DNA of 64,000 nt from Simplicispira hankyongi (lineage in GTDB: Bacteria; Pseudomonadota; Gammaproteobacteria; Burkholderiales; Burkholderiaceae_C). The translations under genes were made by a program, and so were the position numbers. Location: the NCBI RefSeq assembly GCF_003570885.1, contig NZ_QXJC01000003.1, forward strand, positions 310,001-374,000, read 5' to 3'. Under the pieces are notes generated by a model. The model had not been told where the DNA came from. It did no database searches and saw only the letters and a list, made by a program, of their open reading frames with translations. This document shows positions 1 through 64,000 of this stretch, piece after piece; within the stretch, counting starts at the first letter, position 1; each line of letters opens with the position of its first letter.

Positions 1-1244
1 GGAATGCAGCTTGCCGGCAACCCCTTCGCCACACCCAGTTGGGCGGCGCGGCCCAATTCCTCGACCAACGCCAGGCCGCGCTCCTGGCTATGCAGCACCA
101 GAACCGCGTCGCGCCCCCCTGCCGCAACGTAGTGCGTCAGGACGGTGCGCAGACGCAAGCCCTGGTCGGCAATGCCCGGCGCCCGGTACGCCATGGCGCC
201 CGTGGGGCACACCGTCGTGCATGCGCCGCAGCCAACGCACAGGTGCGGGTTCACCTCTACCCGCTGGTGCTTGGGATCGCTGGCGATGGCTTCTGCCGAG
301 CACACGTCCAGGCAGGCACGGCAGCCGACGGCGCCATTGCGGCTGTGCGCGCAAATTTTCTGCTCGTAGGTGATGAAACGCGGTTTTTCAAAATCCCCCA
401 CCAAGGCGCGCAGGGCCAGCAGGGCAGCCAGGTCGCGGCCATCCCAGCGCAAATAGCCTTGTGGCGGCGCATGCTGGTTGAACGTCGGCGTCGCAGCGCT
501 GCTGCGCAGGTCGAGCACCAAATCAAAACACTCGGTTTGCGTTTGCAGCGGGCGCTGGAAATCGATCGCTCCGGCCACCTGGCACGCCTTGACGCAATCG
601 CGGTGCGAGCGGCACAAGGCCATGTCGATTTGGTAATCCAGCCCGATAGCGCCTTCCGGGCAGGCCTGCACACAGGCATTGCAACGCGTGCACACGTCCA
701 GCGAGATGGGGTTGTCCGCCTGCCAGGACAATTCGAACGCGCCCAGCCAGCCGTGCAAACGGGTGATGCGGCCAGCAAGTACCGGGTAGCGCCGCTCCTG
801 CATGCCGCCCGCATCGCCGGGGCCAGTCGCAAACAGCGTGATAGAGAAGTCCTCGCCAAACAAGGCCGCCGCGCGTTCGGCGGCATCCAGCGGGCCGAGG
901 ATCAGCAAGTGCCCGGTACTGTGAAACGGTACCGTTGCCACTGGCTCAGGCTCGGGCAAACGTGCTGCCGCAATCAGCGCCGCAATTTTGGGTGTGGCGC
1001 GCGGCGCTTCGCTGCTCCAGCCTGCGGTTTCACGAATATTGACGAATCGCAGCGGCGAGACAGCCCCCTCGGTCTGTTCAGCCAGTTCGCTGAACAGGCG
1101 GCGCTCCTGCGTGCATGCGACGAGCACTTCTTCACCAGAGCGGATGGCGTTCTGGAACGCCCCGGCTTCGCGCCGGCACAGCGTGGAGTGGAGCGTGAGG
1201 GACTCACCGATCGCCGTCCCCAGACTGTCCGTCTGGAGGGGCAT
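1..1244 (-). CDS. 4Fe-4S polyferredoxin-type protein of a formate dehydrogenase locus (3' end outside window)
   Basis: Read from an ATG at 1244 the frame stays open to the window edge, giving about 414 residues and no stop, so the C-terminus is missing. Three ferredoxin-like cysteine clusters are visible: CTRCNACVQAC near residues 185-195, a second near 300-315 (GCRACLDVC) and CVGCGACTTVC near 336-346. The C-terminal part begins an alpha/beta region (VLVLHSQERGLALVEE). Proteins of this type sit with DUF3305 and DUF3306 next to formate dehydrogenase and TorD-like chaperone genes in beta-proteobacteria, so a role in electron transfer or assembly for that enzyme is likely (inference). Its start lies 41 bp inside the upstream DUF3306 gene, suggesting one transcript and coupled translation. 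Confidence 0.82.
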   Translation of the reverse strand, partial: MPLQTDSLGTAIGESLTLHSTLCRREAGAFQNAIRSGEEVLVACTQERRLFSELAEQTEGAVSPLRFVNIRETAGWSSEAPRATPKIAALIAAARLPEPEPVATVPFHSTGHLLILGPLDAAERAAALFGEDFSITLFATGPGDAGGMQERRYPVLAGRITRLHGWLGAFELSWQADNPISLDVCTRCNACVQACPEGAIGLDYQIDMALCRSHRDCVKACQVAGAIDFQRPLQTQTECFDLVLDLRSSAATPTFNQHAPPQGYLRWDGRDLAALLALRALVGDFEKPRFITYEQKICAHSRNGAVGCRACLDVCSAEAIASDPKHQRVEVNPHLCVGCGACTTVCPTGAMAYRAPGIADQGLRLRTVLTHYVAAGGRDAVLVLHSQERGLALVEELGRAAQLGVAKGLPASCI

Positions 1245-1869
1245 GGTCCGGTTGCAATCGCAGAGGAGCGTGGGCATGGGGCGTTGGGCTGGCGGTGGCT
1301 GGCGAAGGAAGGTGCGGCACGGCGGCCTGCCCGTGGTGCGCGAGGTCGCCTTGCGACTGTGCCACGTCTGGCGCCAAAGGGGTACTCTGATTTTCCGGGT
1401 CTGGCAGTGTGGGCCCGGGTTGGGCGGCCGTCTGTGAAGCGGCCTCGTCCTCAGCCGGCACCATGCCGAGAAACTTCGCACTGGCCAGCTTGCGCAAGGT
1501 CGCCAGCGGTATTGGATCGGCGCCGCTGTAGTCGCCAATGTAGGTATCGAGCCCATCCATCACGTTGAAATGCGGGTCGCGAAAGAGCCGCTTCATGGCG
1601 GCGTTGCGCACTTCAGGCGCCACGGCGCGCGAGACAAAACGGGAAAAGTCAGACGCGGGTGTAAGCGTCTGCGCCTCGGCCAGGGTGGGAGCAAGTTCAG
1701 ACGGTGCCCCAGGCGCAAGCCCTGAGGGCGCCAGTGGCGCGGCAACCGGAGTCGGCGCCGCCAATGGCTTTTCGCGGGCCGGCTCTACGGACAGCTCTGG
1801 CGCCTCGCCGCGCCCTTCCCGCGCCTCCTGCTTGCGGCGTGACCAACGTCCCAGGAAACCGTCGCTCAT
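1204..1869 (-). CDS. DUF3306 domain protein
   Basis: A 221-residue protein starting MSDGFLGRWSRRK. It has an Arg/Lys-rich N-terminus, a Pro/Ala-rich spacer (about 25-75) and a conserved core (about 78-160, with FSRFVSRAVAPEVRNAAMKRLF and FNVMDGLDTYIGDYS) typical of DUF3306, then a low-complexity Pro/His tail. There is no signal peptide or membrane segment. DUF3306 is of unknown biochemical function but is nearly always beside DUF3305 and formate dehydrogenase genes. The gene overlaps DUF3305 by 4 bp upstream and the ferredoxin gene by 41 bp downstream, so it belongs to a tight operon. The function as an FDH maturation factor is inference from context. Confidence 0.85.
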   Translation of the reverse strand: MSDGFLGRWSRRKQEAREGRGEAPELSVEPAREKPLAAPTPVAAPLAPSGLAPGAPSELAPTLAEAQTLTPASDFSRFVSRAVAPEVRNAAMKRLFRDPHFNVMDGLDTYIGDYSGADPIPLATLRKLASAKFLGMVPAEDEAASQTAAQPGPTLPDPENQSTPLAPDVAQSQGDLAHHGQAAVPHLPSPATASPTPHAHAPLRLQPDHAPPDGQSGDGDR

Positions 1870-2444
1870 GACCCGTCCCGCTTTTTAAAGGTGCTGACGG
1901 ACGCCGGGTTGCCGAAGCGGTCCGTCAGCGCCTGGAAGCTCTGCGGCCGCCGGCGCCTGCGCGGCTCGGGTTGGTAGTGCTGGTTCACAAACGCCTGCAG
2001 CCATTGCACGACCACCGGGTCGGCAGGCAATTGGTCCACCGACTCCTGCGCGTCAAGCCAACGGCCTGCGTCGTGGTAGCTCAGGCTGACCGCCACAGGG
2101 CGCGCCAGCGGCTCGCCATCGGCTTGCGGTGCTTCGTCAAGCCGCCAGAGCACAAACCAACAAGGTGCAGGTGAATCGAGATTGAGGTGGTAGCCCTCTG
2201 CGTCGTCACGAAACAGCTCCACGCGCAGGGCCGGGAACAACCAGCGCGCTTCGTCTTGCGATTGCCGCAAGACTCGCGGCTCGGTGCCGAAGGCCGGCTC
2301 GTGCGGCACGACCTCTTCAGGGGCCCAGCGCCAAGTCTGCCAGCGGCTTTGCGGACCCTGAACCTTGGCGCGCCGCATCACCACGGCCACCTCCAGGCTG
2401 GGGTGCAAAGCCACCCCTTCGGCCTCATGCGGCGTCACTCCCAT
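1866..2444 (-). CDS. DUF3305 domain protein
   Basis: I place the start at the ATG at 2444 (MGVTPHEAEG), giving 192 residues; an in-frame ATG at 2489 exists but would extend deep into the upstream gene. The core (about 15-150) holds the DUF3305 pattern: VAVVMRRAKVQGPQSRWQTWRW, a hydrophobic middle (CWFVLWRLDE) and VAVSLSYHDAGRWLDAQESVD; the C-terminus is basic (RRRRR) with a QALTDRFG segment. The family occurs beside formate dehydrogenase genes; its activity is not known. It overlaps the preceding substrate-binding gene by 10 bp and DUF3306 by 4 bp, consistent with translational coupling. Confidence 0.85.
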   Translation of the reverse strand: MGVTPHEAEGVALHPSLEVAVVMRRAKVQGPQSRWQTWRWAPEEVVPHEPAFGTEPRVLRQSQDEARWLFPALRVELFRDDAEGYHLNLDSPAPCWFVLWRLDEAPQADGEPLARPVAVSLSYHDAGRWLDAQESVDQLPADPVVVQWLQAFVNQHYQPEPRRRRRPQSFQALTDRFGNPASVSTFKKRDGS

Positions 2445-3925
2445 CGCAGCGCTGCCAGGTCGTGTACGAAGATGGGGTAGTTCATCCACAAGCCTTTGAG
2501 CCCTTTGCGCGCCACCGTGCTGATTTGCGGAGCAAAAATCCAGGCGTTGACGGCATCGGCGGCCAGCTTGCGCTGGATTTTCGCAAACAGCACTTGGCGC
2601 TCACGCGCGTTGCCGCTGGCGGCGTGGCGGGCAACGAGATCGCGGAACTCGGCACTGTCATAGCCAAAATAGTAGTCTGGATCGGTGTAGATCTGGTAAT
2701 CCAGCGGCTCTACATGGTTAATGAGCGTGAGGTCGAAATTGCCACTGAACGGCCCCGACATCCAGTGCGCCCAATCCACTTCCTGGGTCTCGACCTCAAT
2801 ACCAATGCGCGCCAGCGCAGCGACGATGAGTGGCGCGCCCCCACGCGCGTACGGCGTGGGGGGCAGCGTCAGCCTGAGCTTGAGCGGCAAGGCCACGCCG
2901 GCTTCGCGCATCAGCGCCTGCGCACGCTCGGGATCGTAGGGGTAGAGGCCCGCCAGGTGCACATAGCCTGCATCGGTGGGTGAAAAGTGGCTCCCTATGG
3001 CTTTCCCACGGCCGTCGAGCACCTCCTGAATGAAACGCTCGCGGTCGATGGCATGCACGATGGCGCGGCGCACGCGCACGTCGTTCAGCGGTGTTTTTCG
3101 GTTGTTGATCGCCAGCATGCCCTTGCCGCTGGATGCCCCGATCAGCACCTGGTAGGCGCTATTGGCCTGGAAATGTGCCACGGCCTGGGTGGCGATATTG
3201 AAGAACACGTCCACTTCGCGTGCTTCCAGGGCCTCGGCCTGCGCCGCGGGCTGGTTGATAAAGCGAAACAGCACCTCCCGGATGTGCACGTCAGGCGCAT
3301 TGCGGTAGCCCTCGAACTTGACGAGCGAGATTCCGTAGCCGCGTTTCCAGCTCTCAAATCGGTAGGGGCCCGTGCCGATCGGCGCCGTGACGGCCTGCGC
3401 GGCACTCGCCGGGTGCAGCACTACGGCCGGGCCCTCGCCCAGGCGAAACAGCGTATTGGCGTCTGGATGGCGCAGATGCAGCACCACGGTGTAGGGATCA
3501 GGCGTTTCGATGCTGGCGATGTTGTCGAACAACGACTTTTTGGATTTGTTGGCCGAGCCTGGCGCCATGGCCCGCTCAAAACTGAAGCGCACGGCCGCGG
3601 CGTCAAAAAGCGCTCCGTCGTGAAAGTGCACGTTTTTGCGCAGCACAAAGCGGTAGGTGGTGCCGCCCTCTTCGACCTTCCAACTGCTGGCCAGCAAAGG
3701 CGTGGTGGCACCACTCTCTTCGATTTTTATCAGACCTTCAAGCACGTTGTAGTGCACCACTTCGCCGATGGAAGCTGACGGCGCAATGGTCGGGTCAAGG
3801 CCGCCAGGCTCCAGGGACAGGCTGAACACCACGCGCGAAGAAACCGTTTGTGCTTGCGCCACCGCACCCGGGCCCGGCACTGCCAGCAGCAGCGCGACAA
3901 GGAAATGAACCGCTAAACGCAACAT
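2435..3925 (-). CDS. ABC transporter substrate-binding protein, peptide/nickel (SBP_bac_5) family
   Basis: A 496-residue periplasmic binding protein. Start chosen at the ATG at 3925 because it gives a clean signal peptide (MLRLAVHFLVALLLAVPGPG, cleavage near AVAQA) and has an AGGAGA ribosome site upstream; an ATG at 3979 would only add a charged extension. The mature protein has the family hallmarks: LEPGGLDPT, VEEGGTTYRFVLRKNVHFHDG and an FSFERA segment. The family binds di- or oligopeptides, nickel chelates or similar solutes; the ligand cannot be read from sequence. No permease or ATPase gene is adjacent. Instead it overlaps DUF3305 by 10 bp and heads the FDH accessory operon, which is unusual. 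It is divergent from the diguanylate cyclase gene with 132 bp between. Confidence 0.88.
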   Translation of the reverse strand: MLRLAVHFLVALLLAVPGPGAVAQAQTVSSRVVFSLSLEPGGLDPTIAPSASIGEVVHYNVLEGLIKIEESGATTPLLASSWKVEEGGTTYRFVLRKNVHFHDGALFDAAAVRFSFERAMAPGSANKSKKSLFDNIASIETPDPYTVVLHLRHPDANTLFRLGEGPAVVLHPASAAQAVTAPIGTGPYRFESWKRGYGISLVKFEGYRNAPDVHIREVLFRFINQPAAQAEALEAREVDVFFNIATQAVAHFQANSAYQVLIGASSGKGMLAINNRKTPLNDVRVRRAIVHAIDRERFIQEVLDGRGKAIGSHFSPTDAGYVHLAGLYPYDPERAQALMREAGVALPLKLRLTLPPTPYARGGAPLIVAALARIGIEVETQEVDWAHWMSGPFSGNFDLTLINHVEPLDYQIYTDPDYYFGYDSAEFRDLVARHAASGNARERQVLFAKIQRKLAADAVNAWIFAPQISTVARKGLKGLWMNYPIFVHDLAALRWE

Positions 3926-4057
3926 TTCTGCCCTTCTCCTGCGTGTTTTCCCTGGACCCCAAGCCCCCGGGAATTGCAAGTCTGTTTACAAAATCTGACA
4001 TAGTGTGCCATTGCTTGCCACGTCTGATCGCACCCGCATTTCCTTCGTCCTTTGTCC

Positions 4058-6115
4058 ATGCCTGTACCCCGCCGACTGTTTCGCGCTCCAAGCCGCAGCC
4101 TGCTCGCACGGCTGGCCGCGCTCATCGCGCTCCTCGTCGGCGCGTTGCTCGTATGGACACTGTCCACTGTGTATGAGCAGCGCAAGCTGATGCACCGCCA
4201 CCAGGCTGAGCGCGAGCTGCAGACGATTGGCCGTTTGCAGGCGCAGGCGGTGGCCGACTGGCGGACCAGCCGCCTGGCAGACGCCAATGCCCTGACGGAC
4301 GACAGCCTGTTCGCGCAGGCAGTGGCACGCTGGCAAAGCGCGCCTCAGACAGAACATGAAGCGACAGCCTTCGTACAGGAGCGGCTGCGCATTCTGCAAG
4401 AGCGGGCACGCTACAGCGTCGTGTCCTTTGTCGCCCCGGATGGCACCGTATCCATGGGCAACAGCAGCAAAACGGTGCCCGATGCGGAAAAGAAAGCGCT
4501 CGCTCACGCCATAGAAAGTGCAGCGCCAGCGATAGTCGAGCCGCGGCGCGCCCCATTTTTTGCATTCCCGTTCTTCAGCCTGATGGCGCCCATCTTTGAC
4601 GGCACTCGCCCGCTGGGCGCCGTGTGGCTGGTGATGGACGTACGCACCAGTCTCTACCCCCTGCTCTCCCCCTGGCCCACGGCAAGCGAAACGGCCGAAT
4701 CGGTTCTTGTGCAAGCACAGGGGAAAGATGCCTTGCTGCTGACTCCGCTGCGCCGCCATGGCGAGTTGGAAACACCGACCGTGGTCTCCGCGTCGGACAC
4801 GGCCAGACCCTTGGTGCAGGCAGTCGCAGGCGCGCGCGGCCTGCTCTACGGACGTGATGACCGGAACACTCCTGTCATCGCTGTGGTCAACGCCATTGCC
4901 GAATCCCCCTGGCTTCTCGTCTCCGAAATCGAAGTGAATGAGGCTTTTGGCGAGGCGGCCACGCGCGAACTGTGGGTACTAAGCCTGCCGGTGAGTGCCG
5001 CCGTGCTGATCGCTGCGCTGCTGCTGGGCGGCTGGCAGTGGCGGGCGCGGCTGCGCGAGAGCGCGCTCAAGGACAAGCTGGCGCAGAACATGCAGTGGCT
5101 GGAGAGCGCGCAAAAAGCGGCGTTGGTGGGCTACTACGTGTACGAGCGCAGTGGGGACACCTTTACGCTCTCGCCCATGGCCAGCGAGCTGTTTGGTCTC
5201 ACGCCCGAAGCGCCCGTGGCGCGAACGCAGTGGCTGGCGCAGGTGCATCCGGCGGATCGCGCGCAGGTGCTGGCGGGGCTGGACGAGGCACTGCGCGAGC
5301 GCAAGCCACTGCGCATGCAGTACCGCCTTGTCGATGGAAGCCAAGAACGCTGGGTGGACATGTGGGGCGAGCACGACGCCCCCAGTGCCAACGCTCGCAT
5401 GACGGGCACGGTGCAGGACATTACCGAACGCCAGCGCGCGGAAGAAAAACTGGGGCAATACCGCACGGCGCTCGAAGCCCTGGTGCGCCAGGACCCGATG
5501 ACGGGCGTCGCCAACCGGCGCGCGCTCACCGAGGCCCTGACGGTGGAGTGGCAGCGTGCAGCGCGCATCCAGGCGCCCCTGTCGGTGCTGATGATCGACG
5601 TCGACCATTTCAAGGCGTTCAATGACCGCTATGGCCACCTGGCAGGCGATGAGTGCCTGCGCAAGGTCGCCAAGGCACTGGCGCGCACAGTCGCGCGGGC
5701 GACCGACCTGGTGGCGCGCTACGGCGGCGAAGAATTTGCCGTGCTGCTGCCGGCTACCGGCCGCGCGGAGGCGCAAGCCATTGCCGAAAAGCTGCGCCTT
5801 GCCGTGCGCAAGCTGGCGATCGTGCACGCGGCGTCCGGCGTGGCCACCGTGGTCACCGTCAGCATTGGCGTCGCCACCGCGCAGACCAAAACCGCGATGC
5901 GCAGCGAAGAACTGGGCCGCGCCGGAGCACAGGCCAATGCCGAGCGCGAGAGCCTGCACCTCATTCACCAGGCCGACCAGGCCCTCTATGCCGCCAAGGA
6001 GGGCGGGCGCGATGCCGTGGTGGCGCAGGCCGAAGCCCCCTCCAGCACCGCGCTTGTGGGCAGCGGAGCAGCGCCAGACCCTACAGTTTCACCACCGCCA
6101 CCGCGCAGTACTTGA
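4058..6115 (+). CDS. Membrane sensor diguanylate cyclase (periplasmic domain, PAS, GGDEF)
   Basis: 685 residues from the ATG at 4058 (a TTG six bases upstream is possible). Architecture: TM helix about 14-36; a periplasmic CACHE-like sensor about 40-300; a second TM about 305-327; PAS about 345-455 ending in the PAC-like GTVQDITERQRAEEKL; GGDEF about 470-655. The active-site signature is GGEEF (residue about 556), and RxxD (RATD) lies exactly five residues before it, so the enzyme should make c-di-GMP and be product-inhibited at an I-site. The C-terminus is Pro-rich. The last 35 bp overlap the convergent end of fdsA. The stimulus is unknown. Confidence 0.92.
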   Translation: MPVPRRLFRAPSRSLLARLAALIALLVGALLVWTLSTVYEQRKLMHRHQAERELQTIGRLQAQAVADWRTSRLADANALTDDSLFAQAVARWQSAPQTEHEATAFVQERLRILQERARYSVVSFVAPDGTVSMGNSSKTVPDAEKKALAHAIESAAPAIVEPRRAPFFAFPFFSLMAPIFDGTRPLGAVWLVMDVRTSLYPLLSPWPTASETAESVLVQAQGKDALLLTPLRRHGELETPTVVSASDTARPLVQAVAGARGLLYGRDDRNTPVIAVVNAIAESPWLLVSEIEVNEAFGEAATRELWVLSLPVSAAVLIAALLLGGWQWRARLRESALKDKLAQNMQWLESAQKAALVGYYVYERSGDTFTLSPMASELFGLTPEAPVARTQWLAQVHPADRAQVLAGLDEALRERKPLRMQYRLVDGSQERWVDMWGEHDAPSANARMTGTVQDITERQRAEEKLGQYRTALEALVRQDPMTGVANRRALTEALTVEWQRAARIQAPLSVLMIDVDHFKAFNDRYGHLAGDECLRKVAKALARTVARATDLVARYGGEEFAVLLPATGRAEAQAIAEKLRLAVRKLAIVHAASGVATVVTVSIGVATAQTKTAMRSEELGRAGAQANAERESLHLIHQADQALYAAKEGGRDAVVAQAEAPSSTALVGSGAAPDPTVSPPPPRST

Positions 6116-8939
6116 CTTCGGGAATTTTTCCAAAGGGGTCCAGCGCTGCATTGGTCAGCAAATTGGCGGCCGCTTCGCGGTAAGCAAAGGGCAGAAACAC
6201 CGTGGCATCGGGCGTGCCGTCGTCCTGGCGCAGCAGGACCTCAACCCGCCCCCGGCGCGAGGCAATCACCACGCGCTCGCCCGCGGCCAGGCCCAGCCGC
6301 GCCATGGCCGCGCCATTCATGGACGCAGTCGCTACCGGCTCGATCGCGTCCAGCACGTGGCTGCGCCGCGTCATGCTGCCGGTGTGCCAGTGCTCCAACT
6401 GGCGGCCCGTGATGAGCACCAGCGGGTAGTCGGCATCAGGCTGCTCATCACCTGGCACCAGGCCCGCAGGCACCAGGCGCACGCGGCCGCTGGCGGTGGG
6501 AAAGCGTTCCGTGAAAACAATGGGCTGGCCGGGATCGTCCAGGGACAGACAGGGGTAGGTGACGCTGCCTTCGCTCTCCAGCCGCTCCCAGGTGATGCCG
6601 GCTATTGAAGCGTGCATGGCCTGCCGCATTTCCTCGTACACCGCCGCTACGCCATCATGGGCTCCGGGGTAGTTCCAGGCCAGGCCCATGCCAGAGGCCA
6701 TTTGCTGAAGAATCCACAGGTCGGCCCGCGCATCCCCGGGCGGGGCGATGGCCCGTCGGCCAAGCTGCACCATGCGGTCGGTGTTGCTGGCCGTGCCGGT
6801 TTTTTCCATCCAGCTGCTGGCGGGCAGCACCACGTCGGCCAGCCAGGCGGTTTCGGTCAGGAAGATGTCCTGCACCACGAGGTGCGACAGGCTGCCCAGG
6901 GCATGGCGCGCGTGGTTCAGGTCGGGGTCGCTCATGGCGGGGTTCTCGCCCAGGATGTACATGCCGCGCACCTTGTGCGGGTCGCCGTCCGGCGCCAGTG
7001 CCTTGTGCAAGATTTCCACGACGGTGTAGCCAGGCTCGCTGTCGAGTGGCTGGCCCCAGAAATTCTCGAACCACGCCCGCGCTGCCGGGTCGTCCACGCG
7101 CTGGTAGTTGGGCAGCATCATGGGGATCAGCCCCGCGTCGCTGGCGCCCTGGACGTTGTTCTGGCCCCGCAGCGGGTGCAGGCCGGTGCCGGGCCGGCCG
7201 ATCTGGCCGGTGATGGCGGCGAGCGCAATCAGGCAGCGCACGTTGTCGGTGCCGTGCACATGCTGGCTGACGCCCATGCCCCACAGAATCATCGCGCTTT
7301 TGGCCGTGGCAAAGGCCCGCGCCACCTCGCGCAGCAGCGGCGCCGCAATGCCGCAGACCGGTGCCATGGCCTCGGGGCTGAAAGGGGCAAGGTGCTCGCA
7401 CAGTTCGTCGAAGCCTTCGACCCGCTCGCGCACAAAGGCTTCGTTGACCAGGCCCTCGTCGATCACCGCGTGCAACAGGGCATTGAGCAGCGCCACATCG
7501 CTGTCGGCGCGGAACGCCAGCGTGCGCCAGGCGTGGGCGCCCAGGTCGGTGATGCGTGGGTCGGCCAGCACAATCTTGGCGCCACGGGCAGCGGCGTTCT
7601 TCATCCAGGTGGCCGCCACCGGGTGGTTGGCCGTGGGGTTGGAACCGATGACGAAAATCAGCTCGGAGAATTCGACATCGCGCACCGGGTTGCTCACCGC
7701 CCCCGAACCCACGCCTTCGAGCAGCGCAGCGACGCTCGATGCATGGCACAGCCGCGTGCAATGGTCGACGTTGTTGCTGCCAAAGCCGGAGCGCACCAGC
7801 TTCTGGAACAAATAGGCCTCTTCGTTGCTGCCCTTGGCCGAGCCAAACCCGGCCAGCGCCTTGGGGCCATGGGCATCGCGCAGCTGCCTGAGGCCCCCCG
7901 CGGCCAGCGCCAGCGCCTCGTCCCAGGAAGCTTCGCGGAAGGTATCGCGCCAGTCGGCGCCCGGCTCGGGCATACCCTTGGGAACGCCGGGCTTGCGAAT
8001 CAGGGGTGCCGTCAGCCGGTCGGGGTGGTGGATGTAGTCAAAACCAAAGCGGCCCTTGACGCACAGCCGCCCCTCGTTGGCCGGGCCATCCCTGCCCTGT
8101 ACGCCGACAATTTTTTCACCGCGCACCTGCCAGGTGACCAGGCAGCCGACGCCGCAGAAGGGGCAGACCGAATCGACGCTGCGGTCCATGGCCTGCGAGC
8201 CCACCAGGGGTTTGGCGCTGAGCGCGCCGGTCGGGCAGGCCTGCACGCACTCGCCGCAACCTACGCAGGTGCTCAGCCCCATGGGATCGTCCAGGTCGAA
8301 CACGGGCCGGGCGTCGGCCCCGCGCAGCGCCATGCCGATGACGCCATTGGCCTGTTCCTCGCGGCAGGCGCGCACGCAGCGGCCGCACTGGATACAGGCG
8401 TCGAGCTGCACCGCCATGGCGGGGTGGCTGACGTCGGGCGCCAGCGGCGCGCGGCGCAAGGCTGCGAGCGTGGGACGCACCGCCACCTGCAGGCGCTCAG
8501 CCCACTGGCTAAGCTCGCCGTGCTGGCCGACATTTTTTAAGCTTTTTTGGCCTCCAGCGCTTACGCCACTTGCGCTGGCAGCTATTGTTTCCGTAGTGTT
8601 TATGCTCTCTGGTCCATCGCGCCACTGGTAGCCGGTGTCTGGCATATCCGAGAGCAGCAGCTCCACCACCATGCGCTGCGCTGCGCGCGCGCGCGGGCTT
8701 TGCGCCCGCACCTGCATACCGGGCGTGGGCGCGCGGCAGCAGCTGGGAGCCAGCGTGCGCTCGCCATCAATTTCGACCACGCAGGCGCGGCAGTTGCCAT
8801 CGGGCCGCAAGCCGTCGGTGTGGCACAGGTGCGGAATTTCGACACCGTGGCGCAGGGCGGCCTGCCACAGGCTCTCGCCTGGCAGAGCCCGGGCCACTTC
8901 GCCATCGAGTTCGAAGGCGATGCCATCGGGCGCGCTCAC
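6081..8939 (-). CDS. fdsA: NAD-dependent formate dehydrogenase alpha subunit, molybdopterin type
   Basis: 952 residues. The start is a GTG at 8939 overlapping the fdsB stop (GTGA, 4 bp). Domains: N-terminal [2Fe-2S] ferredoxin-like (Cys near 39-65), a His/Cys cluster region, two 4Fe-4S motifs (CIQCGRCVRAC and CVGCGECVQAC, about 180-235), a further 4Fe-4S motif CPFCGVGC (about 257), then the molybdopterin oxidoreductase body. RLCH near residue 398 fits the Mo-ligating Cys followed by His of Fds-type enzymes. It oxidises formate to CO2 and passes electrons to the FdsB flavin and NAD+. Residues about 113-133 are encoded by a copy of the dispersed palindrome. No fdhD (fdsC) or fdsD gene follows; the diguanylate cyclase converges instead. 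Confidence 0.95.
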   Translation of the reverse strand: MSAPDGIAFELDGEVARALPGESLWQAALRHGVEIPHLCHTDGLRPDGNCRACVVEIDGERTLAPSCCRAPTPGMQVRAQSPRARAAQRMVVELLLSDMPDTGYQWRDGPESINTTETIAASASGVSAGGQKSLKNVGQHGELSQWAERLQVAVRPTLAALRRAPLAPDVSHPAMAVQLDACIQCGRCVRACREEQANGVIGMALRGADARPVFDLDDPMGLSTCVGCGECVQACPTGALSAKPLVGSQAMDRSVDSVCPFCGVGCLVTWQVRGEKIVGVQGRDGPANEGRLCVKGRFGFDYIHHPDRLTAPLIRKPGVPKGMPEPGADWRDTFREASWDEALALAAGGLRQLRDAHGPKALAGFGSAKGSNEEAYLFQKLVRSGFGSNNVDHCTRLCHASSVAALLEGVGSGAVSNPVRDVEFSELIFVIGSNPTANHPVAATWMKNAAARGAKIVLADPRITDLGAHAWRTLAFRADSDVALLNALLHAVIDEGLVNEAFVRERVEGFDELCEHLAPFSPEAMAPVCGIAAPLLREVARAFATAKSAMILWGMGVSQHVHGTDNVRCLIALAAITGQIGRPGTGLHPLRGQNNVQGASDAGLIPMMLPNYQRVDDPAARAWFENFWGQPLDSEPGYTVVEILHKALAPDGDPHKVRGMYILGENPAMSDPDLNHARHALGSLSHLVVQDIFLTETAWLADVVLPASSWMEKTGTASNTDRMVQLGRRAIAPPGDARADLWILQQMASGMGLAWNYPGAHDGVAAVYEEMRQAMHASIAGITWERLESEGSVTYPCLSLDDPGQPIVFTERFPTASGRVRLVPAGLVPGDEQPDADYPLVLITGRQLEHWHTGSMTRRSHVLDAIEPVATASMNGAAMARLGLAAGERVVIASRRGRVEVLLRQDDGTPDATVFLPFAYREAAANLLTNAALDPFGKIPEVKYCAVAVVKL
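8541..8604 (+). repeat. Dispersed palindrome copy 1, in frame inside fdsA
   Basis: The sequence reads TTTTTTGGCCTCCAGCGCTT, then a short loop, TGCGCTGGCAGCTATTG and a GTAGT end, matching the family consensus closely. The gene runs on the other strand and reads through it as IAASASGVSAGGQK, between the 2Fe-2S domain and the first 4Fe-4S pair. It is translated in the same frame as copy 11 in pbpC. Confidence 0.85.
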
Positions 8940-10816
8940 GCGGCCCCCTCGGGTGGCAGGGTTTCGGTGAGGGATCTGCCGTGCGGGTGTGGCAGATCGC
9001 CCGGCGGCGCGCCCATCGGCTGGCCCTGCCCCACCTCGTGCGCAAAGTACTGGTACACGCAGCGGATCGGGTTCGGTGCCGCCTGGCCCAGGCCGCAGAT
9101 GGAGGCGTCCGCCATGACCTGCGCCAGATCGTCCAGCAATTCGGCGTCCCAGGCCGGCGCTTGCATGAGGCTGGCCGCCTTGTCCGTGCCGACGCGGCAG
9201 GGCGTGCACTGGCCGCAGCTCTCATGGGCCAAGAAACGCATCACGTTCAGCGCCGCGTCGCGCGCGCGGTCGTGGTGGCCGAGCACGATGACGGCGGCCG
9301 AACCGATAAAGCAGCCGTGGGGTTGCAAGGTATCGAAATCCAGCGGCAGATCCGCCAGCCGCGCGGGCAGGATGCCGCCCGAGGCGCCGCCGGGCAGGTA
9401 GGCGTACAGCTCGTGCCCGTCCTGCATGCCGCCGCAGTATTCGGCTATGAGTTCGCGCAGGGTGATGCCCGCCGGCGCGAGCTTGACGCCGGGCTGCCTG
9501 ACCCGCCCGCTGACGCTGAAACTGCGCAGGCCATGGCGGCCGTGCCGGCCAAAGCCGGCAAACCACTCTGGGCCGCGTTCGACAATATCGCGCACCCAGT
9601 ACAGCGTCTCGAAGTTGTGCTCCAGCGTGGGCCTGCCAAACAGGCCGCGCTCGGCAATGTAGGGCGGGCGCAGGCGCGGCATGCCGCGTTTGCCTTCGAT
9701 GCTCTCGATCATGGCCGATTCTTCGCCGCAGACGTAGGCGCCCGCGCCGCGCCGCAGTTCGATGTGCGGCAGATGGCAAGGCGGGTCGGCACGGAGCTTG
9801 GCGAGTTCGGCTTGCAAAAGCGCTCGGCAGCCGTGGTATTCGTCCCGCAGGTAGAGGTAGACCGCCTCGGTGCCCACCACTTGCGCGGCAATCAGCACGC
9901 CTTCCAGAAACCGGTGCGGGTCGCGTTCCAGGTAAGTCCGGTCCTTGAAAGTACCGGGCTCGCCCTCGTCGATATTGACGGCCATGAACCGGGGGGCAGG
10001 CTGCTCGCGGACGATGCGCCACTTGCGCCCAGCGGGAAAGCCCGCGCCGCCCAGCCCACGCAGGCCCGAGCCTTCCATGGCCGCGAGCACCGCCTCCGCA
10101 TCCCTCTCGCCATTGACCAGCGCCGCCGCCAGCGCGTAGCCGCCTTGGGCGCGGTAGCTGGCGTAGCCGGTGGGGCCGGCATGGTCCGGCAGGCTGCGCT
10201 CCGCCCAGTCGGATGCTACGAAAGGAGTAGCTGCTAGCGCAGGTGCGATAAGCGCTAGAGGCCTATTTGATGCCAAAACCACGGCCTCCGGCGTGGCGTG
10301 CGGCACGGGCGTCTGGCGCACCACCGCCACGGGCGCCTGCTCGCAGCGGCCGACGCAGGGCACGGGGACAACGCGCACATCCTGCCCTGAAAAAAATCCC
10401 GGCAGTCGCGCCAGCAGTTCCTGCGCCCCGGCCAACTGGCACGAGAGCGAATCGCAAACACGCACCGTCAGGCCCGGCGCTTCGCGCTCACCCCGCACCA
10501 CGTCGAAGTGGTGGTAAAAGCTCGCCACCTCGTAGACCTCGGCCATCGGTATTCGCATCTCCCGGGCCAAGGCCACCAGATGCCGGTCGTGCAGACAGCG
10601 CCAGGCATCGTTCAACAGATGCAGGTATTCGATCAGCAGGTCGCGGCGATGGCCTTCGGGCGGGTACTCGCCAATGAGGGCCCGCACCTCGGCCGTGGAT
10701 GCCGCATCCGGCTGGCGGCCCTTGAGCCGGCTATTGCGGCGCAGGCCTGCACGCAACGCGTCGGGGGTGGCAAGGGCGACGGCTTGGGGGAAAGAAGGCT
10801 TCGCGGCAAAGCTCAC
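8936..10816 (-). CDS. fdsB: NAD-dependent formate dehydrogenase beta subunit, NuoE-NuoF fusion
   Basis: 626 residues combining two subunits that are separate in the classical fds operon. The N-terminal part (about 25-170) is NuoE/FdsG-like with the [2Fe-2S] pattern C-x4-C (CDSLSC) and C-x3-C (CVGRC). The C-terminal part (from about 200) is NuoF/FdsB-like: glycine-rich GLGGAGFPAGRKW for FMN, NIDEGEPGTFKDR for NADH, and ESCGQCTPCRVGT for a 4Fe-4S cluster. It transfers electrons from FdsA to NAD+. The linker between the halves (about 181-202) is encoded by a copy of the dispersed palindrome. The gene heads the fdsBA operon and overlaps fdsA by 4 bp. Fusion rather than a sequencing artefact is supported by continuous reading through the junction. 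Confidence 0.93.
   Translation of the reverse strand: MSFAAKPSFPQAVALATPDALRAGLRRNSRLKGRQPDAASTAEVRALIGEYPPEGHRRDLLIEYLHLLNDAWRCLHDRHLVALAREMRIPMAEVYEVASFYHHFDVVRGEREAPGLTVRVCDSLSCQLAGAQELLARLPGFFSGQDVRVVPVPCVGRCEQAPVAVVRQTPVPHATPEAVVLASNRPLALIAPALAATPFVASDWAERSLPDHAGPTGYASYRAQGGYALAAALVNGERDAEAVLAAMEGSGLRGLGGAGFPAGRKWRIVREQPAPRFMAVNIDEGEPGTFKDRTYLERDPHRFLEGVLIAAQVVGTEAVYLYLRDEYHGCRALLQAELAKLRADPPCHLPHIELRRGAGAYVCGEESAMIESIEGKRGMPRLRPPYIAERGLFGRPTLEHNFETLYWVRDIVERGPEWFAGFGRHGRHGLRSFSVSGRVRQPGVKLAPAGITLRELIAEYCGGMQDGHELYAYLPGGASGGILPARLADLPLDFDTLQPHGCFIGSAAVIVLGHHDRARDAALNVMRFLAHESCGQCTPCRVGTDKAASLMQAPAWDAELLDDLAQVMADASICGLGQAAPNPIRCVYQYFAHEVGQGQPMGAPPGDLPHPHGRSLTETLPPEGAA
10211..10274 (-). 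repeat. Dispersed palindrome copy 2, in frame at the fdsB fusion junction
   Basis: On the minus strand it reads AGGCCTCTAGCGCTTATC, a short loop, TGCGCTAGCAGCTACTC and GTAGC. It is translated as part of fdsB (LALIAPALAATPF), exactly between the NuoE-like and NuoF-like halves. Confidence 0.88.
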
Positions 10817-10945
10817 TGGGTAACCTCCGTGCGGCGCAGTGCGGTGCTAACTGGCTTGGGGCGGCCCGGCGCGGCGCCCATGCGCCACTATGGCACGGCG
10901 CGCGGGCCTTGCGAAGCCTGCCGGGCGCAGAACGCGAACCCGTTC

Positions 10946-12037
10946 TCAGGTGTCCTTGCTGACCGAGATCGTCGGAAACTTGGCGGAGAAATCCTTGGCC
11001 TGCTGCGCAATTTTCACCGCCACGCTGCGCGCCACCTGTTTGTAGATTTGCGCCACATCGCCGTCCGGGTCGGCGACCACGGTGGGCTTGCCGCTGTCGG
11101 CCTGGAGCCGAATCTGCATGTCCAGCGGCAAGGCGCCCAGGTACGCCATACCGTAGTCCTGCGCCATTTTCTTGCCGCCATCGGCACCAAAAATATGCTC
11201 GATGTGGCCGCAGTTGGTGCACACATGGACGGCCATGTTCTCGACGATGCCCAGGATCGGCACGCCCACCTTTTCAAACATCTTGATGCCGCGCTTGGCA
11301 TCGAGCAGGGCAATGTCCTGCGGCGTGGTGACGATGACGCCGCCGGTAATCGGCACGCGCTGGCACAGCGTGAGCTGGATGTCGCCGGTGCCGGGCGGCA
11401 GGTCGATGACGAGGTAGTCCAAATCGCGCCAGTTGGTCTGGCGCAGCAGTTGCTCCAGCGCCTGCGTGGCCATGGGGCCGCGCCAGATCATGGCTTCGTC
11501 CTGGTTCACCAGGAAGCCGATGGACATCACCTGGATGCCGTAGTTTTCCAGCGGCTCCATGTTCTTGCCGTCCACGCTCTCGGGCCGGCGGTTGATGCCC
11601 AGCATCATCGGCTGGCTGGGGCCGTAGATGTCGGCGTCCAGCACACCCACGCTGGCGCCCTCGGCGGCCAGGGCCAGGGCGAGGTTGGCGGCGGTGGTGC
11701 TCTTGCCCACGCCGCCCTTGCCCGAGGCCACGGCAATGATGTTTTTGACCTGCGGCAAGAGCTGGACGCCGCGCTGTACCGCGTGCGCGGCAATCTTGCT
11801 GCTGATATGCGCCGAGACGTTGGCCACACCGGCCACGCCCCGCGCGGCAGCCACGAGCTGCGTGCGCAGGCCCGGAATCAGGCTTTTGGCCGGGTAGCCC
11901 AGCTCGACATCAAAGGCAACATCGCCGCCCGTGATCTGCAAGTTGCGCAGCGCCTGCGTGCTGACAAAATCCTTGCCGGTATGCGGGTCCTGCACCTTGG
12001 CCAGGGCGGCCAGCAGGTCCTGTTCGGAAACAGCCAT
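10946..12037 (-). CDS. apbC: Iron-sulfur cluster carrier protein ApbC/Mrp
   Basis: 363 residues. An N-terminal DUF59/MIP18-like domain (about 1-85) is followed by a deviant Walker A P-loop GKGGVGKST (about residue 108), DxDIYGPSQP, the Walker B region YLVIDLPPGTGD and a C-x2-C pair (VCTNC) near residue 275 that holds a bridging Fe-S cluster in this family. The protein binds and transfers 4Fe-4S clusters to apoproteins in the cytoplasm in an ATP-dependent way. It lies 129 bp upstream of fdsBA in the same direction, which suits an enzyme needing many clusters, but co-transcription is not proven. In these bacteria it is usually next to metG, which here lies about 2.2 kb away on the other strand. 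Confidence 0.95.
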   Translation of the reverse strand: MAVSEQDLLAALAKVQDPHTGKDFVSTQALRNLQITGGDVAFDVELGYPAKSLIPGLRTQLVAAARGVAGVANVSAHISSKIAAHAVQRGVQLLPQVKNIIAVASGKGGVGKSTTAANLALALAAEGASVGVLDADIYGPSQPMMLGINRRPESVDGKNMEPLENYGIQVMSIGFLVNQDEAMIWRGPMATQALEQLLRQTNWRDLDYLVIDLPPGTGDIQLTLCQRVPITGGVIVTTPQDIALLDAKRGIKMFEKVGVPILGIVENMAVHVCTNCGHIEHIFGADGGKKMAQDYGMAYLGALPLDMQIRLQADSGKPTVVADPDGDVAQIYKQVARSVAVKIAQQAKDFSAKFPTISVSKDT

Positions 12038-12138
12038 TCAAATCTCTCCTGGTAAGTGCCGCGAGTCTATTGCGCGAAGCAATGACAATGGAGGCAGTGG
12101 GGCGGATGCCCTTCCCCCCGAGAGCATGAAAGAGACCC

Positions 12139-12714
12139 GTGAAACTGAAAATGGCCGACAACTCGCTGTTCGCAATCCTGCTGCGCTCGCCCTGGTGGGT
12201 GAGCATGCTGCTGGCAGGCGCCATGACCCTGGCGGTTGCCGCACTGGCACCGGAGCGCTTCAAGCTGCTGGGCGCTTTTGGCGCCCTGCCGCTGTACGGC
12301 GTGGGCTGCGTGGCCGCCTGGCGCCAGTGGCACGCGCCTTCTGCTGCTGCGGTTGCTGCGCAATCTGCCGCTCTGCGCGCCATGGCCTGGCGCGAGTTTT
12401 CTGCCGCGCTGGAACAGGCCTGGCGCGCGCAGGGCGCGAGCGTGCAGCCGATTACAGGCCTGGAAGCCGATTTTTGCGTAGAGCAAGGCGGCCGCACCAC
12501 CTTGGTCAGCGCCCGCCGCTGGAAGGCCGCGAGCCACGGCGCGGATGCCATCGGCCACCTGGTGGCGGCGATGCGCAAGCGGGACATTCATGCCGGCCAA
12601 TACCTGGTGGCGCACGGCACCGTCAGCGATGCAGCGCGCGACCTGGCCCGTACCGAAGGCGTGGCGCTGGTGGAGGGCGACGCCCTGGCGCGGCTGCTAC
12701 TGCCAAAAACTTGA
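12139..12714 (+). CDS. Membrane-anchored Mrr-like restriction-endonuclease-fold protein, active site degraded
   Basis: 191 residues from a GTG at 12139 with GAGAC just upstream (an ATG at 12151 is an alternative). Two hydrophobic helices lie at about 13-38 and 45-60; the soluble domain (about 80-188) resembles Mrr_cat: LEADFCVEQGGRTTLVSARRWK, then an alternating helix/strand region ending LVEGDALARLL. Active Mrr enzymes carry D...(Q/E)xK. The aspartate can be matched here, but the QxK position reads SAR, so nuclease activity is doubtful. Such proteins are common single genes in Burkholderiales. There is no partner methylase. The function is unknown. Confidence 0.65.
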   Translation: MKLKMADNSLFAILLRSPWWVSMLLAGAMTLAVAALAPERFKLLGAFGALPLYGVGCVAAWRQWHAPSAAAVAAQSAALRAMAWREFSAALEQAWRAQGASVQPITGLEADFCVEQGGRTTLVSARRWKAASHGADAIGHLVAAMRKRDIHAGQYLVAHGTVSDAARDLARTEGVALVEGDALARLLLPKT

Positions 12715-12719
12715 GCCCC

Positions 12720-12749
12720 GGATCGCCACGGGTTTTCCCGTGGCGATCC
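12720..12749. terminator. Perfect 13-bp hairpin with TTTT loop
   Basis: GGATCGCCACGGG and its exact complement CCCGTGGCGATCC flank a TTTT loop, five bases after the Mrr-like gene stop. No T-run follows, so it is not a canonical intrinsic terminator. It may act as an RNA-stabilising or transcription-pausing hairpin before the patatin gene. Confidence 0.5.
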
Positions 12750-12809
12750 TCGGGCGGCACTGTCGCACACTGCTGCCAGCGCATTGCACCAGCCCTGCTC
12801 CCCAGGGAC

Positions 12810-14135
12810 ATGACAAACGAAATGGCCCAGGCAGCACTCCCAGCCACCGAAACCCCGGCAGCAGACGCCGGCAGCGCCGCGCCGCACACCGGCCACACGG
12901 GTCTATTGCTCACGGGCGGCGGCGCTCGCGCAGCCTACCAAGTGGGCGTACTCGAAGCCATTGCCGACCTGCGCCTGGCCTGCGGCGCGGGCCAGGCCCC
13001 TAATCCGTTTCCCATCATCACCGGCACTTCGGCGGGCGCTATCAATGCGGCGGCGCTGGCCTGCGGGGCAGACCAGTTCGACCGCACGGTGCGCCGCATC
13101 GCCCGCGTGTGGCGCAACTTCCAGGCGCAGCAGGTGTACCGGGCCGATTCGCTCAGTGTGGCGCAAAGCGGTGCGCGCTGGCTCACGCTGCTCTCGCTGG
13201 GCTGGGTGCTGGCGCGCTGGCGCCGGCTGCGCCCGCGCTCGCTGCTGGACAACGGTCCGCTGATCAAGCTGCTGGCAAAAATGGTGCCGCTGGTGCGCCT
13301 GCCACAGGTCATCCGCAAGGGGCACCTGTACGCGCTCGCCGTGACCGCATCGAGCTACACCACGGGCGACCATGTCACCTTTTTCGAGGCGGGCGAGCGG
13401 CTTGACCCCTGGGTGCGCTCGCAGCGCCGGGCCGTGCGCGACCGCATCACGCACGAGCATTTGCTGGCCTCAAGCGCCATTCCCTTCATCTTCCCGGCCA
13501 CAGCCATCGAAGTGGCCAATCGCACCGAGTATTTTGGCGACGGCTCCATGCGCCAGTCGGCGCCTATCGCCGCCGCCATTCACCTGGGCGCCCAGCGCAT
13601 CCTGGTCGTTGGCGCCGGCCGCATGCACGAGCCCAGGGAGCTGGCGCCCGAAAGCACCATGCCGTCCTACCCCTCGCTCGCGCAAATTGCCGGCCACGCG
13701 CTCTCGAATATCTTTCTCGACGCGCTGGCCGTGGACATCGAACGCATGCAGCGCATCAACCAGACGATCTCGCTCATTCCGCAAGCCTCGCGCAGTGGCA
13801 GCCTGCTGCGCCCCATCGAACTGCTGGTCATTGCCCCCTCGGAGCGCATCGACGCCCTGGCAGCGCGCCACGTGGGCGACCTGCCCGCGGCTGTGCGCAC
13901 CATGCTGGGCGCGCTCGGCGTCACCGCGAACATGCAGGACGTGCGCGGCGCGGCGCTCGCCAGCTACCTGCTGTTCGAGGCGGCCTATACGCGCGAACTG
14001 ATGGCCCTGGGCCGCGCCGACACGCTCGCCAAGCGGGGCGACGTGTGCCGCTTCTTTGGCTGGCAGGACGCGGGCGTGCCGGTCGCGACCGCGCTGCAGG
14101 TGACGGATTCGGATTTCCCGCGAAGCGCCGCATAG
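12810..14135 (+). CDS. Patatin-like phospholipase
   Basis: 441 residues starting [10 protein letters not shown] at 12810. After a flexible 30-residue N-terminus comes the patatin core: the oxyanion-hole glycine run [19 protein letters not shown], the nucleophile elbow GTSAGA (Ser near 75) and the second dyad member in [11 protein letters not shown] (Asp near 245). The remaining 190 residues, with several helices, are typical of the larger bacterial DUF3336-less patatins. It probably hydrolyses phospholipid acyl esters; the substrate and location are not visible, and no signal peptide is present. It is flanked by the Mrr-like gene (95 bp upstream, with a hairpin) and metG (116 bp downstream). 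A second, unrelated-length patatin is at 32342. Confidence 0.88.
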
Positions 14136-14251
14136 ACAGCTTTCAGGGCGGGCTCCCACGCCGAGGAACAGGCGGCACAGAAGCTGGTCCTAGAATTGCC
14201 GATTGCGCCGCCCAGCCTTTCGGCAGCGCCGCCCCCGACCACCTTCTGCCC

Positions 14252-16348
14252 ATGCCCCGCAAACTTTTCGTCACTACCGCCCTTCCCTACGCCAACGGCA
14301 AGTTCCACATTGGCCACATCATGGAATACATCCAGGCCGACATCTGGGTGCGCACGCAGCGCATGTTGGGCAACGAAGTCAACTTTGTCGGCGCCGACGA
14401 CACACATGGCGCACCCATCATGATCGCCGCCGAGAAGGCGGGCCTGACGCCGCAGCAGTTCGTCGCCAACATTGCCGCCGGCCGCAAACAGTACCTCGAC
14501 GGCTTTCACATCGCGTTCGACAACTGGCACAGCACCGATGCCCCCGAAAACCACCAGCTCGCGCAAGATATCTACCGCGATCTCAAAGCCAACGACCTGA
14601 TCGAGACGCGCACCATCGACCAGTTTTTCGACCCTCAGAAGTCGATGTTCCTGCCGGACCGCTACATCAAGGGCGAATGCCCGCGCTGCCATGCCAAGGA
14701 CCAGTACGGCGACAACTGCGAGGTCTGCGGCTCGGTGTATGCGCCCACCGACCTGATCGACCCCTACTCCACCCTCTCGGGCGCCAAGCCGGTGCTCAAG
14801 TCGTCCGAGCATTTCTTCTTCAAGCTCTCCGATCCGCGCTGCGTGGCCTTCCTGGAAGACTGGACCCAGGACGGACGCCTGCAGCCCGAGGTGGCCAACA
14901 AGGTGCGCGAGTGGTTCAGCGTGCGCACCAACCCCGACGGAACGACCAGCGAGGGCCTGGGCGACTGGGACATCTCGCGCGACGCGCCCTACTTCGGCAT
15001 TGAGATTCCCGATGCGCCGGGCAAATATTTCTATGTGTGGCTCGACGCCCCCATCGGCTACCTGGCCTCGCTGAAGAACCTGCTATCCAAGCGCGGCGAG
15101 GACTACGGCGCCTACATGGCCGACCCGGCGCTGGAGCAGGTGCACTTCATCGGCAAGGACATCGTCACCTTCCACACCTTGTTCTGGCCCGCCACGCTCA
15201 AATTCAGTGGCCGCAAGGTGCCCGACCGCGTGTTCGTGCACGGTTTTCTCACCGTGAACAACGGCGAGAAGATGAGCAAGAGCCGGGGCACGGGCCTGGA
15301 CCCGCTCAAGTACCTGGAGCTCGGCATGAACCCCGAGTGGCTGCGCTACTACCTGGCGGCTAAGCTCAGCAGCCGCAACGAAGACATCGACTTCAACGCT
15401 AGCGACTTCATGGCGCGCGTGAACAGCGACCTGGTGGGCAAGTACATCAACATTGCGTCCCGCGCCGCGGGCTTTCTGACCAAGCGCTTTGGCGGCCAAC
15501 TGGCCGAAGTGTCGGCCGACGGCGACGCGCTGCTGGAGCATCTGAAGGACGTCGCCCCCAGCATCATCGAGCTGCTGGCCGAACGCGAGTACGGCAAGGC
15601 GCTGCGCGAAACCATGCTGCTGGCCGACCGCGTGAACGCCTACGTGGACCAGAACAAGCCCTGGGAACTGGCCAAGCAGCAAGGCATGGACAGCCGCCTG
15701 CAGGACGTGTGCAGCACCTGCATGGAAGCGTTCCGCCTGCTGACCATTGTGATGAAGCCAGTGCTGCCTGCGCTGGCAAGCGAGGTGGAAGCCTTCCTCA
15801 ACGTCCCGCCCTTCACCTTCGAGAGCGCGCAGCAACGCCTGGGCGCGGGCCACGTGATTGGCAGTTACCAGCACCTGCTGCAGCGCGTGGATATCAAGCA
15901 ACTTGAAGCACTTTTTGAGCCTCCAGCGCAAGAGGAGCAAGCGGATGCAGCTATTGATTCAGGAGCATCCGGCGCCAATGCCCTGCCCGGCGGCGAAGCC
16001 ATTGCCCCGACCATCACCATCGACGATTTCGCCAAGATTGATTTGCGCATTGCCCGCATCGAGCAGTGCGAGCGCGTCGAAGGCTCCACCAAGTTGCTGC
16101 GCCTGACACTGGACGCGGGCGAGGGAAAGACCCGCAACGTCTTCAGCGGCATTGCCAGCGCCTACGCACCCGAGCAGCTCACCGGCAAGCTCACTGTGCT
16201 GGTCGCCAACCTGGCGCCGCGCAAGATGAAATTTGGCGTCTCCGAGGGCATGGTGCTGGCCGCCAGCCACGCCGATGGCAAGGCACAACCCGGCATCTAC
16301 GTGCTGGAGCCCGGGCCGGGCGCAGCCCCCGGCATGCGCGTGAAGTAA
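14252..16348 (+). CDS. metG: Methionyl-tRNA synthetase
   Basis: 698 residues from the ATG at 14252 ([16 protein letters not shown]), close to the long MetG1 form of E. coli (677). Class I signatures: HIGH at about 19-22 and KMSKS near 340. The zinc-knuckle [18 protein letters not shown] lies near 145-162. An anticodon-binding helical domain is followed by a C-terminal OB-fold tRNA-binding domain (from about 590; [20 protein letters not shown]). It charges tRNA-Met and initiator tRNA. Residues about 554-572, in the linker before the OB-fold, come from a degenerate copy of the dispersed palindrome. A SulP gene follows after 12 bp. Confidence 0.98.
15911..15967 (+). repeat. Dispersed palindrome copy 3 (diverged), in frame inside metG
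   Basis: TTTTTGAGCCTCCAGCGC, a 10-base loop, AAGCGGATGCAGCTATTGAT, then GGAGCAT. Half-sites are recognisable though mutated. It is translated as [15 protein letters not shown] in the linker between the anticodon-binding and C-terminal tRNA-binding domains. Confidence 0.65.
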
Positions 16349-16360
16349 CCAAGACTCGCC

Positions 16361-18070
16361 ATGGTCCCCATCCACCGCTTTCAGCCCCGCGTCTTCGAAG
16401 CCCTGCGCGGCTACAGCCGAAGTCGCCTGCTTGCCGACCTGGGGGCCGGGGTCACGGTCGGTGTGGTGGCCCTGCCGCTCGCCATGGCCTTTGCCATTGC
16501 CAGTGGCCTGACGCCGCAGGCAGGGCTGTGGACGGCCATCATCGGCGGTTTCCTGGTGGCGCTGCTGGGTGGCACCAACGTGCAGATCGGTGGGCCGGCG
16601 GGGGCCTTTATCGTCATTGTCTACGGCATCGTCGATCGCTATGGCGTGGCCAACCTGCTCATTGCCACCGCCTGCGCAGGTGTGCTGCTGTTTGCGCTTG
16701 GCCTGCTGCGCCTGGGGAGCCTGGTGCGCTTTGTGCCGGTGAGCATCGTTATCGGCTTCACCAATGGCATTGCGGTGCTGATTGCCGTCTCGCAGCTCAA
16801 GGATTTTCTGGGTCTGCAGATTTCCAAGATGCCTGGCAACTTCTTCTCACAAGTGGATGTGATGGCGCGGCACGCAGGCACTGTGAACCCTTACGCCCTG
16901 GGCCTGGGCGCAGCCTGCCTGGGTGGCCTGTTCCTGTGGCCACGCCTCTTCATGAGCGGCTCCCCCGTGCTGCACATGGCCGAGGGGCATACGGTGCGCA
17001 ACTTCGCGCGCATTCCCGCGCCTGTGGTGGCGCTGATTACCCTCACCGCGCTCTCGCACGGCATGGGCTACCCGGTCGAAACCCTGGGAACGCGTTTTGG
17101 CGGCATTCCCCAAAGCCTGCCCATCTTCGCCTTGCCCGCTTTTTCCTGGGACACCGTGCGCCTGCTGGTTGCGCCCACGATCACCATTGCCTTGCTGGGC
17201 GCCATCGAGTCGCTGCTCTGCGCACGCGTGGCCGACCAGTTGGCTACCGACCCGCATATCCGCAAGCACGACCCCAACCAGGAGCTGATGGCTCAGGGTG
17301 TGGCCAATTTCGTCGTGCCATTTTTTGGCGGTATGCCGGTGACGGGCACGGTTGCCCGCACGGTGACGAATCTGCGCGCCGGTGCCACGTCGCCGGTGGC
17401 GGGCATCGTGCACGCGGCAACCATCGCTGTCATCGTGCTGGTGGCGGCTCCGCTGGCGATGCACATTCCGCTTGCCGTGCTGGCCGGCATCCTGCTGCAT
17501 GTGGCCTGGAACATGGGCGAGTGGCACGAGTTTGGGCGCCTCAAGCACTTCTCCAACCACTATCGGCTGCTGCTGCTGGGCACTTTCTTCCTCACCGTGG
17601 TGTTTGACTTGACGGTGGCCGTGCAAGTCGGGCTGGCGCTGGCCTGCGTGCTGTTTGTACGGCGCATGAGCGAACTTTTCCGTGCCGAGCCCGAAAGGCT
17701 ACCCGCCGCGGCTGGCGTGCCGCAGCTTGGCTGGCAACTGCATGGCGCACTGTTCTTTGGTGCGACCACCAAAATCGACCCCCTGGTGGGCGCCATTGAG
17801 GCGGCCCCCGAGGGCGTACAGGTGCACCTGGATATCCACGACCTGTTCGCCCTGGATACCACGGGCCTCGAAGGTCTGGAGCAAATCCTCAAAACAGTGG
17901 CCGAGCGCGGCGGGCGGTTGACGCTCTCGGGCGCGCAGGCCCAGCCTGCATCGCTCATGGAGCGATCGGGCTTCAATGCCCGGCTGGCGGCGCAGTCTGC
18001 GGCGCCACAGGGCCCTGCTGCTGCCAGTGCCCCGGGGCATGGCCCGTCCAGCGGCGAAACGCCCGGTTGA
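16361..18070 (+). CDS. SulP-family anion transporter with STAS domain
   Basis: 569 residues. The N-terminal two thirds is a polytopic membrane protein with the SulP pattern: LADLGAGVTVGVVALPLAMAFAIASG, GGTNVQIGGPAGAFIVIV, and LGAIESLLCARVADQLATDPH near 280-310 with NQELMAQGVANFVVPFFGGMPVTGT. The C-terminal STAS domain (about 455-545) contains LDIHDLFALDTTGLEGL. Family members move sulfate, bicarbonate or dicarboxylates; the substrate cannot be assigned. It starts 12 bp after metG, so it is probably co-transcribed with it. Its last 98 bp overlap the convergent AraC-type gene. Confidence 0.92.
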   Translation: MVPIHRFQPRVFEALRGYSRSRLLADLGAGVTVGVVALPLAMAFAIASGLTPQAGLWTAIIGGFLVALLGGTNVQIGGPAGAFIVIVYGIVDRYGVANLLIATACAGVLLFALGLLRLGSLVRFVPVSIVIGFTNGIAVLIAVSQLKDFLGLQISKMPGNFFSQVDVMARHAGTVNPYALGLGAACLGGLFLWPRLFMSGSPVLHMAEGHTVRNFARIPAPVVALITLTALSHGMGYPVETLGTRFGGIPQSLPIFALPAFSWDTVRLLVAPTITIALLGAIESLLCARVADQLATDPHIRKHDPNQELMAQGVANFVVPFFGGMPVTGTVARTVTNLRAGATSPVAGIVHAATIAVIVLVAAPLAMHIPLAVLAGILLHVAWNMGEWHEFGRLKHFSNHYRLLLLGTFFLTVVFDLTVAVQVGLALACVLFVRRMSELFRAEPERLPAAAGVPQLGWQLHGALFFGATTKIDPLVGAIEAAPEGVQVHLDIHDLFALDTTGLEGLEQILKTVAERGGRLTLSGAQAQPASLMERSGFNARLAAQSAAPQGPAAASAPGHGPSSGETPG

Positions 18071-19013
18071 AGGCACTGGCCTCCGAAAACCCCAGGCGCC
18101 GCGCAATGCGAACAAACGGCTCGGCCCCGCTCGCCACGGCCTGGCGGGCCAGCGCATGGCGCACGCCATCGACCAGGTCGGCGTAGCACACGCCCTCCTC
18201 CTGCAACCGGCGCGCAAACGCCCGCTCCCCCAGCCCGAACTGGCGCGCCGCCTGGGCGCGGCCAGGCACGCTGCCGTCCAGCGCGCCGGTCAGCCACTGC
18301 TCGACCCGGGTGCTCAGCAGCATGGGTGCCGACAACGCCGCCAACTGCGCCGCCGCATGGGTGCGGTGCAACAGCGCCAGCTCGGCATCGGCCTGGGGCA
18401 AAGGGGCATCCAGGACGGTGTTGTCCAGCAGCAAGCCATTGAAGGCCTGCTCGAACTGCACCTCGGCCCCCAGAGCCTGCGCATAGGCCGACAAAGGCCC
18501 GATCTGCCCATGGCTGAACTGCACGCGCACCGGCTGCAGAGGCCGGCCCGTCACCCAGCGGCTGAAGCACACGGCAGCGGCCAGCACCGACTCCACCTGG
18601 TGCGGGCTGAACGCAAGGCTGCCCTGCTGCGGGTGGTAGATAAGCCAGCTGTGCTGCTCCCCGACCAGAGTCTGGAAGCGACCGCCGTCGCTGATGAGGC
18701 GCTGGTACTCCTGCAACTGGCCGATGGCGCTGCGCAGCGTGGACGACGACAGCAGAATAAAGCTGACCACATTGAAGCTGCCCGGCCCCACCTGGCGCCC
18801 GGTGTTCAGGCCAAAGGCGGCGTCGCCCGTCAGCGCGGCGGCGGCCCGCCAGAGGCGGGTGATGTCGTCGACCGGCCAGCGCGGCGCGCCCAAGCGGTCG
18901 TTCGCCACCCCGGCGCGCGCCAGCAGGTCGGCGCAAGGCACGCCCTGGCGCTCGGCGGCGGCAATGACGGTGTTGACCCAGCTGAGCGACACGCTGGGCG
19001 CTGAAGTCAACAT
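17973..19013 (-). CDS. AraC-family transcriptional regulator (OruR/ArgR-like Arabinose_bd type)
   Basis: 346 residues. The N-terminal effector region (about 20-210; VNTVIAAAERQGVPCADLLARAG, then VGPGSFNVVSFILLSSSTLRSAIGQLQEYQRL) is of the Arabinose_bd type found in OruR-like regulators. The C-terminal helix-turn-helix pair (about 245-330; ARQFGLGERAFARRLQEEG and RIARRLGFSEASAFNRAFRRWTGHAPG) is the classic AraC DNA-binding domain. It is transcribed divergently from the flavoprotein/ThDP operon, with only 72 bp between start codons, so it most likely controls that operon (inference). The 3' end overlaps the SulP gene tail by 98 bp. Confidence 0.93.
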   Translation of the reverse strand: MLTSAPSVSLSWVNTVIAAAERQGVPCADLLARAGVANDRLGAPRWPVDDITRLWRAAAALTGDAAFGLNTGRQVGPGSFNVVSFILLSSSTLRSAIGQLQEYQRLISDGGRFQTLVGEQHSWLIYHPQQGSLAFSPHQVESVLAAAVCFSRWVTGRPLQPVRVQFSHGQIGPLSAYAQALGAEVQFEQAFNGLLLDNTVLDAPLPQADAELALLHRTHAAAQLAALSAPMLLSTRVEQWLTGALDGSVPGRAQAARQFGLGERAFARRLQEEGVCYADLVDGVRHALARQAVASGAEPFVRIARRLGFSEASAFNRAFRRWTGHAPGHWQQQGPVAPQTAPPAGH

Positions 19014-19085
19014 GCAGTGGCTCCAAGGTCAAGAGAAATTCCATGATACGGCGCTATGGTTCAGTGATAAAAAAGGAGACAAGCG
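19014..19085 (+). promoter_or_regulatory. Divergent promoter region between araC-type gene and the FAD/ThDP operon
   Basis: This 72-bp stretch must carry both start regions. AGGAG at 19074-19078 is a well-placed ribosome site for the gene at 19086. I see no convincing sigma-70 hexamer pair, which would suit activator dependence. AraC-type half-sites cannot be defined by eye. Confidence 0.5.
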
Positions 19086-20714
19086 ATGCACTCACAGCGG
19101 CACGATGTGGTGGTGGTCGGTGGGGGACTGGCCGGTATCGTCACCGCGCTGGAATGCCTGCGCGCGGGCCAATCCGTCGCCCTGGTGGACCGCGACACGC
19201 CCGAGCGCTTCGGCGGCTTGGCGCTGTGGGCCTTTGGCGGTATGGCACTGGTGGGCACGCCGCTACAGGCGCGTATGAAGATCCCCGACACGCCCGAGCG
19301 GGCGCTGGCCGACTGGCTGCGCTTTGGGGAACTGGGCGAGAACGACATGCTGCCGCGCCAATGGGCACAGCACTACGTGCAGCATTCGCGCAGCCAGGTG
19401 TACGACTGGCTGCTGCAGGAGGGCGTCAAGTTCATGCCCGCCGTGAACTGGGTCGAGCGCGGAATGAACGGCGACGGCAACAGCGTGCCGCGCTACCACA
19501 TCGTCTGGGGAACGTCGCGTGAACTTACGCTCCGCATGATTGCCGCGCTGCGTGCGGCGGCCTCGACAGGCCGAGGCGCCGGACGCCTCACCCTGCTACA
19601 CCAACACCGGGTCACCGCGCTGGAACACAGCGCAGGCCAGGTCTCGGGCGCTGTGGCGGTGAACGACGCCACCGGCGCAGAGGTGCGCCTGTCGGCGCCC
19701 GTGGTGGTGCTGGCCATGGGCGGCATCAACGGCAGCCATGAAGAAGCGCGCGCCAACTGGCCCCAAGATCGCCCCCGCCCCAGCCAGATGCTCAATGGCG
19801 CACACCCCTTTGCCGACGGCAAGATGCACCACTGGGTGGCCGACGCGATGAAAGGGCGCATCACCCACGCAGGCGAGATGTGGAACTACGCCGCAGGCTT
19901 TCCGCACCCGTTCCCGCATTTCGAGGGCCATGGGCTCTCGACCATTCCCTGCAAGTCGGCCCTGTGGCTCGACCACCGGGGCGAGCGCATCGGCCCCGAG
20001 CCGCTGGTCACCGGTTTTGACACCCACTGGCTGTGCCAGCGCGTCGCCGCGCAAGACAAGCCCTGGACCTGGCACCTGCTCAACTGGCGCATCGCCATCA
20101 AGGAATTCGCCATTTCGGGGGCCGAGCACAACCAGCGCATCCGCGATAGGCAGTTCCCCGCGTTCTTGAAAGAAACCCTGCTCGGCAACCACCGCCTGGT
20201 GCGCCAAATGCAGAGCGAAAGCCGGCACTTTCTGGTGGACGACACCCTTGCTGGTCTTACCGCCAAAATGAATGCGCTGACCTGCTCGCACGACATTGAC
20301 CCCGCCGTACTGCAGGATACCGCCGACCGCTTCGACGCCAATTTTGCGAATGGCAGCAAGCTGCACAACGACGACCAGATCCGCCGCATCCTGCATGCGC
20401 GCCAGTGGGGGCCGGACAAGCTGCGCACCTGCGCACCGGCCCCGCTGCAAAAGCCAGGCGCCGGGCCATTCATCGCCATCCAGATGCAACTCATCACGCG
20501 CAAAAGCCTGGGCGGCCTGCAGACCGACTTGCAAAGCCGCGTCTTGGACGGCGCGGGCCAGCCCATCGGCGGCCTGTACTGCGTGGGCGAAGCCGCCGGC
20601 TTTGGCGGCGGCGGTGCCAACGGTAAACGCGCACTGGAGGGCACCTTCTTGCCCGGCTGCATTCTCACGGCGCGGGCTGCGGCGCGCTCCATTACCACGG
20701 GCCGCGCGCTCTGA
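19086..20714 (+). CDS. FAD-binding dehydrogenase (3-ketosteroid dehydrogenase-like)
   Basis: 542 residues. An N-terminal Rossmann dinucleotide motif (VVVVGGGLAGIVTALECLRAG, E/D near 37) and a C-terminal FAD motif (GGLYCVGEAAGFGGGGANGKRALEGTFLPGCI) frame an FAD_binding_2 fold. Middle segments such as WAFGGMALVG, PRQWAQHYV and RYHIVWGT match the predicted FAD-binding dehydrogenase group related to 3-ketosteroid 1-dehydrogenase and fumarate reductase flavoproteins. The substrate is unknown. It is followed after 18 bp by the ThDP enzyme and is read away from the AraC regulator, which suggests a small inducible catabolic unit for an organic acid or ketone. Confidence 0.88.
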   Translation: MHSQRHDVVVVGGGLAGIVTALECLRAGQSVALVDRDTPERFGGLALWAFGGMALVGTPLQARMKIPDTPERALADWLRFGELGENDMLPRQWAQHYVQHSRSQVYDWLLQEGVKFMPAVNWVERGMNGDGNSVPRYHIVWGTSRELTLRMIAALRAAASTGRGAGRLTLLHQHRVTALEHSAGQVSGAVAVNDATGAEVRLSAPVVVLAMGGINGSHEEARANWPQDRPRPSQMLNGAHPFADGKMHHWVADAMKGRITHAGEMWNYAAGFPHPFPHFEGHGLSTIPCKSALWLDHRGERIGPEPLVTGFDTHWLCQRVAAQDKPWTWHLLNWRIAIKEFAISGAEHNQRIRDRQFPAFLKETLLGNHRLVRQMQSESRHFLVDDTLAGLTAKMNALTCSHDIDPAVLQDTADRFDANFANGSKLHNDDQIRRILHARQWGPDKLRTCAPAPLQKPGAGPFIAIQMQLITRKSLGGLQTDLQSRVLDGAGQPIGGLYCVGEAAGFGGGGANGKRALEGTFLPGCILTARAAARSITTGRAL

Positions 20715-20732
20715 AAACCAAAGGAATACACC

Positions 20733-22391
20733 ATGTCCAACGGCGCACAAGCCCTCATGAAAACGCTGGTCGATGCCGGCATCGAAGTCTGCTTCTCCAA
20801 TCCCGGCACCAGCGAGATGCACTTTGTGGCGGCGCTGGACAGCGAACCGCGCATGCGCGCCGTGCTCGCCCTGTTCGAGGGCGTGGCCACTGGCGCTGCC
20901 GACGGCTATGCCCGCATGGCGGGCAAACCCGCTGCCACGCTTTTGCACCTGGGCTGCGGCCTGGGCAATGGCCTGGCCAACCTGCACAACGCGCGCAAGG
21001 GCAAGGTGCCCATCGTCAATATCGTGGGCGACCACGCCACGTACCACACGCGGCTAGACGCCCAACTCCAGTCGGACATTGAAACCGTGGCGCGCAATGT
21101 GTCGCCTGGTTTTGTGCGCACCTCTTCCAGCACCGCCCAGTTGTGCCAGGACGCCACCGACGCCATCACCGCCGCGCGCGGCCTGCCGGGGCAAGTGGCG
21201 ACGCTGATCCTGCCGGCCGACGTGTCTTGGGGCGAGGGCGCCGAGCCCTGCCCGCCGCCCGCACAGCCCGCACCCCAGGCCGCGGATGCTGCGGTGGTGC
21301 AAGCCATTGCCGAGGTGCTGCGCTCGGGCAAGAAGGCCGCCTTGCTGCTGGGCGGGCACGCCCTGCGCGAGCCCGCGCTGCTGGCCGCCGCGCGCATTGC
21401 CGCGCACAGCGGCGTGCAACTGCTGGCCGAAGTGTTCCCCACCCGCATGGAGCGGGGCGCCGGGCTGCCCTATGTCGAGCGCATTGCCTACCTGGCCGAA
21501 ATGGCCGGCGTGCAGTTGGCCGGGATCGAACACCTGGTGCTGGTCGACGCCAAAGCGCCAGTGTCGTTCTTCGCCTACCCCGGCAAGAAGAGCGAGCTGG
21601 TGCCCGACACCTGCACAGTACATACGCTCTCCACCCCGGCCCAAGACGCAGCCGCCAGCCTGCAACAACTCGCCACCGCGCTGGGCGCCACGCAGACCGC
21701 GCCCGCCCTGCAGGCTGCACAGCGCCCAGGCTGCCCGCGCGGCAAACTTACCGCGCCCAAGGTGTGCAAGGCCGTGGGCCATCTGCTGCCGGACAACGCC
21801 ATCCTGATCGATGAAGCCATCACCTCGGGGCTGATGCTCTCCACCATGACGGCAGGCGCGCCGCGCCACGACCTCATCACCCTCACCGGCGGCGCCATCG
21901 GCCAAGGGCTGCCCAACGCCGTCGGCGCGGCCATTGCCTGCCCGGGCCGCCCCGTCATCGCGCTGATTGGCGACGGCACCGCCATGTACACCTTTCAGGC
22001 CCTTTGGACCATGGCGCGCGAGAAGCTGCATGTGGTGTCCGTCGTTTTCAACAACGCGTCCTACTCGGTGTTGAACGTGGAGCTGGAGCGCGTCGGCGCC
22101 GACGAAGTCGGGCCCAAGGCCCAGTCGCAGCTCGACCTGAGCGAGCCCACGCTGAACTTCGCGCTGCTCGCCCAGGGCATGGGCGTGCATGCGGTACGCA
22201 CCGACACCGCCGAAGGCTTCGCCAAAGCGCTGGAATATGCCCTGGCAGAGCCGGGGCCGCACCTGATCGAGGCACTGGTGCCCGAGTCCCTGAGCGGTGC
22301 CAAGCGCAAGGTGCTGCCCTGGCTGCTGCGCTCCATGCCCCACTTGCCGCAGCCGGTGGCGCGGGCGCTAAAACGGAAAATCGCACCGTAG
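20733..22391 (+). CDS. ThDP-dependent enzyme, acetolactate synthase large subunit-like
   Basis: 552 residues with all three domains of the acetolactate synthase/benzoylformate decarboxylase family. N-terminal PYR domain: VCFSNPGTSEMHFVAALD, with the conserved catalytic Glu in LFEGVATGAADGYARM (near residue 50). Central domain about 190-320. C-terminal PP domain with the ThDP/Mg motif GDGTAMYTFQALWTMAREK ending in NN (near 410-445). No regulatory small subunit (ilvN) is next to it, so biosynthetic acetolactate synthesis is unlikely. A 2-keto acid decarboxylase or lyase working with the upstream flavoprotein is the best guess (inference). Confidence 0.88.
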   Translation: MSNGAQALMKTLVDAGIEVCFSNPGTSEMHFVAALDSEPRMRAVLALFEGVATGAADGYARMAGKPAATLLHLGCGLGNGLANLHNARKGKVPIVNIVGDHATYHTRLDAQLQSDIETVARNVSPGFVRTSSSTAQLCQDATDAITAARGLPGQVATLILPADVSWGEGAEPCPPPAQPAPQAADAAVVQAIAEVLRSGKKAALLLGGHALREPALLAAARIAAHSGVQLLAEVFPTRMERGAGLPYVERIAYLAEMAGVQLAGIEHLVLVDAKAPVSFFAYPGKKSELVPDTCTVHTLSTPAQDAAASLQQLATALGATQTAPALQAAQRPGCPRGKLTAPKVCKAVGHLLPDNAILIDEAITSGLMLSTMTAGAPRHDLITLTGGAIGQGLPNAVGAAIACPGRPVIALIGDGTAMYTFQALWTMAREKLHVVSVVFNNASYSVLNVELERVGADEVGPKAQSQLDLSEPTLNFALLAQGMGVHAVRTDTAEGFAKALEYALAEPGPHLIEALVPESLSGAKRKVLPWLLRSMPHLPQPVARALKRKIAP

Positions 22392-22754
22392 GCGCGCCCT
22401 CACCCCCCTGCGCCGCTCCGTACGGCCGCCTGAGGCGGCGGCTCCTCGGGATCGTCCAAACCTGCGCAGATGTGCGTGGCTCACCCAGAAAGCACACTGC
22501 ACGGGGAATTGTGAGAGCGCTCACTTGGATTGAAGCTAGATCACAGCGGGAATACTGGCTTGCATGCCTTTGAAATGCCTCAGCCGCCTACCACTTGGGC
22601 GCTTGACGACCGTGCTTCGGGTTTCTCCGGGAGGGGAAATTCTCTCGAATGGGCGCATATTTCCTGCATCTCGTCTTGAAGGCTGCGATCTCAAAATCCA
22701 GCGCATGTCTGTGGAAATGGGATACCGCTCAGCACAGCGTCACAAGGGAAAACC
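22392..22754. other. 363-bp intergenic region before the FIST gene
   Basis: There is no gene I can support here. The left part carries a GC-rich inverted repeat (GGCCGCCTGAGGCGGCGGC near 22421-22440), possibly a terminator hairpin for the ThDP operon but without a T-run. The middle holds the palindrome at 22511. GGGAGGGGAAATT near 22630 looks like a ribosome site but leads to no good frame. The base composition is less GC-rich than the neighbours. AAGGGAAAACC before 22755 serves the FIST gene. Confidence 0.45.
22511..22524. promoter_or_regulatory. Palindrome GTGAG-AGCG-CTCAC, possible repressor operator
   Basis: The arms GTGAG and CTCAC are perfect around AGCG, and the region reads AATTGTGAGAGCGCTCACTT, reminiscent of LacI/GalR-family operators. 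It sits about 235 bp upstream of the FIST gene. No LacI-type regulator is in the window, so the assignment is weak. Confidence 0.25.
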
Positions 22755-23912
22755 ATGCAGATATTCCAGCGTATTTTTACTGCCAGCAATCGCCCACATT
22801 TTGACGCGCTACCCGTCCATCGCCAGAACCAGCTCATTCTGGTCTTTGGCAGCACGGCATTGCTCAGCGACAGCGGTCATTTCGACGCGATTCGCAGCGC
22901 CTTTCCGGGTGGATTGGTCGTTGGATGCTCCACCGCAGGGGAGATTCATGGCACCGAGGTAAGCGATGACACCTTGGTGGTGACCGAGGTGAATTTCGAG
23001 CACACCCGGCTGCATTTTTCCCAAGGGCATATCGTCGACTCCTCGCAAAGTTTTGCGGTTGGGCTTGCTCTGGCCGAGTCTTTGCCCGCTGACGAACTCG
23101 TGCATGTGCTGGTTTTCTCGGATGGACTCCATGTCAATGGCACGGCCCTGGTGCGGGGCATGCGGGAAGGACTTCCGCCACACGTCGAGATCACGGGAGG
23201 TTTGTCCGCGGATGGCGCCAGGTTCCAAAAAACCCTGGTGTGCGCCAATGACGTGCCAGCACCCAACCAGGTGGCCGTTGTGGGCTTGTATGGCGACCGT
23301 ATCAAGGTCGGCTATGGGTCGTTGGGCGGCTGGGATCCGTTTGGCCCCGAACGGGAAATCACCCGCGCCCAAGGCACCGTGTTGTTCGACCTGGACCGCA
23401 AGCCCGCGCTGGAGCTGTACAAACGTTATTTGGGAGAGCATGCCGCTGGTTTGCCGGCAACCGGGCTCCTGTTTCCGCTGGCCCTGCGCCATCCCGAAAT
23501 GGTGGGCGGTACGCACGGAGGCAGCAGCAGCGTGGTGCGCACCATTCTCGGTATCGACGAGGAGCTCGGCAGCATGACCTTTGCCGGCGACATGCCTGAA
23601 GGTGGATACGTCCGACTCATGAAAGCCAACTTCGAACGCTTGATCGACGGCGCATCCGGCGCGGCAAGAATCAGCATGCAACCTTTGCAGGACCAGTCGG
23701 CTCAGTTGGCTTTGCTCATCAGTTGCGTGGGCCGCAAGCTGGTACTCAAACAGCGGGTGGAAGAAGAAGTCGAGAGTGTGCGCGACGTCCTGGGTGATCA
23801 GGCCGTATTCACCGGGTTCTATTCCTATGGAGAAATTTCGCCGCACATGGCGGGCGACGCGTGCGAACTGCACAACCAGACGATGACCATTACCACGCTT
23901 TTTGAAAACTAA
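22755..23912 (+). CDS. FIST domain sensory protein
   Basis: 385 residues with FIST_N (about 25-215) and FIST_C (about 220-365). Typical segments: LILVFGSTALL, GGLVVGCSTAGEIHG, VLVFSDGLHVNGTALVRGM, ITGGLSADGARFQKT and the C-terminal LALLISCVGRKLVLKQRVEEEVESV followed by FYSYGEISP. There is no signal peptide, so it is cytoplasmic. FIST proteins are small-ligand sensors; one subgroup (NosP) binds haem and nitric oxide and works with c-di-GMP enzymes or kinases. Only three bases separate its stop from the next start, and that gene is a GGDEF-EAL-REC protein, so the two probably form a signalling pair. The ligand is not known. Confidence 0.92.
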   Translation: MQIFQRIFTASNRPHFDALPVHRQNQLILVFGSTALLSDSGHFDAIRSAFPGGLVVGCSTAGEIHGTEVSDDTLVVTEVNFEHTRLHFSQGHIVDSSQSFAVGLALAESLPADELVHVLVFSDGLHVNGTALVRGMREGLPPHVEITGGLSADGARFQKTLVCANDVPAPNQVAVVGLYGDRIKVGYGSLGGWDPFGPEREITRAQGTVLFDLDRKPALELYKRYLGEHAAGLPATGLLFPLALRHPEMVGGTHGGSSSVVRTILGIDEELGSMTFAGDMPEGGYVRLMKANFERLIDGASGAARISMQPLQDQSAQLALLISCVGRKLVLKQRVEEEVESVRDVLGDQAVFTGFYSYGEISPHMAGDACELHNQTMTITTLFEN

Positions 23913-23915
23913 GGG

Positions 23916-25988
23916 ATGCACAGCCTACTTCTGCGCCAGATCCGACGGCTTTTCGGAGAAGTCCAGGAGCTTCCCGTCAGGATGCTGCCTCTTTTCGAGG
24001 CTATTGACGCCTACTACCACCAGGCCGACAACGACCGCGAGATGATCGAGCGCTCGCTGGACATTGCCTCACAGGAAATGCTGGAGCAAAACCACGTGCT
24101 GACCAGCGAACTTGAGGCGCGCAGGGCCGCAGAGTCCCGTGTGATGACCTTGTCCAACTTCGATACGCTGACCGGGCTTGCCAATCGCAGCCTGTTCGTG
24201 GACCGGCTCAACCAAGCGATTGCCGGTGCCCTGCGGGAAAGCCATAAAGTGGTGGTCGTGGTACTGGGGCTGGACTATTTCAAGCTGGTCAACGAGAGCC
24301 TGGGCTACAGCACCGGCAACGAGTTGCTGAAGGTTGTTGGTGACCGCTTGCGCGGCTGCGTCCGCGGCAGTGACATGGTGGCCCGTTTGGGCGGCGACGA
24401 ATTCGCCCTGATCTTTACGGAGTCGGCGCCGGGTCAGCGCGACATCCATCCCCCCCACTACCGCAGAAACACCAACGATGAAGTCGAACCGGGGACCGCC
24501 GAACTTCTGCAACGGATCATGAAGACCGTTTCAACCTCACTCATGCTGGCTGACCGGGAACTTGAAGTCACCTGCAGCATGGGCGTCAGCCTGTATCCGC
24601 GGGACGGCACGAACAGTGAGGCCCTGCTCAAGGCGGCCGGCGTGGCGTTGAGCAACGCCAAGCGCATCGGGAGCAATAATTTTCAGTTCTTCACAGTGGA
24701 CCTCAGTGCCAAAATCCAGGCACGATTGGCCTTGCAGGGGCAGCTTCGATTGGCAGTCGAGCGTGAGGAGTTTGTCTTGCACTACCAGCCCCAGGTGGAC
24801 CTATGCAGCGGCCGCATTGTGGGCGTGGAAGCGCTGATCCGCTGGAACCACCCCGAGCTTGGCTTGGTGCCACCGGGGCAATTCATCGGCTTGGCGGAAG
24901 AAACCGGTCTGATCGTGCCGATCGGCGCCTGGGTCATCCGTACCGCATGCGCGCAAAGCAAAGCCTGGGAGCGACAGGGACTTGGCAGTTTCCGCATGGC
25001 GGTGAATGTGTCAGTCCGCCAGTTCGCTCAGCCCGACCTGGTTGAATACATCGCAGCGGTGTTGGCAGAGACCGGCCTGGAGCCGCAATCGCTGGAAATC
25101 GAATTGACCGAGAGTCTGGTCATGAACGATGTGGATCGATCCATCGACATCTTGCAACGGCTCAAGGCCATCGGTCTGCAAATGTCGATTGACGATTTCG
25201 GGACCGGTTATTCGAGCCTTGCGTATTTGAAACGGTTTCCCATCGACCTGCTGAAGATCGACCAGGCGTTCGTGCGCGACATCGAGACCTCCTCGGATGA
25301 TGCCGCAATCGTAAAGACCATCATTTCCATGGCGCACAGCCTGGGAATTCGCGTCATTGCCGAGGGAGTGGAAACCGAGGCACAGTGCAATTTCCTGCGG
25401 CTCAACATGTGCGACGAAATACAGGGCTATTTCTTCAGCAGACCCGTTGACGCGGCACGTATCGGGGAGCTTCTGGCACAGGATCAGCGCCTGGCGGATC
25501 ATTTGCTGCGCTTCAAGCGAACCAAGCGCTCTTTGTTGCTGGTCGATGACGAACCCAGCGTCGCACACGCACTCAAGCGCCTCCTCCGACGCGAGAATTT
25601 GCAGATCCTGATCGCTGATGGTGGGCAGGCGGGCCTGGACATCTTGGCGCAGCACCCGGTTGACGTGATCATTTCTGACCAGCGCATGCCCGGCATGACC
25701 GGGGTTGAGTTCCTGAAAATTGCCAAAAACCGCTATCCAGATGCCATCCGCATCGTACTTTCCGGGGACTCGGAAATGCGCTCGGTGACCGAAGCGGTAA
25801 ATGATGGTGCCATCTACAAGTTTCTGAGCAAGCCATGGAGCGACCAGCAGCTTTGTGACTGCATTGAGGAGGCGTTCCTGCACAAGGAAATGGCCGATGA
25901 CAACCGCCAACTACAAATGGAAATATTGGCTACCAATCAAAAGTTGGCGGCAGCGAACCGCGAGCTGGAGAAGCGACACGCAAGATGA
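23916..25988 (+). CDS. GGDEF-EAL protein with C-terminal receiver domain
   Basis: 690 residues. A short helical N-terminus and coiled coil (about 30-75) are followed by GGDEF (about 80-255), EAL (about 275-510), REC (about 540-655) and a final coiled coil. The cyclase site is intact (GGDEF) with RxxD (RGSD) five residues before it. The phosphodiesterase signatures are also intact (VEALIRWNHP, ELTESL, DDFGTGYSSL, LKIDQAFV, AEGVET). The receiver has VDDE, the phospho-acceptor Asp in SDQRMPG and Lys in LSKPW, of the RpfG type. A 20-residue insertion with PPHYRRNTNDE follows GGDEF. REC at the C-terminus is uncommon. The enzyme could make or degrade c-di-GMP, probably steered by the FIST protein and an unlinked kinase. 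Confidence 0.93.
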   Translation: MHSLLLRQIRRLFGEVQELPVRMLPLFEAIDAYYHQADNDREMIERSLDIASQEMLEQNHVLTSELEARRAAESRVMTLSNFDTLTGLANRSLFVDRLNQAIAGALRESHKVVVVVLGLDYFKLVNESLGYSTGNELLKVVGDRLRGCVRGSDMVARLGGDEFALIFTESAPGQRDIHPPHYRRNTNDEVEPGTAELLQRIMKTVSTSLMLADRELEVTCSMGVSLYPRDGTNSEALLKAAGVALSNAKRIGSNNFQFFTVDLSAKIQARLALQGQLRLAVEREEFVLHYQPQVDLCSGRIVGVEALIRWNHPELGLVPPGQFIGLAEETGLIVPIGAWVIRTACAQSKAWERQGLGSFRMAVNVSVRQFAQPDLVEYIAAVLAETGLEPQSLEIELTESLVMNDVDRSIDILQRLKAIGLQMSIDDFGTGYSSLAYLKRFPIDLLKIDQAFVRDIETSSDDAAIVKTIISMAHSLGIRVIAEGVETEAQCNFLRLNMCDEIQGYFFSRPVDAARIGELLAQDQRLADHLLRFKRTKRSLLLVDDEPSVAHALKRLLRRENLQILIADGGQAGLDILAQHPVDVIISDQRMPGMTGVEFLKIAKNRYPDAIRIVLSGDSEMRSVTEAVNDGAIYKFLSKPWSDQQLCDCIEEAFLHKEMADDNRQLQMEILATNQKLAAANRELEKRHAR

Positions 25989-26076
25989 ACTGCCCCGGTG
26001 GACTGGCGGAGCCAGATCCACAGTGCCACGGGTTTGGGGGCGCGCCCATTTCAGAGGGCCTTGGTGGTTCTCGGCT

Positions 26077-26583
26077 CTATCGCCCACCGCCCTGGTTCTG
26101 CGGCGCGTTCAGGTCGGGGCCGTTTTGCGTGCGCAGCACTCGGCCGTCGTTGCCGGTGACCACGGAGAACAGCATGTGCGTGTCGGGCTGCACCAGGTAG
26201 TGCCAATCCAGATGCGTCTCGCCACTCAAGTCAAAATGCGTGGTCTTGGCCGGTTTGCCCAGCAGGCGGCGCACTTGCCCTATGGCCATACCCGGCTGCA
26301 CGCGCGCGAAATTCTCTTGCGTGAGCACCTGGCGCACGGCGACAAGCCTGCCGTCGGCGCCAATCGTGATCATGTAGTTCTCAACTCCGGCGGGCTGGCG
26401 GTTGTACTCTAGTGTGTGGCCGCCGTCGGGCTCGGGCCAGGTGTTCTCGGGCACGCCAAAGCGGTCGCGCACGTCGGCTTCGGTGGACTGGCCGCTCTGC
26501 AGTTCGCTGATGCGTTGGGCATCGCAAGCTGCGAGAAGCACCAGACCCACGAGTGTGGTGGCAAACAGTTTGGCGATAGGCAT
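26077..26583 (-). CDS. BamE/SmpA-like lipoprotein
   Basis: 168 residues. A lipoprotein signal (MPIAKLFATTLVGLVLLAAC) has lipobox LAAC, Cys at 20 and Asp at +2. Two SmpA/OmlA-like modules are visible: ISELQSGQSTEADVRDRFGVPE and FARVQPGMAIGQVRRLLGKPAKT, each followed by strands ending in YMITIGADGRLV and MLFSVVTGNDGRV. BamE assists outer-membrane protein assembly. This double-module form is larger than E. coli BamE (113) and may be a paralogue. Asp at +2 would classically suggest inner-membrane retention in enterobacteria, but the rule does not hold universally. It is divergent from the DUF3460 gene, with 44 bp between. Confidence 0.82.
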   Translation of the reverse strand: MPIAKLFATTLVGLVLLAACDAQRISELQSGQSTEADVRDRFGVPENTWPEPDGGHTLEYNRQPAGVENYMITIGADGRLVAVRQVLTQENFARVQPGMAIGQVRRLLGKPAKTTHFDLSGETHLDWHYLVQPDTHMLFSVVTGNDGRVLRTQNGPDLNAPQNQGGGR

Positions 26584-26627
26584 GGTGGTCCCCGGTAAAA
26601 TCGTGAGAACTAGCGTAACCCAAAGCC

Positions 26628-26840
26628 ATGTCCCTCTTCGCCCGCCCCCACTACACCTCCGACGCCACCCAGTTCATCGAGAAGCTCAAGCACGAGCGCC
26701 CCGAGCTCGATGCCCAGCAACGCGCCGGGCGCGCCCTGCTGTGGGACAAGCCGGTGGATCGGGCACTCTGGCAAGAGTACCGCGCCGGCCGTGTGCCGCA
26801 AAAATCCTACGTCTACTACTCGTACAGCGACGAGCAGTAA
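26628..26840 (+). CDS. DUF3460 family protein
   Basis: 70 residues: MSLFARPHYTSDATQFIEKL, then LDAQQRAGRALLWDK and a C-terminal VPQKSYVYYSYSDEQ. This is the typical full length and composition of DUF3460, a small betaproteobacterial cytoplasmic protein of unknown role that is characteristically found just upstream of scpA or panC/panD genes. The stop codon (26838-26840) abuts a dispersed palindrome copy. Confidence 0.9.
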   Translation: MSLFARPHYTSDATQFIEKLKHERPELDAQQRAGRALLWDKPVDRALWQEYRAGRVPQKSYVYYSYSDEQ

Positions 26841-26893
26841 AACTGGCTCCAGCGCATTATTGACAAGCGCTTGTAGCTATAAAAACCATAGTG
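26839..26893 (+). repeat. Dispersed palindrome copy 4, between DUF3460 and scpA
   Basis: ACTGGCTCCAGCGC, a short loop, AAGCGCTTGTAGCTATAAAA and CATAGTG. It begins on the DUF3460 stop codon and ends next to the possible GTG start of scpA, so it fills the whole spacer between two genes expected to be co-transcribed. Confidence 0.8.
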
Positions 26894-26902
26894 ACTATCG
26901 GC

Positions 26903-27739
26903 ATGGTGAGCGACGCTTCTCAAGACGCGCCCACAGTTGCCATGCCCGAGGTGGTGGACCAGGTGGCGCTCGCCCGCCTGTACGGCGAGCCGCTGTTCGC
27001 GCTGCCAAGCGACCTGTACATTCCGCCCGACGCACTCGAAGTCTTCCTGGAGGCCTTTGAAGGCCCGCTGGACCTGCTGCTCTACCTGATCCGCAAGCAG
27101 AACTTCAACATCCTCGACATCCCCATGGCCGGGCTGACGCGCCAGTATTTGGCCTATGTGGAGGAAATCCGCAGCCGCAACCTGGAGCTGGCCGCCGAAT
27201 ACCTGCTGATGGCGGCCATGCTCATCGAGATCAAGTCGCGCATGCTGCTGCCGCCGCGCAAAACCGAGGGGGCCGAGGAAGCCGAAGACCCACGCGCCGC
27301 CCTGGTGCGCCGCCTGCTCGAATACGAGCAGATGAAGCTCGCGGCCGCCCGCCTGAACGCATGGCCGCAGCACGGACGGGATTTTCTGTGCGCCCAGGCG
27401 GTGATCGAGCAGGGCCTGCAGCCACGCTTTCCCGATGTGAGCCTGGCCGACCTGCAGCAGGCCTGGCAGGACATCATGAAGCGCGCGCGCCTGGTGCAGC
27501 ACCACCACATTTCCCGCGAGGAGCTGAGCGTGCGCGAGCACATGAGCCAGGTGCTCAAGGCGCTGCAGGGCCGGCGCTTCGTCGAATTTGAAACCCTGTT
27601 CGACCCGGCACGCGGCAGCACGGTGCTGGTCGTCACCTTTATCGCCTTGCTCGAACTCGCCAAGGAAACCCTGATAGAAATTACCCAGGCGGAAGCCTTT
27701 GCCCCCATCTACGTCCGGCTGGCATACACCCCCAGCTGA
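26903..27739 (+). CDS. scpA: Segregation and condensation protein A
   Basis: 278 residues from the ATG at 26903; a GTG at 26891 would add four residues but lies on the edge of the palindrome repeat. The ScpA core is clear: LEVFLEAFEGPLDLLLYLIRKQNFNILDIPMAGLTRQYLAYVE, LAAEYLLMAAMLIEIKSRMLLPP (about 90-115), and the C-terminal winged-helix VLKALQGRRFVEFETLFDP. ScpA is the kleisin of the Smc-ScpAB condensin and takes part in chromosome segregation. No scpB is adjacent. nadB follows after 71 bp and panD after that, a frequent arrangement in these bacteria. Confidence 0.95.
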   Translation: MVSDASQDAPTVAMPEVVDQVALARLYGEPLFALPSDLYIPPDALEVFLEAFEGPLDLLLYLIRKQNFNILDIPMAGLTRQYLAYVEEIRSRNLELAAEYLLMAAMLIEIKSRMLLPPRKTEGAEEAEDPRAALVRRLLEYEQMKLAAARLNAWPQHGRDFLCAQAVIEQGLQPRFPDVSLADLQQAWQDIMKRARLVQHHHISREELSVREHMSQVLKALQGRRFVEFETLFDPARGSTVLVVTFIALLELAKETLIEITQAEAFAPIYVRLAYTPS

Positions 27740-27810
27740 CACACCTCCAACCCCTTTGCAACCCTCCGAGTCGGCCCGCTGGCACGCAGTTGCACCGATT
27801 GCATTGACCC

Positions 27811-29391
27811 ATGGCTTCACACGATTTTGACGTTCTGATTGTGGGCAGCGGCCTGGCCGGCCTGTCCGCTGCCCTGCACCTCGCCCCCACGCACCGCGTG
27901 GCCGTGATCACCAAGCGCCAGATGCAAGACGGCGCCAGCGCCTGGGCCCAGGGCGGCATTGCCGCCGTGCTGGCCAACGACGACAGCTTTGAGGCACATA
28001 TCCAGGACACCCTGGTGGCGGGCGCCGGCCTGTGCGATCTGGCCACCACCCGTTTCGTTGTCGAAAACGCCCCTGCCGCTATTGCCTGGCTGCGCGGCCT
28101 GGGCGTGCCGTTCACGCAGGAAGCAGGCGAGCTGCACCTCACGCGCGAAGGCGGCCACAGCGCACGCCGTATCGCCCATGTCACCGACGCCACCGGTGCA
28201 GCCGTGCAGAAAACCTTGATTGACGTGGTGCGTGCCACCCCTGGCATCACGCTGTTCGAGCACCACACGCTGGTGGACCTGATCACCAGCCACAAACTGG
28301 GGCTGGCTGGACAGCGGTGCCTGGGCCTGTACGCGCTGGACGAGTCGACGGACGAGGTGGTCACCTTCCGCGCACCACAAACCATTCTGGCCACTGGCGG
28401 CGCAGGCAAGGTCTACCTCTACACGACCAACCCCGACACCGCCACGGGCGACGGCATTGCCGCTGCCTGGCGCGCCGGCTGCCGCGTGGGAAATATGGAA
28501 TTCATCCAGTTCCACCCCACGGGCCTGTACCACCCGCACGCCAAGTCTTTCCTCATCAGCGAGGCGGTGCGCGGCGAAGGCGGCAAACTGCTGCTGCCCG
28601 ACGGCACCCGCTTCATGCCGGAGCATGATGCACGCGCCGAGCTTGCCCCGCGCGACGTGGTCGCCCGCGCCATCGACTACGAAATGAAGAAGCACGGCCT
28701 GGACTGCGTGTTGCTCGACATCTCGCACCAAAGCCCCGCGTTCTTGCAGGAGCATTTCCCCAACATCCTGGCACACTGCGCCAATCTGGGTATCGACATC
28801 ACCAAAGAGCCGATTCCGGTGGTGCCCACGGCGCACTTCACCTGCGGCGGCGTGCTGACCGACCTCTCGGCGCGCACCGACCTGCCCGGCCTGTACGCGG
28901 TGGGCGAAGTGGCCTGCACCGGCCTGCACGGCGCCAACCGGCTGGCCAGCAACTCGCTGCTCGAATGCATGGTCTTCGCCCGCGCCGCCGCCCAGCACAT
29001 CGCCAGCGCGCCGCGCGTGCAGATTCCGGCGCTGCCACGCTGGGACGACAGCCGTGTGACCGACGCCGACGAATGCGTGGTCATCTCGCACAACTGGGAC
29101 GAGCTGCGCCGCTTCATGTGGGACTACGTGGGCATCGTGCGCACCAACAAGCGCCTGGAGCGCGCCACGCACCGCATCACCTTGCTGCTGACCGAGATCG
29201 ACGAGTTCTACGCCAATTTCCATGTCACGCGCGACCTGCTGGAACTGCGCAACCTGGTGCAGGTGGCACAGCTCATCGTGCGCTCGGCGCAGCTCAGACG
29301 CGAGAGCCGCGGCCTGCACTACAGCCGCGACTACCCGGACCTTGCCGCGCCAGCCGCGTCCACCATTCTGGTCCCCCCTGTCACCCACTAA
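27811..29391 (+). CDS. nadB: L-aspartate oxidase
   Basis: 526 residues. N-terminal FAD motif [18 protein letters not shown], then [26 protein letters not shown], and the catalytic-loop region [11 protein letters not shown] with [12 protein letters not shown]. The C-terminal FAD segment is [26 protein letters not shown], followed by the helical domain ([21 protein letters not shown]) seen in NadB. It oxidises L-aspartate to iminoaspartate, the first step of de novo NAD synthesis. nadA and nadC are not in the window. It is close to panD (14 bp), so two aspartate-consuming cofactor pathways are joined here. Confidence 0.97.
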
Positions 29392-29405
29392 TCCCTTCAC
29401 GCCCC

Positions 29406-29786
29406 ATGCTGCGCACCCTGCTCAAATCCAAAATCCACCGCGTCGCCGCCACGCACTGCGAGCTGCACTACGAAGGCTCCTGCGCCATTGACGAAGATTT
29501 GCTCGACGCTGCCGGCATTGTCGAAAACGAACAGGTCCACATCTGGAACATCGACAACGGCGAGCGCATCGTCACCTACGCCATCAAAGGCCAGCGCGGC
29601 AGCGGCATGATCTCCGTGAACGGCTCGGCCGCGCGCCGCGCCAGCGTGGGCGATCTGCTGATCATTGCCGCCTTCGCCCAAGTGCCGGAAGCCGATGTCC
29701 CCAGCCACCGCCCCCAGCTCGTGTTCGTGGACGCCCACAACCGCCAATGCGGTCTGCGCGACCACGTGCCTACCCAGGCTCTCTGA
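29406..29786 (+). CDS. panD: Aspartate 1-decarboxylase
   Basis: 126 residues, the normal length. The self-cleavage site Gly24-Ser25 ([17 protein letters not shown]) is intact; Ser25 becomes the pyruvoyl group. Other signatures: [10 protein letters not shown] at the N-terminus, [17 protein letters not shown] (Tyr near 58), and [19 protein letters not shown]. It makes beta-alanine for pantothenate and coenzyme A. The start at 29406 is 14 bp after nadB, so the two are probably co-transcribed. Confidence 0.97.
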
Positions 29787-29797
29787 AAGGCCATGCC

Positions 29798-30157
29798 ATG
29801 CCACACCTGACCGTCGAATACTCCGCCAACCTGGCCCCCTTTCCCGAGCGCAAGGCGCTGGGGGAACTGAACGAGGCACTCTGTGCCAGCCCCGAGGTGC
29901 AGACCGAGGCCGACCTGAAGACCCGCTTTGTCTGCCAAAGCAGTTTTGCCGTCGGTACGGAATCGGGCCCGCGTGGCTTCGTGCACGCCCAGCTGCGCTT
30001 GCTCGCCGGCCGCACGCCCGAAGCCAAACAGGACCTGGCTGAGCGCGTGGCGACCGTACTGCGCCGCCGCACCCCGAAACCCGAGGGCATGCTGGTGCAG
30101 CTCTCCGTGGAAATCGTGGATATGGACCGCCCGTCCTACATCAAGGAACGGCTGTAG
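29798..30157 (+). CDS. Tautomerase family protein, 5-carboxymethyl-2-hydroxymuconate isomerase-like
   Basis: 119 residues starting MPHLTVEYSANL. Pro2 becomes the N-terminal catalytic base after Met removal, as in the CHMI branch of the tautomerase superfamily. Conserved regions are RFVCQSSFAVGTESGPRGFVHAQLRLLAGRTPEAK and LSVEIVDMDRPSYIKE. In homoprotocatechuate catabolism CHMI isomerises a ring-cleavage product, but no hpc genes are near, so the physiological substrate is open. It begins 11 bp after panD and ends about 40 bp before a palindrome repeat and the convergent tatC. Confidence 0.85.
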   Translation: MPHLTVEYSANLAPFPERKALGELNEALCASPEVQTEADLKTRFVCQSSFAVGTESGPRGFVHAQLRLLAGRTPEAKQDLAERVATVLRRRTPKPEGMLVQLSVEIVDMDRPSYIKERL

Positions 30158-30195
30158 GCTTGTCGGCCCAGCATTGACCCAGCCCTAAAGCGCGG

Positions 30196-30262
30196 TCAAA
30201 AACTCATGAATTGATAGCTGCTAGCGCTTTGTGCACAAGCGCTAGAGCCAAATTTCACTATA
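30196..30262 (-). repeat. Dispersed palindrome copy 5, between convergent tautomerase and tatC genes
   Basis: On the minus strand: TTTGGCTCTAGCGCTTGTG, then CAAAGCGCTAGCAGCTATC. CTAGCGCTT (30221-30229) and AAGCGCTAG (30237-30245) pair perfectly around seven bases, and A/T runs flank both sides. At this position it may serve as a bidirectional terminator. This is one of the best-preserved copies. Confidence 0.88.
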
Positions 30263-30280
30263 AATTTTGGCGCGCAAACC

Positions 30281-31078
30281 CTACGAAGAGGCCGATGCAG
30301 ATTCCTCGGCATCTTCGGGCGCCTTGGTATGGCGAATGAAGACTTGGGCCGCCCAGATACCCATTTCATAGAGCAGCACCATGGGGATGGCCAGCGCCAA
30401 TTGCGACACCACATCGGGCGGGGTGACGACGGCGGCAACAATGAAGGCCACCACGATGAAGTAGCCCCGATAGCGTTTGAGCTGCGCCACACTGACGATG
30501 CCCAGGCGTGCCAGCACGATAACCACGATAGGCACCTCGAACGCCAGGCCAAAGGCAATGAACATGGTGAGCACAAAGCTCAGATAGGCCTCAATGTCAG
30601 GCGCGGCCGTGATGCTCTTGGGCGCAAAGCCCTGGATGAAGGCAAACACCTTGCCAAAGACAAAGAAGTAGCAGAACGCCACGCCCACCAGGAACAGCAC
30701 GGTACTGGAGATGACCAGCGGCAGCACCAGGCGCTTCTCGTGCTGGTACAGACCGGGCGCGATGAACCCCCAGACCTGCCACAGCACCACCGGCAGGGCA
30801 ATCATGAACGCCGACATCAGCAAGATTTTGAGCGGCACCATGAACGGCGAGATCACCGAAGTGGCAATCAAGGTCGCTCCCTTGGGCAGGTGCGCCACCA
30901 GCGGCGCGGCCATCAGGTCGTAGAGCGCGCCAGGGCCAGGGAAAAAAAACAGCACCGCCGCCACGACGCCTACGGCCACGATCGACTTGACCAGGCGGTC
31001 GCGCAGCTCCATCAGGTGCTGCACAAAGGGCTGCTCGGTGCCGGCGAGTTCGTCGTCTGGAGAAGGATTCTGGGACAT
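30281..31078 (-). CDS. tatC: Sec-independent protein translocase subunit TatC
   Basis: 265 residues from the ATG at 31078 (MSQNPSPDDEL); an ATG at 31099 is less likely. Six membrane helices are evident. Signatures: HLMELRDRLVKSIVAV near the N-terminus (signal-peptide recognition), PGLYQHEKRLVLPLV near 105-120, and the conserved periplasmic/TM5-6 region AFGLAFEVPIVVIVLARLGIV with RYFIVVAFIVAAVVTPPDV-type ending. It is the substrate receptor of the twin-arginine export pathway for folded proteins. It is the last gene of tatABC. The C-terminal 25 residues are acidic and variable. Confidence 0.97.
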   Translation of the reverse strand: MSQNPSPDDELAGTEQPFVQHLMELRDRLVKSIVAVGVVAAVLFFFPGPGALYDLMAAPLVAHLPKGATLIATSVISPFMVPLKILLMSAFMIALPVVLWQVWGFIAPGLYQHEKRLVLPLVISSTVLFLVGVAFCYFFVFGKVFAFIQGFAPKSITAAPDIEAYLSFVLTMFIAFGLAFEVPIVVIVLARLGIVSVAQLKRYRGYFIVVAFIVAAVVTPPDVVSQLALAIPMVLLYEMGIWAAQVFIRHTKAPEDAEESASASS

Positions 31079-31135
31079 GGGACAGAAAGTGGCGGGCAAC
31101 TCATGCCCGAAGCCGCGCAGCTGGCGGCGCAGCGT

Positions 31136-31603
31136 TCAATGAAATTTCTGGGGACGGTAGCGTGCTACCCGGGCCGCGCCCGACTGCGCCTTGGTGCGCA
31201 CACCGGCACGCGATTTGTACCACTGCGGCATGGCCCCCCGCTTGAGGCGCCAGTTCTTGCCGGGGTTGCGGTAAGCAGGAACAACAGCACTCTCGGCACC
31301 CGCCAGATACGCGGCGTGCGCGTCATCGGTGGCCTGTGTCAGGTTCCGCTGAAATTCTTCGGCGCTGGTGTGAATGCTTTGCTCGACGTCGCGGGCCGCG
31401 CCCTCCACCGTGTCCTTCATCTTGCGCAGCTCATCGAGCTCCATGGAGCGGTTGACCTCGGACTTCACGTCGGCCACGTAGCGCTGGGCCTTGCCCAGCA
31501 GCGTCCCCACGGTACGCGCCACGCGCGGCAGTTTCTCGGGACCAACGACGATCAGCGCGACCACGCCGATCAGCGCCATTTTGGACAGGCCGATATCAAT
31601 CAT
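31136..31603 (-). CDS. tatB: Sec-independent protein translocase subunit TatB
   Basis: 155 residues. [33 protein letters not shown] carries the N-terminal TM helix, the GPEKLP hinge and the start of the amphipathic helix that define TatB. A long charged helix (about 40-100, [20 protein letters not shown]) follows, with a basic unstructured tail. With TatC it forms the Tat receptor complex. It lies between tatA (24 bp upstream) and tatC (57 bp downstream). Confidence 0.96.
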
Positions 31604-31627
31604 GCGCGTGCGCGGCGGTACGGATGA

Positions 31628-31870
31628 TCAGCTTTTCTGCTTGGCCTGCACGTCGATGGTCGACGTATCAGGCGCGGCAGCGGCGTTGGTCACTTGCGAG
31701 GGCGGCGGCACGGGCGCAGCATCGTCGGCTGAGCCATCCCTCATGCCGTCCTTGAAGCCCTTGACGGCGCCGCCCAGGTCAGAGCCGATGTTCTTGAGCT
31801 TTTTCGTGCCAAAAACCATGACCACGATCAGCAGCACGATCAGCCAGTGCCAGATAGATAAAGAGCCCAT
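31628..31870 (-). CDS. tatA: Sec-independent protein translocase subunit TatA
   Basis: 80 residues. A single N-terminal TM helix ([17 protein letters not shown]) is followed by the [24 protein letters not shown] amphipathic helix, the TatA signature, and an Ala/Pro-rich tail. It oligomerises to form the Tat export pore. The HIT gene lies 101 bp upstream in the same direction, the usual order in Burkholderiales. Confidence 0.96.
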
Positions 31871-31971
31871 GAAAATCTCCTAAGGAATGCAGACCATTTT
31901 AGTCCGTGCCGACAAGGTGGCTTGCAGTCAGCTTGCAACGCCCCCCAAGACGATGGTGATTGGGTGCGCTG

Positions 31972-32328
31972 TCAGCCCTTGAGCCAGGGGCGTGGCCCGC
32001 CCATGACGTGCATGTGCAGGTGGTCCACCTCTTGGCCCCCTTCGCGCCCGGTGTTCACCTGGATGCGAAAACCGCCTTCCGGATACGGCCGGCAACCCTG
32101 TTCCAGGGCCAGGCGGGGTGCCAAGGCCATCATGCGCCCCAGCAGGCCGGCGTGTCCGGGTTCCACCTGCGCCATGGAAGGGATGTGCAGGCGCGGCACC
32201 ACCAGGAAGTGCACGGGTGCATGCGGGTGGATGTCGTGAAAAGCGACAAACTCCTCGTCTTCATAGACCTTGCGCGAGGGGATTTCGCCGGCGGCAATTT
32301 TGCAGAATAAGCAGTTCGGGTCGTGCAT
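31972..32328 (-). CDS. HIT family nucleotide-binding protein (HinT-like)
   Basis: 118 residues from the ATG at 32328 (MHDPNCLFCKIAAGEIPS); an in-frame ATG at 32352 adds eight residues and would overlap the upstream gene by 11 bp. The zinc-type C-x2-C (CLFC), VYEDEEFVAFHDIHPHAPVHFLVVP and the C-terminal histidine triad VDHLHMHVMGG are complete. HinT proteins hydrolyse purine nucleoside phosphoramidates. The gene is in its conserved position before tatABC. Confidence 0.93.
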   Translation of the reverse strand: MHDPNCLFCKIAAGEIPSRKVYEDEEFVAFHDIHPHAPVHFLVVPRLHIPSMAQVEPGHAGLLGRMMALAPRLALEQGCRPYPEGGFRIQVNTGREGGQEVDHLHMHVMGGPRPWLKG

Positions 32329-32341
32329 GGCAACGCTTGGG

Positions 32342-33373
32342 TTATTGGGCATTTTGCGTCAGATCAAGGGTGGCCCGCACGCCCAGATCTTTGCGGTGCG
32401 CGGCCAGCCAGGCGCTCCCTGCGGCGCGGCCGCGCTCAAACAACAGGCGCACAAAGGACAGGTCGGCGCGCGCCTTGCTGGCCGCGCCAAACTCCGAAAG
32501 CGCGGCGCCTCCGTCGATGCGGTGCATGCGGATGTCCTTGTAATGCGTAGGGTCAAGCTTGCCTTCACGGAGCAAGCGCCGGACAAATTCGATAGCGCGC
32601 AGTTCGGCCAGCAGGCAGGCGTTGAAGTTGATCTCGTTCATGCGGTCCATGATCTCGGGCACGGTGTCGGGCACCGCGTCGTGCTCGATCGGGTTGATCT
32701 GGACCAGCAAGATATCGGTGCACTCTACTTCGTAGGTCAGTGGGTACAGCGCCGGGTTGCCGGAATAACCCCCATCCCAATACGCTTGCCCGTCGATCTC
32801 CACCGGCTGGAACACCATCGGCAGGCAAGCCGACGCCATGACCGTTGCGGCGCTCAGACCCGCACCCGAGAAAATTTCCCCCCGGCCCGTGCGCACATTG
32901 GTGGCGCAGACAAAGACACGCGGCACGCCCGCAGGGGTTGCGGCGAGGCGCTCAAAGTCGATTTCCCGCTCCAGCAGGCTGCGCAGCGGGTTGATGTCCA
33001 GCGGATTGGACTGCACTGGCGCCAGCCAGGGCGTTATCAAGGCCATGGCCGGCAGCACCGCGGGGCCACCCCCCCAGCCTGGGCCGCCCAGCGCGCCAAC
33101 ACCCTCCCACAGGCGGGCCAGCGTTTTGCGCGCGAGCCTTGCCCCTTCGACACGCGCCTCAACCGGGTCGCGGGTCTGCGCGGCAGCCTGGGCGAAGCCA
33201 TGCGCCACCGCCACGGCATTCATGGCGCCGGCGCTGGTGCCGCTAATCCCGTCGATATCGATACGCCCATCTTCCAGCAGGGCATCGAGTACGCCCCAGG
33301 TCAAAGCGCCGTGCGAGCCGCCGCCTTGCAGTGCCAGGCTCAGTGCGTGCCGGGCCGCGTGCGGCTCAGACAT
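32342..33373 (-). CDS. Patatin-like phospholipase
   Basis: 343 residues. LSLALQGGGSHGALTWGVLDALLE is the oxyanion loop, GISGTSAGAMNAV holds the nucleophile Ser (near 48) and YWDGGYSGNPALYPL the DGG catalytic Asp (near 210). Length and the downstream segment TDILLVQINPIE match the rsbU-independent bacterial patatins often annotated as alpha/beta hydrolase RssA-like. There is no signal peptide. It overlaps the DUF4870 gene by 8 bp and sits 13 bp before the HIT gene (or overlaps it, depending on the HIT start), inside a block where homologous regions usually pass directly from DUF4870 to HIT. Confidence 0.9.
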   Translation of the reverse strand: MSEPHAARHALSLALQGGGSHGALTWGVLDALLEDGRIDIDGISGTSAGAMNAVAVAHGFAQAAAQTRDPVEARVEGARLARKTLARLWEGVGALGGPGWGGGPAVLPAMALITPWLAPVQSNPLDINPLRSLLEREIDFERLAATPAGVPRVFVCATNVRTGRGEIFSGAGLSAATVMASACLPMVFQPVEIDGQAYWDGGYSGNPALYPLTYEVECTDILLVQINPIEHDAVPDTVPEIMDRMNEINFNACLLAELRAIEFVRRLLREGKLDPTHYKDIRMHRIDGGAALSEFGAASKARADLSFVRLLFERGRAAGSAWLAAHRKDLGVRATLDLTQNAQ

Positions 33374-33752
33374 TAACAGCCCGGTTCTGGTTCATGGCCA
33401 CCATGCCGCGCACGATGCGGTAGAGGAACCAGATGGAAATCAGGCACCACGCCAGCCAGCCAGGCAAAAAGAACAGTAGCCACAGCGGCGCGGTGACGAT
33501 GTACAGAACACCCGCCCACAGCACCGTGCGGATGCGCCAGGAAAAATGGCTCGCCTGCCAGGTGCCCTCAGCGTCCGAGCGCTTGACCAGATCGATGATG
33601 AGGGCAATCACCAGCAGCAGCGCGCCGGGCTGGGCACCGGGAATCACCGCGCCCAACGCGACGACCAGGTGCAGCGCATAGCTCACCCAGCCCCAGGCCT
33701 TGAGGCCTTCCGCGCGTTCGCCGTCGTTCGGGATATCGATGATGTCGTTCAT
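33366..33752 (-). CDS. DUF4870-like membrane protein
   Basis: 128 residues with an acidic N-terminus (MNDIIDIPNDGERAEGLK) and three or four hydrophobic helices: WVSYALHLVVALGAV, GALLLVIALIIDLVKR, SWRIRTVLWAGVLYIVTAPL, LWLLFFLPGWLAWCLISIWFLYRIVRG. The pattern fits the small DUF4870/YtxH-like membrane family that is habitually found after hisE in Burkholderiales. The function is unknown. It is separated from hisE by 2 bp and overlaps the patatin gene by 8 bp, so translation is probably coupled. Confidence 0.85.
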   Translation of the reverse strand: MNDIIDIPNDGERAEGLKAWGWVSYALHLVVALGAVIPGAQPGALLLVIALIIDLVKRSDAEGTWQASHFSWRIRTVLWAGVLYIVTAPLWLLFFLPGWLAWCLISIWFLYRIVRGMVAMNQNRAVNV

Positions 33753-33754
33753 GG

Positions 33755-34153
33755 CTAACCCTCTTCGCTAGCGCGGCGTTGCGCCTTGCGCAAGGCCTTT
33801 TCCTCGATGCCGCTGGTGCCGGCGCGGCGCTCGAGTTCAGCAATCACATCGTGCGGCGACGCGCCGTAGTGCGCCAGCGCCACCATGGAGTGGAACCACA
33901 GGTCTGCGACTTCACCGACGAACTTGCTGCGCTCGCCACCGTGGTCCAGGTCTTTCGCGGCCATGACCACCTCGGTGGCCTCTTCGCCGATTTTTTTCAG
34001 GAAGGCGTCGGGGCCTTTGTGCAGGAGCCGGGCCACGTAGCTGGTCTCGGGGTCGCCGCCGTGCTCGCGCTTGCGGCTTTCGATGGTGGCGGCAAGCCGG
34101 GCGAGTGCACCTTCGTCACTTGCCGGCAAATTTTTGTCATTCATGGGCGTCAT
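33755..34153 (-). CDS. hisE: Phosphoribosyl-ATP diphosphatase
   Basis: 132 residues if started at the ATG at 34153, which overlaps the hisI stop as ATGA; an ATG at 34144 ([10 protein letters not shown]) is also possible. The MazG-like fold is clear: [52 protein letters not shown] (EExxE metal-binding), then [17 protein letters not shown] (ExxD). It hydrolyses phosphoribosyl-ATP, step two of histidine synthesis. HisE and HisI are separate here, unlike the fused enterobacterial HisIE. Confidence 0.96.
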
Positions 34154-34539
34154 TTGTAGATGGAGGCCGGGTCTTTCAAGACCGGCTCGGTCGCTTGCCA
34201 CTGGCCGTCCTTGAGCACGTTGAAGAAACAGCTGTGGCGACCCGTGTGGCAGGCAATGCCGGGTTCGTGGCCGAGCTGGGTGACGCTGAGCAGGACCACG
34301 TCCTGATCGCAGTCGATACGAATCTCGTGCACTTCCTGCACATGGCCGGATTCTTCGCCCTTGAACCACAGCTTGCCGCGCGATCGGCTGAAATACACCG
34401 CGCGGCCCAGCTCGGCCGTCTTGGCCAGCGCCTCGCGGTTCATCCAGGCGAACATCAGCACATCGCCTGTGCCACGCTCTTGGGCAATCACCGGCACCAG
34501 GCCTTGCGCGTCCCACTTCACTTGATCAAGCCAGTTCAT
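34150..34539 (-). CDS. hisI: Phosphoribosyl-AMP cyclohydrolase
   Basis: 129 residues. [12 protein letters not shown], the zinc/magnesium-binding segments [18 protein letters not shown] and [14 protein letters not shown] are all present (Cys and Asp ligands intact). It opens the adenine ring of phosphoribosyl-AMP, step three of histidine synthesis. The stop overlaps hisE (ATGA). Upstream is sppA, ten bases away, rather than hisF, so this his pair is detached from the rest of the pathway genes. Confidence 0.96.
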
Positions 34540-34549
34540 TTGGAGACCC

Positions 34550-35587
34550 TCAACGCAGGTTCAGCACAGCAGACTGCATGGCACGCACGGTCCCCGCACC
34601 GAGCGCCGCACCAAAACGCTTGGCAAGCCGCTCGGCCACGTTTCCATGCTGGGTGTAGTCGATGACGTCCTCGGCCTTGACGACGTCGCGGGCCACCGAA
34701 TCAAGGCTGCCGAAATGGTCGGCCAGGCCCATCTCGATGGCCTGCTGACCGGTCCAGAAGAGGCCGCTGAAGGTTTCCGGGGTTTCCTTGAGCCGGTCGC
34801 CCCGGCCCGCCTTGACGGCAGCAATGAACTGCTGGTGGATCTGGTTGAGCATCGCCTGGGCAAAGGCGCGCTGTTTCTCGGTCTGCGGGCTGAACGGGTC
34901 GAGAAACCCCTTGTTCTCGCCCGCGGTCAGCAGCCGCCGCTCGACGCCCAGCTTATCCATGGTGCCGGTGAAGCCAAAGCCATCCATCAGCACGCCAATG
35001 CTGCCGACGATGCTGGCCTTGTCGACGTAAATATCATCGGCCGCCGCGGCAATGTAATAGGCCGCCGAGGCGCAGGTCTCTTCCACCACGGCATAGACCG
35101 GCTTGTTGTACTTGGCCTTGAGCCGCACGATCTCGTCGTTGATCATGCCCGCCTGCACCGGGCTGCCGCCGGGGGAGTTGACCAGCAGCACCACGGCCTG
35201 CGAGCCTTCGTCTTCGAACGCGCTGCGCATCGCCGCCATCACGTTTTCGGCACTGGCGTCGGCGTCGGAGGCGATTTCACCCTTGATTTCCACCATCGCC
35301 GTGTGCGGGCTGCTCTTGCTGGGGGTCGCCAGTTCGCTCGAAAACAGCGCCCAGGCAATGCCGCCGATCAGCAGCAGCCACATGAGGCGCAGAAAAATGC
35401 GCCAGCGGCGCGCGGCGCGCTGCTCGCGCACCGTAGCGAGCACCAGCTCTTCGAGCACACCGCGCTCCCAGCCGCTGCTCGCAGCGCCTTGTTTGACTTC
35501 TGAATTCATAGCTTCCTTTGCCCAGATATCGGGCGCTGGCGGGGTTTTTTGTGTCGAACCTACGTTCGGATCTTTGGCGTCTGTCAT
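34550..35587 (-). CDS. sppA: Signal peptide peptidase SppA, short (36 kDa) type, family S49
   Basis: 345 residues from the ATG at 35587 ([10 protein letters not shown]), next to the upstream stop; an ATG at 35509 (MNSEVKQG) is an alternative. A TM anchor ([15 protein letters not shown]) lies near 60-75. The protease domain shows [22 protein letters not shown], the nucleophile Ser in ETCASAAYY (about 174) and the general-base Lys in [10 protein letters not shown] (about 226), 52 residues apart as in the Bacillus enzyme. It degrades leftover signal peptides or membrane proteins. The N-terminal segment ahead of MNSEVK is encoded by a diverged palindrome copy. Confidence 0.92.
35494..35552 (-). 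repeat. Dispersed palindrome copy 6 (diverged), in the sppA N-terminus
   Basis: On the minus strand: AAAAAACCCCGCCAGCGCCC, a loop, GGGCAAAGGAAGCTATGAAT, then CAGAAGTC. The right half keeps AGCTAT and the AGT end; the left half has drifted. It is read as [16 protein letters not shown]. The ATG inside AGCTATGAAT is a possible alternative start of sppA. Confidence 0.6.
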
Positions 35588-35588
35588 G

Positions 35589-35960
35589 TCACCGCCTGGA
35601 GGGCTGGAGTTGGGGAGAAGTATGCCAGCGCACCCGTCCACCCTCCTCGGAAACGGCTATTTTGATCAGTCCCTGCCGGCACGGACCGGCGACGCAGAGG
35701 CCGGTTTGCGGCGCATAGGTGGCGCCGTGCGTGGCACACATCAGCCATTGGCCGCTGCTGTCAAAGAATTGCCCGTCCACGTAGTCCATCTCCATAGGCA
35801 CATGGCCGCAGCGGTTCAGGTAGGCATGCGCCTGGCCTTGGAAACGAATGGCGAACGCCCGGCACGGCTGCCCCTGGTACACCACGTCGAACGGCACGGC
35901 TGCGCCGCTGTCGGCCAAGGCGCCGCTCGCACACAGGTCGAGCACGACGGCTTCGCTCAT
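35589..35960 (-). CDS. Rieske [2Fe-2S] ferredoxin-like protein
   Basis: 123 residues. Cluster-binding motifs C-x-H (NRCGHVPME, near 51-53) and C-x2-H (CATHGATY, near 74-77) are complete, with the Rieske-like GLCVAGPCRQGLIKIAV near the end. There is no signal peptide or oxygenase domain, so it is a soluble stand-alone Rieske protein of unknown redox partner. It overlaps the phosphatase gene by 4 bp (ATGA) and ends one base before the sppA start, so it belongs to the rluC-led transcript. Confidence 0.92.
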   Translation of the reverse strand: MSEAVVLDLCASGALADSGAAVPFDVVYQGQPCRAFAIRFQGQAHAYLNRCGHVPMEMDYVDGQFFDSSGQWLMCATHGATYAPQTGLCVAGPCRQGLIKIAVSEEGGRVRWHTSPQLQPSRR

Positions 35961-36628
35961 CCGTTCTGCTCCAGCCAGGCCGCCAGTTCGGCGACCGAAG
36001 GCGCGATGTAGCGCGGGGCGAATGCGGCAAAGGCGCTGCTGTCATGGGCGCCATAGCCCACCCCGACACTGGCGCAGCCGGCGCTTTGCGCCATTTGCAG
36101 GTCGTGCGTGGTGTCGCCAATCATCAAGGTGCGCTCGGCGGGCACGCCAAACTCGGCCATAAGCTCCTGCAGCATCAGCGGATGCGGCTTGCCAGCGGTC
36201 TCGTCTGCCGTGCGCGAACCGTCGAACACGCCGCGAAGCTGCACGCTGTGCAAGGCTTCGTCCAGCCCGCGCCGGCTCTTGCCGGTTGCCACGGCCAGCA
36301 GGTGGCCGCGCGCGCGCAGGCGCTCGAGCAACGGCAGCACGCCCTCGAACAGCACCAGGTCATCCTGGTGGCGCGCGTAGTGGGTGCGGTAGCGCAGGCC
36401 CAGCTCGGGGTATTTTTCGGGCGGCACATCGGGTGCAGCGTGGGCCAGCGCCTGCGTGAGCGCCATGCCGATCACGTAGCTGGCGTCCAGATCGGTGGGT
36501 CGCTTGCCGCCCACGTCGCACACTGCCTCCTGGATGCAGCGCACGATGATGGCGGTGGAGTCGAACAGGGTGCCGTCCCAGTCGAAGGCAATGAGGTCGA
36601 AGCGGCGCGCGGGCAGGAAATCGGTCAT
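35957..36628 (-). CDS. HAD-superfamily hydrolase, phosphoglycolate phosphatase-like
   Basis: 223 residues. HAD motif I is FDWDGTLFDST (nucleophile Asp 15, acid/base Asp 17), motif II LLAVATGKSRRGL, motif III Lys in ETAGKPHPLML, and motif IV MIGDTTHDLQMAQSAG. The helical cap fits the Gph/PGP subfamily. It probably dephosphorylates a small phosphoester such as 2-phosphoglycolate. It overlaps rluC by 4 bp upstream and the Rieske gene by 4 bp downstream; this trio plus sppA is a recurring arrangement in related bacteria. Confidence 0.92.
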   Translation of the reverse strand: MTDFLPARRFDLIAFDWDGTLFDSTAIIVRCIQEAVCDVGGKRPTDLDASYVIGMALTQALAHAAPDVPPEKYPELGLRYRTHYARHQDDLVLFEGVLPLLERLRARGHLLAVATGKSRRGLDEALHSVQLRGVFDGSRTADETAGKPHPLMLQELMAEFGVPAERTLMIGDTTHDLQMAQSAGCASVGVGYGAHDSSAFAAFAPRYIAPSVAELAAWLEQNG

Positions 36629-37644
36629 GAGAGGGGAAAAAAACAGGCCAAGTCAGGCGGCAATGGTGCCAGCAGTTCGATGCGCTCGCTGCTTGCGGGA
36701 TGGGTGAACTGCAAGCGCCAGGCGTGCAGGTACATGCGTTTGAGGCCGTGGCGCTGCAGGCGGCGGTTGAGCTCGAAGTCGCCGTATTTTTCATCCCCGG
36801 CAATGGGGCAGCCCTGGCTGGCGAGGTGCACCCGAATCTGGTGCGTGCGGCCGGTCTTGATGGTCACTTCGAGGAGGGAAAACTCCGGCAGGCCTGCTTC
36901 TGGCCGCGCCGGCAGGCGTTGGCGCAGCTTGACCAGGGTGATCGAACGCATGCCGTCCGGGTCATCCGCCGTGGTGGTGCGCACGCGGCGCTCGCCGTCC
37001 TGCTGCAGGTATTTGTGCAGCGGCGTGTCGATGACCTTTTTATTGGCTTGCCAGGCACCGACCCCCAGCGCCAGGTAGGTCTTGCCGGTCTCGCGTTCGC
37101 GAAACTGTGCTTGCAGATGGGTCAGTGCGCTGCGTTTCTTGGCGATCAGCAAGATGCCCGAGGTTTCGCGGTCCAGCCGGTGCACCAGTTCCAGAAAGCG
37201 TGCCTGGGGCCGCGCCTGGCGCAGTTGCTCAATCACGCCAAAGCTCACGCCGCTGCCGCCATGCACGGCCACGCCGGCCGGCTTGTCGATGGCCAGCACG
37301 GCGTCGTCGTCGAGCAAGACGGGAAATTCGCGCGCTGGCGCCGGGTGGGCGGCCTTTTCCTCGATACGGTCCGACACCCGCACCGGCGGCACGCGCACCA
37401 GGTCGCCCTCGGCCAGGCGCGTGTCGGCACTGGCGCGCCCCTTGTTGACGCGCACTTCGCCGCTGCGAATGATGCGGTAGACATGCGTCTTGGGAACGCC
37501 CTTGAGCTCGCGCAGCAGGAAGTTGTCCAGCCGCTGGCCCGCCGAATTGGCGTCTATGGCCTGGAGACGGACGACCTGCGGTGCCGGGTGCGCGGCCGGC
37601 GACGCCGGGTGTGGGGGGGGTTTGGCCCCTATAATGTGTTTCAC
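36625..37644 (-). CDS. rluC: 23S rRNA pseudouridine synthase RluC
   Basis: 339 residues using the GTG at 37644 (VKHIIGAKPPP); the frame stays open to an ATG at 37878, but that extension has no family resemblance. An S4 RNA-binding domain (about 32-85; GQRLDNFLLRELKGVPKTHVYRIIRSGEVRVN) precedes the RluA-type catalytic domain with LELVHRLDRETSGILLIAKKRSAL, in which HRLDRETSG carries the catalytic Asp (near 160), and GRTHQIRVHLAS. It modifies 23S rRNA at 955, 2504 and 2580 in E. coli numbering. It is divergent from rne, as in many Gram-negatives, and leads the long minus-strand gene set. Confidence 0.93.
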   Translation of the reverse strand: MKHIIGAKPPPHPASPAAHPAPQVVRLQAIDANSAGQRLDNFLLRELKGVPKTHVYRIIRSGEVRVNKGRASADTRLAEGDLVRVPPVRVSDRIEEKAAHPAPAREFPVLLDDDAVLAIDKPAGVAVHGGSGVSFGVIEQLRQARPQARFLELVHRLDRETSGILLIAKKRSALTHLQAQFRERETGKTYLALGVGAWQANKKVIDTPLHKYLQQDGERRVRTTTADDPDGMRSITLVKLRQRLPARPEAGLPEFSLLEVTIKTGRTHQIRVHLASQGCPIAGDEKYGDFELNRRLQRHGLKRMYLHAWRLQFTHPASSERIELLAPLPPDLACFFPLS

Positions 37645-37745
37645 CTGCGCACTATTTTGTAAGTGGTTGATTTGTCTGAATTTTAGTCGACACAACCATT
37701 TCCCTTGCGCAGGCAGGTCGATGCCAGCGTGCGTCGCACTAGCGG

Positions 37746-37768
37746 GCGGCAGGCCAGTTGCCTGCCGC
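37746..37768 (+). other. Perfect 9-bp hairpin in the rne leader
   Basis: GCGGCAGGC and GCCTGCCGC pair perfectly around CAGTT. No T-run follows. It lies about 470 bases upstream of the rne start codon and is a candidate for the RNA element sensed by RNase E. Confidence 0.6.
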
Positions 37769-37827
37769 GGCAGGTGCACCGCACGGCGGGCGGACACATT
37801 GAAACACCGATACGGAATACTGAGTTT

Positions 37828-37856
37828 GCAGGCTTCCCCCACGAGGCGGGGCCTGC
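37828..37856 (+). other. Second GC-rich hairpin in the rne leader
   Basis: GCAGGC pairs with GCCTGC, and the interior CCCC with GGGG, around an ACGAG-type loop. It lies about 60 bases after the first hairpin. It is not followed by T residues, so it is more likely a regulatory stem than a terminator. Confidence 0.5.
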
Positions 37857-37934
37857 CAACGGATCGAAGCGAAAACATGCTGGCACTGGTACTGCGATGG
37901 ATCTCCCTCTGGCAATGGCGTCTGCCTTTGTCAT

Positions 37935-37999
37935 GGGCGTCAAATCGCGCTCAAGTGCTTGTCAAACCTGCGCAGGCAGCTACTCTTTTAGTAGTGATC
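37935..37999 (+). repeat. Dispersed palindrome copy 7 (diverged), in the rne leader
   Basis: TCAAATCGCGCTCAAGTGCTT, a short loop, TGCGCAGGCAGCTACTC, then TTAGTAGTGATCAT. The right arm (CAGCTACT, TAGT) is good; the left arm has drifted. It adds a further stem within the leader RNA. Confidence 0.5.
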
Positions 38000-38236
38000 A
38001 TGCCCTCCCCCAGGCTCGCCCCCTTCCACGCGCCCCCGCCTCTGCCGCTCTGCTAAACACAGCGTTATTGGCGACTTCGGCAATTCCCTTCGTTTCAAGA
38101 CGTCCGTCCAGGCACCGTTGGCTCTGCGCAGCGCTTTAGCGCGCGCGAGCCGTTGTTTGGATTTTTTGGGCCACCCGCCGCGCGCAGCCATCTCTGCGCA
38201 CCGCCGGCCCCGCCACTTGAGAGAAGGACACGCATC

Positions 38237-41200
38237 ATGAAGCGGATGCTGATCAACGCCACGCAGCCCGAAGAGCGCCGCCTGGCCATCGTCGACGGAC
38301 AAAAGCTCCTCGACTACGAAATCGAGATCGAAGGGCGCGAACAGCGCAAGGGCAACATCTACAAGGCCGTCGTCACCCGCGTCGAGCCCAGTCTGGAAGC
38401 CTGCTTCGTCGACTACGGCGAAGACCGCCACGGTTTTCTGCCGTTCAAGGAAATCTCCCGGCAGTACTTTGCCCCCGGTGTCCCGCCCAGCCAGGCACGC
38501 ATCAACGAGGTCATCAAGGAGGGCCAGGAACTGCTGATCCAGGTCGAGAAGGAAGAGCGCGGCAACAAGGGCGCAGCCCTGACCACGTTCATCTCACTGG
38601 CCGGCCGCTACGTGGTGCTGATGCCCAACAACCCCCGCGGCGGCGGTGTTTCGCGCCGCATCGAGGGCGAGGACCGCGCCGAGCTCAAAGAGAACATGGA
38701 CCAGTTGGAATACCCCAACGGCATGTCCATCATCGCGCGCACCGCCGGCATTGGCCGCAGCGCCCCCGAGCTGCAGTGGGACCTGAATTACCTGCTCAAA
38801 CTCTGGAGCGCCATCGACGGCGCCGCCCAGGGCGGCAAGGGCGCTTTCCTGATCTACCAGGAATCGAGCTTGGTGATCCGCGCCATCCGCGACTATTTCA
38901 ACAACGACATCGGTGACATCCTCATCGATACCGACGACATCTACGACCAGGCCCAGCAGTTCATGGCGCACGTCATGCCCGAGCATGCCGCCCGCGTGAA
39001 GCGCTACCGCGACGACGCCGCCCTGTTCAGCCGCTTCCAGATCGAGCACCAGATCGAGTCGGCCTACGCCCGCACCGTGCAACTGCCGTCCGGCGGCGCC
39101 ATCGTGATCGACCACACCGAAGCGCTGGTCAGCGTGGACGTCAACTCGGCCCGCGCCATCAAGGGCGGCGACATCGAGGAAACCGCCACCCGCACCAACC
39201 TGGAAGCCGCCGACGAAGTGGCGCGCCAGATGCGCCTGCGCGACCTGGGCGGCCTCATCGTCATCGACTTCATCGACATGGAGGAGAGCAAGAACCGCCG
39301 TGAGGTCGAGAACCGCCTGCGCGACGCGCTGCGCCAGGACCGCGCCCGCGTGCAGTTCGGCACCATCAGCAAGTTCGGTCTGATGGAAATGAGCCGCCAG
39401 CGCCTCAAGCCCGCGCTCAGCGAAGGTTCGTCCATCCCCTGCCCACGCTGCGGCGGCTCCGGCCACATCCGCGACACCGAATCGTCGGCGCTGCAGATCC
39501 TGCGCATCATTCAAGAAGAATCGATGAAGGACAACACCGCCGCAGTGCACTGCCAGGTGCCCGTGGAAGTGGCTTCGTTCCTGCTGAACGAAAAGCGCAC
39601 CGAGATCGCCAAGATTGAGCTCAAGCAGCGCGTAGCCGTGCTGATGGTGCCCAACAAGACGCTGGAAACCCCCAACTACAAGCTCGAGCGCCTCAAGCAC
39701 GACGACCCCCGCCTGGACCACATCGAAGCCAGCTACAAGCTAGTCGAAGAGGTGGAAGACCCAACGGCCGTGACACGCCGGTCGCAAGAGCCCACCAACA
39801 AGCAGACCCCGGTGATCAAGGGCGTGCTGCCCGACGCGCCCGCGCCCCAGGCCGCCCCGCGCGCCGAAGGCGAAGTGCGCGCACCACGCGGCACCACGCG
39901 CCCTGGCGCCACCCAGGCCAACGCGCCTGCTGCGGCACCCGCCACCCCGGTCGCACCGCCATCGGTACAGCGCACTCCTGAACCCGGCTTCATGAGCTGG
40001 CTCAAGAACCTTTTTGGCATGGGCGAGCCGGCACCGGTGGCGGCGCCCGCCGCGCAGCCGGCACCGGCAGCCGAGAAACCCGTACGCGAACCGCGCCAGG
40101 GCGGCCGCAACGGCGAAGGCCGTGGTGGTGAAGGCCGCAGCCGGCGCGGCGGTGGCCGCGGCGATGCTGCGCGCGAAGCGGGTCGCGAAGGCCAGGGCGA
40201 AGGCCGGGGCCGGGGCCGCGCAGAGCGCAGCAATGGCGAAGCCCGCCCTGCGCGCGATGCGGAACGCGGCGAAGGCCGCAGCGACAGCCGTGAAGGCCGC
40301 GAAGGCCGCGAAGGCCGGGGCCGTGGGCGCGGCGAGGGCCGCGCCAATGGCGCTGCTGCTGCCGCGCAGCAGAGCGAAGCCGCCATGCAAAGCACGGCCG
40401 CGAATGCTGACGTTTCGCTGCCGCCGCAAGACGCAGAAGTTCAAAACGACCGGCCCGTGCGCACCAGCGAACCACGCCGTGAACGCGGCGAGGGCAACGG
40501 CAATGCCCGGCGCGAACGCGCCCCGCGTGGCGAGGGCCGCGAGCGTGCACCGCGCAACAACGAGGCGCAGGCAGCGCACGGCGGCGATTTTGTCGACACG
40601 GCGCCGCTCGATTCTCTGCCCGACCTCGACCTCTCAAACGTCCAGGAAACCAACGGCTCCAGCGCTGGCGAGCCGCAAGAGCGGCGCGAGCGCCGCTCGC
40701 GCGACCGCTATGGCCGCGACCGCCAGCGCGGCACGCGCCAGGACGCAGCACCGGCAGCCGACAGCGAACCCAGCCTGCTGAGCAACGAAGGCGAAGCCCC
40801 ATCGAACGCCGAAGAAGCGCCCGTACGCCGCAGCTACTTTGCCGCATCCCCAGCGCCTGCGGCAGTGGCGGTGCCAGAGCCAGAAGCGACGGCACAAGCG
40901 GAGCGACCACAAGCGGTAACGCCGGCGGCTCCCGCCGTGCGTGATCTGCCTGCGACAGCCCCGGCCGATCAGCCTGCGCCTGTCGCTGCCCCCAAGCCGG
41001 CTCCCCGCCGTGCAGAGGCTCCGCGCGCCGAGCCGCAGGCCGAGGTGGCCCCTGTGGCCCCGGCGCCCGCAGCAGCCGGCATGCCCCTTGTGGGCCGCTA
41101 TGAGCTGCCGGTGGACGCCATGCAACAGGTGGCCAGCAGCTCCGGCCTGCAGTGGGTGAACTCCGACGCCTCCAAGGTGGCTGCGGTTCAGGCCGCGATT

Positions 41201-41335
41201 GCGGCGGAACCGGCTCCCGTGCGCGTGCCGCGTGCCCGTCCACCTGTGCCAACGCCAGACGAAGGCCCGCTGGTCCTCGTCGAAACGCACCGCGACCTGC
41301 GCGACATGCCACTGCCGTTCGATCAGCCACGCTGA
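38237..41335 (+). CDS. rne: Ribonuclease E
   Basis: 1032 residues from the ATG at 38237 ([22 protein letters not shown]). The catalytic half has an S1 domain (about 36-120), the DNase I-like domain with metal-binding Asp 301 ([13 protein letters not shown]) and Asp 344 (IVIDFIDM), and the zinc-link C402-x2-C405 (PCPRCGG), positions almost equal to E. coli 303/346/404/407. The small domain ends near 520. The remaining half is disordered: an Arg/Gly/Glu repeat region (about 610-830, many GEGR and REGR units) and a Pro/Ala-rich part (about 860-1010), probably for RNA and degradosome partner binding. It matures rRNA and tRNA and starts mRNA decay. A clear terminator follows. Confidence 0.97.
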
Positions 41336-41361
41336 TCCCTGGGGGCTTGCCCCCACACGGC

Positions 41362-41399
41362 AACGCCGCTCTCGCATCCCGCGAGGCGGCGTTTTTTAT
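41362..41399 (+). terminator. Rho-independent terminator of rne
   Basis: ACGCCGC-T-CTCGC pairs with GCGAG-GCGGCGT around a short loop, immediately followed by TTTTTTATTT. It lies about 27 bp after the rne stop codon and before yaaA. Confidence 0.9.
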
Positions 41400-41418
41400 T
41401 TCCGGCGAAGATCGGCCA

Positions 41419-42198
41419 ATGCTGATCGTTCTCTCCCCCGCCAAGTCGCTCGATTTCGACACCCCGCTACCGGCTGATTTGCCGCATACGCTTCCCGCTT
41501 TCCCCGCGCAAACGCGCGCGCTGGTCGAGCAGATGCGCAGCTTTGCGCCGCAGGACCTGGCATCGCTGATGCACATCAGCGATGCACTGGCGGCTCTCAA
41601 TGTGGGGCGCTTTGCAGCTTTTCGCGCACGCGCCAGCGCGGCCTGCGCACGCCAGGCGCTGCTGGCCTTCAACGGGGATGTGTACGACGGATTGGACGCG
41701 CGCAGCCTCGGCGCCGCCGACCTCGATTGGGCGCAGGAGCACCTGGCCATCCTGAGCGGCCTCTACGGCGTACTGCGCCCGCTCGACTGGATGCAGCCCT
41801 ACCGGCTGGAGATGGGCACACGCCTTGCCACCGGCGAGGGCACGGGCTTGTACGCGTACTGGGGCGAGCGCATTGCGCGCCACCTGGACCGCCAGTTGCA
41901 GCGCCAAGCCGGCGAGCCGTTGCTGCTCAACCTCGCCTCGCAAGAGTATTTCAAAGCCGTAGATCGCAAGGCCCTGCGCGCCCGCGTTGCCGAGTGCGTG
42001 TTTGAAGACTGGCACGGCGGCGCCTACAAGGTGATTGGTTTTCACGCCAAGCGCGCACGCGGCCGCATGGCGCGCTTTGCCATCCAGACCAGGGCCGAAA
42101 CACTTGAAGCGCTACAGGCTTTTGGTGCCGATGGCTACGCTTACACAGCGAAGGCATCGGCCCCCGACCGGCTGGTATTCCGCCGCCGCGCAAACTGA
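41419..42198 (+). CDS. yaaA: Peroxide stress protein YaaA (DUF328/UPF0246)
   Basis: 259 residues starting MLIVLSPAKSLDFDTPLP. Family blocks: LMHISDALAALNVGRFAAF, LAFNGDVYDGLDARSL, ILSGLYGVLRPLDWMQPYRLEMGTRLA, LLNLASQEYFKAVD and VIGFHAKRARGRMARFAI. In E. coli YaaA is induced by OxyR, limits free iron and protects DNA from peroxide damage. It starts 20 bp after the rne terminator and is followed after 11 bp by the oxygenase gene. Confidence 0.96.
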   Translation: MLIVLSPAKSLDFDTPLPADLPHTLPAFPAQTRALVEQMRSFAPQDLASLMHISDALAALNVGRFAAFRARASAACARQALLAFNGDVYDGLDARSLGAADLDWAQEHLAILSGLYGVLRPLDWMQPYRLEMGTRLATGEGTGLYAYWGERIARHLDRQLQRQAGEPLLLNLASQEYFKAVDRKALRARVAECVFEDWHGGAYKVIGFHAKRARGRMARFAIQTRAETLEALQAFGADGYAYTAKASAPDRLVFRRRAN

Positions 42199-42209
42199 CG
42201 CCGCGCCCG

Positions 42210-43079
42210 ATGGGGTACAACCAGGGCATGGACAACCACCCCATTTCCGCCGCGACGCCGGTATCGGACGAACTGCGCCACTGGGCCATGGAGCAGCGCA
42301 GCCGCAACGTCGACCCCGAGGCCATGCTCCAGGCACTGCTGGCCGTGGGCTGGCAGACCGAGCAGGCACAAGCCGCGCTGGGCGCCGTGCTGGACACGCC
42401 ACCCAACAGCCCTGCCGGCGCACGCCCCCTGCCCGGGCCGGATCTCTCTGCAGCGCGGCCGGCCCTGCCGGCAGCCGACCGGCAGGTGCAGGTCGTGGTC
42501 GCCATGGAATACCCGCCGCTGGCGGTCTTCTCGCAGTTGCTGAGTGCGGACGAATGCACCGCCCTCATCGCGGCCGCCCGGCCACGCCTGGCGCGCTCGC
42601 TCACCGTTGAGACCCACACCGGCGGCGAGCAAGTCAACGCCGACCGCACCAGTGAAGGCATGTTCTTCGAGCGGGGTGAGAGCGACCTGGTGCGCCAGAT
42701 CGAAGGGCGCATTGCCGCGCTGCTGCGCTGGCCGGTGGACCACGGCGAAGGTCTGCAGGTGCTGCGCTACGGGCCAGGCGCCGAATACAAACCGCACTAC
42801 GACTACTTCGACCCCCGCGAGGCGGGCACCGCCGCCATGCTGCGCCGCGGCGGCCAGCGCCTGGCAACGCTGGTGATGTACCTCAATACGCCCGAAGCCG
42901 GCGGCGCCACGGCGTTCCCGGCACTCGGACTCACCGTCACGCCCCAGCGCGGCAATGCAGTGTTCTTTCGCTACGACCGCCCACACCCCAATACACGCAG
43001 CCTGCACGGCGGCGCACCGGTGCTGGCGGGCGAGAAGTGGATTGCCACCAAGTGGCTGCGCGAGCGAACATTTGAATGA
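42210..43079 (+). CDS. 2OG-Fe(II) oxygenase, prolyl 4-hydroxylase-like
   Basis: 289 residues from the ATG at 42210; an ATG at 42228 (MDNHPISAAT) is equally possible. The catalytic domain (about 95-285) has the iron-binding HYDYFDP (HxD) and the distal His in RSLHGGAPVLAGEKWIATKW, where Lys would bind 2-oxoglutarate. FSQLLSADECTALI and VETHTGGEQVNADRTSEGMFF are typical of P4H-like proteins. A helical N-terminal domain (about 20-60; MLQALLAVGWQTEQAQAAL) resembles a UBA/peptide-binding module. The substrate is unknown. The stop overlaps the edge of a palindrome copy. Confidence 0.88.
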   Translation: MGYNQGMDNHPISAATPVSDELRHWAMEQRSRNVDPEAMLQALLAVGWQTEQAQAALGAVLDTPPNSPAGARPLPGPDLSAARPALPAADRQVQVVVAMEYPPLAVFSQLLSADECTALIAAARPRLARSLTVETHTGGEQVNADRTSEGMFFERGESDLVRQIEGRIAALLRWPVDHGEGLQVLRYGPGAEYKPHYDYFDPREAGTAAMLRRGGQRLATLVMYLNTPEAGGATAFPALGLTVTPQRGNAVFFRYDRPHPNTRSLHGGAPVLAGEKWIATKWLRERTFE

Positions 43080-43137
43080 AAATGGCCTCTAACGCATATC
43101 CCATAAGCGCTACGAGCTATTATTTTTGTAGTATTTC
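43077..43137 (+). repeat. Dispersed palindrome copy 8, between the oxygenase gene and queF
   Basis: AAAATGGCCTCTAACGC, a short loop, ATAAGCGCTACGAGCTATTA and TGTAGTATTT. It starts on the oxygenase stop codon and ends three bases before the queF ATG, so it fills the whole spacer and replaces any normal ribosome site for queF. Confidence 0.85.
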
Positions 43138-43140
43138 TCC

Positions 43141-43986
43141 ATGAACACCCCTGAACAATCCCCGCTGGGCAAAACGAGCGCAAGGCCCGAACACTACGAC
43201 CCTGCGCTGCTGTTTCCCATTGCCCGCGCTGCCAAGCGTGCCGAGATCGGTGTCGGCGCCCAGCCGCAGTTTTTTGGTGCCGACCTATGGACCGCGTACG
43301 AGCTCTCGTGGCTCAACCCGCGTGGCAAGCCGCAGGTGGCGCTGGCGCACCTCACCGTGCCGTGCGAGTCGCCCAACCTCATCGAGAGCAAGTCGCTCAA
43401 GCTCTATCTGGGCAGCTACGCCAACACGCCGTTCGCCAGCCCGCAGGACGTGGCGGCGCGCATGCGCACGGACCTGTCCGAAGCTGCGTGGCGGGGGTCC
43501 GCGCTCGGCGGCAGCGTGGGCGTGCGCCTGCTCCTGCCCGAGGCCTTCGACCGCGAGCCCATACACGAACTGGACGGCCTGAACCTGGACCGCCTGGACC
43601 TCGAATGCAGCCGCTACACCCCGGCGCCGGACCTGCTGCACGCCGCATTCGACGAAGCGCCGGTCAGCGAGGTGCTTACCAGCAACCTGCTCAAGAGCAA
43701 CTGCCTGGTCACCGGCCAGCCCGATTGGGGGAGCGTGCGCATTGCCTACAGCGGCCCGCAAATCGACCAGGAGGGGTTGCTGCAGTACATCGTGAGTTTT
43801 CGCAACCACAACGAATTCCACGAGCAATGCATCGAGCGCATCTTCATGGACCTCTGGGCGCGCTGCCAGCCCATCAAGCTGGAGGTCTATGGGCGCTACA
43901 CACGCCGTGGCGGCCTGGACATCAACCCCTGGCGCACCAGCCACCCCATGGCAATACCGCCCAACGTGCGCACGGCGCGGCAGTAG
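43141..43986 (+). CDS. queF: NADPH-dependent 7-cyano-7-deazaguanine reductase, long (type II) form
   Basis: 281 residues, the bimodular form. The substrate/cofactor motif [17 protein letters not shown] lies near 81-97 and the catalytic Cys in [15 protein letters not shown] near residue 188. [16 protein letters not shown] and [17 protein letters not shown] complete the tunnel fold. It reduces preQ0 to preQ1 in queuosine synthesis. It has no other queuosine genes nearby. Its start region is a palindrome copy, and the chemoreceptor gene converges 12 bp downstream. Confidence 0.97.
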
Positions 43987-43998
43987 CCGAACTGCCGG

Positions 43999-45558
43999 CT
44001 ACAACTTGAACACGTCCAGCGTGCGGCCGAGCACGCCTGCGTTGTCGCTCATGGTGCGGGCCGAAGCGGCGGACTCCTCCACCAGCGCGGCGTTTTGCTG
44101 CGTGACGCGGTCCAGGTCGGTCACGGCCTCATTCACCTGCGAAATGCCCTGAGCCTGCTCAAGCGTGGCAACGCTGATCTGGCCCATCAAGGTGTTGACG
44201 TGTGCCACCGACTGCACCACCTGGGCAATGGTTTTCCCGGCCGACTGCATCTGCCCGGCGCCGCGCTCAATGTGGGCACCGGACTCGCCAATCAGCCCGC
44301 GGATTTCGCCCGCCGCCGTGGCACTGCGCTGGGCAAGCGCCCGCACTTCGCTGGCCACCACCGCAAAACCCCGCCCCTGCTCCCCCGCGCGTGCGGCTTC
44401 AACCGCGGCGTTCAGCGCCAGGATGTTGGTCTGGAACGCAATGCCCTCAATGGTGGCGATGATCTGCCCCATCTTGCCCGACGACTGCGCGATGGCCTGC
44501 ACTACCGCGCCGACCTGGGCCACCGCTTCACCGCCGCTGCGCGCCAGTTCGGCGCTGTGCTCACTTTCTTTTTGCACCTGCTGCGTGGTTTCTGCCGATT
44601 GGCGCACCGTGCTGGAGAGTTCCTCCATCGCCGCCGCCGTTTCCTCCAGGCTGCTGGCCTGCGATTCGGTGCGCTCGGACAAATCTTGTGCGCTCTGCGC
44701 AATCTCGGAAGAAATGCTGCCAAAGCCGCCAATTTCCTGGCGGGCATCGCCGACCACCGCGCGCAGGTTGAGGTGAATGCGCTGCACCCGCTCCAGCAGC
44801 AGTTCAACCGGGCTGTTGCCGGCCGGCTCTTTTTGCGGGTGGGCCAGGTCACAACCGGCAATCTCGGTCATCAGGCGCGCGGTAGTGATCAGGGGCGCCG
44901 TGATGCTTCGCTGGCACCACCACAGCGTGAGGGCCGTCAGGGCCACCAGCACGGTGGCCTGGACCATGAACACATTCCCTTCCCTCCAACCAAGCACCCC
45001 TGGGACCAGAGCCACCGCCAGAAGCGGCAGCAGAAGCCCGAAGAGGCGATGCGTTAGGTTAAAGCGCTGGAGCTTGCCCAGCGCATTGCGCCAGCCTGGA
45101 CGCCGCACGCGCCCGGCATGCAGGTAGAAGCTGGGGGCACCACGCCCACGCTCTTCGTGGATCTGCTGGTACAAAGCCTCGGCCGCACGCACTTCCTCGC
45201 GCGTGGGTTTGACGCGCACCGACATGTAGCCGCGCGGTTTGCCATCCACCATCATGGGGGTGACGTTGGCGCGCACCCAGTAGAAATCGCCGTTCTTGCG
45301 GCGGTTCTTCACCATGCCCGTCCAGTTGCGGCCCCGGCCTATGGTGGCCCACAGGTCCTTGTAGGCTTCAGGCGGCATGTCGGGGTGGCGGATCAGGTTG
45401 TGCGGCTGACCCATGAGTTCGTCCATGGAATAGCCGCTGACCCGGGCAAAGGCGGCGTTGCAATGCGTCATCACCCCCTTGTTGTCGGTGGTCGACATCA
45501 GCAGCTCGTGGTCGGGGTAGTCGAATTCGTTGTGGGTAACAGGAAGATTGGTGCGCAT
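43999..45558 (-). CDS. Methyl-accepting chemotaxis protein with N-terminal PAS domain (Aer-like)
   Basis: 519 residues. PAS at about 15-115 ([64 protein letters not shown]) matches Aer-type FAD-binding PAS. Two hydrophobic segments (about 165-215) with only a short loop between form a hairpin anchor without a periplasmic sensor. A HAMP-like region comes next, then the signalling domain (about 260-515) with the hairpin tip [33 protein letters not shown]. It likely senses redox or energy state for taxis. No CheB/CheR-binding pentapeptide is visible at the C-terminus. No che genes are nearby. Confidence 0.94.
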
Positions 45559-45676
45559 GAAGACCTCGGAGATGTAACCGAGTATAAAAATTCACTGCAG
45601 TTTTGCAGTCACCCCTCACGCCAACGGGCCTGTGTTGGAGCGCAGAAGTAGCGTGCCAACAACATCCAGAGGGCGA

Positions 45677-46912
45677 TCAAAAGAGCCCTGGCTGGCTGGC
45701 GGGTGCCGGCAGGTCGCTGGAGCTCGGCGGGGTTTGCCGCGGACCATTGTCCAGCCGGCTCAGCCCACCCACGCGCACGCCCAGCAGCCGCAGGCGCTGG
45801 GTGAGCGGCGCGCGCTTGAGGCACAGCCCAGCCGCGTGGCGGATGGCAGCCGCATCCTGCGTCGGCACGGCCAGCGTGTGGTCGCGCGTGACCGTCGAGA
45901 AGTCGGCATAGCGCAGCTTGATGCCTATCCCCCGCCCGACATAGCCCTTGCGCTGCAGGTCGGCCGCCACCTGCTCGCACAGCGACGTGAAGATGGCCCC
46001 CAGCTCCCGGCGGTCGCGCACTGCGTGCAGGTCACGCTCGAAAGTGGTCTCACGGCTCATGCTCACAGGCTCGCTGTGCGTCTGTACCGGGCGGCTGTCG
46101 CGTCCCCAGGCCGATTCGTGCAGCCAGGCACCGGTAGCGCGGCCGAAATGCTCGACCAGCCAGTCTTTCTGGCAGGCCGCCAGCTCACCGATGGTGGTAA
46201 TGCCGTGGCGCGCCAGCTTTTCCCCGGCCTTGGGGCCAATGCCGTTGATCTTGCGGCAGGCGAGCGGCCAGATGCGCTGCTGCAATTCGTGCTCGTACAG
46301 CACCGCGACGCCGTTGGGCTTGTCGAATTCGCTGGCCATCTTGGCCAGCAGCTTGTTGGGTGCGACGCCGAGCGAACAGGTCAGGCCCGTGGCCTGAAAA
46401 ATCGACTTCTGGATCAGCCGCGCCAGCACGCGCCCGCCTTCGCGCTGGCCGCCGGGGACGTCGGTGAAGTCGATGTACACCTCGTCCACGCCGCGGTCCT
46501 CCATGACCGGCGCGATCTCGGCAATCGTCCTTTTGAACAAGCGCGAGAAACGGCGCACCTCGTCAAAATCCACCGGCAGCACGATGGCCTGCGGGCATAG
46601 CCGGGCGGCTTTCATCATGCCCATGGCCGAGCCCACGCCAAACTGCCGCGCAGCGTAGGTGGCCGTGGTGATGACGCCCCGGCCGACGTAGTCCTTGAGC
46701 AGCGGAAAGTCGGCTACGGGAATAAAACAGCGCTCGCGCCCGCCGCTGCCGTCCGGGCCTTGCAGCAGCAGCTCGTCCACCGCCCGCCGCGCGCCGCCAA
46801 TCACCACCGGCAGCCCCTTGAGTTGCGGGTAGCGCAGCAGTTCGACAGAGGCGAAGAACGCATCCATGTCGAGGTGGGCAATGCGGCGCAGCTTGCCGCC
46901 GGTTGCCGGCAT
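45677..46912 (-). CDS. dinB: DNA polymerase IV
   Basis: 411 residues from the ATG at 46912 (MPATGGKLRR); a GTG at 46957 could add 15. Y-family motifs: HLDMDAFFASVELLRYPQLKG (metal-binding Asp), GVDEVYIDFTD with the second catalytic acid, CSLGVAPNKLLAKMASEFDKPNG, and helix-hairpin-helix INGIGPKAGEKLARHGI. The little-finger domain carries VSRETTFERDL-like sequence (SMSRETTFERDL). The C-terminus ends QPGLF, a beta-clamp binding motif. It performs translesion synthesis. An 11-residue Gly-rich insertion (LLLQGPDGSGGRER) after VVIGGARRAVDE is seen in related beta-proteobacteria. Confidence 0.95.
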   Translation of the reverse strand: MPATGGKLRRIAHLDMDAFFASVELLRYPQLKGLPVVIGGARRAVDELLLQGPDGSGGRERCFIPVADFPLLKDYVGRGVITTATYAARQFGVGSAMGMMKAARLCPQAIVLPVDFDEVRRFSRLFKRTIAEIAPVMEDRGVDEVYIDFTDVPGGQREGGRVLARLIQKSIFQATGLTCSLGVAPNKLLAKMASEFDKPNGVAVLYEHELQQRIWPLACRKINGIGPKAGEKLARHGITTIGELAACQKDWLVEHFGRATGAWLHESAWGRDSRPVQTHSEPVSMSRETTFERDLHAVRDRRELGAIFTSLCEQVAADLQRKGYVGRGIGIKLRYADFSTVTRDHTLAVPTQDAAAIRHAAGLCLKRAPLTQRLRLLGVRVGGLSRLDNGPRQTPPSSSDLPAPASQPGLF

Positions 46913-47096
46913 GGCAGGCGAGGCGTCTGGGCCAGGATTTGTCTCGGAAACGGTCACGGCCGGTATTGTGCGCGGCGGCGCAGCGCTTGAGCGGCTCGCA
47001 AAGAAGCCGGGGCTCTGCCGTTGACAGCATGGAGAGCCTCTGCCGCTCCACCACGGCGGCGAGGGCAGCGTACGCTTGCTTGCGCACCTGGATTTG

Positions 47097-47155
47097 CACA
47101 TTTTCGGCAACAGCGCTTGCACTGCTTATGCAAGAAGCTATTAAAAAAAGAGCAA
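47097..47155 (+). repeat. Dispersed palindrome copy 9, between dinB and the globin gene
   Basis: TTTTCGGCAACAGCGCTTGC, a short loop, TTATGCAAGAAGCTATTAAA and AGAGCAACT. TTGCA and TGCAA pair as compensating arms. It ends 11 bases from the globin stop codon. Confidence 0.65.
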
Positions 47156-47165
47156 CTCGGAACGC

Positions 47166-47630
47166 TCAGTGCCGCGTGATGATGTCCCGGTGCATGGGCG
47201 CGAGCAGCGCCAGCAGACGATTTTGTTGGCGGAAGGCGATGCCCTGGGCGTCCATGGCGCGCTGCAGTTGCTCGACCAGGGCGTTGAAGTCGCCTTTGTT
47301 GATCTCCATGTCGGCGTGCACCTCGCGCATGGTGCCACCGTGGTAGGTGCAGGGGCCGCCGCTCAGCACGCAGAACTGCTCGGCCAGGCTTTCCTTGAGC
47401 GCGGCGGGCTTGGTGTCCTTGAACTGGGGGCCGATGCGCGGGTCACGCACCAGGCGCTCGACAAAATCATCGACCAGGCGGTCAATTCCGGCTTGCTCGC
47501 CCAGCGCCGCATACAGGCCGGAGGGTGCGGCAGCAGGCGCAGCGGCGGGTGGCACAGTGGTCTGTGCGTGGGCCAGCGTGAGGGTGGCGCCTGACACCAT
47601 CAGGGTGCAGCACAGGGCAAAAGCTTTCAT
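47166..47630 (-). CDS. Exported group 1 truncated haemoglobin
   Basis: 154 residues. A signal peptide (MKAFALCCTLMVSGATLTLAHA, cleavage after AHA) and an Ala/Pro linker precede a TrHb1 domain (about 36-150): GLYAALGEQAGIDRLVDDFVERLVRDPRI, then the GGPCTYHGGTMREVH region whose last His fits the proximal haem ligand. Export of a globin to the periplasm is uncommon. It is the last gene of the minus-strand sigma/anti-sigma/DUF3034 set, 13 bp after DUF3034. It could bind O2 or NO or act as a haem redox protein; none of this can be decided from sequence. Confidence 0.9.
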   Translation of the reverse strand: MKAFALCCTLMVSGATLTLAHAQTTVPPAAAPAAAPSGLYAALGEQAGIDRLVDDFVERLVRDPRIGPQFKDTKPAALKESLAEQFCVLSGGPCTYHGGTMREVHADMEINKGDFNALVEQLQRAMDAQGIAFRQQNRLLALLAPMHRDIITRH

Positions 47631-47643
47631 GGGGTTCCCCGCA

Positions 47644-48582
47644 TCAGAAGGCCACCTGGGCCGAAAGGTAGGCGCCGCGTTGGCGCCGGTCGCCCGTGAT
47701 GCCGGGGACGATGCGCCCCAGGTCCGCCCAGGCCAGCGTGAGCGAGAGGTGCTTGCTCGGCGCCCAGGCCACGAAGAGATCTTTCCATGCGTCTTCGCGC
47801 AGCGCCGCACCCAGGCCTGCCGCGCGGCCGGTAGCTTGCAAGTTGTCAGGCTTGAAGCGCCATTCCGCGCCAACGGCAAGGTCGTGGCGGAGCAGCCAGG
47901 CCACCGAAAACTCGGGCTGCAGGCTGCGCCCGCCCCGGCCCGGCGCGGCGGCCCCAAAGCCGAGCAAGCCGTTCTGGTTGGCGCGGGTGGAGCGCAGCGT
48001 GGCGTTCAGCAACAGGCCTTTGTCCAGCACCAGCTTGGTGGCGCTGACGTAGAAATCGGTGGACTGTTCGCTGGCACCCAGAAAGTCGAACACCGATTGC
48101 AGCGATCCCGGGTGCACGCGCTTGTGCTCCAGGCCGATGGACATCTGTGGCATCCAGGTGTCGGCGTCCAGGATGGCATCGCCGGCGACGCGCACTTTGG
48201 CGCCGAGGATATCCATGCGGATGTGCTGGCCCGGCTGCACGCCGAACGGTGCAATGCCGTTGAGTGCCACCGCCGCGCTGGCGTCGAAATCCTGTCGGGC
48301 CACCGACAACTCGACACGCTCGTTCCACGCCAGGGCGGCGCCGTAGCTGGTGAGCACGTAGTCGTGCGTGGCGGCACGGGTGGTGAAGGCACTGGCCCCC
48401 CATTCGCCCTCCGTGGCATTGCTGCCGATGACGGCCCATGGCGTGATGCCGCCACCCGCCGTGCCGGTGATGCTGCTGACGCCACCGGTGAGCAGCAGTT
48501 TGCCGGTTTCGGCCTGTGCCGGCGGGCCCATCACGGCCATTGTGGCCAGCGCGGCGAGCAACTTCGGCGTGCTGTTTTTCAT
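47644..48582 (-). CDS. DUF3034 family exported protein
   Basis: 312 residues from the ATG at 48582 (MKNSTPKLLAALATMAVMGPPAQA, signal peptide). The mature part is rich in Gly, aromatic and alternating residues (LLLTGGVSSITGTAGGGITPWAVIG, DYVLTSYGAALAWNERVELSVARQDF) and ends in a terminal phenylalanine (LSAQVAF), the pattern of an outer-membrane beta-barrel. DUF3034 has no known function. It lies between the anti-sigma gene (28 bp upstream) and the globin gene (13 bp downstream), so it is likely controlled by the ECF sigma factor. Confidence 0.88.
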   Translation of the reverse strand: MKNSTPKLLAALATMAVMGPPAQAETGKLLLTGGVSSITGTAGGGITPWAVIGSNATEGEWGASAFTTRAATHDYVLTSYGAALAWNERVELSVARQDFDASAAVALNGIAPFGVQPGQHIRMDILGAKVRVAGDAILDADTWMPQMSIGLEHKRVHPGSLQSVFDFLGASEQSTDFYVSATKLVLDKGLLLNATLRSTRANQNGLLGFGAAAPGRGGRSLQPEFSVAWLLRHDLAVGAEWRFKPDNLQATGRAAGLGAALREDAWKDLFVAWAPSKHLSLTLAWADLGRIVPGITGDRRQRGAYLSAQVAF

Positions 48583-48610
48583 TCGAAGGCCCTGGTTCGT
48601 TACGAAAATC

Positions 48611-49411
48611 TCAAACGGTCTTCTGTATCCATTCGCCCGTGAACAGCACCGGCCCGGTCGGGCCGCCTTCGGACGGCACGCCTCCCTTGGGCTCCAGACT
48701 GATGGCGAGCATGGGAACGCCCTGCACCTGGCCCGCCGCCGCCGGCAAGGCCTGGGTGGCCGCGGCTGCCAGCACACCGAGCGAACGCGGCTTGCCGCCC
48801 GCGGGCAACGCCCAGAGCTGCAGGGAGCGGTCGGGCGGCACGGCAAAGCCCCCCACCCGCTGAAGGTGCAACTGCTGCGCCTGGGCATCGAAAGTGACCA
48901 GCAATTCGGCATGCGCCTTGTCGTCCCGCAACACCGCCACATGCGTGGTCTGCCCACGCGCCGCCAGCTCGGTCTGCAAGCTGGCAATCTGCTGGTGGGC
49001 CGATTCGCGCACGCTTCCCGTGACCTGTACCGCCACAACGACCGCAACCAGCGTGGCAAACGCCCCGCCGGCGGCAGCGCCCTGCCACAGCGCCAGTCGG
49101 CGCCACCAGCGCGGTGCGCTCGCTTGCGCGGCGCGGGGCTGGTCGGCCTGGTTCACTTGGTGGCGCAGGGCCGCGCGTTCGGCCTGCACCAGGTTGTCAA
49201 TGCGCATCCAGACGGCCGCAGGCGGCGGCTCGGGCGCCTGCAGCTCGGTCAGGCCCGCCCAGTGCGTTTGCCACAACAACGCTGCGGCGCGCACCGCAGG
49301 GTGTTCGCGCGCCTGGGCCTCAAAGCGGCGGCGCGCACCGCCGCGCAGCGTGCCCAGCGCGTAGCTGGCAGCGAGTGCCTGCAGCAGGTCGGGGTGTTGG
49401 TGGAGGTTCAT
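48611..49411 (-). CDS. Anti-sigma factor, RskA type
   Basis: 266 residues. The N-terminal zinc-less anti-sigma helix bundle (about 1-75; LAASYALGTLRGGARRRFE, VRAAALLWQTHWAGL) binds the sigma factor. A TM helix lies near 108-130 (GAAAGGAFATLVAVVVAVQV). The periplasmic RskA domain (about 150-262) has VTFDAQAQQLHLQRVGGFAVPPDRSLQLWALPAGG and ISLEPKGGVPSEGGPTGPVLFTGEW. It holds the sigma factor inactive at the membrane until an envelope signal. It is 7 bp after the sigma gene. Confidence 0.93.
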   Translation of the reverse strand: MNLHQHPDLLQALAASYALGTLRGGARRRFEAQAREHPAVRAAALLWQTHWAGLTELQAPEPPPAAVWMRIDNLVQAERAALRHQVNQADQPRAAQASAPRWWRRLALWQGAAAGGAFATLVAVVVAVQVTGSVRESAHQQIASLQTELAARGQTTHVAVLRDDKAHAELLVTFDAQAQQLHLQRVGGFAVPPDRSLQLWALPAGGKPRSLGVLAAAATQALPAAAGQVQGVPMLAISLEPKGGVPSEGGPTGPVLFTGEWIQKTV

Positions 49412-49418
49412 GGCGGGC

Positions 49419-49994
49419 TCAGGCGTAGCGGGCCATGCAGCCGCGCAACTGCTCCAGCCCGCGCCGGATCCAGGTTTTCACCGTGCCCAGCGGCAAGGCG
49501 AGCTGCAGCGCCAGCTCGCTGTGGCTCAGGTCGCGCAGGTAGGCCAGGCTGACCACCTCGCGCTGGCGCGCTTCCAAGCGCTGCAGGCAGGTGTGCAGGG
49601 CCGTCGCCTGCTCGCTGGCATCGGCCGCGTCCATGGGGTCGGGGGCGTCGCTCTCCAGCGCGTGGCCCAGGCTGTCGTCCAGCTCCTGGGTGCGGTCGGC
49701 ACGCGCACTGGCGTGTTTGCGCAAGGCGTCGAGCGCACGGCTGCGCACGATGACCCCGAGCCAGGCCAGCGGCGGGCTGAGCGAGAGCCGGTAATCGCCC
49801 GCGGCGCGCCAGACGGTGAGAAAGCTCTCCTGGAGCACATCTTCGGCCGCGTCGCGCCGGCGCAGGACGCGCATCGCCAAACCAAAGAGGCGGGGCGAGG
49901 TGAGGTCGTAGAGCGCACGCAACGCGGTTTCGTCGCGCTGCGCAATGCGGTCGATGAGCGTGACCAGTTCGGCATCGAAGGATGGTGGCGGCAT
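49419..49994 (-). CDS. ECF RNA polymerase sigma factor (sigK-like)
   Basis: 191 residues from the ATG at 49994 (MPPPSFDAELVTLID). Region 2 (about 20-85) contains LYDLTSPRLFGLAMRVLRRRDAAEDVLQESFLTVWRAAGDY; region 4 (about 130-185) contains LQRLEARQREVVSLAYLRDLSHSELALQLALPLGTVKTWIRRGLEQLR, a typical helix-turn-helix for the -35 element. It leads the operon with its RskA-type anti-sigma, DUF3034 and the globin, and probably activates that operon. The 123-bp upstream gap should hold its own promoter; I cannot define it by eye. Confidence 0.93.
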   Translation of the reverse strand: MPPPSFDAELVTLIDRIAQRDETALRALYDLTSPRLFGLAMRVLRRRDAAEDVLQESFLTVWRAAGDYRLSLSPPLAWLGVIVRSRALDALRKHASARADRTQELDDSLGHALESDAPDPMDAADASEQATALHTCLQRLEARQREVVSLAYLRDLSHSELALQLALPLGTVKTWIRRGLEQLRGCMARYA

Positions 49995-50117
49995 GCATGG
50001 ATTGTGGTGGAGGAAGGCAATTCTTGCTTTCCGTATACGCACCGCGCCGCCGACTGGATTCACCAGGCTGCCACCGGTCGCCAGAAGCCACCAGGGACGC
50101 TGGCTCTGCCGCTCAGA

Positions 50118-51281
50118 TCACGGCTTGGGGTAGGTGCCCGGCAGCAGGATGCCCTCATCCACCGTGTCAATGTCGGTGCGGCCGCAGAAGGCCATGGTCA
50201 GGTCGAGCTCGCGGCGGATGATTTCCAGCGCGCGGGTAACGCCCAACTCACCGTAGGCACCCAGGCCGTAGAGGAAGGCCCGGCCGATCATGGTGCCGCG
50301 TGCGCCGAGCGCGCGCGCCTTGAGCACGTCCTGGCCGCTGCGGATACCGCCGTCCATCCACACTTCGATGTCCTTGCCCACCGCCTGCGCTATTGAAGGC
50401 AGTGCGGCAATCGACGAGGGCGCGCCGTCGAGCTGGCGCCCGCCGTGGTTGCTGACGATGAGCGCATCGGCGCCGCTGTCGGCGGCCAGGCGGGCGTCTT
50501 CCGCGTCCATGATGCCCTTGATGATCAGCTTGCCGCCCCAGCGCTTCTTGATCCACTCGACGTCGCCCCAGTTGAGTTCCGGATCGAACTGCTCGGCCGT
50601 CCAGGAGGCCAGCGACGACATGTCGCCCACGCCCTTGGCGTGGCCGACGATGTTGCCAAAGCTGCGCCGCTTGGTTCCCAGCATCCCCAAGCACCAGCGT
50701 GGCTTGGTGGCCAGGTTGATCATGTTGGCCAGCGTGGGCTTGGGTGGCGACGACAGGCCATTCTTGATGTCCTTGTGCCGCTGGCCGAGGATCTGCAAAT
50801 CCAGCGTGAGCTGCAGCGCGCTGCAGCCGGCGGCCTTGGCGCGGTCGATCAGGCGCTCGATGTAGTCGCGGTCGCGCATCACATAGAGCTGGAACCAGAA
50901 GCCCGGGCCGGCGTGCTCGGCCACGTCCTCGATCGAGCAGATGCTCATGGTCGAGAGCGTGAAGGGCACGCCAAACGCCTTGGCGGCGCGCGCTGCCAGG
51001 ATTTCACCGTCGGCATGCTGCATGCCGGTCAGGCCGGTGGGGGCCAGCGCCACCGGCATGGCAACGTCCTGGCCGATCATGGTGCTGCGGGTGGTGCGGC
51101 CCGTCATGTTCACGGCCACGCGCTGGCGCAGCTTAATCGTCTGGAACTCGTCGATGTTGGCGCGGTAGGTGCTTTCGGTCCAGGAGCCCGAGTCGCAGTA
51201 GTCGTAGAACATGCGCGGCACGCGGCGTTTGTAGACGCGGCGCAGGTCTTCGATGCAGGTCATGGTGGAAAGGTCGCTCAC
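50118..51281 (-). CDS. lldD: FMN-dependent alpha-hydroxy acid dehydrogenase, L-lactate dehydrogenase-like
   Basis: 387 residues from a GTG at 51281 with AGGAG seven bases upstream; further upstream ATGs give an unconserved cysteine-rich extension. The family barrel is evident: RRVPRMFYDYCDSGSWTE, VALAPTGLTGMQHADGEILAARAAKAFGVPFTLSTMS, FQLYVMRDRDY, LIIKGIMDAEDARLAADSGADALIVSNHGGRQLDGAPS (catalytic His and FMN-binding Arg) and VWMDGGIRSGQDVLKA. It oxidises L-lactate or a related 2-hydroxy acid to the 2-keto acid at the inner membrane. No lldP permease or lldR regulator is adjacent, so the substrate is not certain. Confidence 0.92.
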   Translation of the reverse strand: MSDLSTMTCIEDLRRVYKRRVPRMFYDYCDSGSWTESTYRANIDEFQTIKLRQRVAVNMTGRTTRSTMIGQDVAMPVALAPTGLTGMQHADGEILAARAAKAFGVPFTLSTMSICSIEDVAEHAGPGFWFQLYVMRDRDYIERLIDRAKAAGCSALQLTLDLQILGQRHKDIKNGLSSPPKPTLANMINLATKPRWCLGMLGTKRRSFGNIVGHAKGVGDMSSLASWTAEQFDPELNWGDVEWIKKRWGGKLIIKGIMDAEDARLAADSGADALIVSNHGGRQLDGAPSSIAALPSIAQAVGKDIEVWMDGGIRSGQDVLKARALGARGTMIGRAFLYGLGAYGELGVTRALEIIRRELDLTMAFCGRTDIDTVDEGILLPGTYPKP

Positions 51282-51409
51282 GCTGGTCTCCTGGCAGGTT
51301 TCTAAGTGCTGGCAATCGTAGGGGCACGGCGCGGCGCGCACCATCAAAATTATTTGTGCGGCCGCGGAGCAAATTTAAATCTGGCGCACTGGCAGCGCTC
51401 GAAAATTCA

Positions 51410-51473
51410 AACAAAAATGGCCTGTAGCGCTTATTTGGAAAGCGTTTACAGCTATTTTTTCAATAGCATTTTA
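51410..51473 (+). repeat. Dispersed palindrome copy 10, at the 3' end of the CACHE-PAS-GGDEF gene
   Basis: AAAAATGGCCTGTAGCGCTT, a short loop, AAAGCGTTTACAGCTATTTT and AATAGCATTTTAG. The last three bases form the stop codon of the gene at 51471-53759, so the element abuts the coding end. It lies upstream of lldD. Confidence 0.82.
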
Positions 51474-53759
51474 GGTGCCTTGCAACACGGGGGCCGGCGA
51501 ACCCGGCAACGCCAGCACTTCGGGTTCTGCAGCCTGTCCCCGGTAGCAGCGCACCTGCATGCGCCCACCGCGCTTGGCGGCGTACAGGGCCGTATCGGCA
51601 TGGCGGGCCAGTTCCTCGTAGTCACTGCCGTGCTGCGGGAACAACGCCAACCCGGCACTCAGACCCATTTTCAGCATCTGCCCGTTGAGAACAAAGGGCT
51701 CCTGGCACACACCCAACACCTTGCCGGCGATGGCAGCCGCCTGCCGAGGGTCTTCCAGCCCGGGGAGCAGCAGCACGAATTCGTCCCCACCCTGGCGGCA
51801 CACGGTGTCGGACTGGCGCATGGCGGCCACCAGGCGGCGCGCAAACTGCACCAGGAGCTGGTCGCCCGCGTCGTGGCCCAGGGCGTCGTTGATCTGCTTG
51901 AACCCATCGAGGTCGAGGTACATCACGCCCAGGCCCTTGGCTTCGCGGCGCGCCAGCGCCAGGGCGTGCTGCGCACGGTCCTGCAGGAGCACGCGGTTGG
52001 GCAGATCGGTCAACGCGTCGTACTGCGCCAGGTGCGCCATGCGCTCGGCCATGGCCATGGTTTCGGTCACGTCGTGCAGCACCATCACCGCACCAGTGAG
52101 ACGGTGCTCGCGGTCGATGATGGGGCAAGCCGACTCTTCCACCTCGAAGCGCTGGCCGTCCTTGCGGTGCAGCACCACGCCGCGCGTGGGGCCGCAGGCC
52201 GCCTGCGTGGCCAGCGCCACGCGCAGCGGGCTGGGCTGGGTCTGCTGGCCATTGGCGAGGTACAGCGGCGCGACCTCGTCCACGTCGCACCCGGCGGCGT
52301 CGAAGGCCTGCCAGCCTGTCAGGCGCTGGGCCACCGGGTTGAGGTAGGTGATGCGGCCTTGCGCGTCGGCGCAGACCACCGCATCGCCAATGGACTGCAG
52401 GGTCAGGCGCATGAGTTCCTTTTCCTGAAAAATCTCATCTTCCATGCGCTTGCGCTCGGTGATGTCGGTCATCTGCACAAAGATGCCACGCACCAGACCG
52501 TTGCTGCTGCCCCGGTCCGGGGTGTAGCTGACCTGCATGTGCCGCTGCTGCCCGTTGGCATCGGTAAGGGTCCGCTCAAACAGCTGTGCGCGCCCTTGCA
52601 AAGCCTGTTCGAGGTATGGCCGGACAAAAGCGTAGTCTTGTTCACCCAGAAATTCCTGCGCCAGCAGCCCGCGAAACGCTTCAGGCGAGCGCCCGAACAT
52701 CGCACTGGTGGTCTGGTTGACGAAACGGTTGCGCTGCTCGGTGTCCCAATAGCCGACCATGGAGGGCAGGTTGTCGAGAATGGTATGCAGGTCGCGTTCT
52801 GCCTGGTGCAGTTGCCCGGCCAATTGCTGACGCTGCTGCAGTTCACGCACAAAGAGCACCGCCAGTCCCAGGCAGGCCAGCATCAGCAGCAGGGCAAAGC
52901 CGCCCACCAGCGCAGCATGGCGACGCCAGCCGGCCAGGATTTCATCCGTTGACTGCCCAATGTTGACCACCAGCGGAAAGTCACCCACCTGCTGGAAGGC
53001 ATACAAGCGTTCCACACCATCGATCACGGCCCGGCTGGTGAAGGTGCCGCTGGGGCTCGCGGTAATGCGGGCGAGGTTTTCCGAGCCTGCCACGCTGCGC
53101 CCCACGTCCCCTGCCGCCCACGGCAGGCGTGCGATCAACGCGCCATTGGTCTGGTACAGGTTCAGGCTGCTTTGCGGCCCGATCTGGACGGCGGCGAACA
53201 GCGTGTGGAAATAGTCGAGCCGGATGGAACCCACCACCACCCCACCAAAGCTGCCGTCCTGCTTGAACCAGGCACGGCTGACCGGCAGACAGTCCCGACC
53301 CGTCAGCCGCGAACGGATGAGATGGCCAATGAACAAGCCCTGGCGCCCCCCGGACTGAAAGGCACGGAAATAGTCGCGGTCGGAAAAATCCGTTCCGCCC
53401 GGTCCGAGCCCGCCAGAGTCGAAGATCCGCTGGCCCTGTGCGTCCAGCACCAGCACAGCCGACAGCCCCTCGGCGCGCAGGGAGTGGTCAAACAGCACGC
53501 GGTTGCGCAAATCAGGACTCAGGGCCATGACCTGCGGATTCGCAAGATCGCCCGCCAAGCCCTGCAGCGACGGATCGAGGGTTCTGAGCAGTGTGGCAAT
53601 GGACTGCTGCAGGGCATAAGCCAAATTGGCGCCGGTGCTCTCGGCGTGCCGCAAGGCATGGGAGCGCATCGCCCAGATCGCTTGCGCAAACAAGGCCCCG
53701 ATGCCCAAGGCCACCAGCAAAGCCAGCAGGATCAGTCGACGGGAGGCAGGTTGGCGCAC
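51471..53759 (-). CDS. Membrane sensor diguanylate cyclase (dCACHE-PAS-PAS-GGDEF)
   Basis: 762 residues. A TM helix (about 8-30) and a second (about 287-310) flank a periplasmic double-CACHE domain (DSGGLGPGGTDFSDRDYFRAF, GVVVGSIRLDYFHTLF). Two PAS domains follow (about 328-445 and 455-580; TDITERKRMEDEI and LHDVTETMAMAERM ends) and a GGDEF domain (about 590-745). The active site GGDEF is intact, and RxxD (RQSD) lies five residues upstream for product inhibition. It should synthesise c-di-GMP in response to a periplasmic solute. It starts 60 bp from the pbpC stop and appears to be a separate unit. Confidence 0.93.
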   Translation of the reverse strand: MRQPASRRLILLALLVALGIGALFAQAIWAMRSHALRHAESTGANLAYALQQSIATLLRTLDPSLQGLAGDLANPQVMALSPDLRNRVLFDHSLRAEGLSAVLVLDAQGQRIFDSGGLGPGGTDFSDRDYFRAFQSGGRQGLFIGHLIRSRLTGRDCLPVSRAWFKQDGSFGGVVVGSIRLDYFHTLFAAVQIGPQSSLNLYQTNGALIARLPWAAGDVGRSVAGSENLARITASPSGTFTSRAVIDGVERLYAFQQVGDFPLVVNIGQSTDEILAGWRRHAALVGGFALLLMLACLGLAVLFVRELQQRQQLAGQLHQAERDLHTILDNLPSMVGYWDTEQRNRFVNQTTSAMFGRSPEAFRGLLAQEFLGEQDYAFVRPYLEQALQGRAQLFERTLTDANGQQRHMQVSYTPDRGSSNGLVRGIFVQMTDITERKRMEDEIFQEKELMRLTLQSIGDAVVCADAQGRITYLNPVAQRLTGWQAFDAAGCDVDEVAPLYLANGQQTQPSPLRVALATQAACGPTRGVVLHRKDGQRFEVEESACPIIDREHRLTGAVMVLHDVTETMAMAERMAHLAQYDALTDLPNRVLLQDRAQHALALARREAKGLGVMYLDLDGFKQINDALGHDAGDQLLVQFARRLVAAMRQSDTVCRQGGDEFVLLLPGLEDPRQAAAIAGKVLGVCQEPFVLNGQMLKMGLSAGLALFPQHGSDYEELARHADTALYAAKRGGRMQVRCYRGQAAEPEVLALPGSPAPVLQGT

Positions 53760-53819
53760 AAAATGAAGCAGAGAATATGAATATTATAAATATTGCAGTC
53801 CTCACGCCTTGAACAGGCG

Positions 53820-56114
53820 CTAAGGTTTTCTCGGTGCGGACGCGCCTACGCCGGCCCCACGCACCTCGAAGCGCACCGCATCGAGCACGCGTCCGCCCGC
53901 ATCCTCTAGCTGCAACTGGTGGCGCCCCGGCCACGGCGGCCAGGCGTGCACCGGCCGGCGGCCGACCAGCTTGCCGTCGAGGCGCCAGCGCAGCGGGGCG
54001 CCGGGCACCGCACCCGCGGCGACAAAGCGCAGGCGCTGGTTGGCGGGGGGAATGTCGGGGTCGAGCGCCACCACGGCGCCGGAGGCGGGCTCGGCAATGC
54101 GCAGGGCCGGCGGCTGCGCAGGCAGCGAATTTTTATGGTCTTTTTGGCCTCTAGCGCTTGTTACATATGCGCTAGCAGCTTCACTATCAATAGCAAACAA
54201 CGGCTGCTCGGTGCCCTTTAAAAACCATTCGCTGCGCGCCGCCTCCAGCGGGTTGCCGGTGGCCGCATCGGGGCCAAAGCGCACCGCCGCCTGCACCACG
54301 CCCTTGGGCGGGCGCGGGGCGCGGCTGGCCTCGTGCGCGTGCAGGTAGCCCATCACCGCCGCCCACATGGGCGCCGCGCCGCTGCTGCCGCTGACCTCGT
54401 GCATGGCGCCGCCCGCCGCATTGCCCACCCACACGCCCACGGTGTAACGCTCGGACCAGCCCAGCGCCCAGTTGTCGCGCATATCCTTGCTGGTGCCGGT
54501 CTTGACGGCGCTCCAGAAGCGTGTGGCCAGCACACTGTCGAGCCCGAAGGTGCGGGCGCGGGCATTCGGGTCGGACAGGATGTCGGAGGCGATGAAGGCG
54601 GCACCGTGGTCGATCACGCGCGTCCATTTCGGCGGCGGCGGCTTCGCATGCGCCAGCGGCGGCGCCACCGCACTCAAGCGCCCACCGTTGGCCAGCGCGC
54701 GGTAGGCATTGGTCAGTTGCAGCAAGCTGACTTCGCTGCTGCCCAGCGCCAGGCTCAGGCCGTAGTAGCCGCCGCTCTCGCGCAGCTCCAGCCCCAGCGC
54801 CTGCAGCTCCTGGAAAAACGCATCGGGCGACACCATGGCCAGCGTGCGCACCGCGGGCACGTTGAGCGAGGACGCCAGCGCCGTGCGCGCCGACACCCAG
54901 CCCTTGAAGTGCAGGTCGTAGTTCTGCGGGATGTAGAGGCCGCCCGGGGTGGCGATGTGCGCGGGCGAGTCGTCGATCAGCGACGCGGCCGTCAGGCGCC
55001 GCTCGGCCAGCGCCTGCGCGTACAAAAAGGGCTTGAGCGTGGACCCAGGCTGGCGCCTTGCCAGCACGGCATCCACTTCGCCCGCCTGGCTAAGGTCACC
55101 GGACGAGCCGACCCAGGCCAGCACCTCACCGCTGGCGTTGTCGAGCACGACGATCGCGCCGTCCTGCACGTTGCGGCCGGCCAGCTCGCGCAATTGCTGC
55201 GACAGGGTCTGCACGGCAAAACGCTGCAGCGGCGCACGCAGCGTGGTGGTCAGGCGTGCAGGCGGCGGCGCGCCAGACGGCAGCGCCGCCAGCGCGCGGC
55301 GGGCAAAGTGCGGGGCGATGCCCTCGCTGGCGGCAAAGGCGCGGCGTGCCAGGGTGCCGCTGGCCAGCAGCGCCAGCGCATCGCAGTCGGTGCTGGCAGG
55401 CGCTGCGGCGCTGCTGCCCGCCGCCTGCATCTCGCGCAGCACGCCGCAGGCACGGCGCGCGACCTGCGCGCTGCTGGCGTTGGGTGCGCGCACCAGCGCT
55501 GCGGTGATGGCAGATTCACGCTCGTCCAGACCGTGGGCCGCCTTGCCGAACAGGCTGCGGCTGAGCGCATCAATGCCCACCAGCTCCCCGCGAAACGGCA
55601 CCAGGTTCAGGTAAGCCTCCAGAACCTGGTCCTTGCGCCAGCGCCGGTCCAGCACCTCGGCCGCCGCCACCTGGCCGATCTTCTGCACCAGGCTGCGGCC
55701 ACCCGGCCGCTGGCGCAAATCGGCGCCGCCGCTCTCGTCGATGAGGCCGGCGAGCTGCATGGTGATGGTGCTGGCACCACGCGTGCGCTCGTTCCAAAGG
55801 TTCGCCCAGGCGGCGGCTGTCGCAGCCTGCCAATCGACACCGCTGTGCTCGTAGAAGCGCTTGTCTTCCGACAGCAGCATGGCGCTGCGCAACGCGGGTG
55901 ACACATCGGCGAGCGCCACCCACTCGCCGCGCCGCACGTTGGGGTCGGTGCGCACGCGCTGCAGCACCTCACCCTCACGCGACAGCACCAAGGTTTCGGA
56001 AGAGCGCCATGCCGCATGCACCTGGGCATACGAGGGCAGCGCCCAGGCGGGCGCCGCTGCGAACGCCAGCAGCGCCATGCAAACCCCGGCGCGCAGCGCA
56101 CCGGCCTCAGTCAT
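53820..56114 (-). CDS. pbpC: Penicillin-binding protein 1C
   Basis: 764 residues from the ATG at 56114, overlapping the upstream gene by 8 bp. Signal-anchor (VCMALLAFAAAPAWA); GT51 transglycosylase (about 45-215; LLSEDKRFYEHSGVDW, RGASTITMQLAGL); transpeptidase (about 290-560) with SxxK as GSTLKPF (Ser near 358), SxN as SSLN and KTGTSKD; C-terminal BiPBP_C domain (about 670-755). It polymerises and cross-links peptidoglycan and typically pairs with alpha-2-macroglobulin, encoded just upstream here. A palindrome copy encodes FAIDSEAASAYVTSARGQK in the linker before the C-terminal domain (about 640-658). Confidence 0.95.
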   Translation of the reverse strand: MTEAGALRAGVCMALLAFAAAPAWALPSYAQVHAAWRSSETLVLSREGEVLQRVRTDPNVRRGEWVALADVSPALRSAMLLSEDKRFYEHSGVDWQAATAAAWANLWNERTRGASTITMQLAGLIDESGGADLRQRPGGRSLVQKIGQVAAAEVLDRRWRKDQVLEAYLNLVPFRGELVGIDALSRSLFGKAAHGLDERESAITAALVRAPNASSAQVARRACGVLREMQAAGSSAAAPASTDCDALALLASGTLARRAFAASEGIAPHFARRALAALPSGAPPPARLTTTLRAPLQRFAVQTLSQQLRELAGRNVQDGAIVVLDNASGEVLAWVGSSGDLSQAGEVDAVLARRQPGSTLKPFLYAQALAERRLTAASLIDDSPAHIATPGGLYIPQNYDLHFKGWVSARTALASSLNVPAVRTLAMVSPDAFFQELQALGLELRESGGYYGLSLALGSSEVSLLQLTNAYRALANGGRLSAVAPPLAHAKPPPPKWTRVIDHGAAFIASDILSDPNARARTFGLDSVLATRFWSAVKTGTSKDMRDNWALGWSERYTVGVWVGNAAGGAMHEVSGSSGAAPMWAAVMGYLHAHEASRAPRPPKGVVQAAVRFGPDAATGNPLEAARSEWFLKGTEQPLFAIDSEAASAYVTSARGQKDHKNSLPAQPPALRIAEPASGAVVALDPDIPPANQRLRFVAAGAVPGAPLRWRLDGKLVGRRPVHAWPPWPGRHQLQLEDAGGRVLDAVRFEVRGAGVGASAPRKP
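54139..54194 (+). repeat. Dispersed palindrome copy 11, in frame inside pbpC
   Basis: TCTTTTTGGCCTCTAGCGCTT, a short loop, ATGCGCTAGCAGCTTCACT, then CAATAGC. The arms are almost perfect. The minus-strand gene reads it as EAASAYVTSARGQK, very similar to the fdsA insert IAASASGVSAGGQK, in the same relative frame. Confidence 0.88.
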
Positions 56115-56475
56115 TGCGGTGCTCGGTGTCGAAACGGCGCTCGGCCTGCGCCAGGTGGCGCAGCAGCACATGCGAGACCAGGTTCACGCCAATACCGCCA
56201 AACAGCACTGGCAGCACGTACAAGGCCACCCGCACTTCGGAGACAAACACCGCGTCATCGACCGCGGATGTGGTCTTTGCCGCCAGGTGGCTCAGCCACT
56301 GCAGAAGGTACACATCCACCCCGGCAATCACCGTAAGCAGCAGACCCAGCGCCAAAACGGTGCCAGAAGACACCGCACGGCGTACCAGCAGCCCGTAATA
56401 GATGGCGATGGGCGCAACGCCTGACAGCACCAACAGAAACCAAAACCGCAGTTCTATGAAGACGCTCGATTGCAT
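56107..56475 (-). CDS. Small membrane protein between alpha-2-macroglobulin and pbpC
   Basis: 122 residues from the ATG at 56475 (MQSSVFIELRFW; an ATG at 56484 is possible). Three hydrophobic helices: FWFLLVLSGVAPIAIYYGLLV, TVLALGLLLTVIAGVDVYLLQWL, and VALYVLPVLFGGIGVNLVSHVLL, with a charged tail ERRFDTEHRND. I do not recognise the family. The stop overlaps the pbpC start by 8 bp, so translation is probably coupled. The position in the yfhM-pbpC locus suggests a role in the same envelope process. Confidence 0.75.
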   Translation of the reverse strand: MQSSVFIELRFWFLLVLSGVAPIAIYYGLLVRRAVSSGTVLALGLLLTVIAGVDVYLLQWLSHLAAKTTSAVDDAVFVSEVRVALYVLPVLFGGIGVNLVSHVLLRHLAQAERRFDTEHRND

Positions 56476-56495
56476 GGGCCACACAAAATATCAGT

Positions 56496-56550
56496 AAAAA
56501 CTGCCTTGACCGCTTACGGATAAAGCGAACATAGCTCACTTTACAGGAGC
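56496..56550 (+). repeat. Dispersed palindrome copy 12 (diverged), at the 3' end of the alpha-2-macroglobulin gene
   Basis: AAAAACTGCCTTGACCGCTT, a short loop, TAAAGCGAACATAGCTCACT and ACAGGAGC. It overlaps the stop codon (56536-56538) and the last codons of the alpha-2-macroglobulin gene. Confidence 0.55.
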
Positions 56551-59500
56551 ATTTTTCCCCAATGCCTGCACCACTCTCACTGGCGCATTGGGTGATTCGC
56601 CAAACATCTCGGGCGCGTACAGCGCCTCGACGCGCGTGGGTGGCAGGGCGAAGCTGCCCGCGTTGTTCAGCCGAACCGTGTACTGCAGTGTCACCTTGCC
56701 TGCGGGCAAATAGGCGTAGTAGCTGCGAAAGGCCTCGAAACTGCGCTCCTCGAAGGCGAGCCAGCCATGGCCCGAGCGCTTTTCGCCCTGGGTGGCGATG
56801 TCGGAATCGCGCCCCAGGCCGCTGCCCAGGATGGTGGCGCCGCCGGGAATCGGGTCGGTGATCGCCACCCAGGTCATGTCGGCGCTGGCGTCCACTTCCA
56901 GCGTGACGCGCAGCACATCGCCGCGCGAATACTGGCCGGGCGGCAGACTCTTGTCGGCCTGCTCTACGGGGACCACGCTGCGACGTATGCGGTAGCCCGC
57001 GTCCAGCGGCGCGGTGCGCGGCACGGCGGCGAGCGACTGCACGGTCAGCCAGGGCTTGCCTGTGCCTTGGTGGGTGACGGTCAAAGTCTGGCCGCTGGTT
57101 TTGGGCCAAGGCAGGAACAGGGTGTTGCCGCTGAGCATGCCGGGGGCCGATGGCGCGCCAAAGGTGCTGGTCTGGTGCGCGGCCCCTGCGGCGTCGCTGG
57201 GCTTGCGGCGCTCGACCTTGGCCCAGTCCACCCGGGCGGTCTCGCTGCCCAGCGTCGCTTGCGTGGTGCCGGCCACCGGCGCGCTCTCGAACTTGGCCGA
57301 GAAGCTGCGCAGGGCCAGCGCGCCCCACAGGTTGGCCGTGGTGGTGTGCCAGGCGCCGCCTTGCTGGCGAGCGATAAAGCCGGTGACGAGGCGCGGCAAA
57401 TCGCCCTGCCAGGCCGGATCGTCCATGACGGCCAGCAACAGGCGCGCGGCGTTCACATCGCTGTTCTGCATCAGCCACCACCAGTCGTCCTGCTGCTCGG
57501 TGCTGAACGCCACGCGCGTGCCCTGGTAGTTCAGGCGGCTGTGCAGAATTTGCTCAGCTTCCTGCAGGCGCGCGGCCTGGTTGGCGATGCCGGGCACTTT
57601 GCGCAGAATGCGCAGCCAGTCGATCACCGCGTGCGTGGGCCACTGGTTGGGCGCGATGGTAATGCTGCCGAGCATGCGCGCCTGCGCCTTGCCGCTGCGC
57701 GACAGCGCCTCGATGGCAGCAAGCTTGCGCATGGCCAAGTCGTCCCGCGGGCTCCAGAACTTGCGCGTGATCTTGCCTTCGACAAAGGCCACCAGTGCCT
57801 GCTCCATGGGGGCACGCACGGCGTCCGGCAGGCCCATCGTGGGGTCCAGCTTGGCGGCTTCGTCGGCGGCGGAGATCAGGAAGGCGGTGAGCGTGTCGCT
57901 GCCCTGGCGCGTCTCGCCAGCACGCGGCGGGAAGTAGTTCGCCAAGCCGTCTTCATCGAGGTAGGTCGGCACGCGCGCCATCAGGGCGCGCCAGGCGGCC
58001 GCATCTTCCATGCCGATGGACTTGCTGGCCTGCTGCTCGAGGCAGCTGTAGGGGTAGCGCGCCCACCAGTCGCGCACGCCGGGCAGGCCTTCGGCCAGCT
58101 TGGGTTGCACCGCAAGACTGATGCCGCCGCGCCCCGGCAAGGCAGTGGGCGGCGGCGCCACGGGAAGCGCATAGCTGCCACCCAGCTGCACCAGCGTGCC
58201 CTGCTGCACCGAGACCGGTACGGCGGGCACGGTGCGCTGCTGCGCCTTGAGCGCGTCGCGTGCGCCGCCGAGCGTGTCGTGCGCTTCGATTTCCCACAGA
58301 ATCGCCTGCGCACGCGTCTGGCCCAACTGCTCCGGCGCGGTCACGTCCCAGGCGACTTCACGTGCTTCGCCTGCGGGGATGTCCACTGTCTGTGGTTTGA
58401 GGTCGATAAGCGTGGCGTGCGCAGCGGCCTCGACCTGCATCGCCTTGGCCGTGGTGTTGCGCAGCGTGATCTGGGCGCGGAACTGGTCGCCCTCGCGCAC
58501 CAGCGGCGGCAGGCCGCTGATGATTTGCAGATCCTGCGTGCTGCGAATGGTGGCAGCGCCCGTGCCAAACAGGCCGATACCGGAATCGGCCACGGCGACG
58601 ATGCGAAAGCTGGTGAGCGCATCGTTCAACGGCACGGTGACCTGGGCCTGGCCCTTGTCGTCGAGCTTGACCACGGGTTGCCACAGCAGCAGCGTGTCGA
58701 GCAGCTCGCGGGTCGGCGCGCGGCCGCCACCACCACCGGGCGCAGCGGCCTTCTTGCCGTAGTGGCGCCGGCCAATGATTTCCATTTGCGCCGTGGCCGT
58801 CTGCACGCCCCAGGCGCGCCGCTGCAGCATGGCGCCGAGCAGGTTCCAACTGGTGTTGGGCATGAGTTCGAGCAGCGCTTCATCGACCGCCGCCAGCGCC
58901 ACTTCGGCGTGTGCGGCGGGTTTGCCGCCCGGCAGTGTGGCGGTAATGGTGACTTGCGCCTTGCCGCGCACCGGGTAGCTGGCCTTGTCGGCCGCCACTT
59001 TGACGTCGATGCGGTGCGCTGCCGCGCCGACCTTGATTTCGGCCATGCCAAAGCGGAAGGCCGGTTTGCTCAGGTCCACCAGGGCGGTGGGCAGCTTGTA
59101 CTCCTTGCCGTCGTACCAGAAGGCGCCCCACCATTCGCGCGGTGCCTTGTAGCCCCAGGTGAAGAAGCTGTACCACGGCACCTCGTGCAAGCGCCCGCGC
59201 AGCGCCAGCACGCTGATGTACACGTTGGGCCCCCAGTCGGGTTGCACCTTGAGCGCCACGCTCGGGTCCTTGCCCGAAAGCGTCACCACCCGCGTCTCAA
59301 GGATGCCTTCGCGCTCCACTGCCACCAGGGCCGTCGCCTCGCGAAATGGCATGCGCACCTGCAGGCGCACGGTCTCGCCCGGCTGGTAGCTGCGCCGCTC
59401 GGGCAGCACGTCGATGCGGTCGTGGTTCTCGCCGCCAAACCACTGCTCGCCCGCACGGCTGACCCAGAGGGACGCGGCGGCGTCAAAGGTGTTGCCGTCC

Positions 59501-62500
59501 TTGTCGCGCGCCGTGGCGACGAGCTCGATCTCGCCCACGTCGTCGAGCCGCGCCTCGCACAGCAACAGGCCGCGCGCATCGCTCTTGCCGGTGCACAGGA
59601 TGCCCAGATCGCGCGTTTCGGTGTGGTTGTCGTAGCTGTAGAAGCCGCCGACGATGCGCTTCCTGCTGCTCGTTGTCGTGCGCACCCGCGCCTGCACCTG
59701 CAGTGGCACACCGGCCAGCGGTTTGCCGTCGGGTGAGAGCGCCAGAACCTGGAAGCGCGCCTTGCTGCCCGATGCCACCCAGCCCTCGGTCTTGATGCCG
59801 GCAATCACACCGGCCGGCCACAGGGTGTTGCTGCTGCGCAGGGTCTGCACCTCGCCGCTGGGGTCGGCGTAGGTGGCTTCGATGACCAGTTCCTGTGCGC
59901 TTGCTGCGCGCGGCACCGGGTCCAGCGTCACCTGCCCAGCACCCTTGCTATCGAGCGTAAGCGGCAGCTTGTCGGCAATGATGCGGATGTCGCTGGCGGC
60001 GCTGGAGGGCGCACCCGATTCGTCGCCCTCGTCGCCCCCATCGGCCATGTCTTGCTGCGCGTTCTGGGTATCGCGCTCGCGCGGCGGACTGAAAGAGAAT
60101 TCGTCGTACTCGGTAAACGTCAGGCTTTTGCTGCGCACCAGCGCCGAAACACGCACCGGCAAGCGCGCAGCAGCGCCGCCCGCCACGTAGTGCACCTGCA
60201 CGTCCACGGGCACCTTGCGCAGGCTGACGAGAGCGTCCTTCTGCTGCGGGCCGACATGGCCCTCCAGCACCGGCAGGCGGAAGGCCTCGACACGAAACTG
60301 CCCCGACGCCAGGCTTTGCGCCTGTTCACCCTTGCCGCGCAGTTCCACGGTGTACACGCCCAGCTTGGCGGCCGGCGGCACGGCAAATTCGCTCAGCGCA
60401 CTGCGTCCGCCGGTCGCGGTACTGCGCCAGGCCAGCGGCTGAACGAACTGCTGGCCACTGCCCACATGCGTGACCACCAGTTCGGCGGGTTCGGATTTGG
60501 ACAGGGCAAAACCCGCTGCCGTCTCGGCGCGCAGGAAATGCTTCATCGACACCGTTTCGCCGGCGCGCACGAGCGTTCTATCAAACACGGTGTGGGCGCG
60601 CTGATCGCGCTCGGCGTCGCTGCTGGTGGGCACGTTGAAGCGCCAAGGTTCGATGCCGCGCTGCCACTGGCTCCAGGTGAAGGCCATATCGGCCACGCCG
60701 TCGTCACCGGTGTGCCGTACGCTGACAAAGTAGCCGTCGGCACTGCCGTAATCGTCCTGGCCTTCGTTGCAGTCGGGTGCATTGGCCGGCAGCCCGCTGA
60801 TGGACGCACGGCCCTGGGCGTCGGTCAGGCCTGAAGCCAGCAGGCGGCCGTCGCAGCCCGAGACCTGCACCTTGGCACCTTCGACGACTTTGCCCTTGTC
60901 CAGCGAGGTCACCCAGGCCAGCGCGTTCTCACGGCCCAGCTTGAAATGCACCGCCAGATTGGTGACCAGCGCACTGGTGCGCACGTACATCGTCCGACCA
61001 GCACCGTATTCAGGCGCCAGCAGGGAGGCGCCCAGCAGGGGCGAAGCGACTTCCAGCACGTGAAAACCTGGTGTGAGCGGCACGCCCACCACCTCGAACG
61101 GGCGCGGGTCGCCGAGAGCGGCCTGCGGCAGGGTGACGCTGTGCACGCCGGGCTGGCCGCCCAGCAAGGACACCATGCGGCTTTGCACGGAATCCTTGCT
61201 TTCATCTTGCAGAGGCTTGGGCAGGGCAATGCGCGCATCGCGCCCGGCCTGCTGGCGCTGTACCTGGTCGTGGCTGTAGTACTGCACGCGGCGGTACCAG
61301 GCAATGATGTCGGCATCGCTTTGCGGCGTCAGCGTGTGCATGGGCACACCTGCCTTGACTGGAACCGGGCCCATGGCTTGCACCCGCAGGGCGGACTCGA
61401 CCTTGCGCAGCGTGATGGGCAGCAGCGCCGGGCCACCCGGCCCTTCGGCAAAGCGCTCGACGATGCCAAACGGTGCGGCGGCGAACTTGGCCAGCGGCGG
61501 CATGGCGCCCGTGCCCACCGCCAGCGGAAACATCGAGGCATTGGCCAGCGTGCGGCCCGAGGCATCGACGAAGTCTTTCGGTAGCTCAAGCGTGTACGAA
61601 CTTGCTTCGGTAAACGGCGCAGAAAACCGCAGCCGGCTCACCAAAGTGTCGCCCTGCACGACCGTGCCCTCGTCGTCACCATTCAGGTCGGGCTTGAGCA
61701 CCTCGTGCGGCCCGCGCAGGCGCAGCGCCGATGCCAGCTTCCAGGACACGGGGGCGCTGAACGTGACCGTCATCGGCCGAATGGGCAGGCAGGCAGCCTG
61801 CGCGTTCTCGCGTTCGCAGCTGAGTTCCGCGGTGAAGGCATCACGCACCGTGTAGTCAAAGCGCTTGTCCACCTTGGTCACGACGCCGCTGGGCGTGGCC
61901 AAGCCCTTGCCCACCACCAGTTGCAGTTTGCTGCCAGGCGTCAACCGCCGGTTGCAGGCCAGCGTGGCAATGCTGAGCGGCGCCTTCGCTGCCTCTTTGT
62001 CAAGATGCAGCGCCTTGAGCAATTCGCTGCGCTGGGCGCCGTCGATGAGGCGAACGGGAATGCGCTCGCCCACGCCTTCCATACTGCACCAGGCGCTGGC
62101 TTTGACGCTCACCAGTGTCGCCGGGCCGCTCAATTGCAGGACGAAGAACTGGTCTTCGTCGAGTGCTTGCCAGGTGCCCGGTCGGACATGCTCGACCAAC
62201 GGGCCGCCACTATTGAATGCATAGCTTCTAGCGCCCTTCCACTCTGCGTCAGAGGGCGATTTGAGTGCTGCATTGGGCTGCGCAGTGCAGCGCACACCGG
62301 GCGGCAGATGCTGTGCGAAATCAAACACCCATTCGCGCTCGCTGGTCCAGCGGCCCGAGCCCTGGCTGGCAGCAGCGTCACTGCAGGTAATGGCAAACGG
62401 TGCTGGCGCCTTGGGATCGCCAAACTGCACCGCCGGCGCGTCGAAGTGCGCCACCACCTGGCGCACGCTGGCCACTTCGCCCTGTGGCGAAAAGCGGCTG

Positions 62501-62565
62501 GTCTGAAACGCCTGCGCGCTGGCGGTGGCCAGCGCAAGGCCCCAGACAGCGATTCTTATATTCAT
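56536..62565 (-). CDS. Bacterial alpha-2-macroglobulin (YfhM-like)
   Basis: 2009 residues from the ATG at 62565 (MNIRIAVWGLALATASAQA), with AGGAGA upstream. The signal peptide is of the Sec type; no lipobox Cys is present, unlike E. coli YfhM, so the protein should be free in the periplasm. MG-type beta domains occupy the N-terminal half. The thioester motif CLEQ (YSCLEQQASKS) is intact near residue 1508 in the all-helical domain, and an A2M receptor-like domain closes the protein. It traps proteases covalently, and with PBP1C is thought to defend or repair the wall. Extra Gly/Asp-rich patches occur near 860-880. A palindrome copy lies near residues 100-120. Confidence 0.94.
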   Translation of the reverse strand: MNIRIAVWGLALATASAQAFQTSRFSPQGEVASVRQVVAHFDAPAVQFGDPKAPAPFAITCSDAAASQGSGRWTSEREWVFDFAQHLPPGVRCTAQPNAALKSPSDAEWKGARSYAFNSGGPLVEHVRPGTWQALDEDQFFVLQLSGPATLVSVKASAWCSMEGVGERIPVRLIDGAQRSELLKALHLDKEAAKAPLSIATLACNRRLTPGSKLQLVVGKGLATPSGVVTKVDKRFDYTVRDAFTAELSCERENAQAACLPIRPMTVTFSAPVSWKLASALRLRGPHEVLKPDLNGDDEGTVVQGDTLVSRLRFSAPFTEASSYTLELPKDFVDASGRTLANASMFPLAVGTGAMPPLAKFAAAPFGIVERFAEGPGGPALLPITLRKVESALRVQAMGPVPVKAGVPMHTLTPQSDADIIAWYRRVQYYSHDQVQRQQAGRDARIALPKPLQDESKDSVQSRMVSLLGGQPGVHSVTLPQAALGDPRPFEVVGVPLTPGFHVLEVASPLLGASLLAPEYGAGRTMYVRTSALVTNLAVHFKLGRENALAWVTSLDKGKVVEGAKVQVSGCDGRLLASGLTDAQGRASISGLPANAPDCNEGQDDYGSADGYFVSVRHTGDDGVADMAFTWSQWQRGIEPWRFNVPTSSDAERDQRAHTVFDRTLVRAGETVSMKHFLRAETAAGFALSKSEPAELVVTHVGSGQQFVQPLAWRSTATGGRSALSEFAVPPAAKLGVYTVELRGKGEQAQSLASGQFRVEAFRLPVLEGHVGPQQKDALVSLRKVPVDVQVHYVAGGAAARLPVRVSALVRSKSLTFTEYDEFSFSPPRERDTQNAQQDMADGGDEGDESGAPSSAASDIRIIADKLPLTLDSKGAGQVTLDPVPRAASAQELVIEATYADPSGEVQTLRSSNTLWPAGVIAGIKTEGWVASGSKARFQVLALSPDGKPLAGVPLQVQARVRTTTSSRKRIVGGFYSYDNHTETRDLGILCTGKSDARGLLLCEARLDDVGEIELVATARDKDGNTFDAAASLWVSRAGEQWFGGENHDRIDVLPERRSYQPGETVRLQVRMPFREATALVAVEREGILETRVVTLSGKDPSVALKVQPDWGPNVYISVLALRGRLHEVPWYSFFTWGYKAPREWWGAFWYDGKEYKLPTALVDLSKPAFRFGMAEIKVGAAAHRIDVKVAADKASYPVRGKAQVTITATLPGGKPAAHAEVALAAVDEALLELMPNTSWNLLGAMLQRRAWGVQTATAQMEIIGRRHYGKKAAAPGGGGGRAPTRELLDTLLLWQPVVKLDDKGQAQVTVPLNDALTSFRIVAVADSGIGLFGTGAATIRSTQDLQIISGLPPLVREGDQFRAQITLRNTTAKAMQVEAAAHATLIDLKPQTVDIPAGEAREVAWDVTAPEQLGQTRAQAILWEIEAHDTLGGARDALKAQQRTVPAVPVSVQQGTLVQLGGSYALPVAPPPTALPGRGGISLAVQPKLAEGLPGVRDWWARYPYSCLEQQASKSIGMEDAAAWRALMARVPTYLDEDGLANYFPPRAGETRQGSDTLTAFLISAADEAAKLDPTMGLPDAVRAPMEQALVAFVEGKITRKFWSPRDDLAMRKLAAIEALSRSGKAQARMLGSITIAPNQWPTHAVIDWLRILRKVPGIANQAARLQEAEQILHSRLNYQGTRVAFSTEQQDDWWWLMQNSDVNAARLLLAVMDDPAWQGDLPRLVTGFIARQQGGAWHTTTANLWGALALRSFSAKFESAPVAGTTQATLGSETARVDWAKVERRKPSDAAGAAHQTSTFGAPSAPGMLSGNTLFLPWPKTSGQTLTVTHQGTGKPWLTVQSLAAVPRTAPLDAGYRIRRSVVPVEQADKSLPPGQYSRGDVLRVTLEVDASADMTWVAITDPIPGGATILGSGLGRDSDIATQGEKRSGHGWLAFEERSFEAFRSYYAYLPAGKVTLQYTVRLNNAGSFALPPTRVEALYAPEMFGESPNAPVRVVQALGKNAPVK
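62208..62268 (-). repeat. Dispersed palindrome copy 13 (diverged), in frame inside the alpha-2-macroglobulin gene
   Basis: On the minus strand: CACTCAAATCGCCCTCTGAC, then GGGCGCTAGAAGCTATGCAT and CAATAGTG. The right arm and the TAGT end are good. It is translated as KSPSDAEWKGARSYAFNS near residues 100-118, in a different frame from the other forward-read copies. Confidence 0.6.
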
Positions 62566-62669
62566 TCTGGTCTCCTCTGCTGAACCACAAGGCGAGCAAA
62601 ATAATGCAGTGCTCGCACGACAGCACCCGTCAATGCCGGAGTCGTGCCATCCTGCCAGCACAATACGCC

Positions 62670-64000
62670 ATGCCCACGCGATTCGACATTCCATTTGGCC
62701 AGAACCTGTGTGATGTACTTCACGCGGAACTGGATTTGGTCTGCAGCTTCATGGGGGAAGGTGGGCGCATCGTGGCGTCGAGCGAGCGTGAGCGCATCGG
62801 CCACACGCACGCGATGGCGCAGCGCATCATGCAAGGCACGCTGGAAGAATACAGCGTCACCCCGGAGGAGGCCGCCCACTCGGCGACCATGCGCGAGGGC
62901 ATCAACATGGGCATCGACCTGGGCGGCCAGCGGGTGGCCTGCTTTGCCATCGCCGGCCCACTGGAGGTGGTGCGCCCTCTGGCGCGGATCGTGCGCTTTT
63001 GTGTGACATCGCTGCTGCAGGTGCGCCCGGAAGTGCCCGCATCGTCTACGTCCACCCCCGCCATTGAACAAGCGCTGGGCAGCAGCGCCCCAAACACCCG
63101 CCTGACCGACCTGCTGGGCCATGCCAGCCAGACCATGGCGTTCAGTCTCAGCCGCCTGCACGACGCCGTCAACTACATTGACCAGGGCATCACGCTCTTC
63201 GACAGCCACCTACAGTTGGTGGTGTGGAACCGGCGGTTTCTCGATCTGATTGGCGTTCCCGAGACTGCGGTTCGCCTTGGCCAGCCGCTGCAAGAGTTGT
63301 TGCAGCGCTACGCAGAAGGCACGGGCCATTCCCCGGCAGAACTGCAGGCCCTGGTGTCCCGCAGGGTAGCGCGAGTGCGCGCGGGCCAACCCAGCGCCTT
63401 CGAGCATCTCAGCCCCCAGGGCACGGTCCTGGCCATCGTGGACCGGCCGCTGCCCGATGGCAGTCTGGTCTCCACCTACACCGATATCACCGATAGGCAC
63501 CGGGCCGACACCGCCATGCGCGCCGCCTACGAAAGCGCCGAGCGACTGGTCGAACAGCGCACCCGCACGCTGACGGATTTTTCCAACCTCTCGTCCGACT
63601 GGTTCTGGGAACAGGACACCGAGTTTCGTTTCATCCGGTTTTTCGGCAACTCACCCGAAAAGCTGCGCCGCGCGCCCAGCTATTTTCTTGGGAAACGGCG
63701 CTGGGATATGCCCATTCAAGGAATCACCGACGACCAGTTGGCCGAGCACATCGCCTGCCACCAGCGGCACGAGCCCTTTCGCCATTTCGAATACGAAATC
63801 GCTGCGGAGGACGGCAGCACACAGTATTTTTCCATCAGCGGCAGCGCCCGGTTTGACGATCAGGGCCGCTTCGAGGGCTACCATGGAACCGGCAGCAATA
63901 TCACCGATCTGCGGCGAGCGGAGTTGGTGATCCGCGAGCGGGAACGCCAATTCGCGCAAATTGTCGATGGCAGCCCACTGGCCACCTTCGTCATCGACGC
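62670..64000 (+). CDS. Sensor protein with diacid-recognition and PAS domains (3' end outside window)
   Basis: 443 residues are visible, starting MPTRFDIPFGQNLCDVLHAE at 62670; no stop is reached. The N-terminus (about 10-120) resembles the putative sugar-diacid recognition domain of CdaR: IVASSERERIGHTHAMAQRIM, GINMGIDLGGQRVACFAIAGPLEVVRPLARIV. Next is PAS (about 160-290; YIDQGITLFDSHLQLVVWNRRFLDLIG, ending DITDRHRADTAM), a coiled coil, a second PAS (about 305-420; DWFWEQDTEFRFIRFFGNSPEKL, ending NITDLRRAELVI), and the start of a third. There are no membrane segments. The output domain (kinase, GGDEF or other) is beyond the edge. It is divergent from the alpha-2-macroglobulin gene. Confidence 0.8.
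   Translation, partial: MPTRFDIPFGQNLCDVLHAELDLVCSFMGEGGRIVASSERERIGHTHAMAQRIMQGTLEEYSVTPEEAAHSATMREGINMGIDLGGQRVACFAIAGPLEVVRPLARIVRFCVTSLLQVRPEVPASSTSTPAIEQALGSSAPNTRLTDLLGHASQTMAFSLSRLHDAVNYIDQGITLFDSHLQLVVWNRRFLDLIGVPETAVRLGQPLQELLQRYAEGTGHSPAELQALVSRRVARVRAGQPSAFEHLSPQGTVLAIVDRPLPDGSLVSTYTDITDRHRADTAMRAAYESAERLVEQRTRTLTDFSNLSSDWFWEQDTEFRFIRFFGNSPEKLRRAPSYFLGKRRWDMPIQGITDDQLAEHIACHQRHEPFRHFEYEIAAEDGSTQYFSISGSARFDDQGRFEGYHGTGSNITDLRRAELVIRERERQFAQIVDGSPLATFVID

Follow-up and report, generated by a model that had tools for sequence, protein, structure and literature searches.

What might an exported globin do when its gene shares an operon with an ECF sigma factor, an anti-sigma factor and a domain of unknown function? 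The question arises from four genes of Simplicispira hankyongi, which lie in the window (the whole stretch of DNA that was analysed, 64,000 nucleotides). The tightly spaced operon of the original prediction is real and was correctly placed, with all four genes on the minus strand in 47166-49994 and with gaps of 7, 28 and 13 bp in the order sigma factor, anti-sigma factor, DUF3034 and globin (Table 1). Profile searches of the genome gave a single match each for Bac_globin and DUF3034. The last two proteins of the operon have signal-peptide-like starts (MKNSTPKLLAALATMAVMGPPAQA-E in DUF3034 and MKAFALCCTLMVSGATLTLAHA-Q in the globin), as judged by eye and with a simple script. The promoter at 50036-50062, the copper-like partner and the GGDEF-EAL partner described below had no place in the original prediction.

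Table 1. Features of the operon, with positions numbered along the window
Feature	Position	Strand	Basis
ECF sigma factor, SigK-like, 191 aa, C136/C186	49419..49994	-	Pfam Sigma70_r2 + r4_2
RskA-type anti-sigma factor, single membrane helix (by eye)	48611..49411	-	Pfam RskA_C
DUF3034, predicted outer-membrane beta-barrel, signal peptide, conserved glycine-rich N-terminal segment	47644..48582	-	PF11231
Exported group-1-like truncated globin (export by N-terminus)	47166..47630	-	Bac_globin
Probable SigK-type promoter TGAATCCA-N14-GCGTA, 41 bp upstream of the sigma-factor ATG	50036..50062	-	Motif common to relatives

A SigK-like sigma factor and its probable promoter

The best PDB match of the sigma factor was Mycobacterium tuberculosis SigK (4NQW, 4.1e-25). 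Its C136 and C186 align with the redox cysteine pair of SigK, 50 residues apart, and both are kept in all 11 aligned sequences (ten relatives and the window protein). Because its score against the NCBIfam SigK model PRK09646 was 136.4 bits, below the cut-off of 226, we call the protein SigK-like instead of SigK. The adjacent gene encodes a member of the RskA family (RskA_C, 78.5 bits against a cut-off of 29.4). The two thus resemble the SigK-RskA pairs of M. tuberculosis and Yersinia enterocolitica in their best structural match, both redox cysteines and the RskA partner. The original prediction spoke of an envelope-stress sigma factor, which was right as to ECF control and too general as to type: this is rather a SigK-RskA type pair, found near DUF3034 and the globin in 9 of the 26 loci of the relatives' set and in only 2 of the 39 DUF3034-bearing genomes of the survey described below. 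In M. tuberculosis, according to an excerpt of PMC7509140, the disulphide of oxidised SigK makes the SigK-RskA complex more stable, so activation of the window sigma factor by oxidants is not implied.

ECF control is further supported by a candidate sigma target motif, with the probable promoter consensus TGMATCC-N15-NCGTA, which was located upstream of the operon and, in relatives, upstream of ECF or DUF3034 genes. It precedes DUF3034 in 20/31 related loci (the relatives' set plus the own-family survey loci; shuffled mean 0.002) and in 8/17 relatives from a separate 60-genome draw, and a tighter form gave 50 matches in 25 of the 60 family genomes against one for the reversed pattern. The motif was absent before DUF3034 in 26/27 loci from other families of the class and 6/6 from other classes. 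Nor did any of the six plasmid stretches contain it; four of these are from Caballeronia or Paraburkholderia. A search for GGAA-type ECF dyads returned one stray match.

Among the targets of the motif in the 60-genome draw are two glutathione peroxidases, two ferritin-like proteins, a FAS1 protein, a CFA-synthase-like protein and DUF1365. The FAS1 gene adds to the likeness to SigK, as MPB70/83, which are FAS1 proteins, belong to the Mycobacterium bovis SigK regulon together with a phospholipid synthase (PMC10540498, in part); DUF3034 and the globin, which the window pair would control, are not named in the portions of these SigK accounts that we consulted. The motif also resembles the -35 (TGATCC) and -10 (CGTATT) elements of Shewanella oneidensis RpoE2-ChrR, whose regulon includes a periplasmic glutathione peroxidase and cfa (PMC4336711, in part). 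However, the anti-sigma factor there is ChrR, not RskA, and neither a globin nor DUF3034 is named in that excerpt.

Two candidate regulon members did not generalize. FAS1 carried the motif in 3/29 relatives tested, these being three of the six at 70% identity or more, with the window genome's own FAS1 as an additional match. The motif also precedes msrP in S. hankyongi, a promoter that would have tied the regulon of this genome to oxidative repair. Among 30 msrP loci including its own, out of 56 matches listed, it was found in none of the 29 relatives, and our case therefore does not depend on MsrPQ being a conserved member of the regulon.

The DUF3034-globin pair and its companions

In a draw of 398 Pseudomonadota genomes, DUF3034 was found in 39, one of them by a partial match (profile 87-255), and in all 39 the globin gene is the next downstream on the same strand; the gap has a median of 15 bp (n=65 loci). 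The globin clade (E<=1e-40; next match 4.7e-26) occurs in 41/398 genomes, 39 of which carry DUF3034, so that only 2 of the 359 genomes lacking DUF3034 possess it (two profiles, A3 and A5, were made partly from genomes later counted). The co-occurrence on which the original prediction depended thus held throughout, and its view that exported truncated globins are rare proved wrong for the Pseudomonadota. Judged by their genes, DUF3034 and the globin are one unit, apparently a fixed partnership, so far unstudied, that roughly a tenth of the sampled Proteobacteria possess. The exported globin clade is accordingly widespread, not exotic, and a domain of unknown function acquires a constant partner and a role that can be put to the test. 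The pair was present in all six plasmid records examined, five of which also hold a copper-like gene and a sensor. In PHROGs, neither DUF3034 nor the globin had a match.

DUF3034 matched PF11231 along the entire profile (1-255 of 255; 304.8 bits, cut-off 25), and Pfam found this domain alone, with no plug domain. The structure model, of moderate confidence (pLDDT 71; residues 17-53 below 50), is a closed antiparallel barrel of 12 strands, in line with the barrel originally predicted; the sequence ends in AQVAF, with a C-terminal aromatic residue. Outer-membrane barrels head both structure match lists. FapF (Z 20.1, rmsd 3.4, 234 residues aligned) and the KdgM/NanC porins (KdgM, Z 18.0, rmsd 2.0, 170 aligned) are likewise 12-strand barrels, although identity is 14% or less in the FapF rows and the likeness to both is one of fold only. 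The model suggests that DUF3034 may act as a channel.

The globin belongs to the Bac_globin family (PF01152, 49.7 bits, cut-off 21), and its model has the 2/2 globin fold (TMt 0.83-0.94 in the 25 top-ranked Foldseek rows). It shares with HbN of M. tuberculosis this fold, HisF8, the CD1 Phe and about 28% identity. In the window protein the relevant residues are H105 (HisF8), F70 (CD1), V57 (B10), L78 (E7), L82 (E11), C87 and C94. We aligned 64 globins, leaving out one fragment and a broken second copy; HisF8, the CD1 Phe and both cysteines (CX6C) are kept in 64/64. The constancy of HisF8 and the CD1 Phe suggests that haem is bound durably, and we expect the globin to be haem-loaded; the invariant cysteines probably form a disulphide. 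Position B10 is aliphatic (V/L/M/I/A) in 61/64 (V in 21, L in 18, M in 14, I in 7; T, A, W and N once each) and never Tyr, E11 is Leu in 57 and Phe in 7, and E7 is L in 29, F in 20, V in 13 and I in 2. As TyrB10 is missing and E11 is Leu or Phe, the distal pocket would be apolar. Known peroxidases have polar distal-pocket residues, which this pocket would lack.

Signal-type N-termini occur throughout the family, many of them resembling those of lipoproteins, so that the export originally proposed finds support from sequence patterns. By regular expression only, a lipobox was found in 21/27 globins from other families of the class, an AxA-type site in 24/31 from the relatives' set and own-family loci, and among six from other classes one lipobox, four AxA sites and one with neither.

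Two further proteins accompany the pair. An exported type-1-copper-like protein is encoded in 38/39 DUF3034 genomes against 22/359 others. Its copper-ligand pattern His...Cys-x2-His-x2-Met is invariant in 22/22 aligned proteins; in a 52-row alignment the residues are kept in 52, 47 (five gaps), 46 (six gaps) and 45 (seven gaps) rows, respectively. We use the name copper-like since the Pfam Copper-bind cut-off of 21.2 was not reached (one protein at 17.1 bits, two others with no match). The second companion, a GGDEF-EAL sensor with dCache_3 and HAMP domains, is encoded near the pair, within the fetched stretch, in 30/39 survey genomes: 23/27 loci from other families of the class, 6/6 from other classes and 1/6 from the own family. 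It was near the pair in just 1 of the 26 loci of the relatives' set, several of which are on short contigs. In S. hankyongi the copper-like and GGDEF-EAL genes form a pair outside the operon, on contig C17, which holds none of the genome's five promoter-motif matches.

Possible roles of the module

Our data are consistent with a model, tentatively preferred although we put it somewhat short of an even chance, where the genes specify a haem-copper redox module that works in the periplasm, close to the outer membrane, and is controlled by SigK-RskA in this lineage. It builds on gene order, co-occurrence, residue conservation and the promoter motif, all established from sequence; the fixed DUF3034-globin pair, usually with a copper-like protein, points to a probable shared envelope redox device. 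DUF3034 would be a 12-strand outer-membrane channel with a plug-like N-terminal segment, letting substrate in or out. The globin, periplasmic or anchored as a lipoprotein, would bind haem b, with HisF8 as the proximal ligand and an apolar pocket on the distal side, and the copper-like protein, its usual companion, could reduce this haem. Such a redox couple might capture or reduce NO or a small oxidant close to the outer membrane, with NO, peroxide or haem chemistry as candidate activities. In the window lineage the SigK-like factor and RskA would turn on the operon, plus other proteins, from TGMATCC-N15-NCGTA promoters; in most other genomes a GGDEF-EAL sensor gene is found near the pair in their place. 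Several findings speak against the model: the motif is missing before msrP in the relatives, oxidants need not activate a SigK-like factor, the copper-like gene of S. hankyongi lies outside the operon on a contig without the motif, hardly any locus beyond the window lineage has the motif before DUF3034, the apolar pocket would lack the polar residues of HbN and of known peroxidases, and the DUF3034 structure model is of moderate confidence.

Four other readings were weighed against this redox module. The globin or copper-like protein could instead sense periplasmic NO, O2 or redox state and use the dCache_3 GGDEF-EAL protein to pass the signal on to c-di-GMP and biofilm formation, with a FapF-like barrel as the secretion or surface output. 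The frequent proximity of the sensor gene, its dCache_3 and HAMP domains, the gene pair on C17 and the role of FapF, the closest fold to DUF3034, as an amyloid secretion channel all speak for this, but the sensor is nearly absent from the relatives' loci, the window operon has a sigma factor in its place and a fold match by itself is no proof of function; we regard it as unlikely. Haem or metal acquisition, with DUF3034 as gate, the globin as periplasmic haem carrier and the copper-like protein as redox or metal partner, seems less probable still: a barrel with a periplasmic binding protein is a common logic of uptake and the constant pairing fits a hand-over, yet the barrel has no Pfam plug domain, no ABC transporter or Fur regulator is among the annotated neighbours in four plasmid stretches, and the fixed haem-binding residues point to retention of haem.

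That this is an ordinary exported HbN-like globin, binding O2 or dioxygenating NO, we judge very unlikely. The fold is intact and HbN structures are the closest, but the HbN signature of TyrB10 and polar GlnE11 is absent from 64/64 aligned globins and the top structure is the HbN TyrB10Phe/GlnE11Val mutant, wild-type HbN scoring nearly equally. Predicted export, the invariant CX6C and the constant DUF3034 neighbour also set the globin apart from HbN. Oxygen handling, which the original prediction had entertained, and HbN-like NO dioxygenation are thereby disfavoured on residue grounds. Least probable is that ECF-RskA genes merely moved next to the pair and exert no control; their patchy occurrence would suit this, but the motif precedes DUF3034 even where the fetched stretch has no ECF gene (three Rhizobacter loci, one Curvibacter and one Caldimonas), and only 10 of 20000 random 320-bp pieces contain it.

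A bolder form of the redox model, which we offer as a doubtful possibility, is that DUF3034, the exported apolar-pocket globin and the copper-like protein constitute a hitherto undescribed system for haem-copper electron transfer in the Gram-negative envelope. It would reduce or scavenge small ligands in the periplasm, be coupled to an outer-membrane channel of its own and be linked, interchangeably, to SigK-RskA or to c-di-GMP signalling. The arrangement would place a haem protein under a switch of the SigK-RskA type and points to haem-copper chemistry in the periplasm that is tied to a channel in the outer membrane. Among the matches listed, literature searches on exported, periplasmic or lipoprotein truncated globins, on truncated globins with an ECF sigma and anti-sigma factor, with cupredoxin, or with methylamine utilization protein and diguanylate, and on fasciclin with anti-sigma and DUF4331 with ECF gave no description of this module. 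Two uses of the name DUF3034, seen in excerpts, look like slips or unrelated: one within a figure about DUF3037 (PMC12548924), the other for an actinobacterial 251-aa membrane protein (PMC4255298). A parallel is seen in cable bacteria, where, in the excerpt of PMC11976967, cytochrome-truncated-haemoglobin fusions are proposed to serve periplasmic electron transfer; the globin there is fused to a pentahaem cytochrome, with no barrel or copper-protein pairing in that excerpt, and the link between a truncated globin and proposed periplasmic electron transfer is shared.

The operon and its conserved gene pair

The ECF sigma factor, RskA-type anti-sigma factor, DUF3034 and truncated globin genes do form the compact operon predicted originally, all on the minus strand within 47166-49994, with intergenic gaps of 7, 28 and 13 bp. 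The genome (3.7 Mb, 19 contigs) has single PF01152 and PF11231 matches. The closest named loci are from Giesbergeria metagenome genomes; identity to locus L003 is 97% for the ECF factor, 89% for DUF3034 and 75% for the globin.

Features of the operon, its surroundings and a second contig
Feature	Position	Strand	Remark
PolIV-like gene	45677-47122		after operon
Truncated globin gene	47166-47630	minus	
DUF3034 gene	47644-48582	minus	
RskA-type anti-sigma gene	48611-49411	minus	
ECF sigma gene	49419-49994	minus	
SigK-type motif	50036-50062		
FMN-dependent dehydrogenase gene	50118-51347		before operon
762-aa membrane protein gene	51471-53759	minus	by eye PAS-GGDEF-like; lies two genes upstream of operon
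Copper-like and dCache_3-GGDEF-EAL genes	L176:7944-10975		contig C17 of same genome; genes overlap

DUF3034 was found in 39 genomes of an even draw of 398 Pseudomonadota (one match, in G261, being partial), and the predicted co-occurrence with the globin holds in every one: in 39/39 the next gene downstream, in the same orientation, encodes the globin, and Bac_globin matches occur in all 39 versus 166 of the 359 others (Fisher p 9e-13). DUF3034 also directly precedes the globin in 25 of 26 relatives found by sequence search, the exception (L027) being a fragment; it is present in 19/60 genomes of the same family, and the pair was seen in all six plasmid records examined from 13 found. At E<=1e-40, the globin profile A3 recovered 41 survey genomes, namely the 39 with DUF3034 plus G328 and G154, in which the survey gave no DUF3034 match; the next score was 4.7e-26, and this gap weighs more than the E-values because survey sequences went into the profile. 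On gene arrangement, DUF3034 and the globin are best regarded as one unit. With the clade in 41/398 genomes, its predicted exported globins are therefore not rare, contrary to what had been supposed.

Survey genome G078 carries a second copy of the pair (L127, contig C3) in which stops break both genes, suggesting that the pair decays together. A more distant group of exported-looking globins (L164, L165 and L166) shares the CX6C pattern, and a profile search of the fetched stretches found no DUF3034. Genomes of family f39, from another class, have up to seven truncated-globin matches each, and at loci L169 and L170 two such matches adjoin, one of which, judged by eye, has an N-terminus of membrane type.

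Predicted properties of the globin and barrel

Among 64 aligned globins (25 sequence-found relatives, 38 from the survey and the present one), HisF8, CD1 Phe, Cys at HbN positions 63 and 70, Gly74 and Met77 are invariant; the invariance of the two cysteines, in a protein predicted to be exported, suggests a disulphide. M. tuberculosis HbN has TyrB10 and GlnE11, whereas none of the 64 has either: in columns set by means of HbN mutant chains, B10 is Val (21), Leu (18), Met (14), Ile (7) or, once each, Ala, Trp, Thr and Asn, and E11 is Leu (57) or Phe (7). E7 is Leu (29), Phe (20), Val (13) or Ile (2). HbN is the structure nearest to the globin model (pLDDT 81), with its TyrB10Phe/GlnE11Val mutant narrowly in first place. 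In haem proteins generally, an apolar pocket of this kind makes stable O2 binding and dioxygenation of the HbN type unlikely, and it could admit NO or CO, as the pocket of cytochromes c' does. By N-terminus regular expression, a lipobox is present in 21/27 loci of other families of the class and an AxA-type site in 24/31 sequence-found and own-family loci; the remaining seven of the 31 were flagged as lipobox, six showing a later AxA site by eye.

The DUF3034 model (m23c649c009e6; pLDDT 71, 22 sequences) has 12 strands. Its best 50 Foldseek matches were outer-membrane barrels, except for two (9j9l, 9j9n) whose titles name artificial metalloproteins, and VIA-align superposed it on FapF (Z 20.1, rmsd 3.4, 234 aligned), KdgM (Z 18.0, rmsd 2.0, 170 aligned) and a COG4313 channel (Z 17.9, rmsd 3.8, 233 aligned). 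The conserved segment TGG...EGAAGGG..PW, in a low-confidence stretch close to the N-terminus, could be a plug.

Sigma factor and promoter motif

The best solved relative of the sigma factor is M. tuberculosis SigK (4NQW, 4.1e-25); in the alignment its C136 and C186 fall at the positions of the SigK cysteines, and 11/11 aligned sequences have both. According to PMC7509140, SigK Cys133/183 affect RskA binding and are both required for activity, oxidised SigK stabilises the SigK-RskA complex, and Y. enterocolitica has an mpt83-sigK-rskA cassette.

Comparison of upstream regions yielded a probable target motif, TGMATCC-N15-NCGTA. It precedes DUF3034 in 20/31 loci from the sequence search or the own-family part of the survey (mean 0.002 and maximum 1 after mononucleotide shuffling) and in 8/17 relatives tested from the 60-genome family draw, and lies <=300 bp before the ECF gene in 8/11. 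Before DUF3034 it occurs in only 1/27 loci of other families of the class and 0/6 of other classes, and in none of six plasmid stretches examined, four of them Caballeronia or Paraburkholderia. Because the motif is scarce or absent outside these relatives, ECF-RskA control appears to belong to part of Burkholderiales and not to the module as such. On a plasmid of the alphaproteobacterium Novosphingobium sp. KACC 22771 (L344), ECF and RskA-like genes lie upstream of DUF3034-globin, the motif is not present, and the association is possibly independent.

The genome has five motif matches (reversed control 1), at the DUF3034-globin operon, a FAS1 gene, msrPQ and two weaker sites. A tighter form, TGMATCCA-N14-GCGTA, gave 50 matches in 25/60 family genomes (control 1), followed by genes for ECF (6), DUF3034 (5), FAS1 (2), copper-like protein (1), MsrP (1) and others (35). 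Twenty of these 35 proteins were scanned: glutathione peroxidase, Ferritin_2, CHRD, DUF3455 and DUF4394 appeared twice each; DUF4331, CFA-synthase-like, DUF1365, amine oxidase, HupE/UreJ, hydrolase and PEP-CTERM once each; one fell under the cut-off (DUF4148) and two had no match. Many of these proteins look exported by eye, and several act on oxidants or lipids. Two published regulons contain targets of similar kinds: FAS1 and a phospholipid synthase in that of M. bovis SigK (PMC10540498), and a periplasmic glutathione peroxidase and cfa in that of Shewanella RpoE2, whose -35/-10 elements are TGATCC and CGTATT (PMC4336711). DUF4331-like exported proteins recur behind the motif in the family (L192 by scan; L201, L220, L223 and L230 by eye).

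Partner proteins and a candidate redox module

Neighbourhood reading identified two partners, an exported copper-like protein with invariant His...Cys-x2-His-x2-Met (22/22) and a dCache_3-HAMP-GGDEF-EAL sensor, encoded within the fetched stretches of 32 and 30 of the 39 survey genomes, respectively. The order is DUF3034-globin-copper in 20/26 sequence-found loci and most commonly copper-sensor-DUF3034-globin in other families of the class, with divergent gene pairs in other classes. Caballeronia SBC2, C. grimmiae and Caballeronia SBC1 pSBC1_4 have DUF3034-globin-copper-sensor (the sensor of the last annotated as a short piece), and in Novosphingobium EMRT-2 the arrangement is divergent and the copper-like gene, which matches the copper-like profile at 3.9e-63, goes under the name 'carboxypeptidase regulatory-like'; three of four annotated plasmid records label the protein 'methylamine utilization protein'. 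The window locus has no copper-like gene; L003 and L004 have one directly after the globin. The overlapping copper-sensor pair on C17, which bears none of the genome's five motif matches, is likely to partner the operon in trans.

The module as a conserved set is well supported; its substrate and electron flow we infer. In the favoured reading, the globin and copper-like protein would be partners in a haem-copper redox couple of the periplasm, next to an outer-membrane channel of its own, and the couple would be induced by SigK-RskA in this lineage. Genome-wide, using a profile (A5) built partly from the genomes counted, the copper-like protein occurs in 38/39 DUF3034 genomes (missing from G078), yet also in 22 of the 359 others (Fisher p 3e-36), an asymmetry that fits copper-to-haem electron transfer and fits a shared sensor equally well. 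The SigK disulphide logic speaks against induction by oxidants, as does the lack of the msrP motif site, found in 0/29 relatives tested. All the components are members of known families or resemble them; among the papers that the searches listed, none described a system like this fixed barrel-globin pair with a copper-like protein and exchangeable regulators, and the redox couple, if shown, would be new in kind. In the figure 5 legend of PMC12548924, 'DUF3034' is apparently a misprint for DUF3037.
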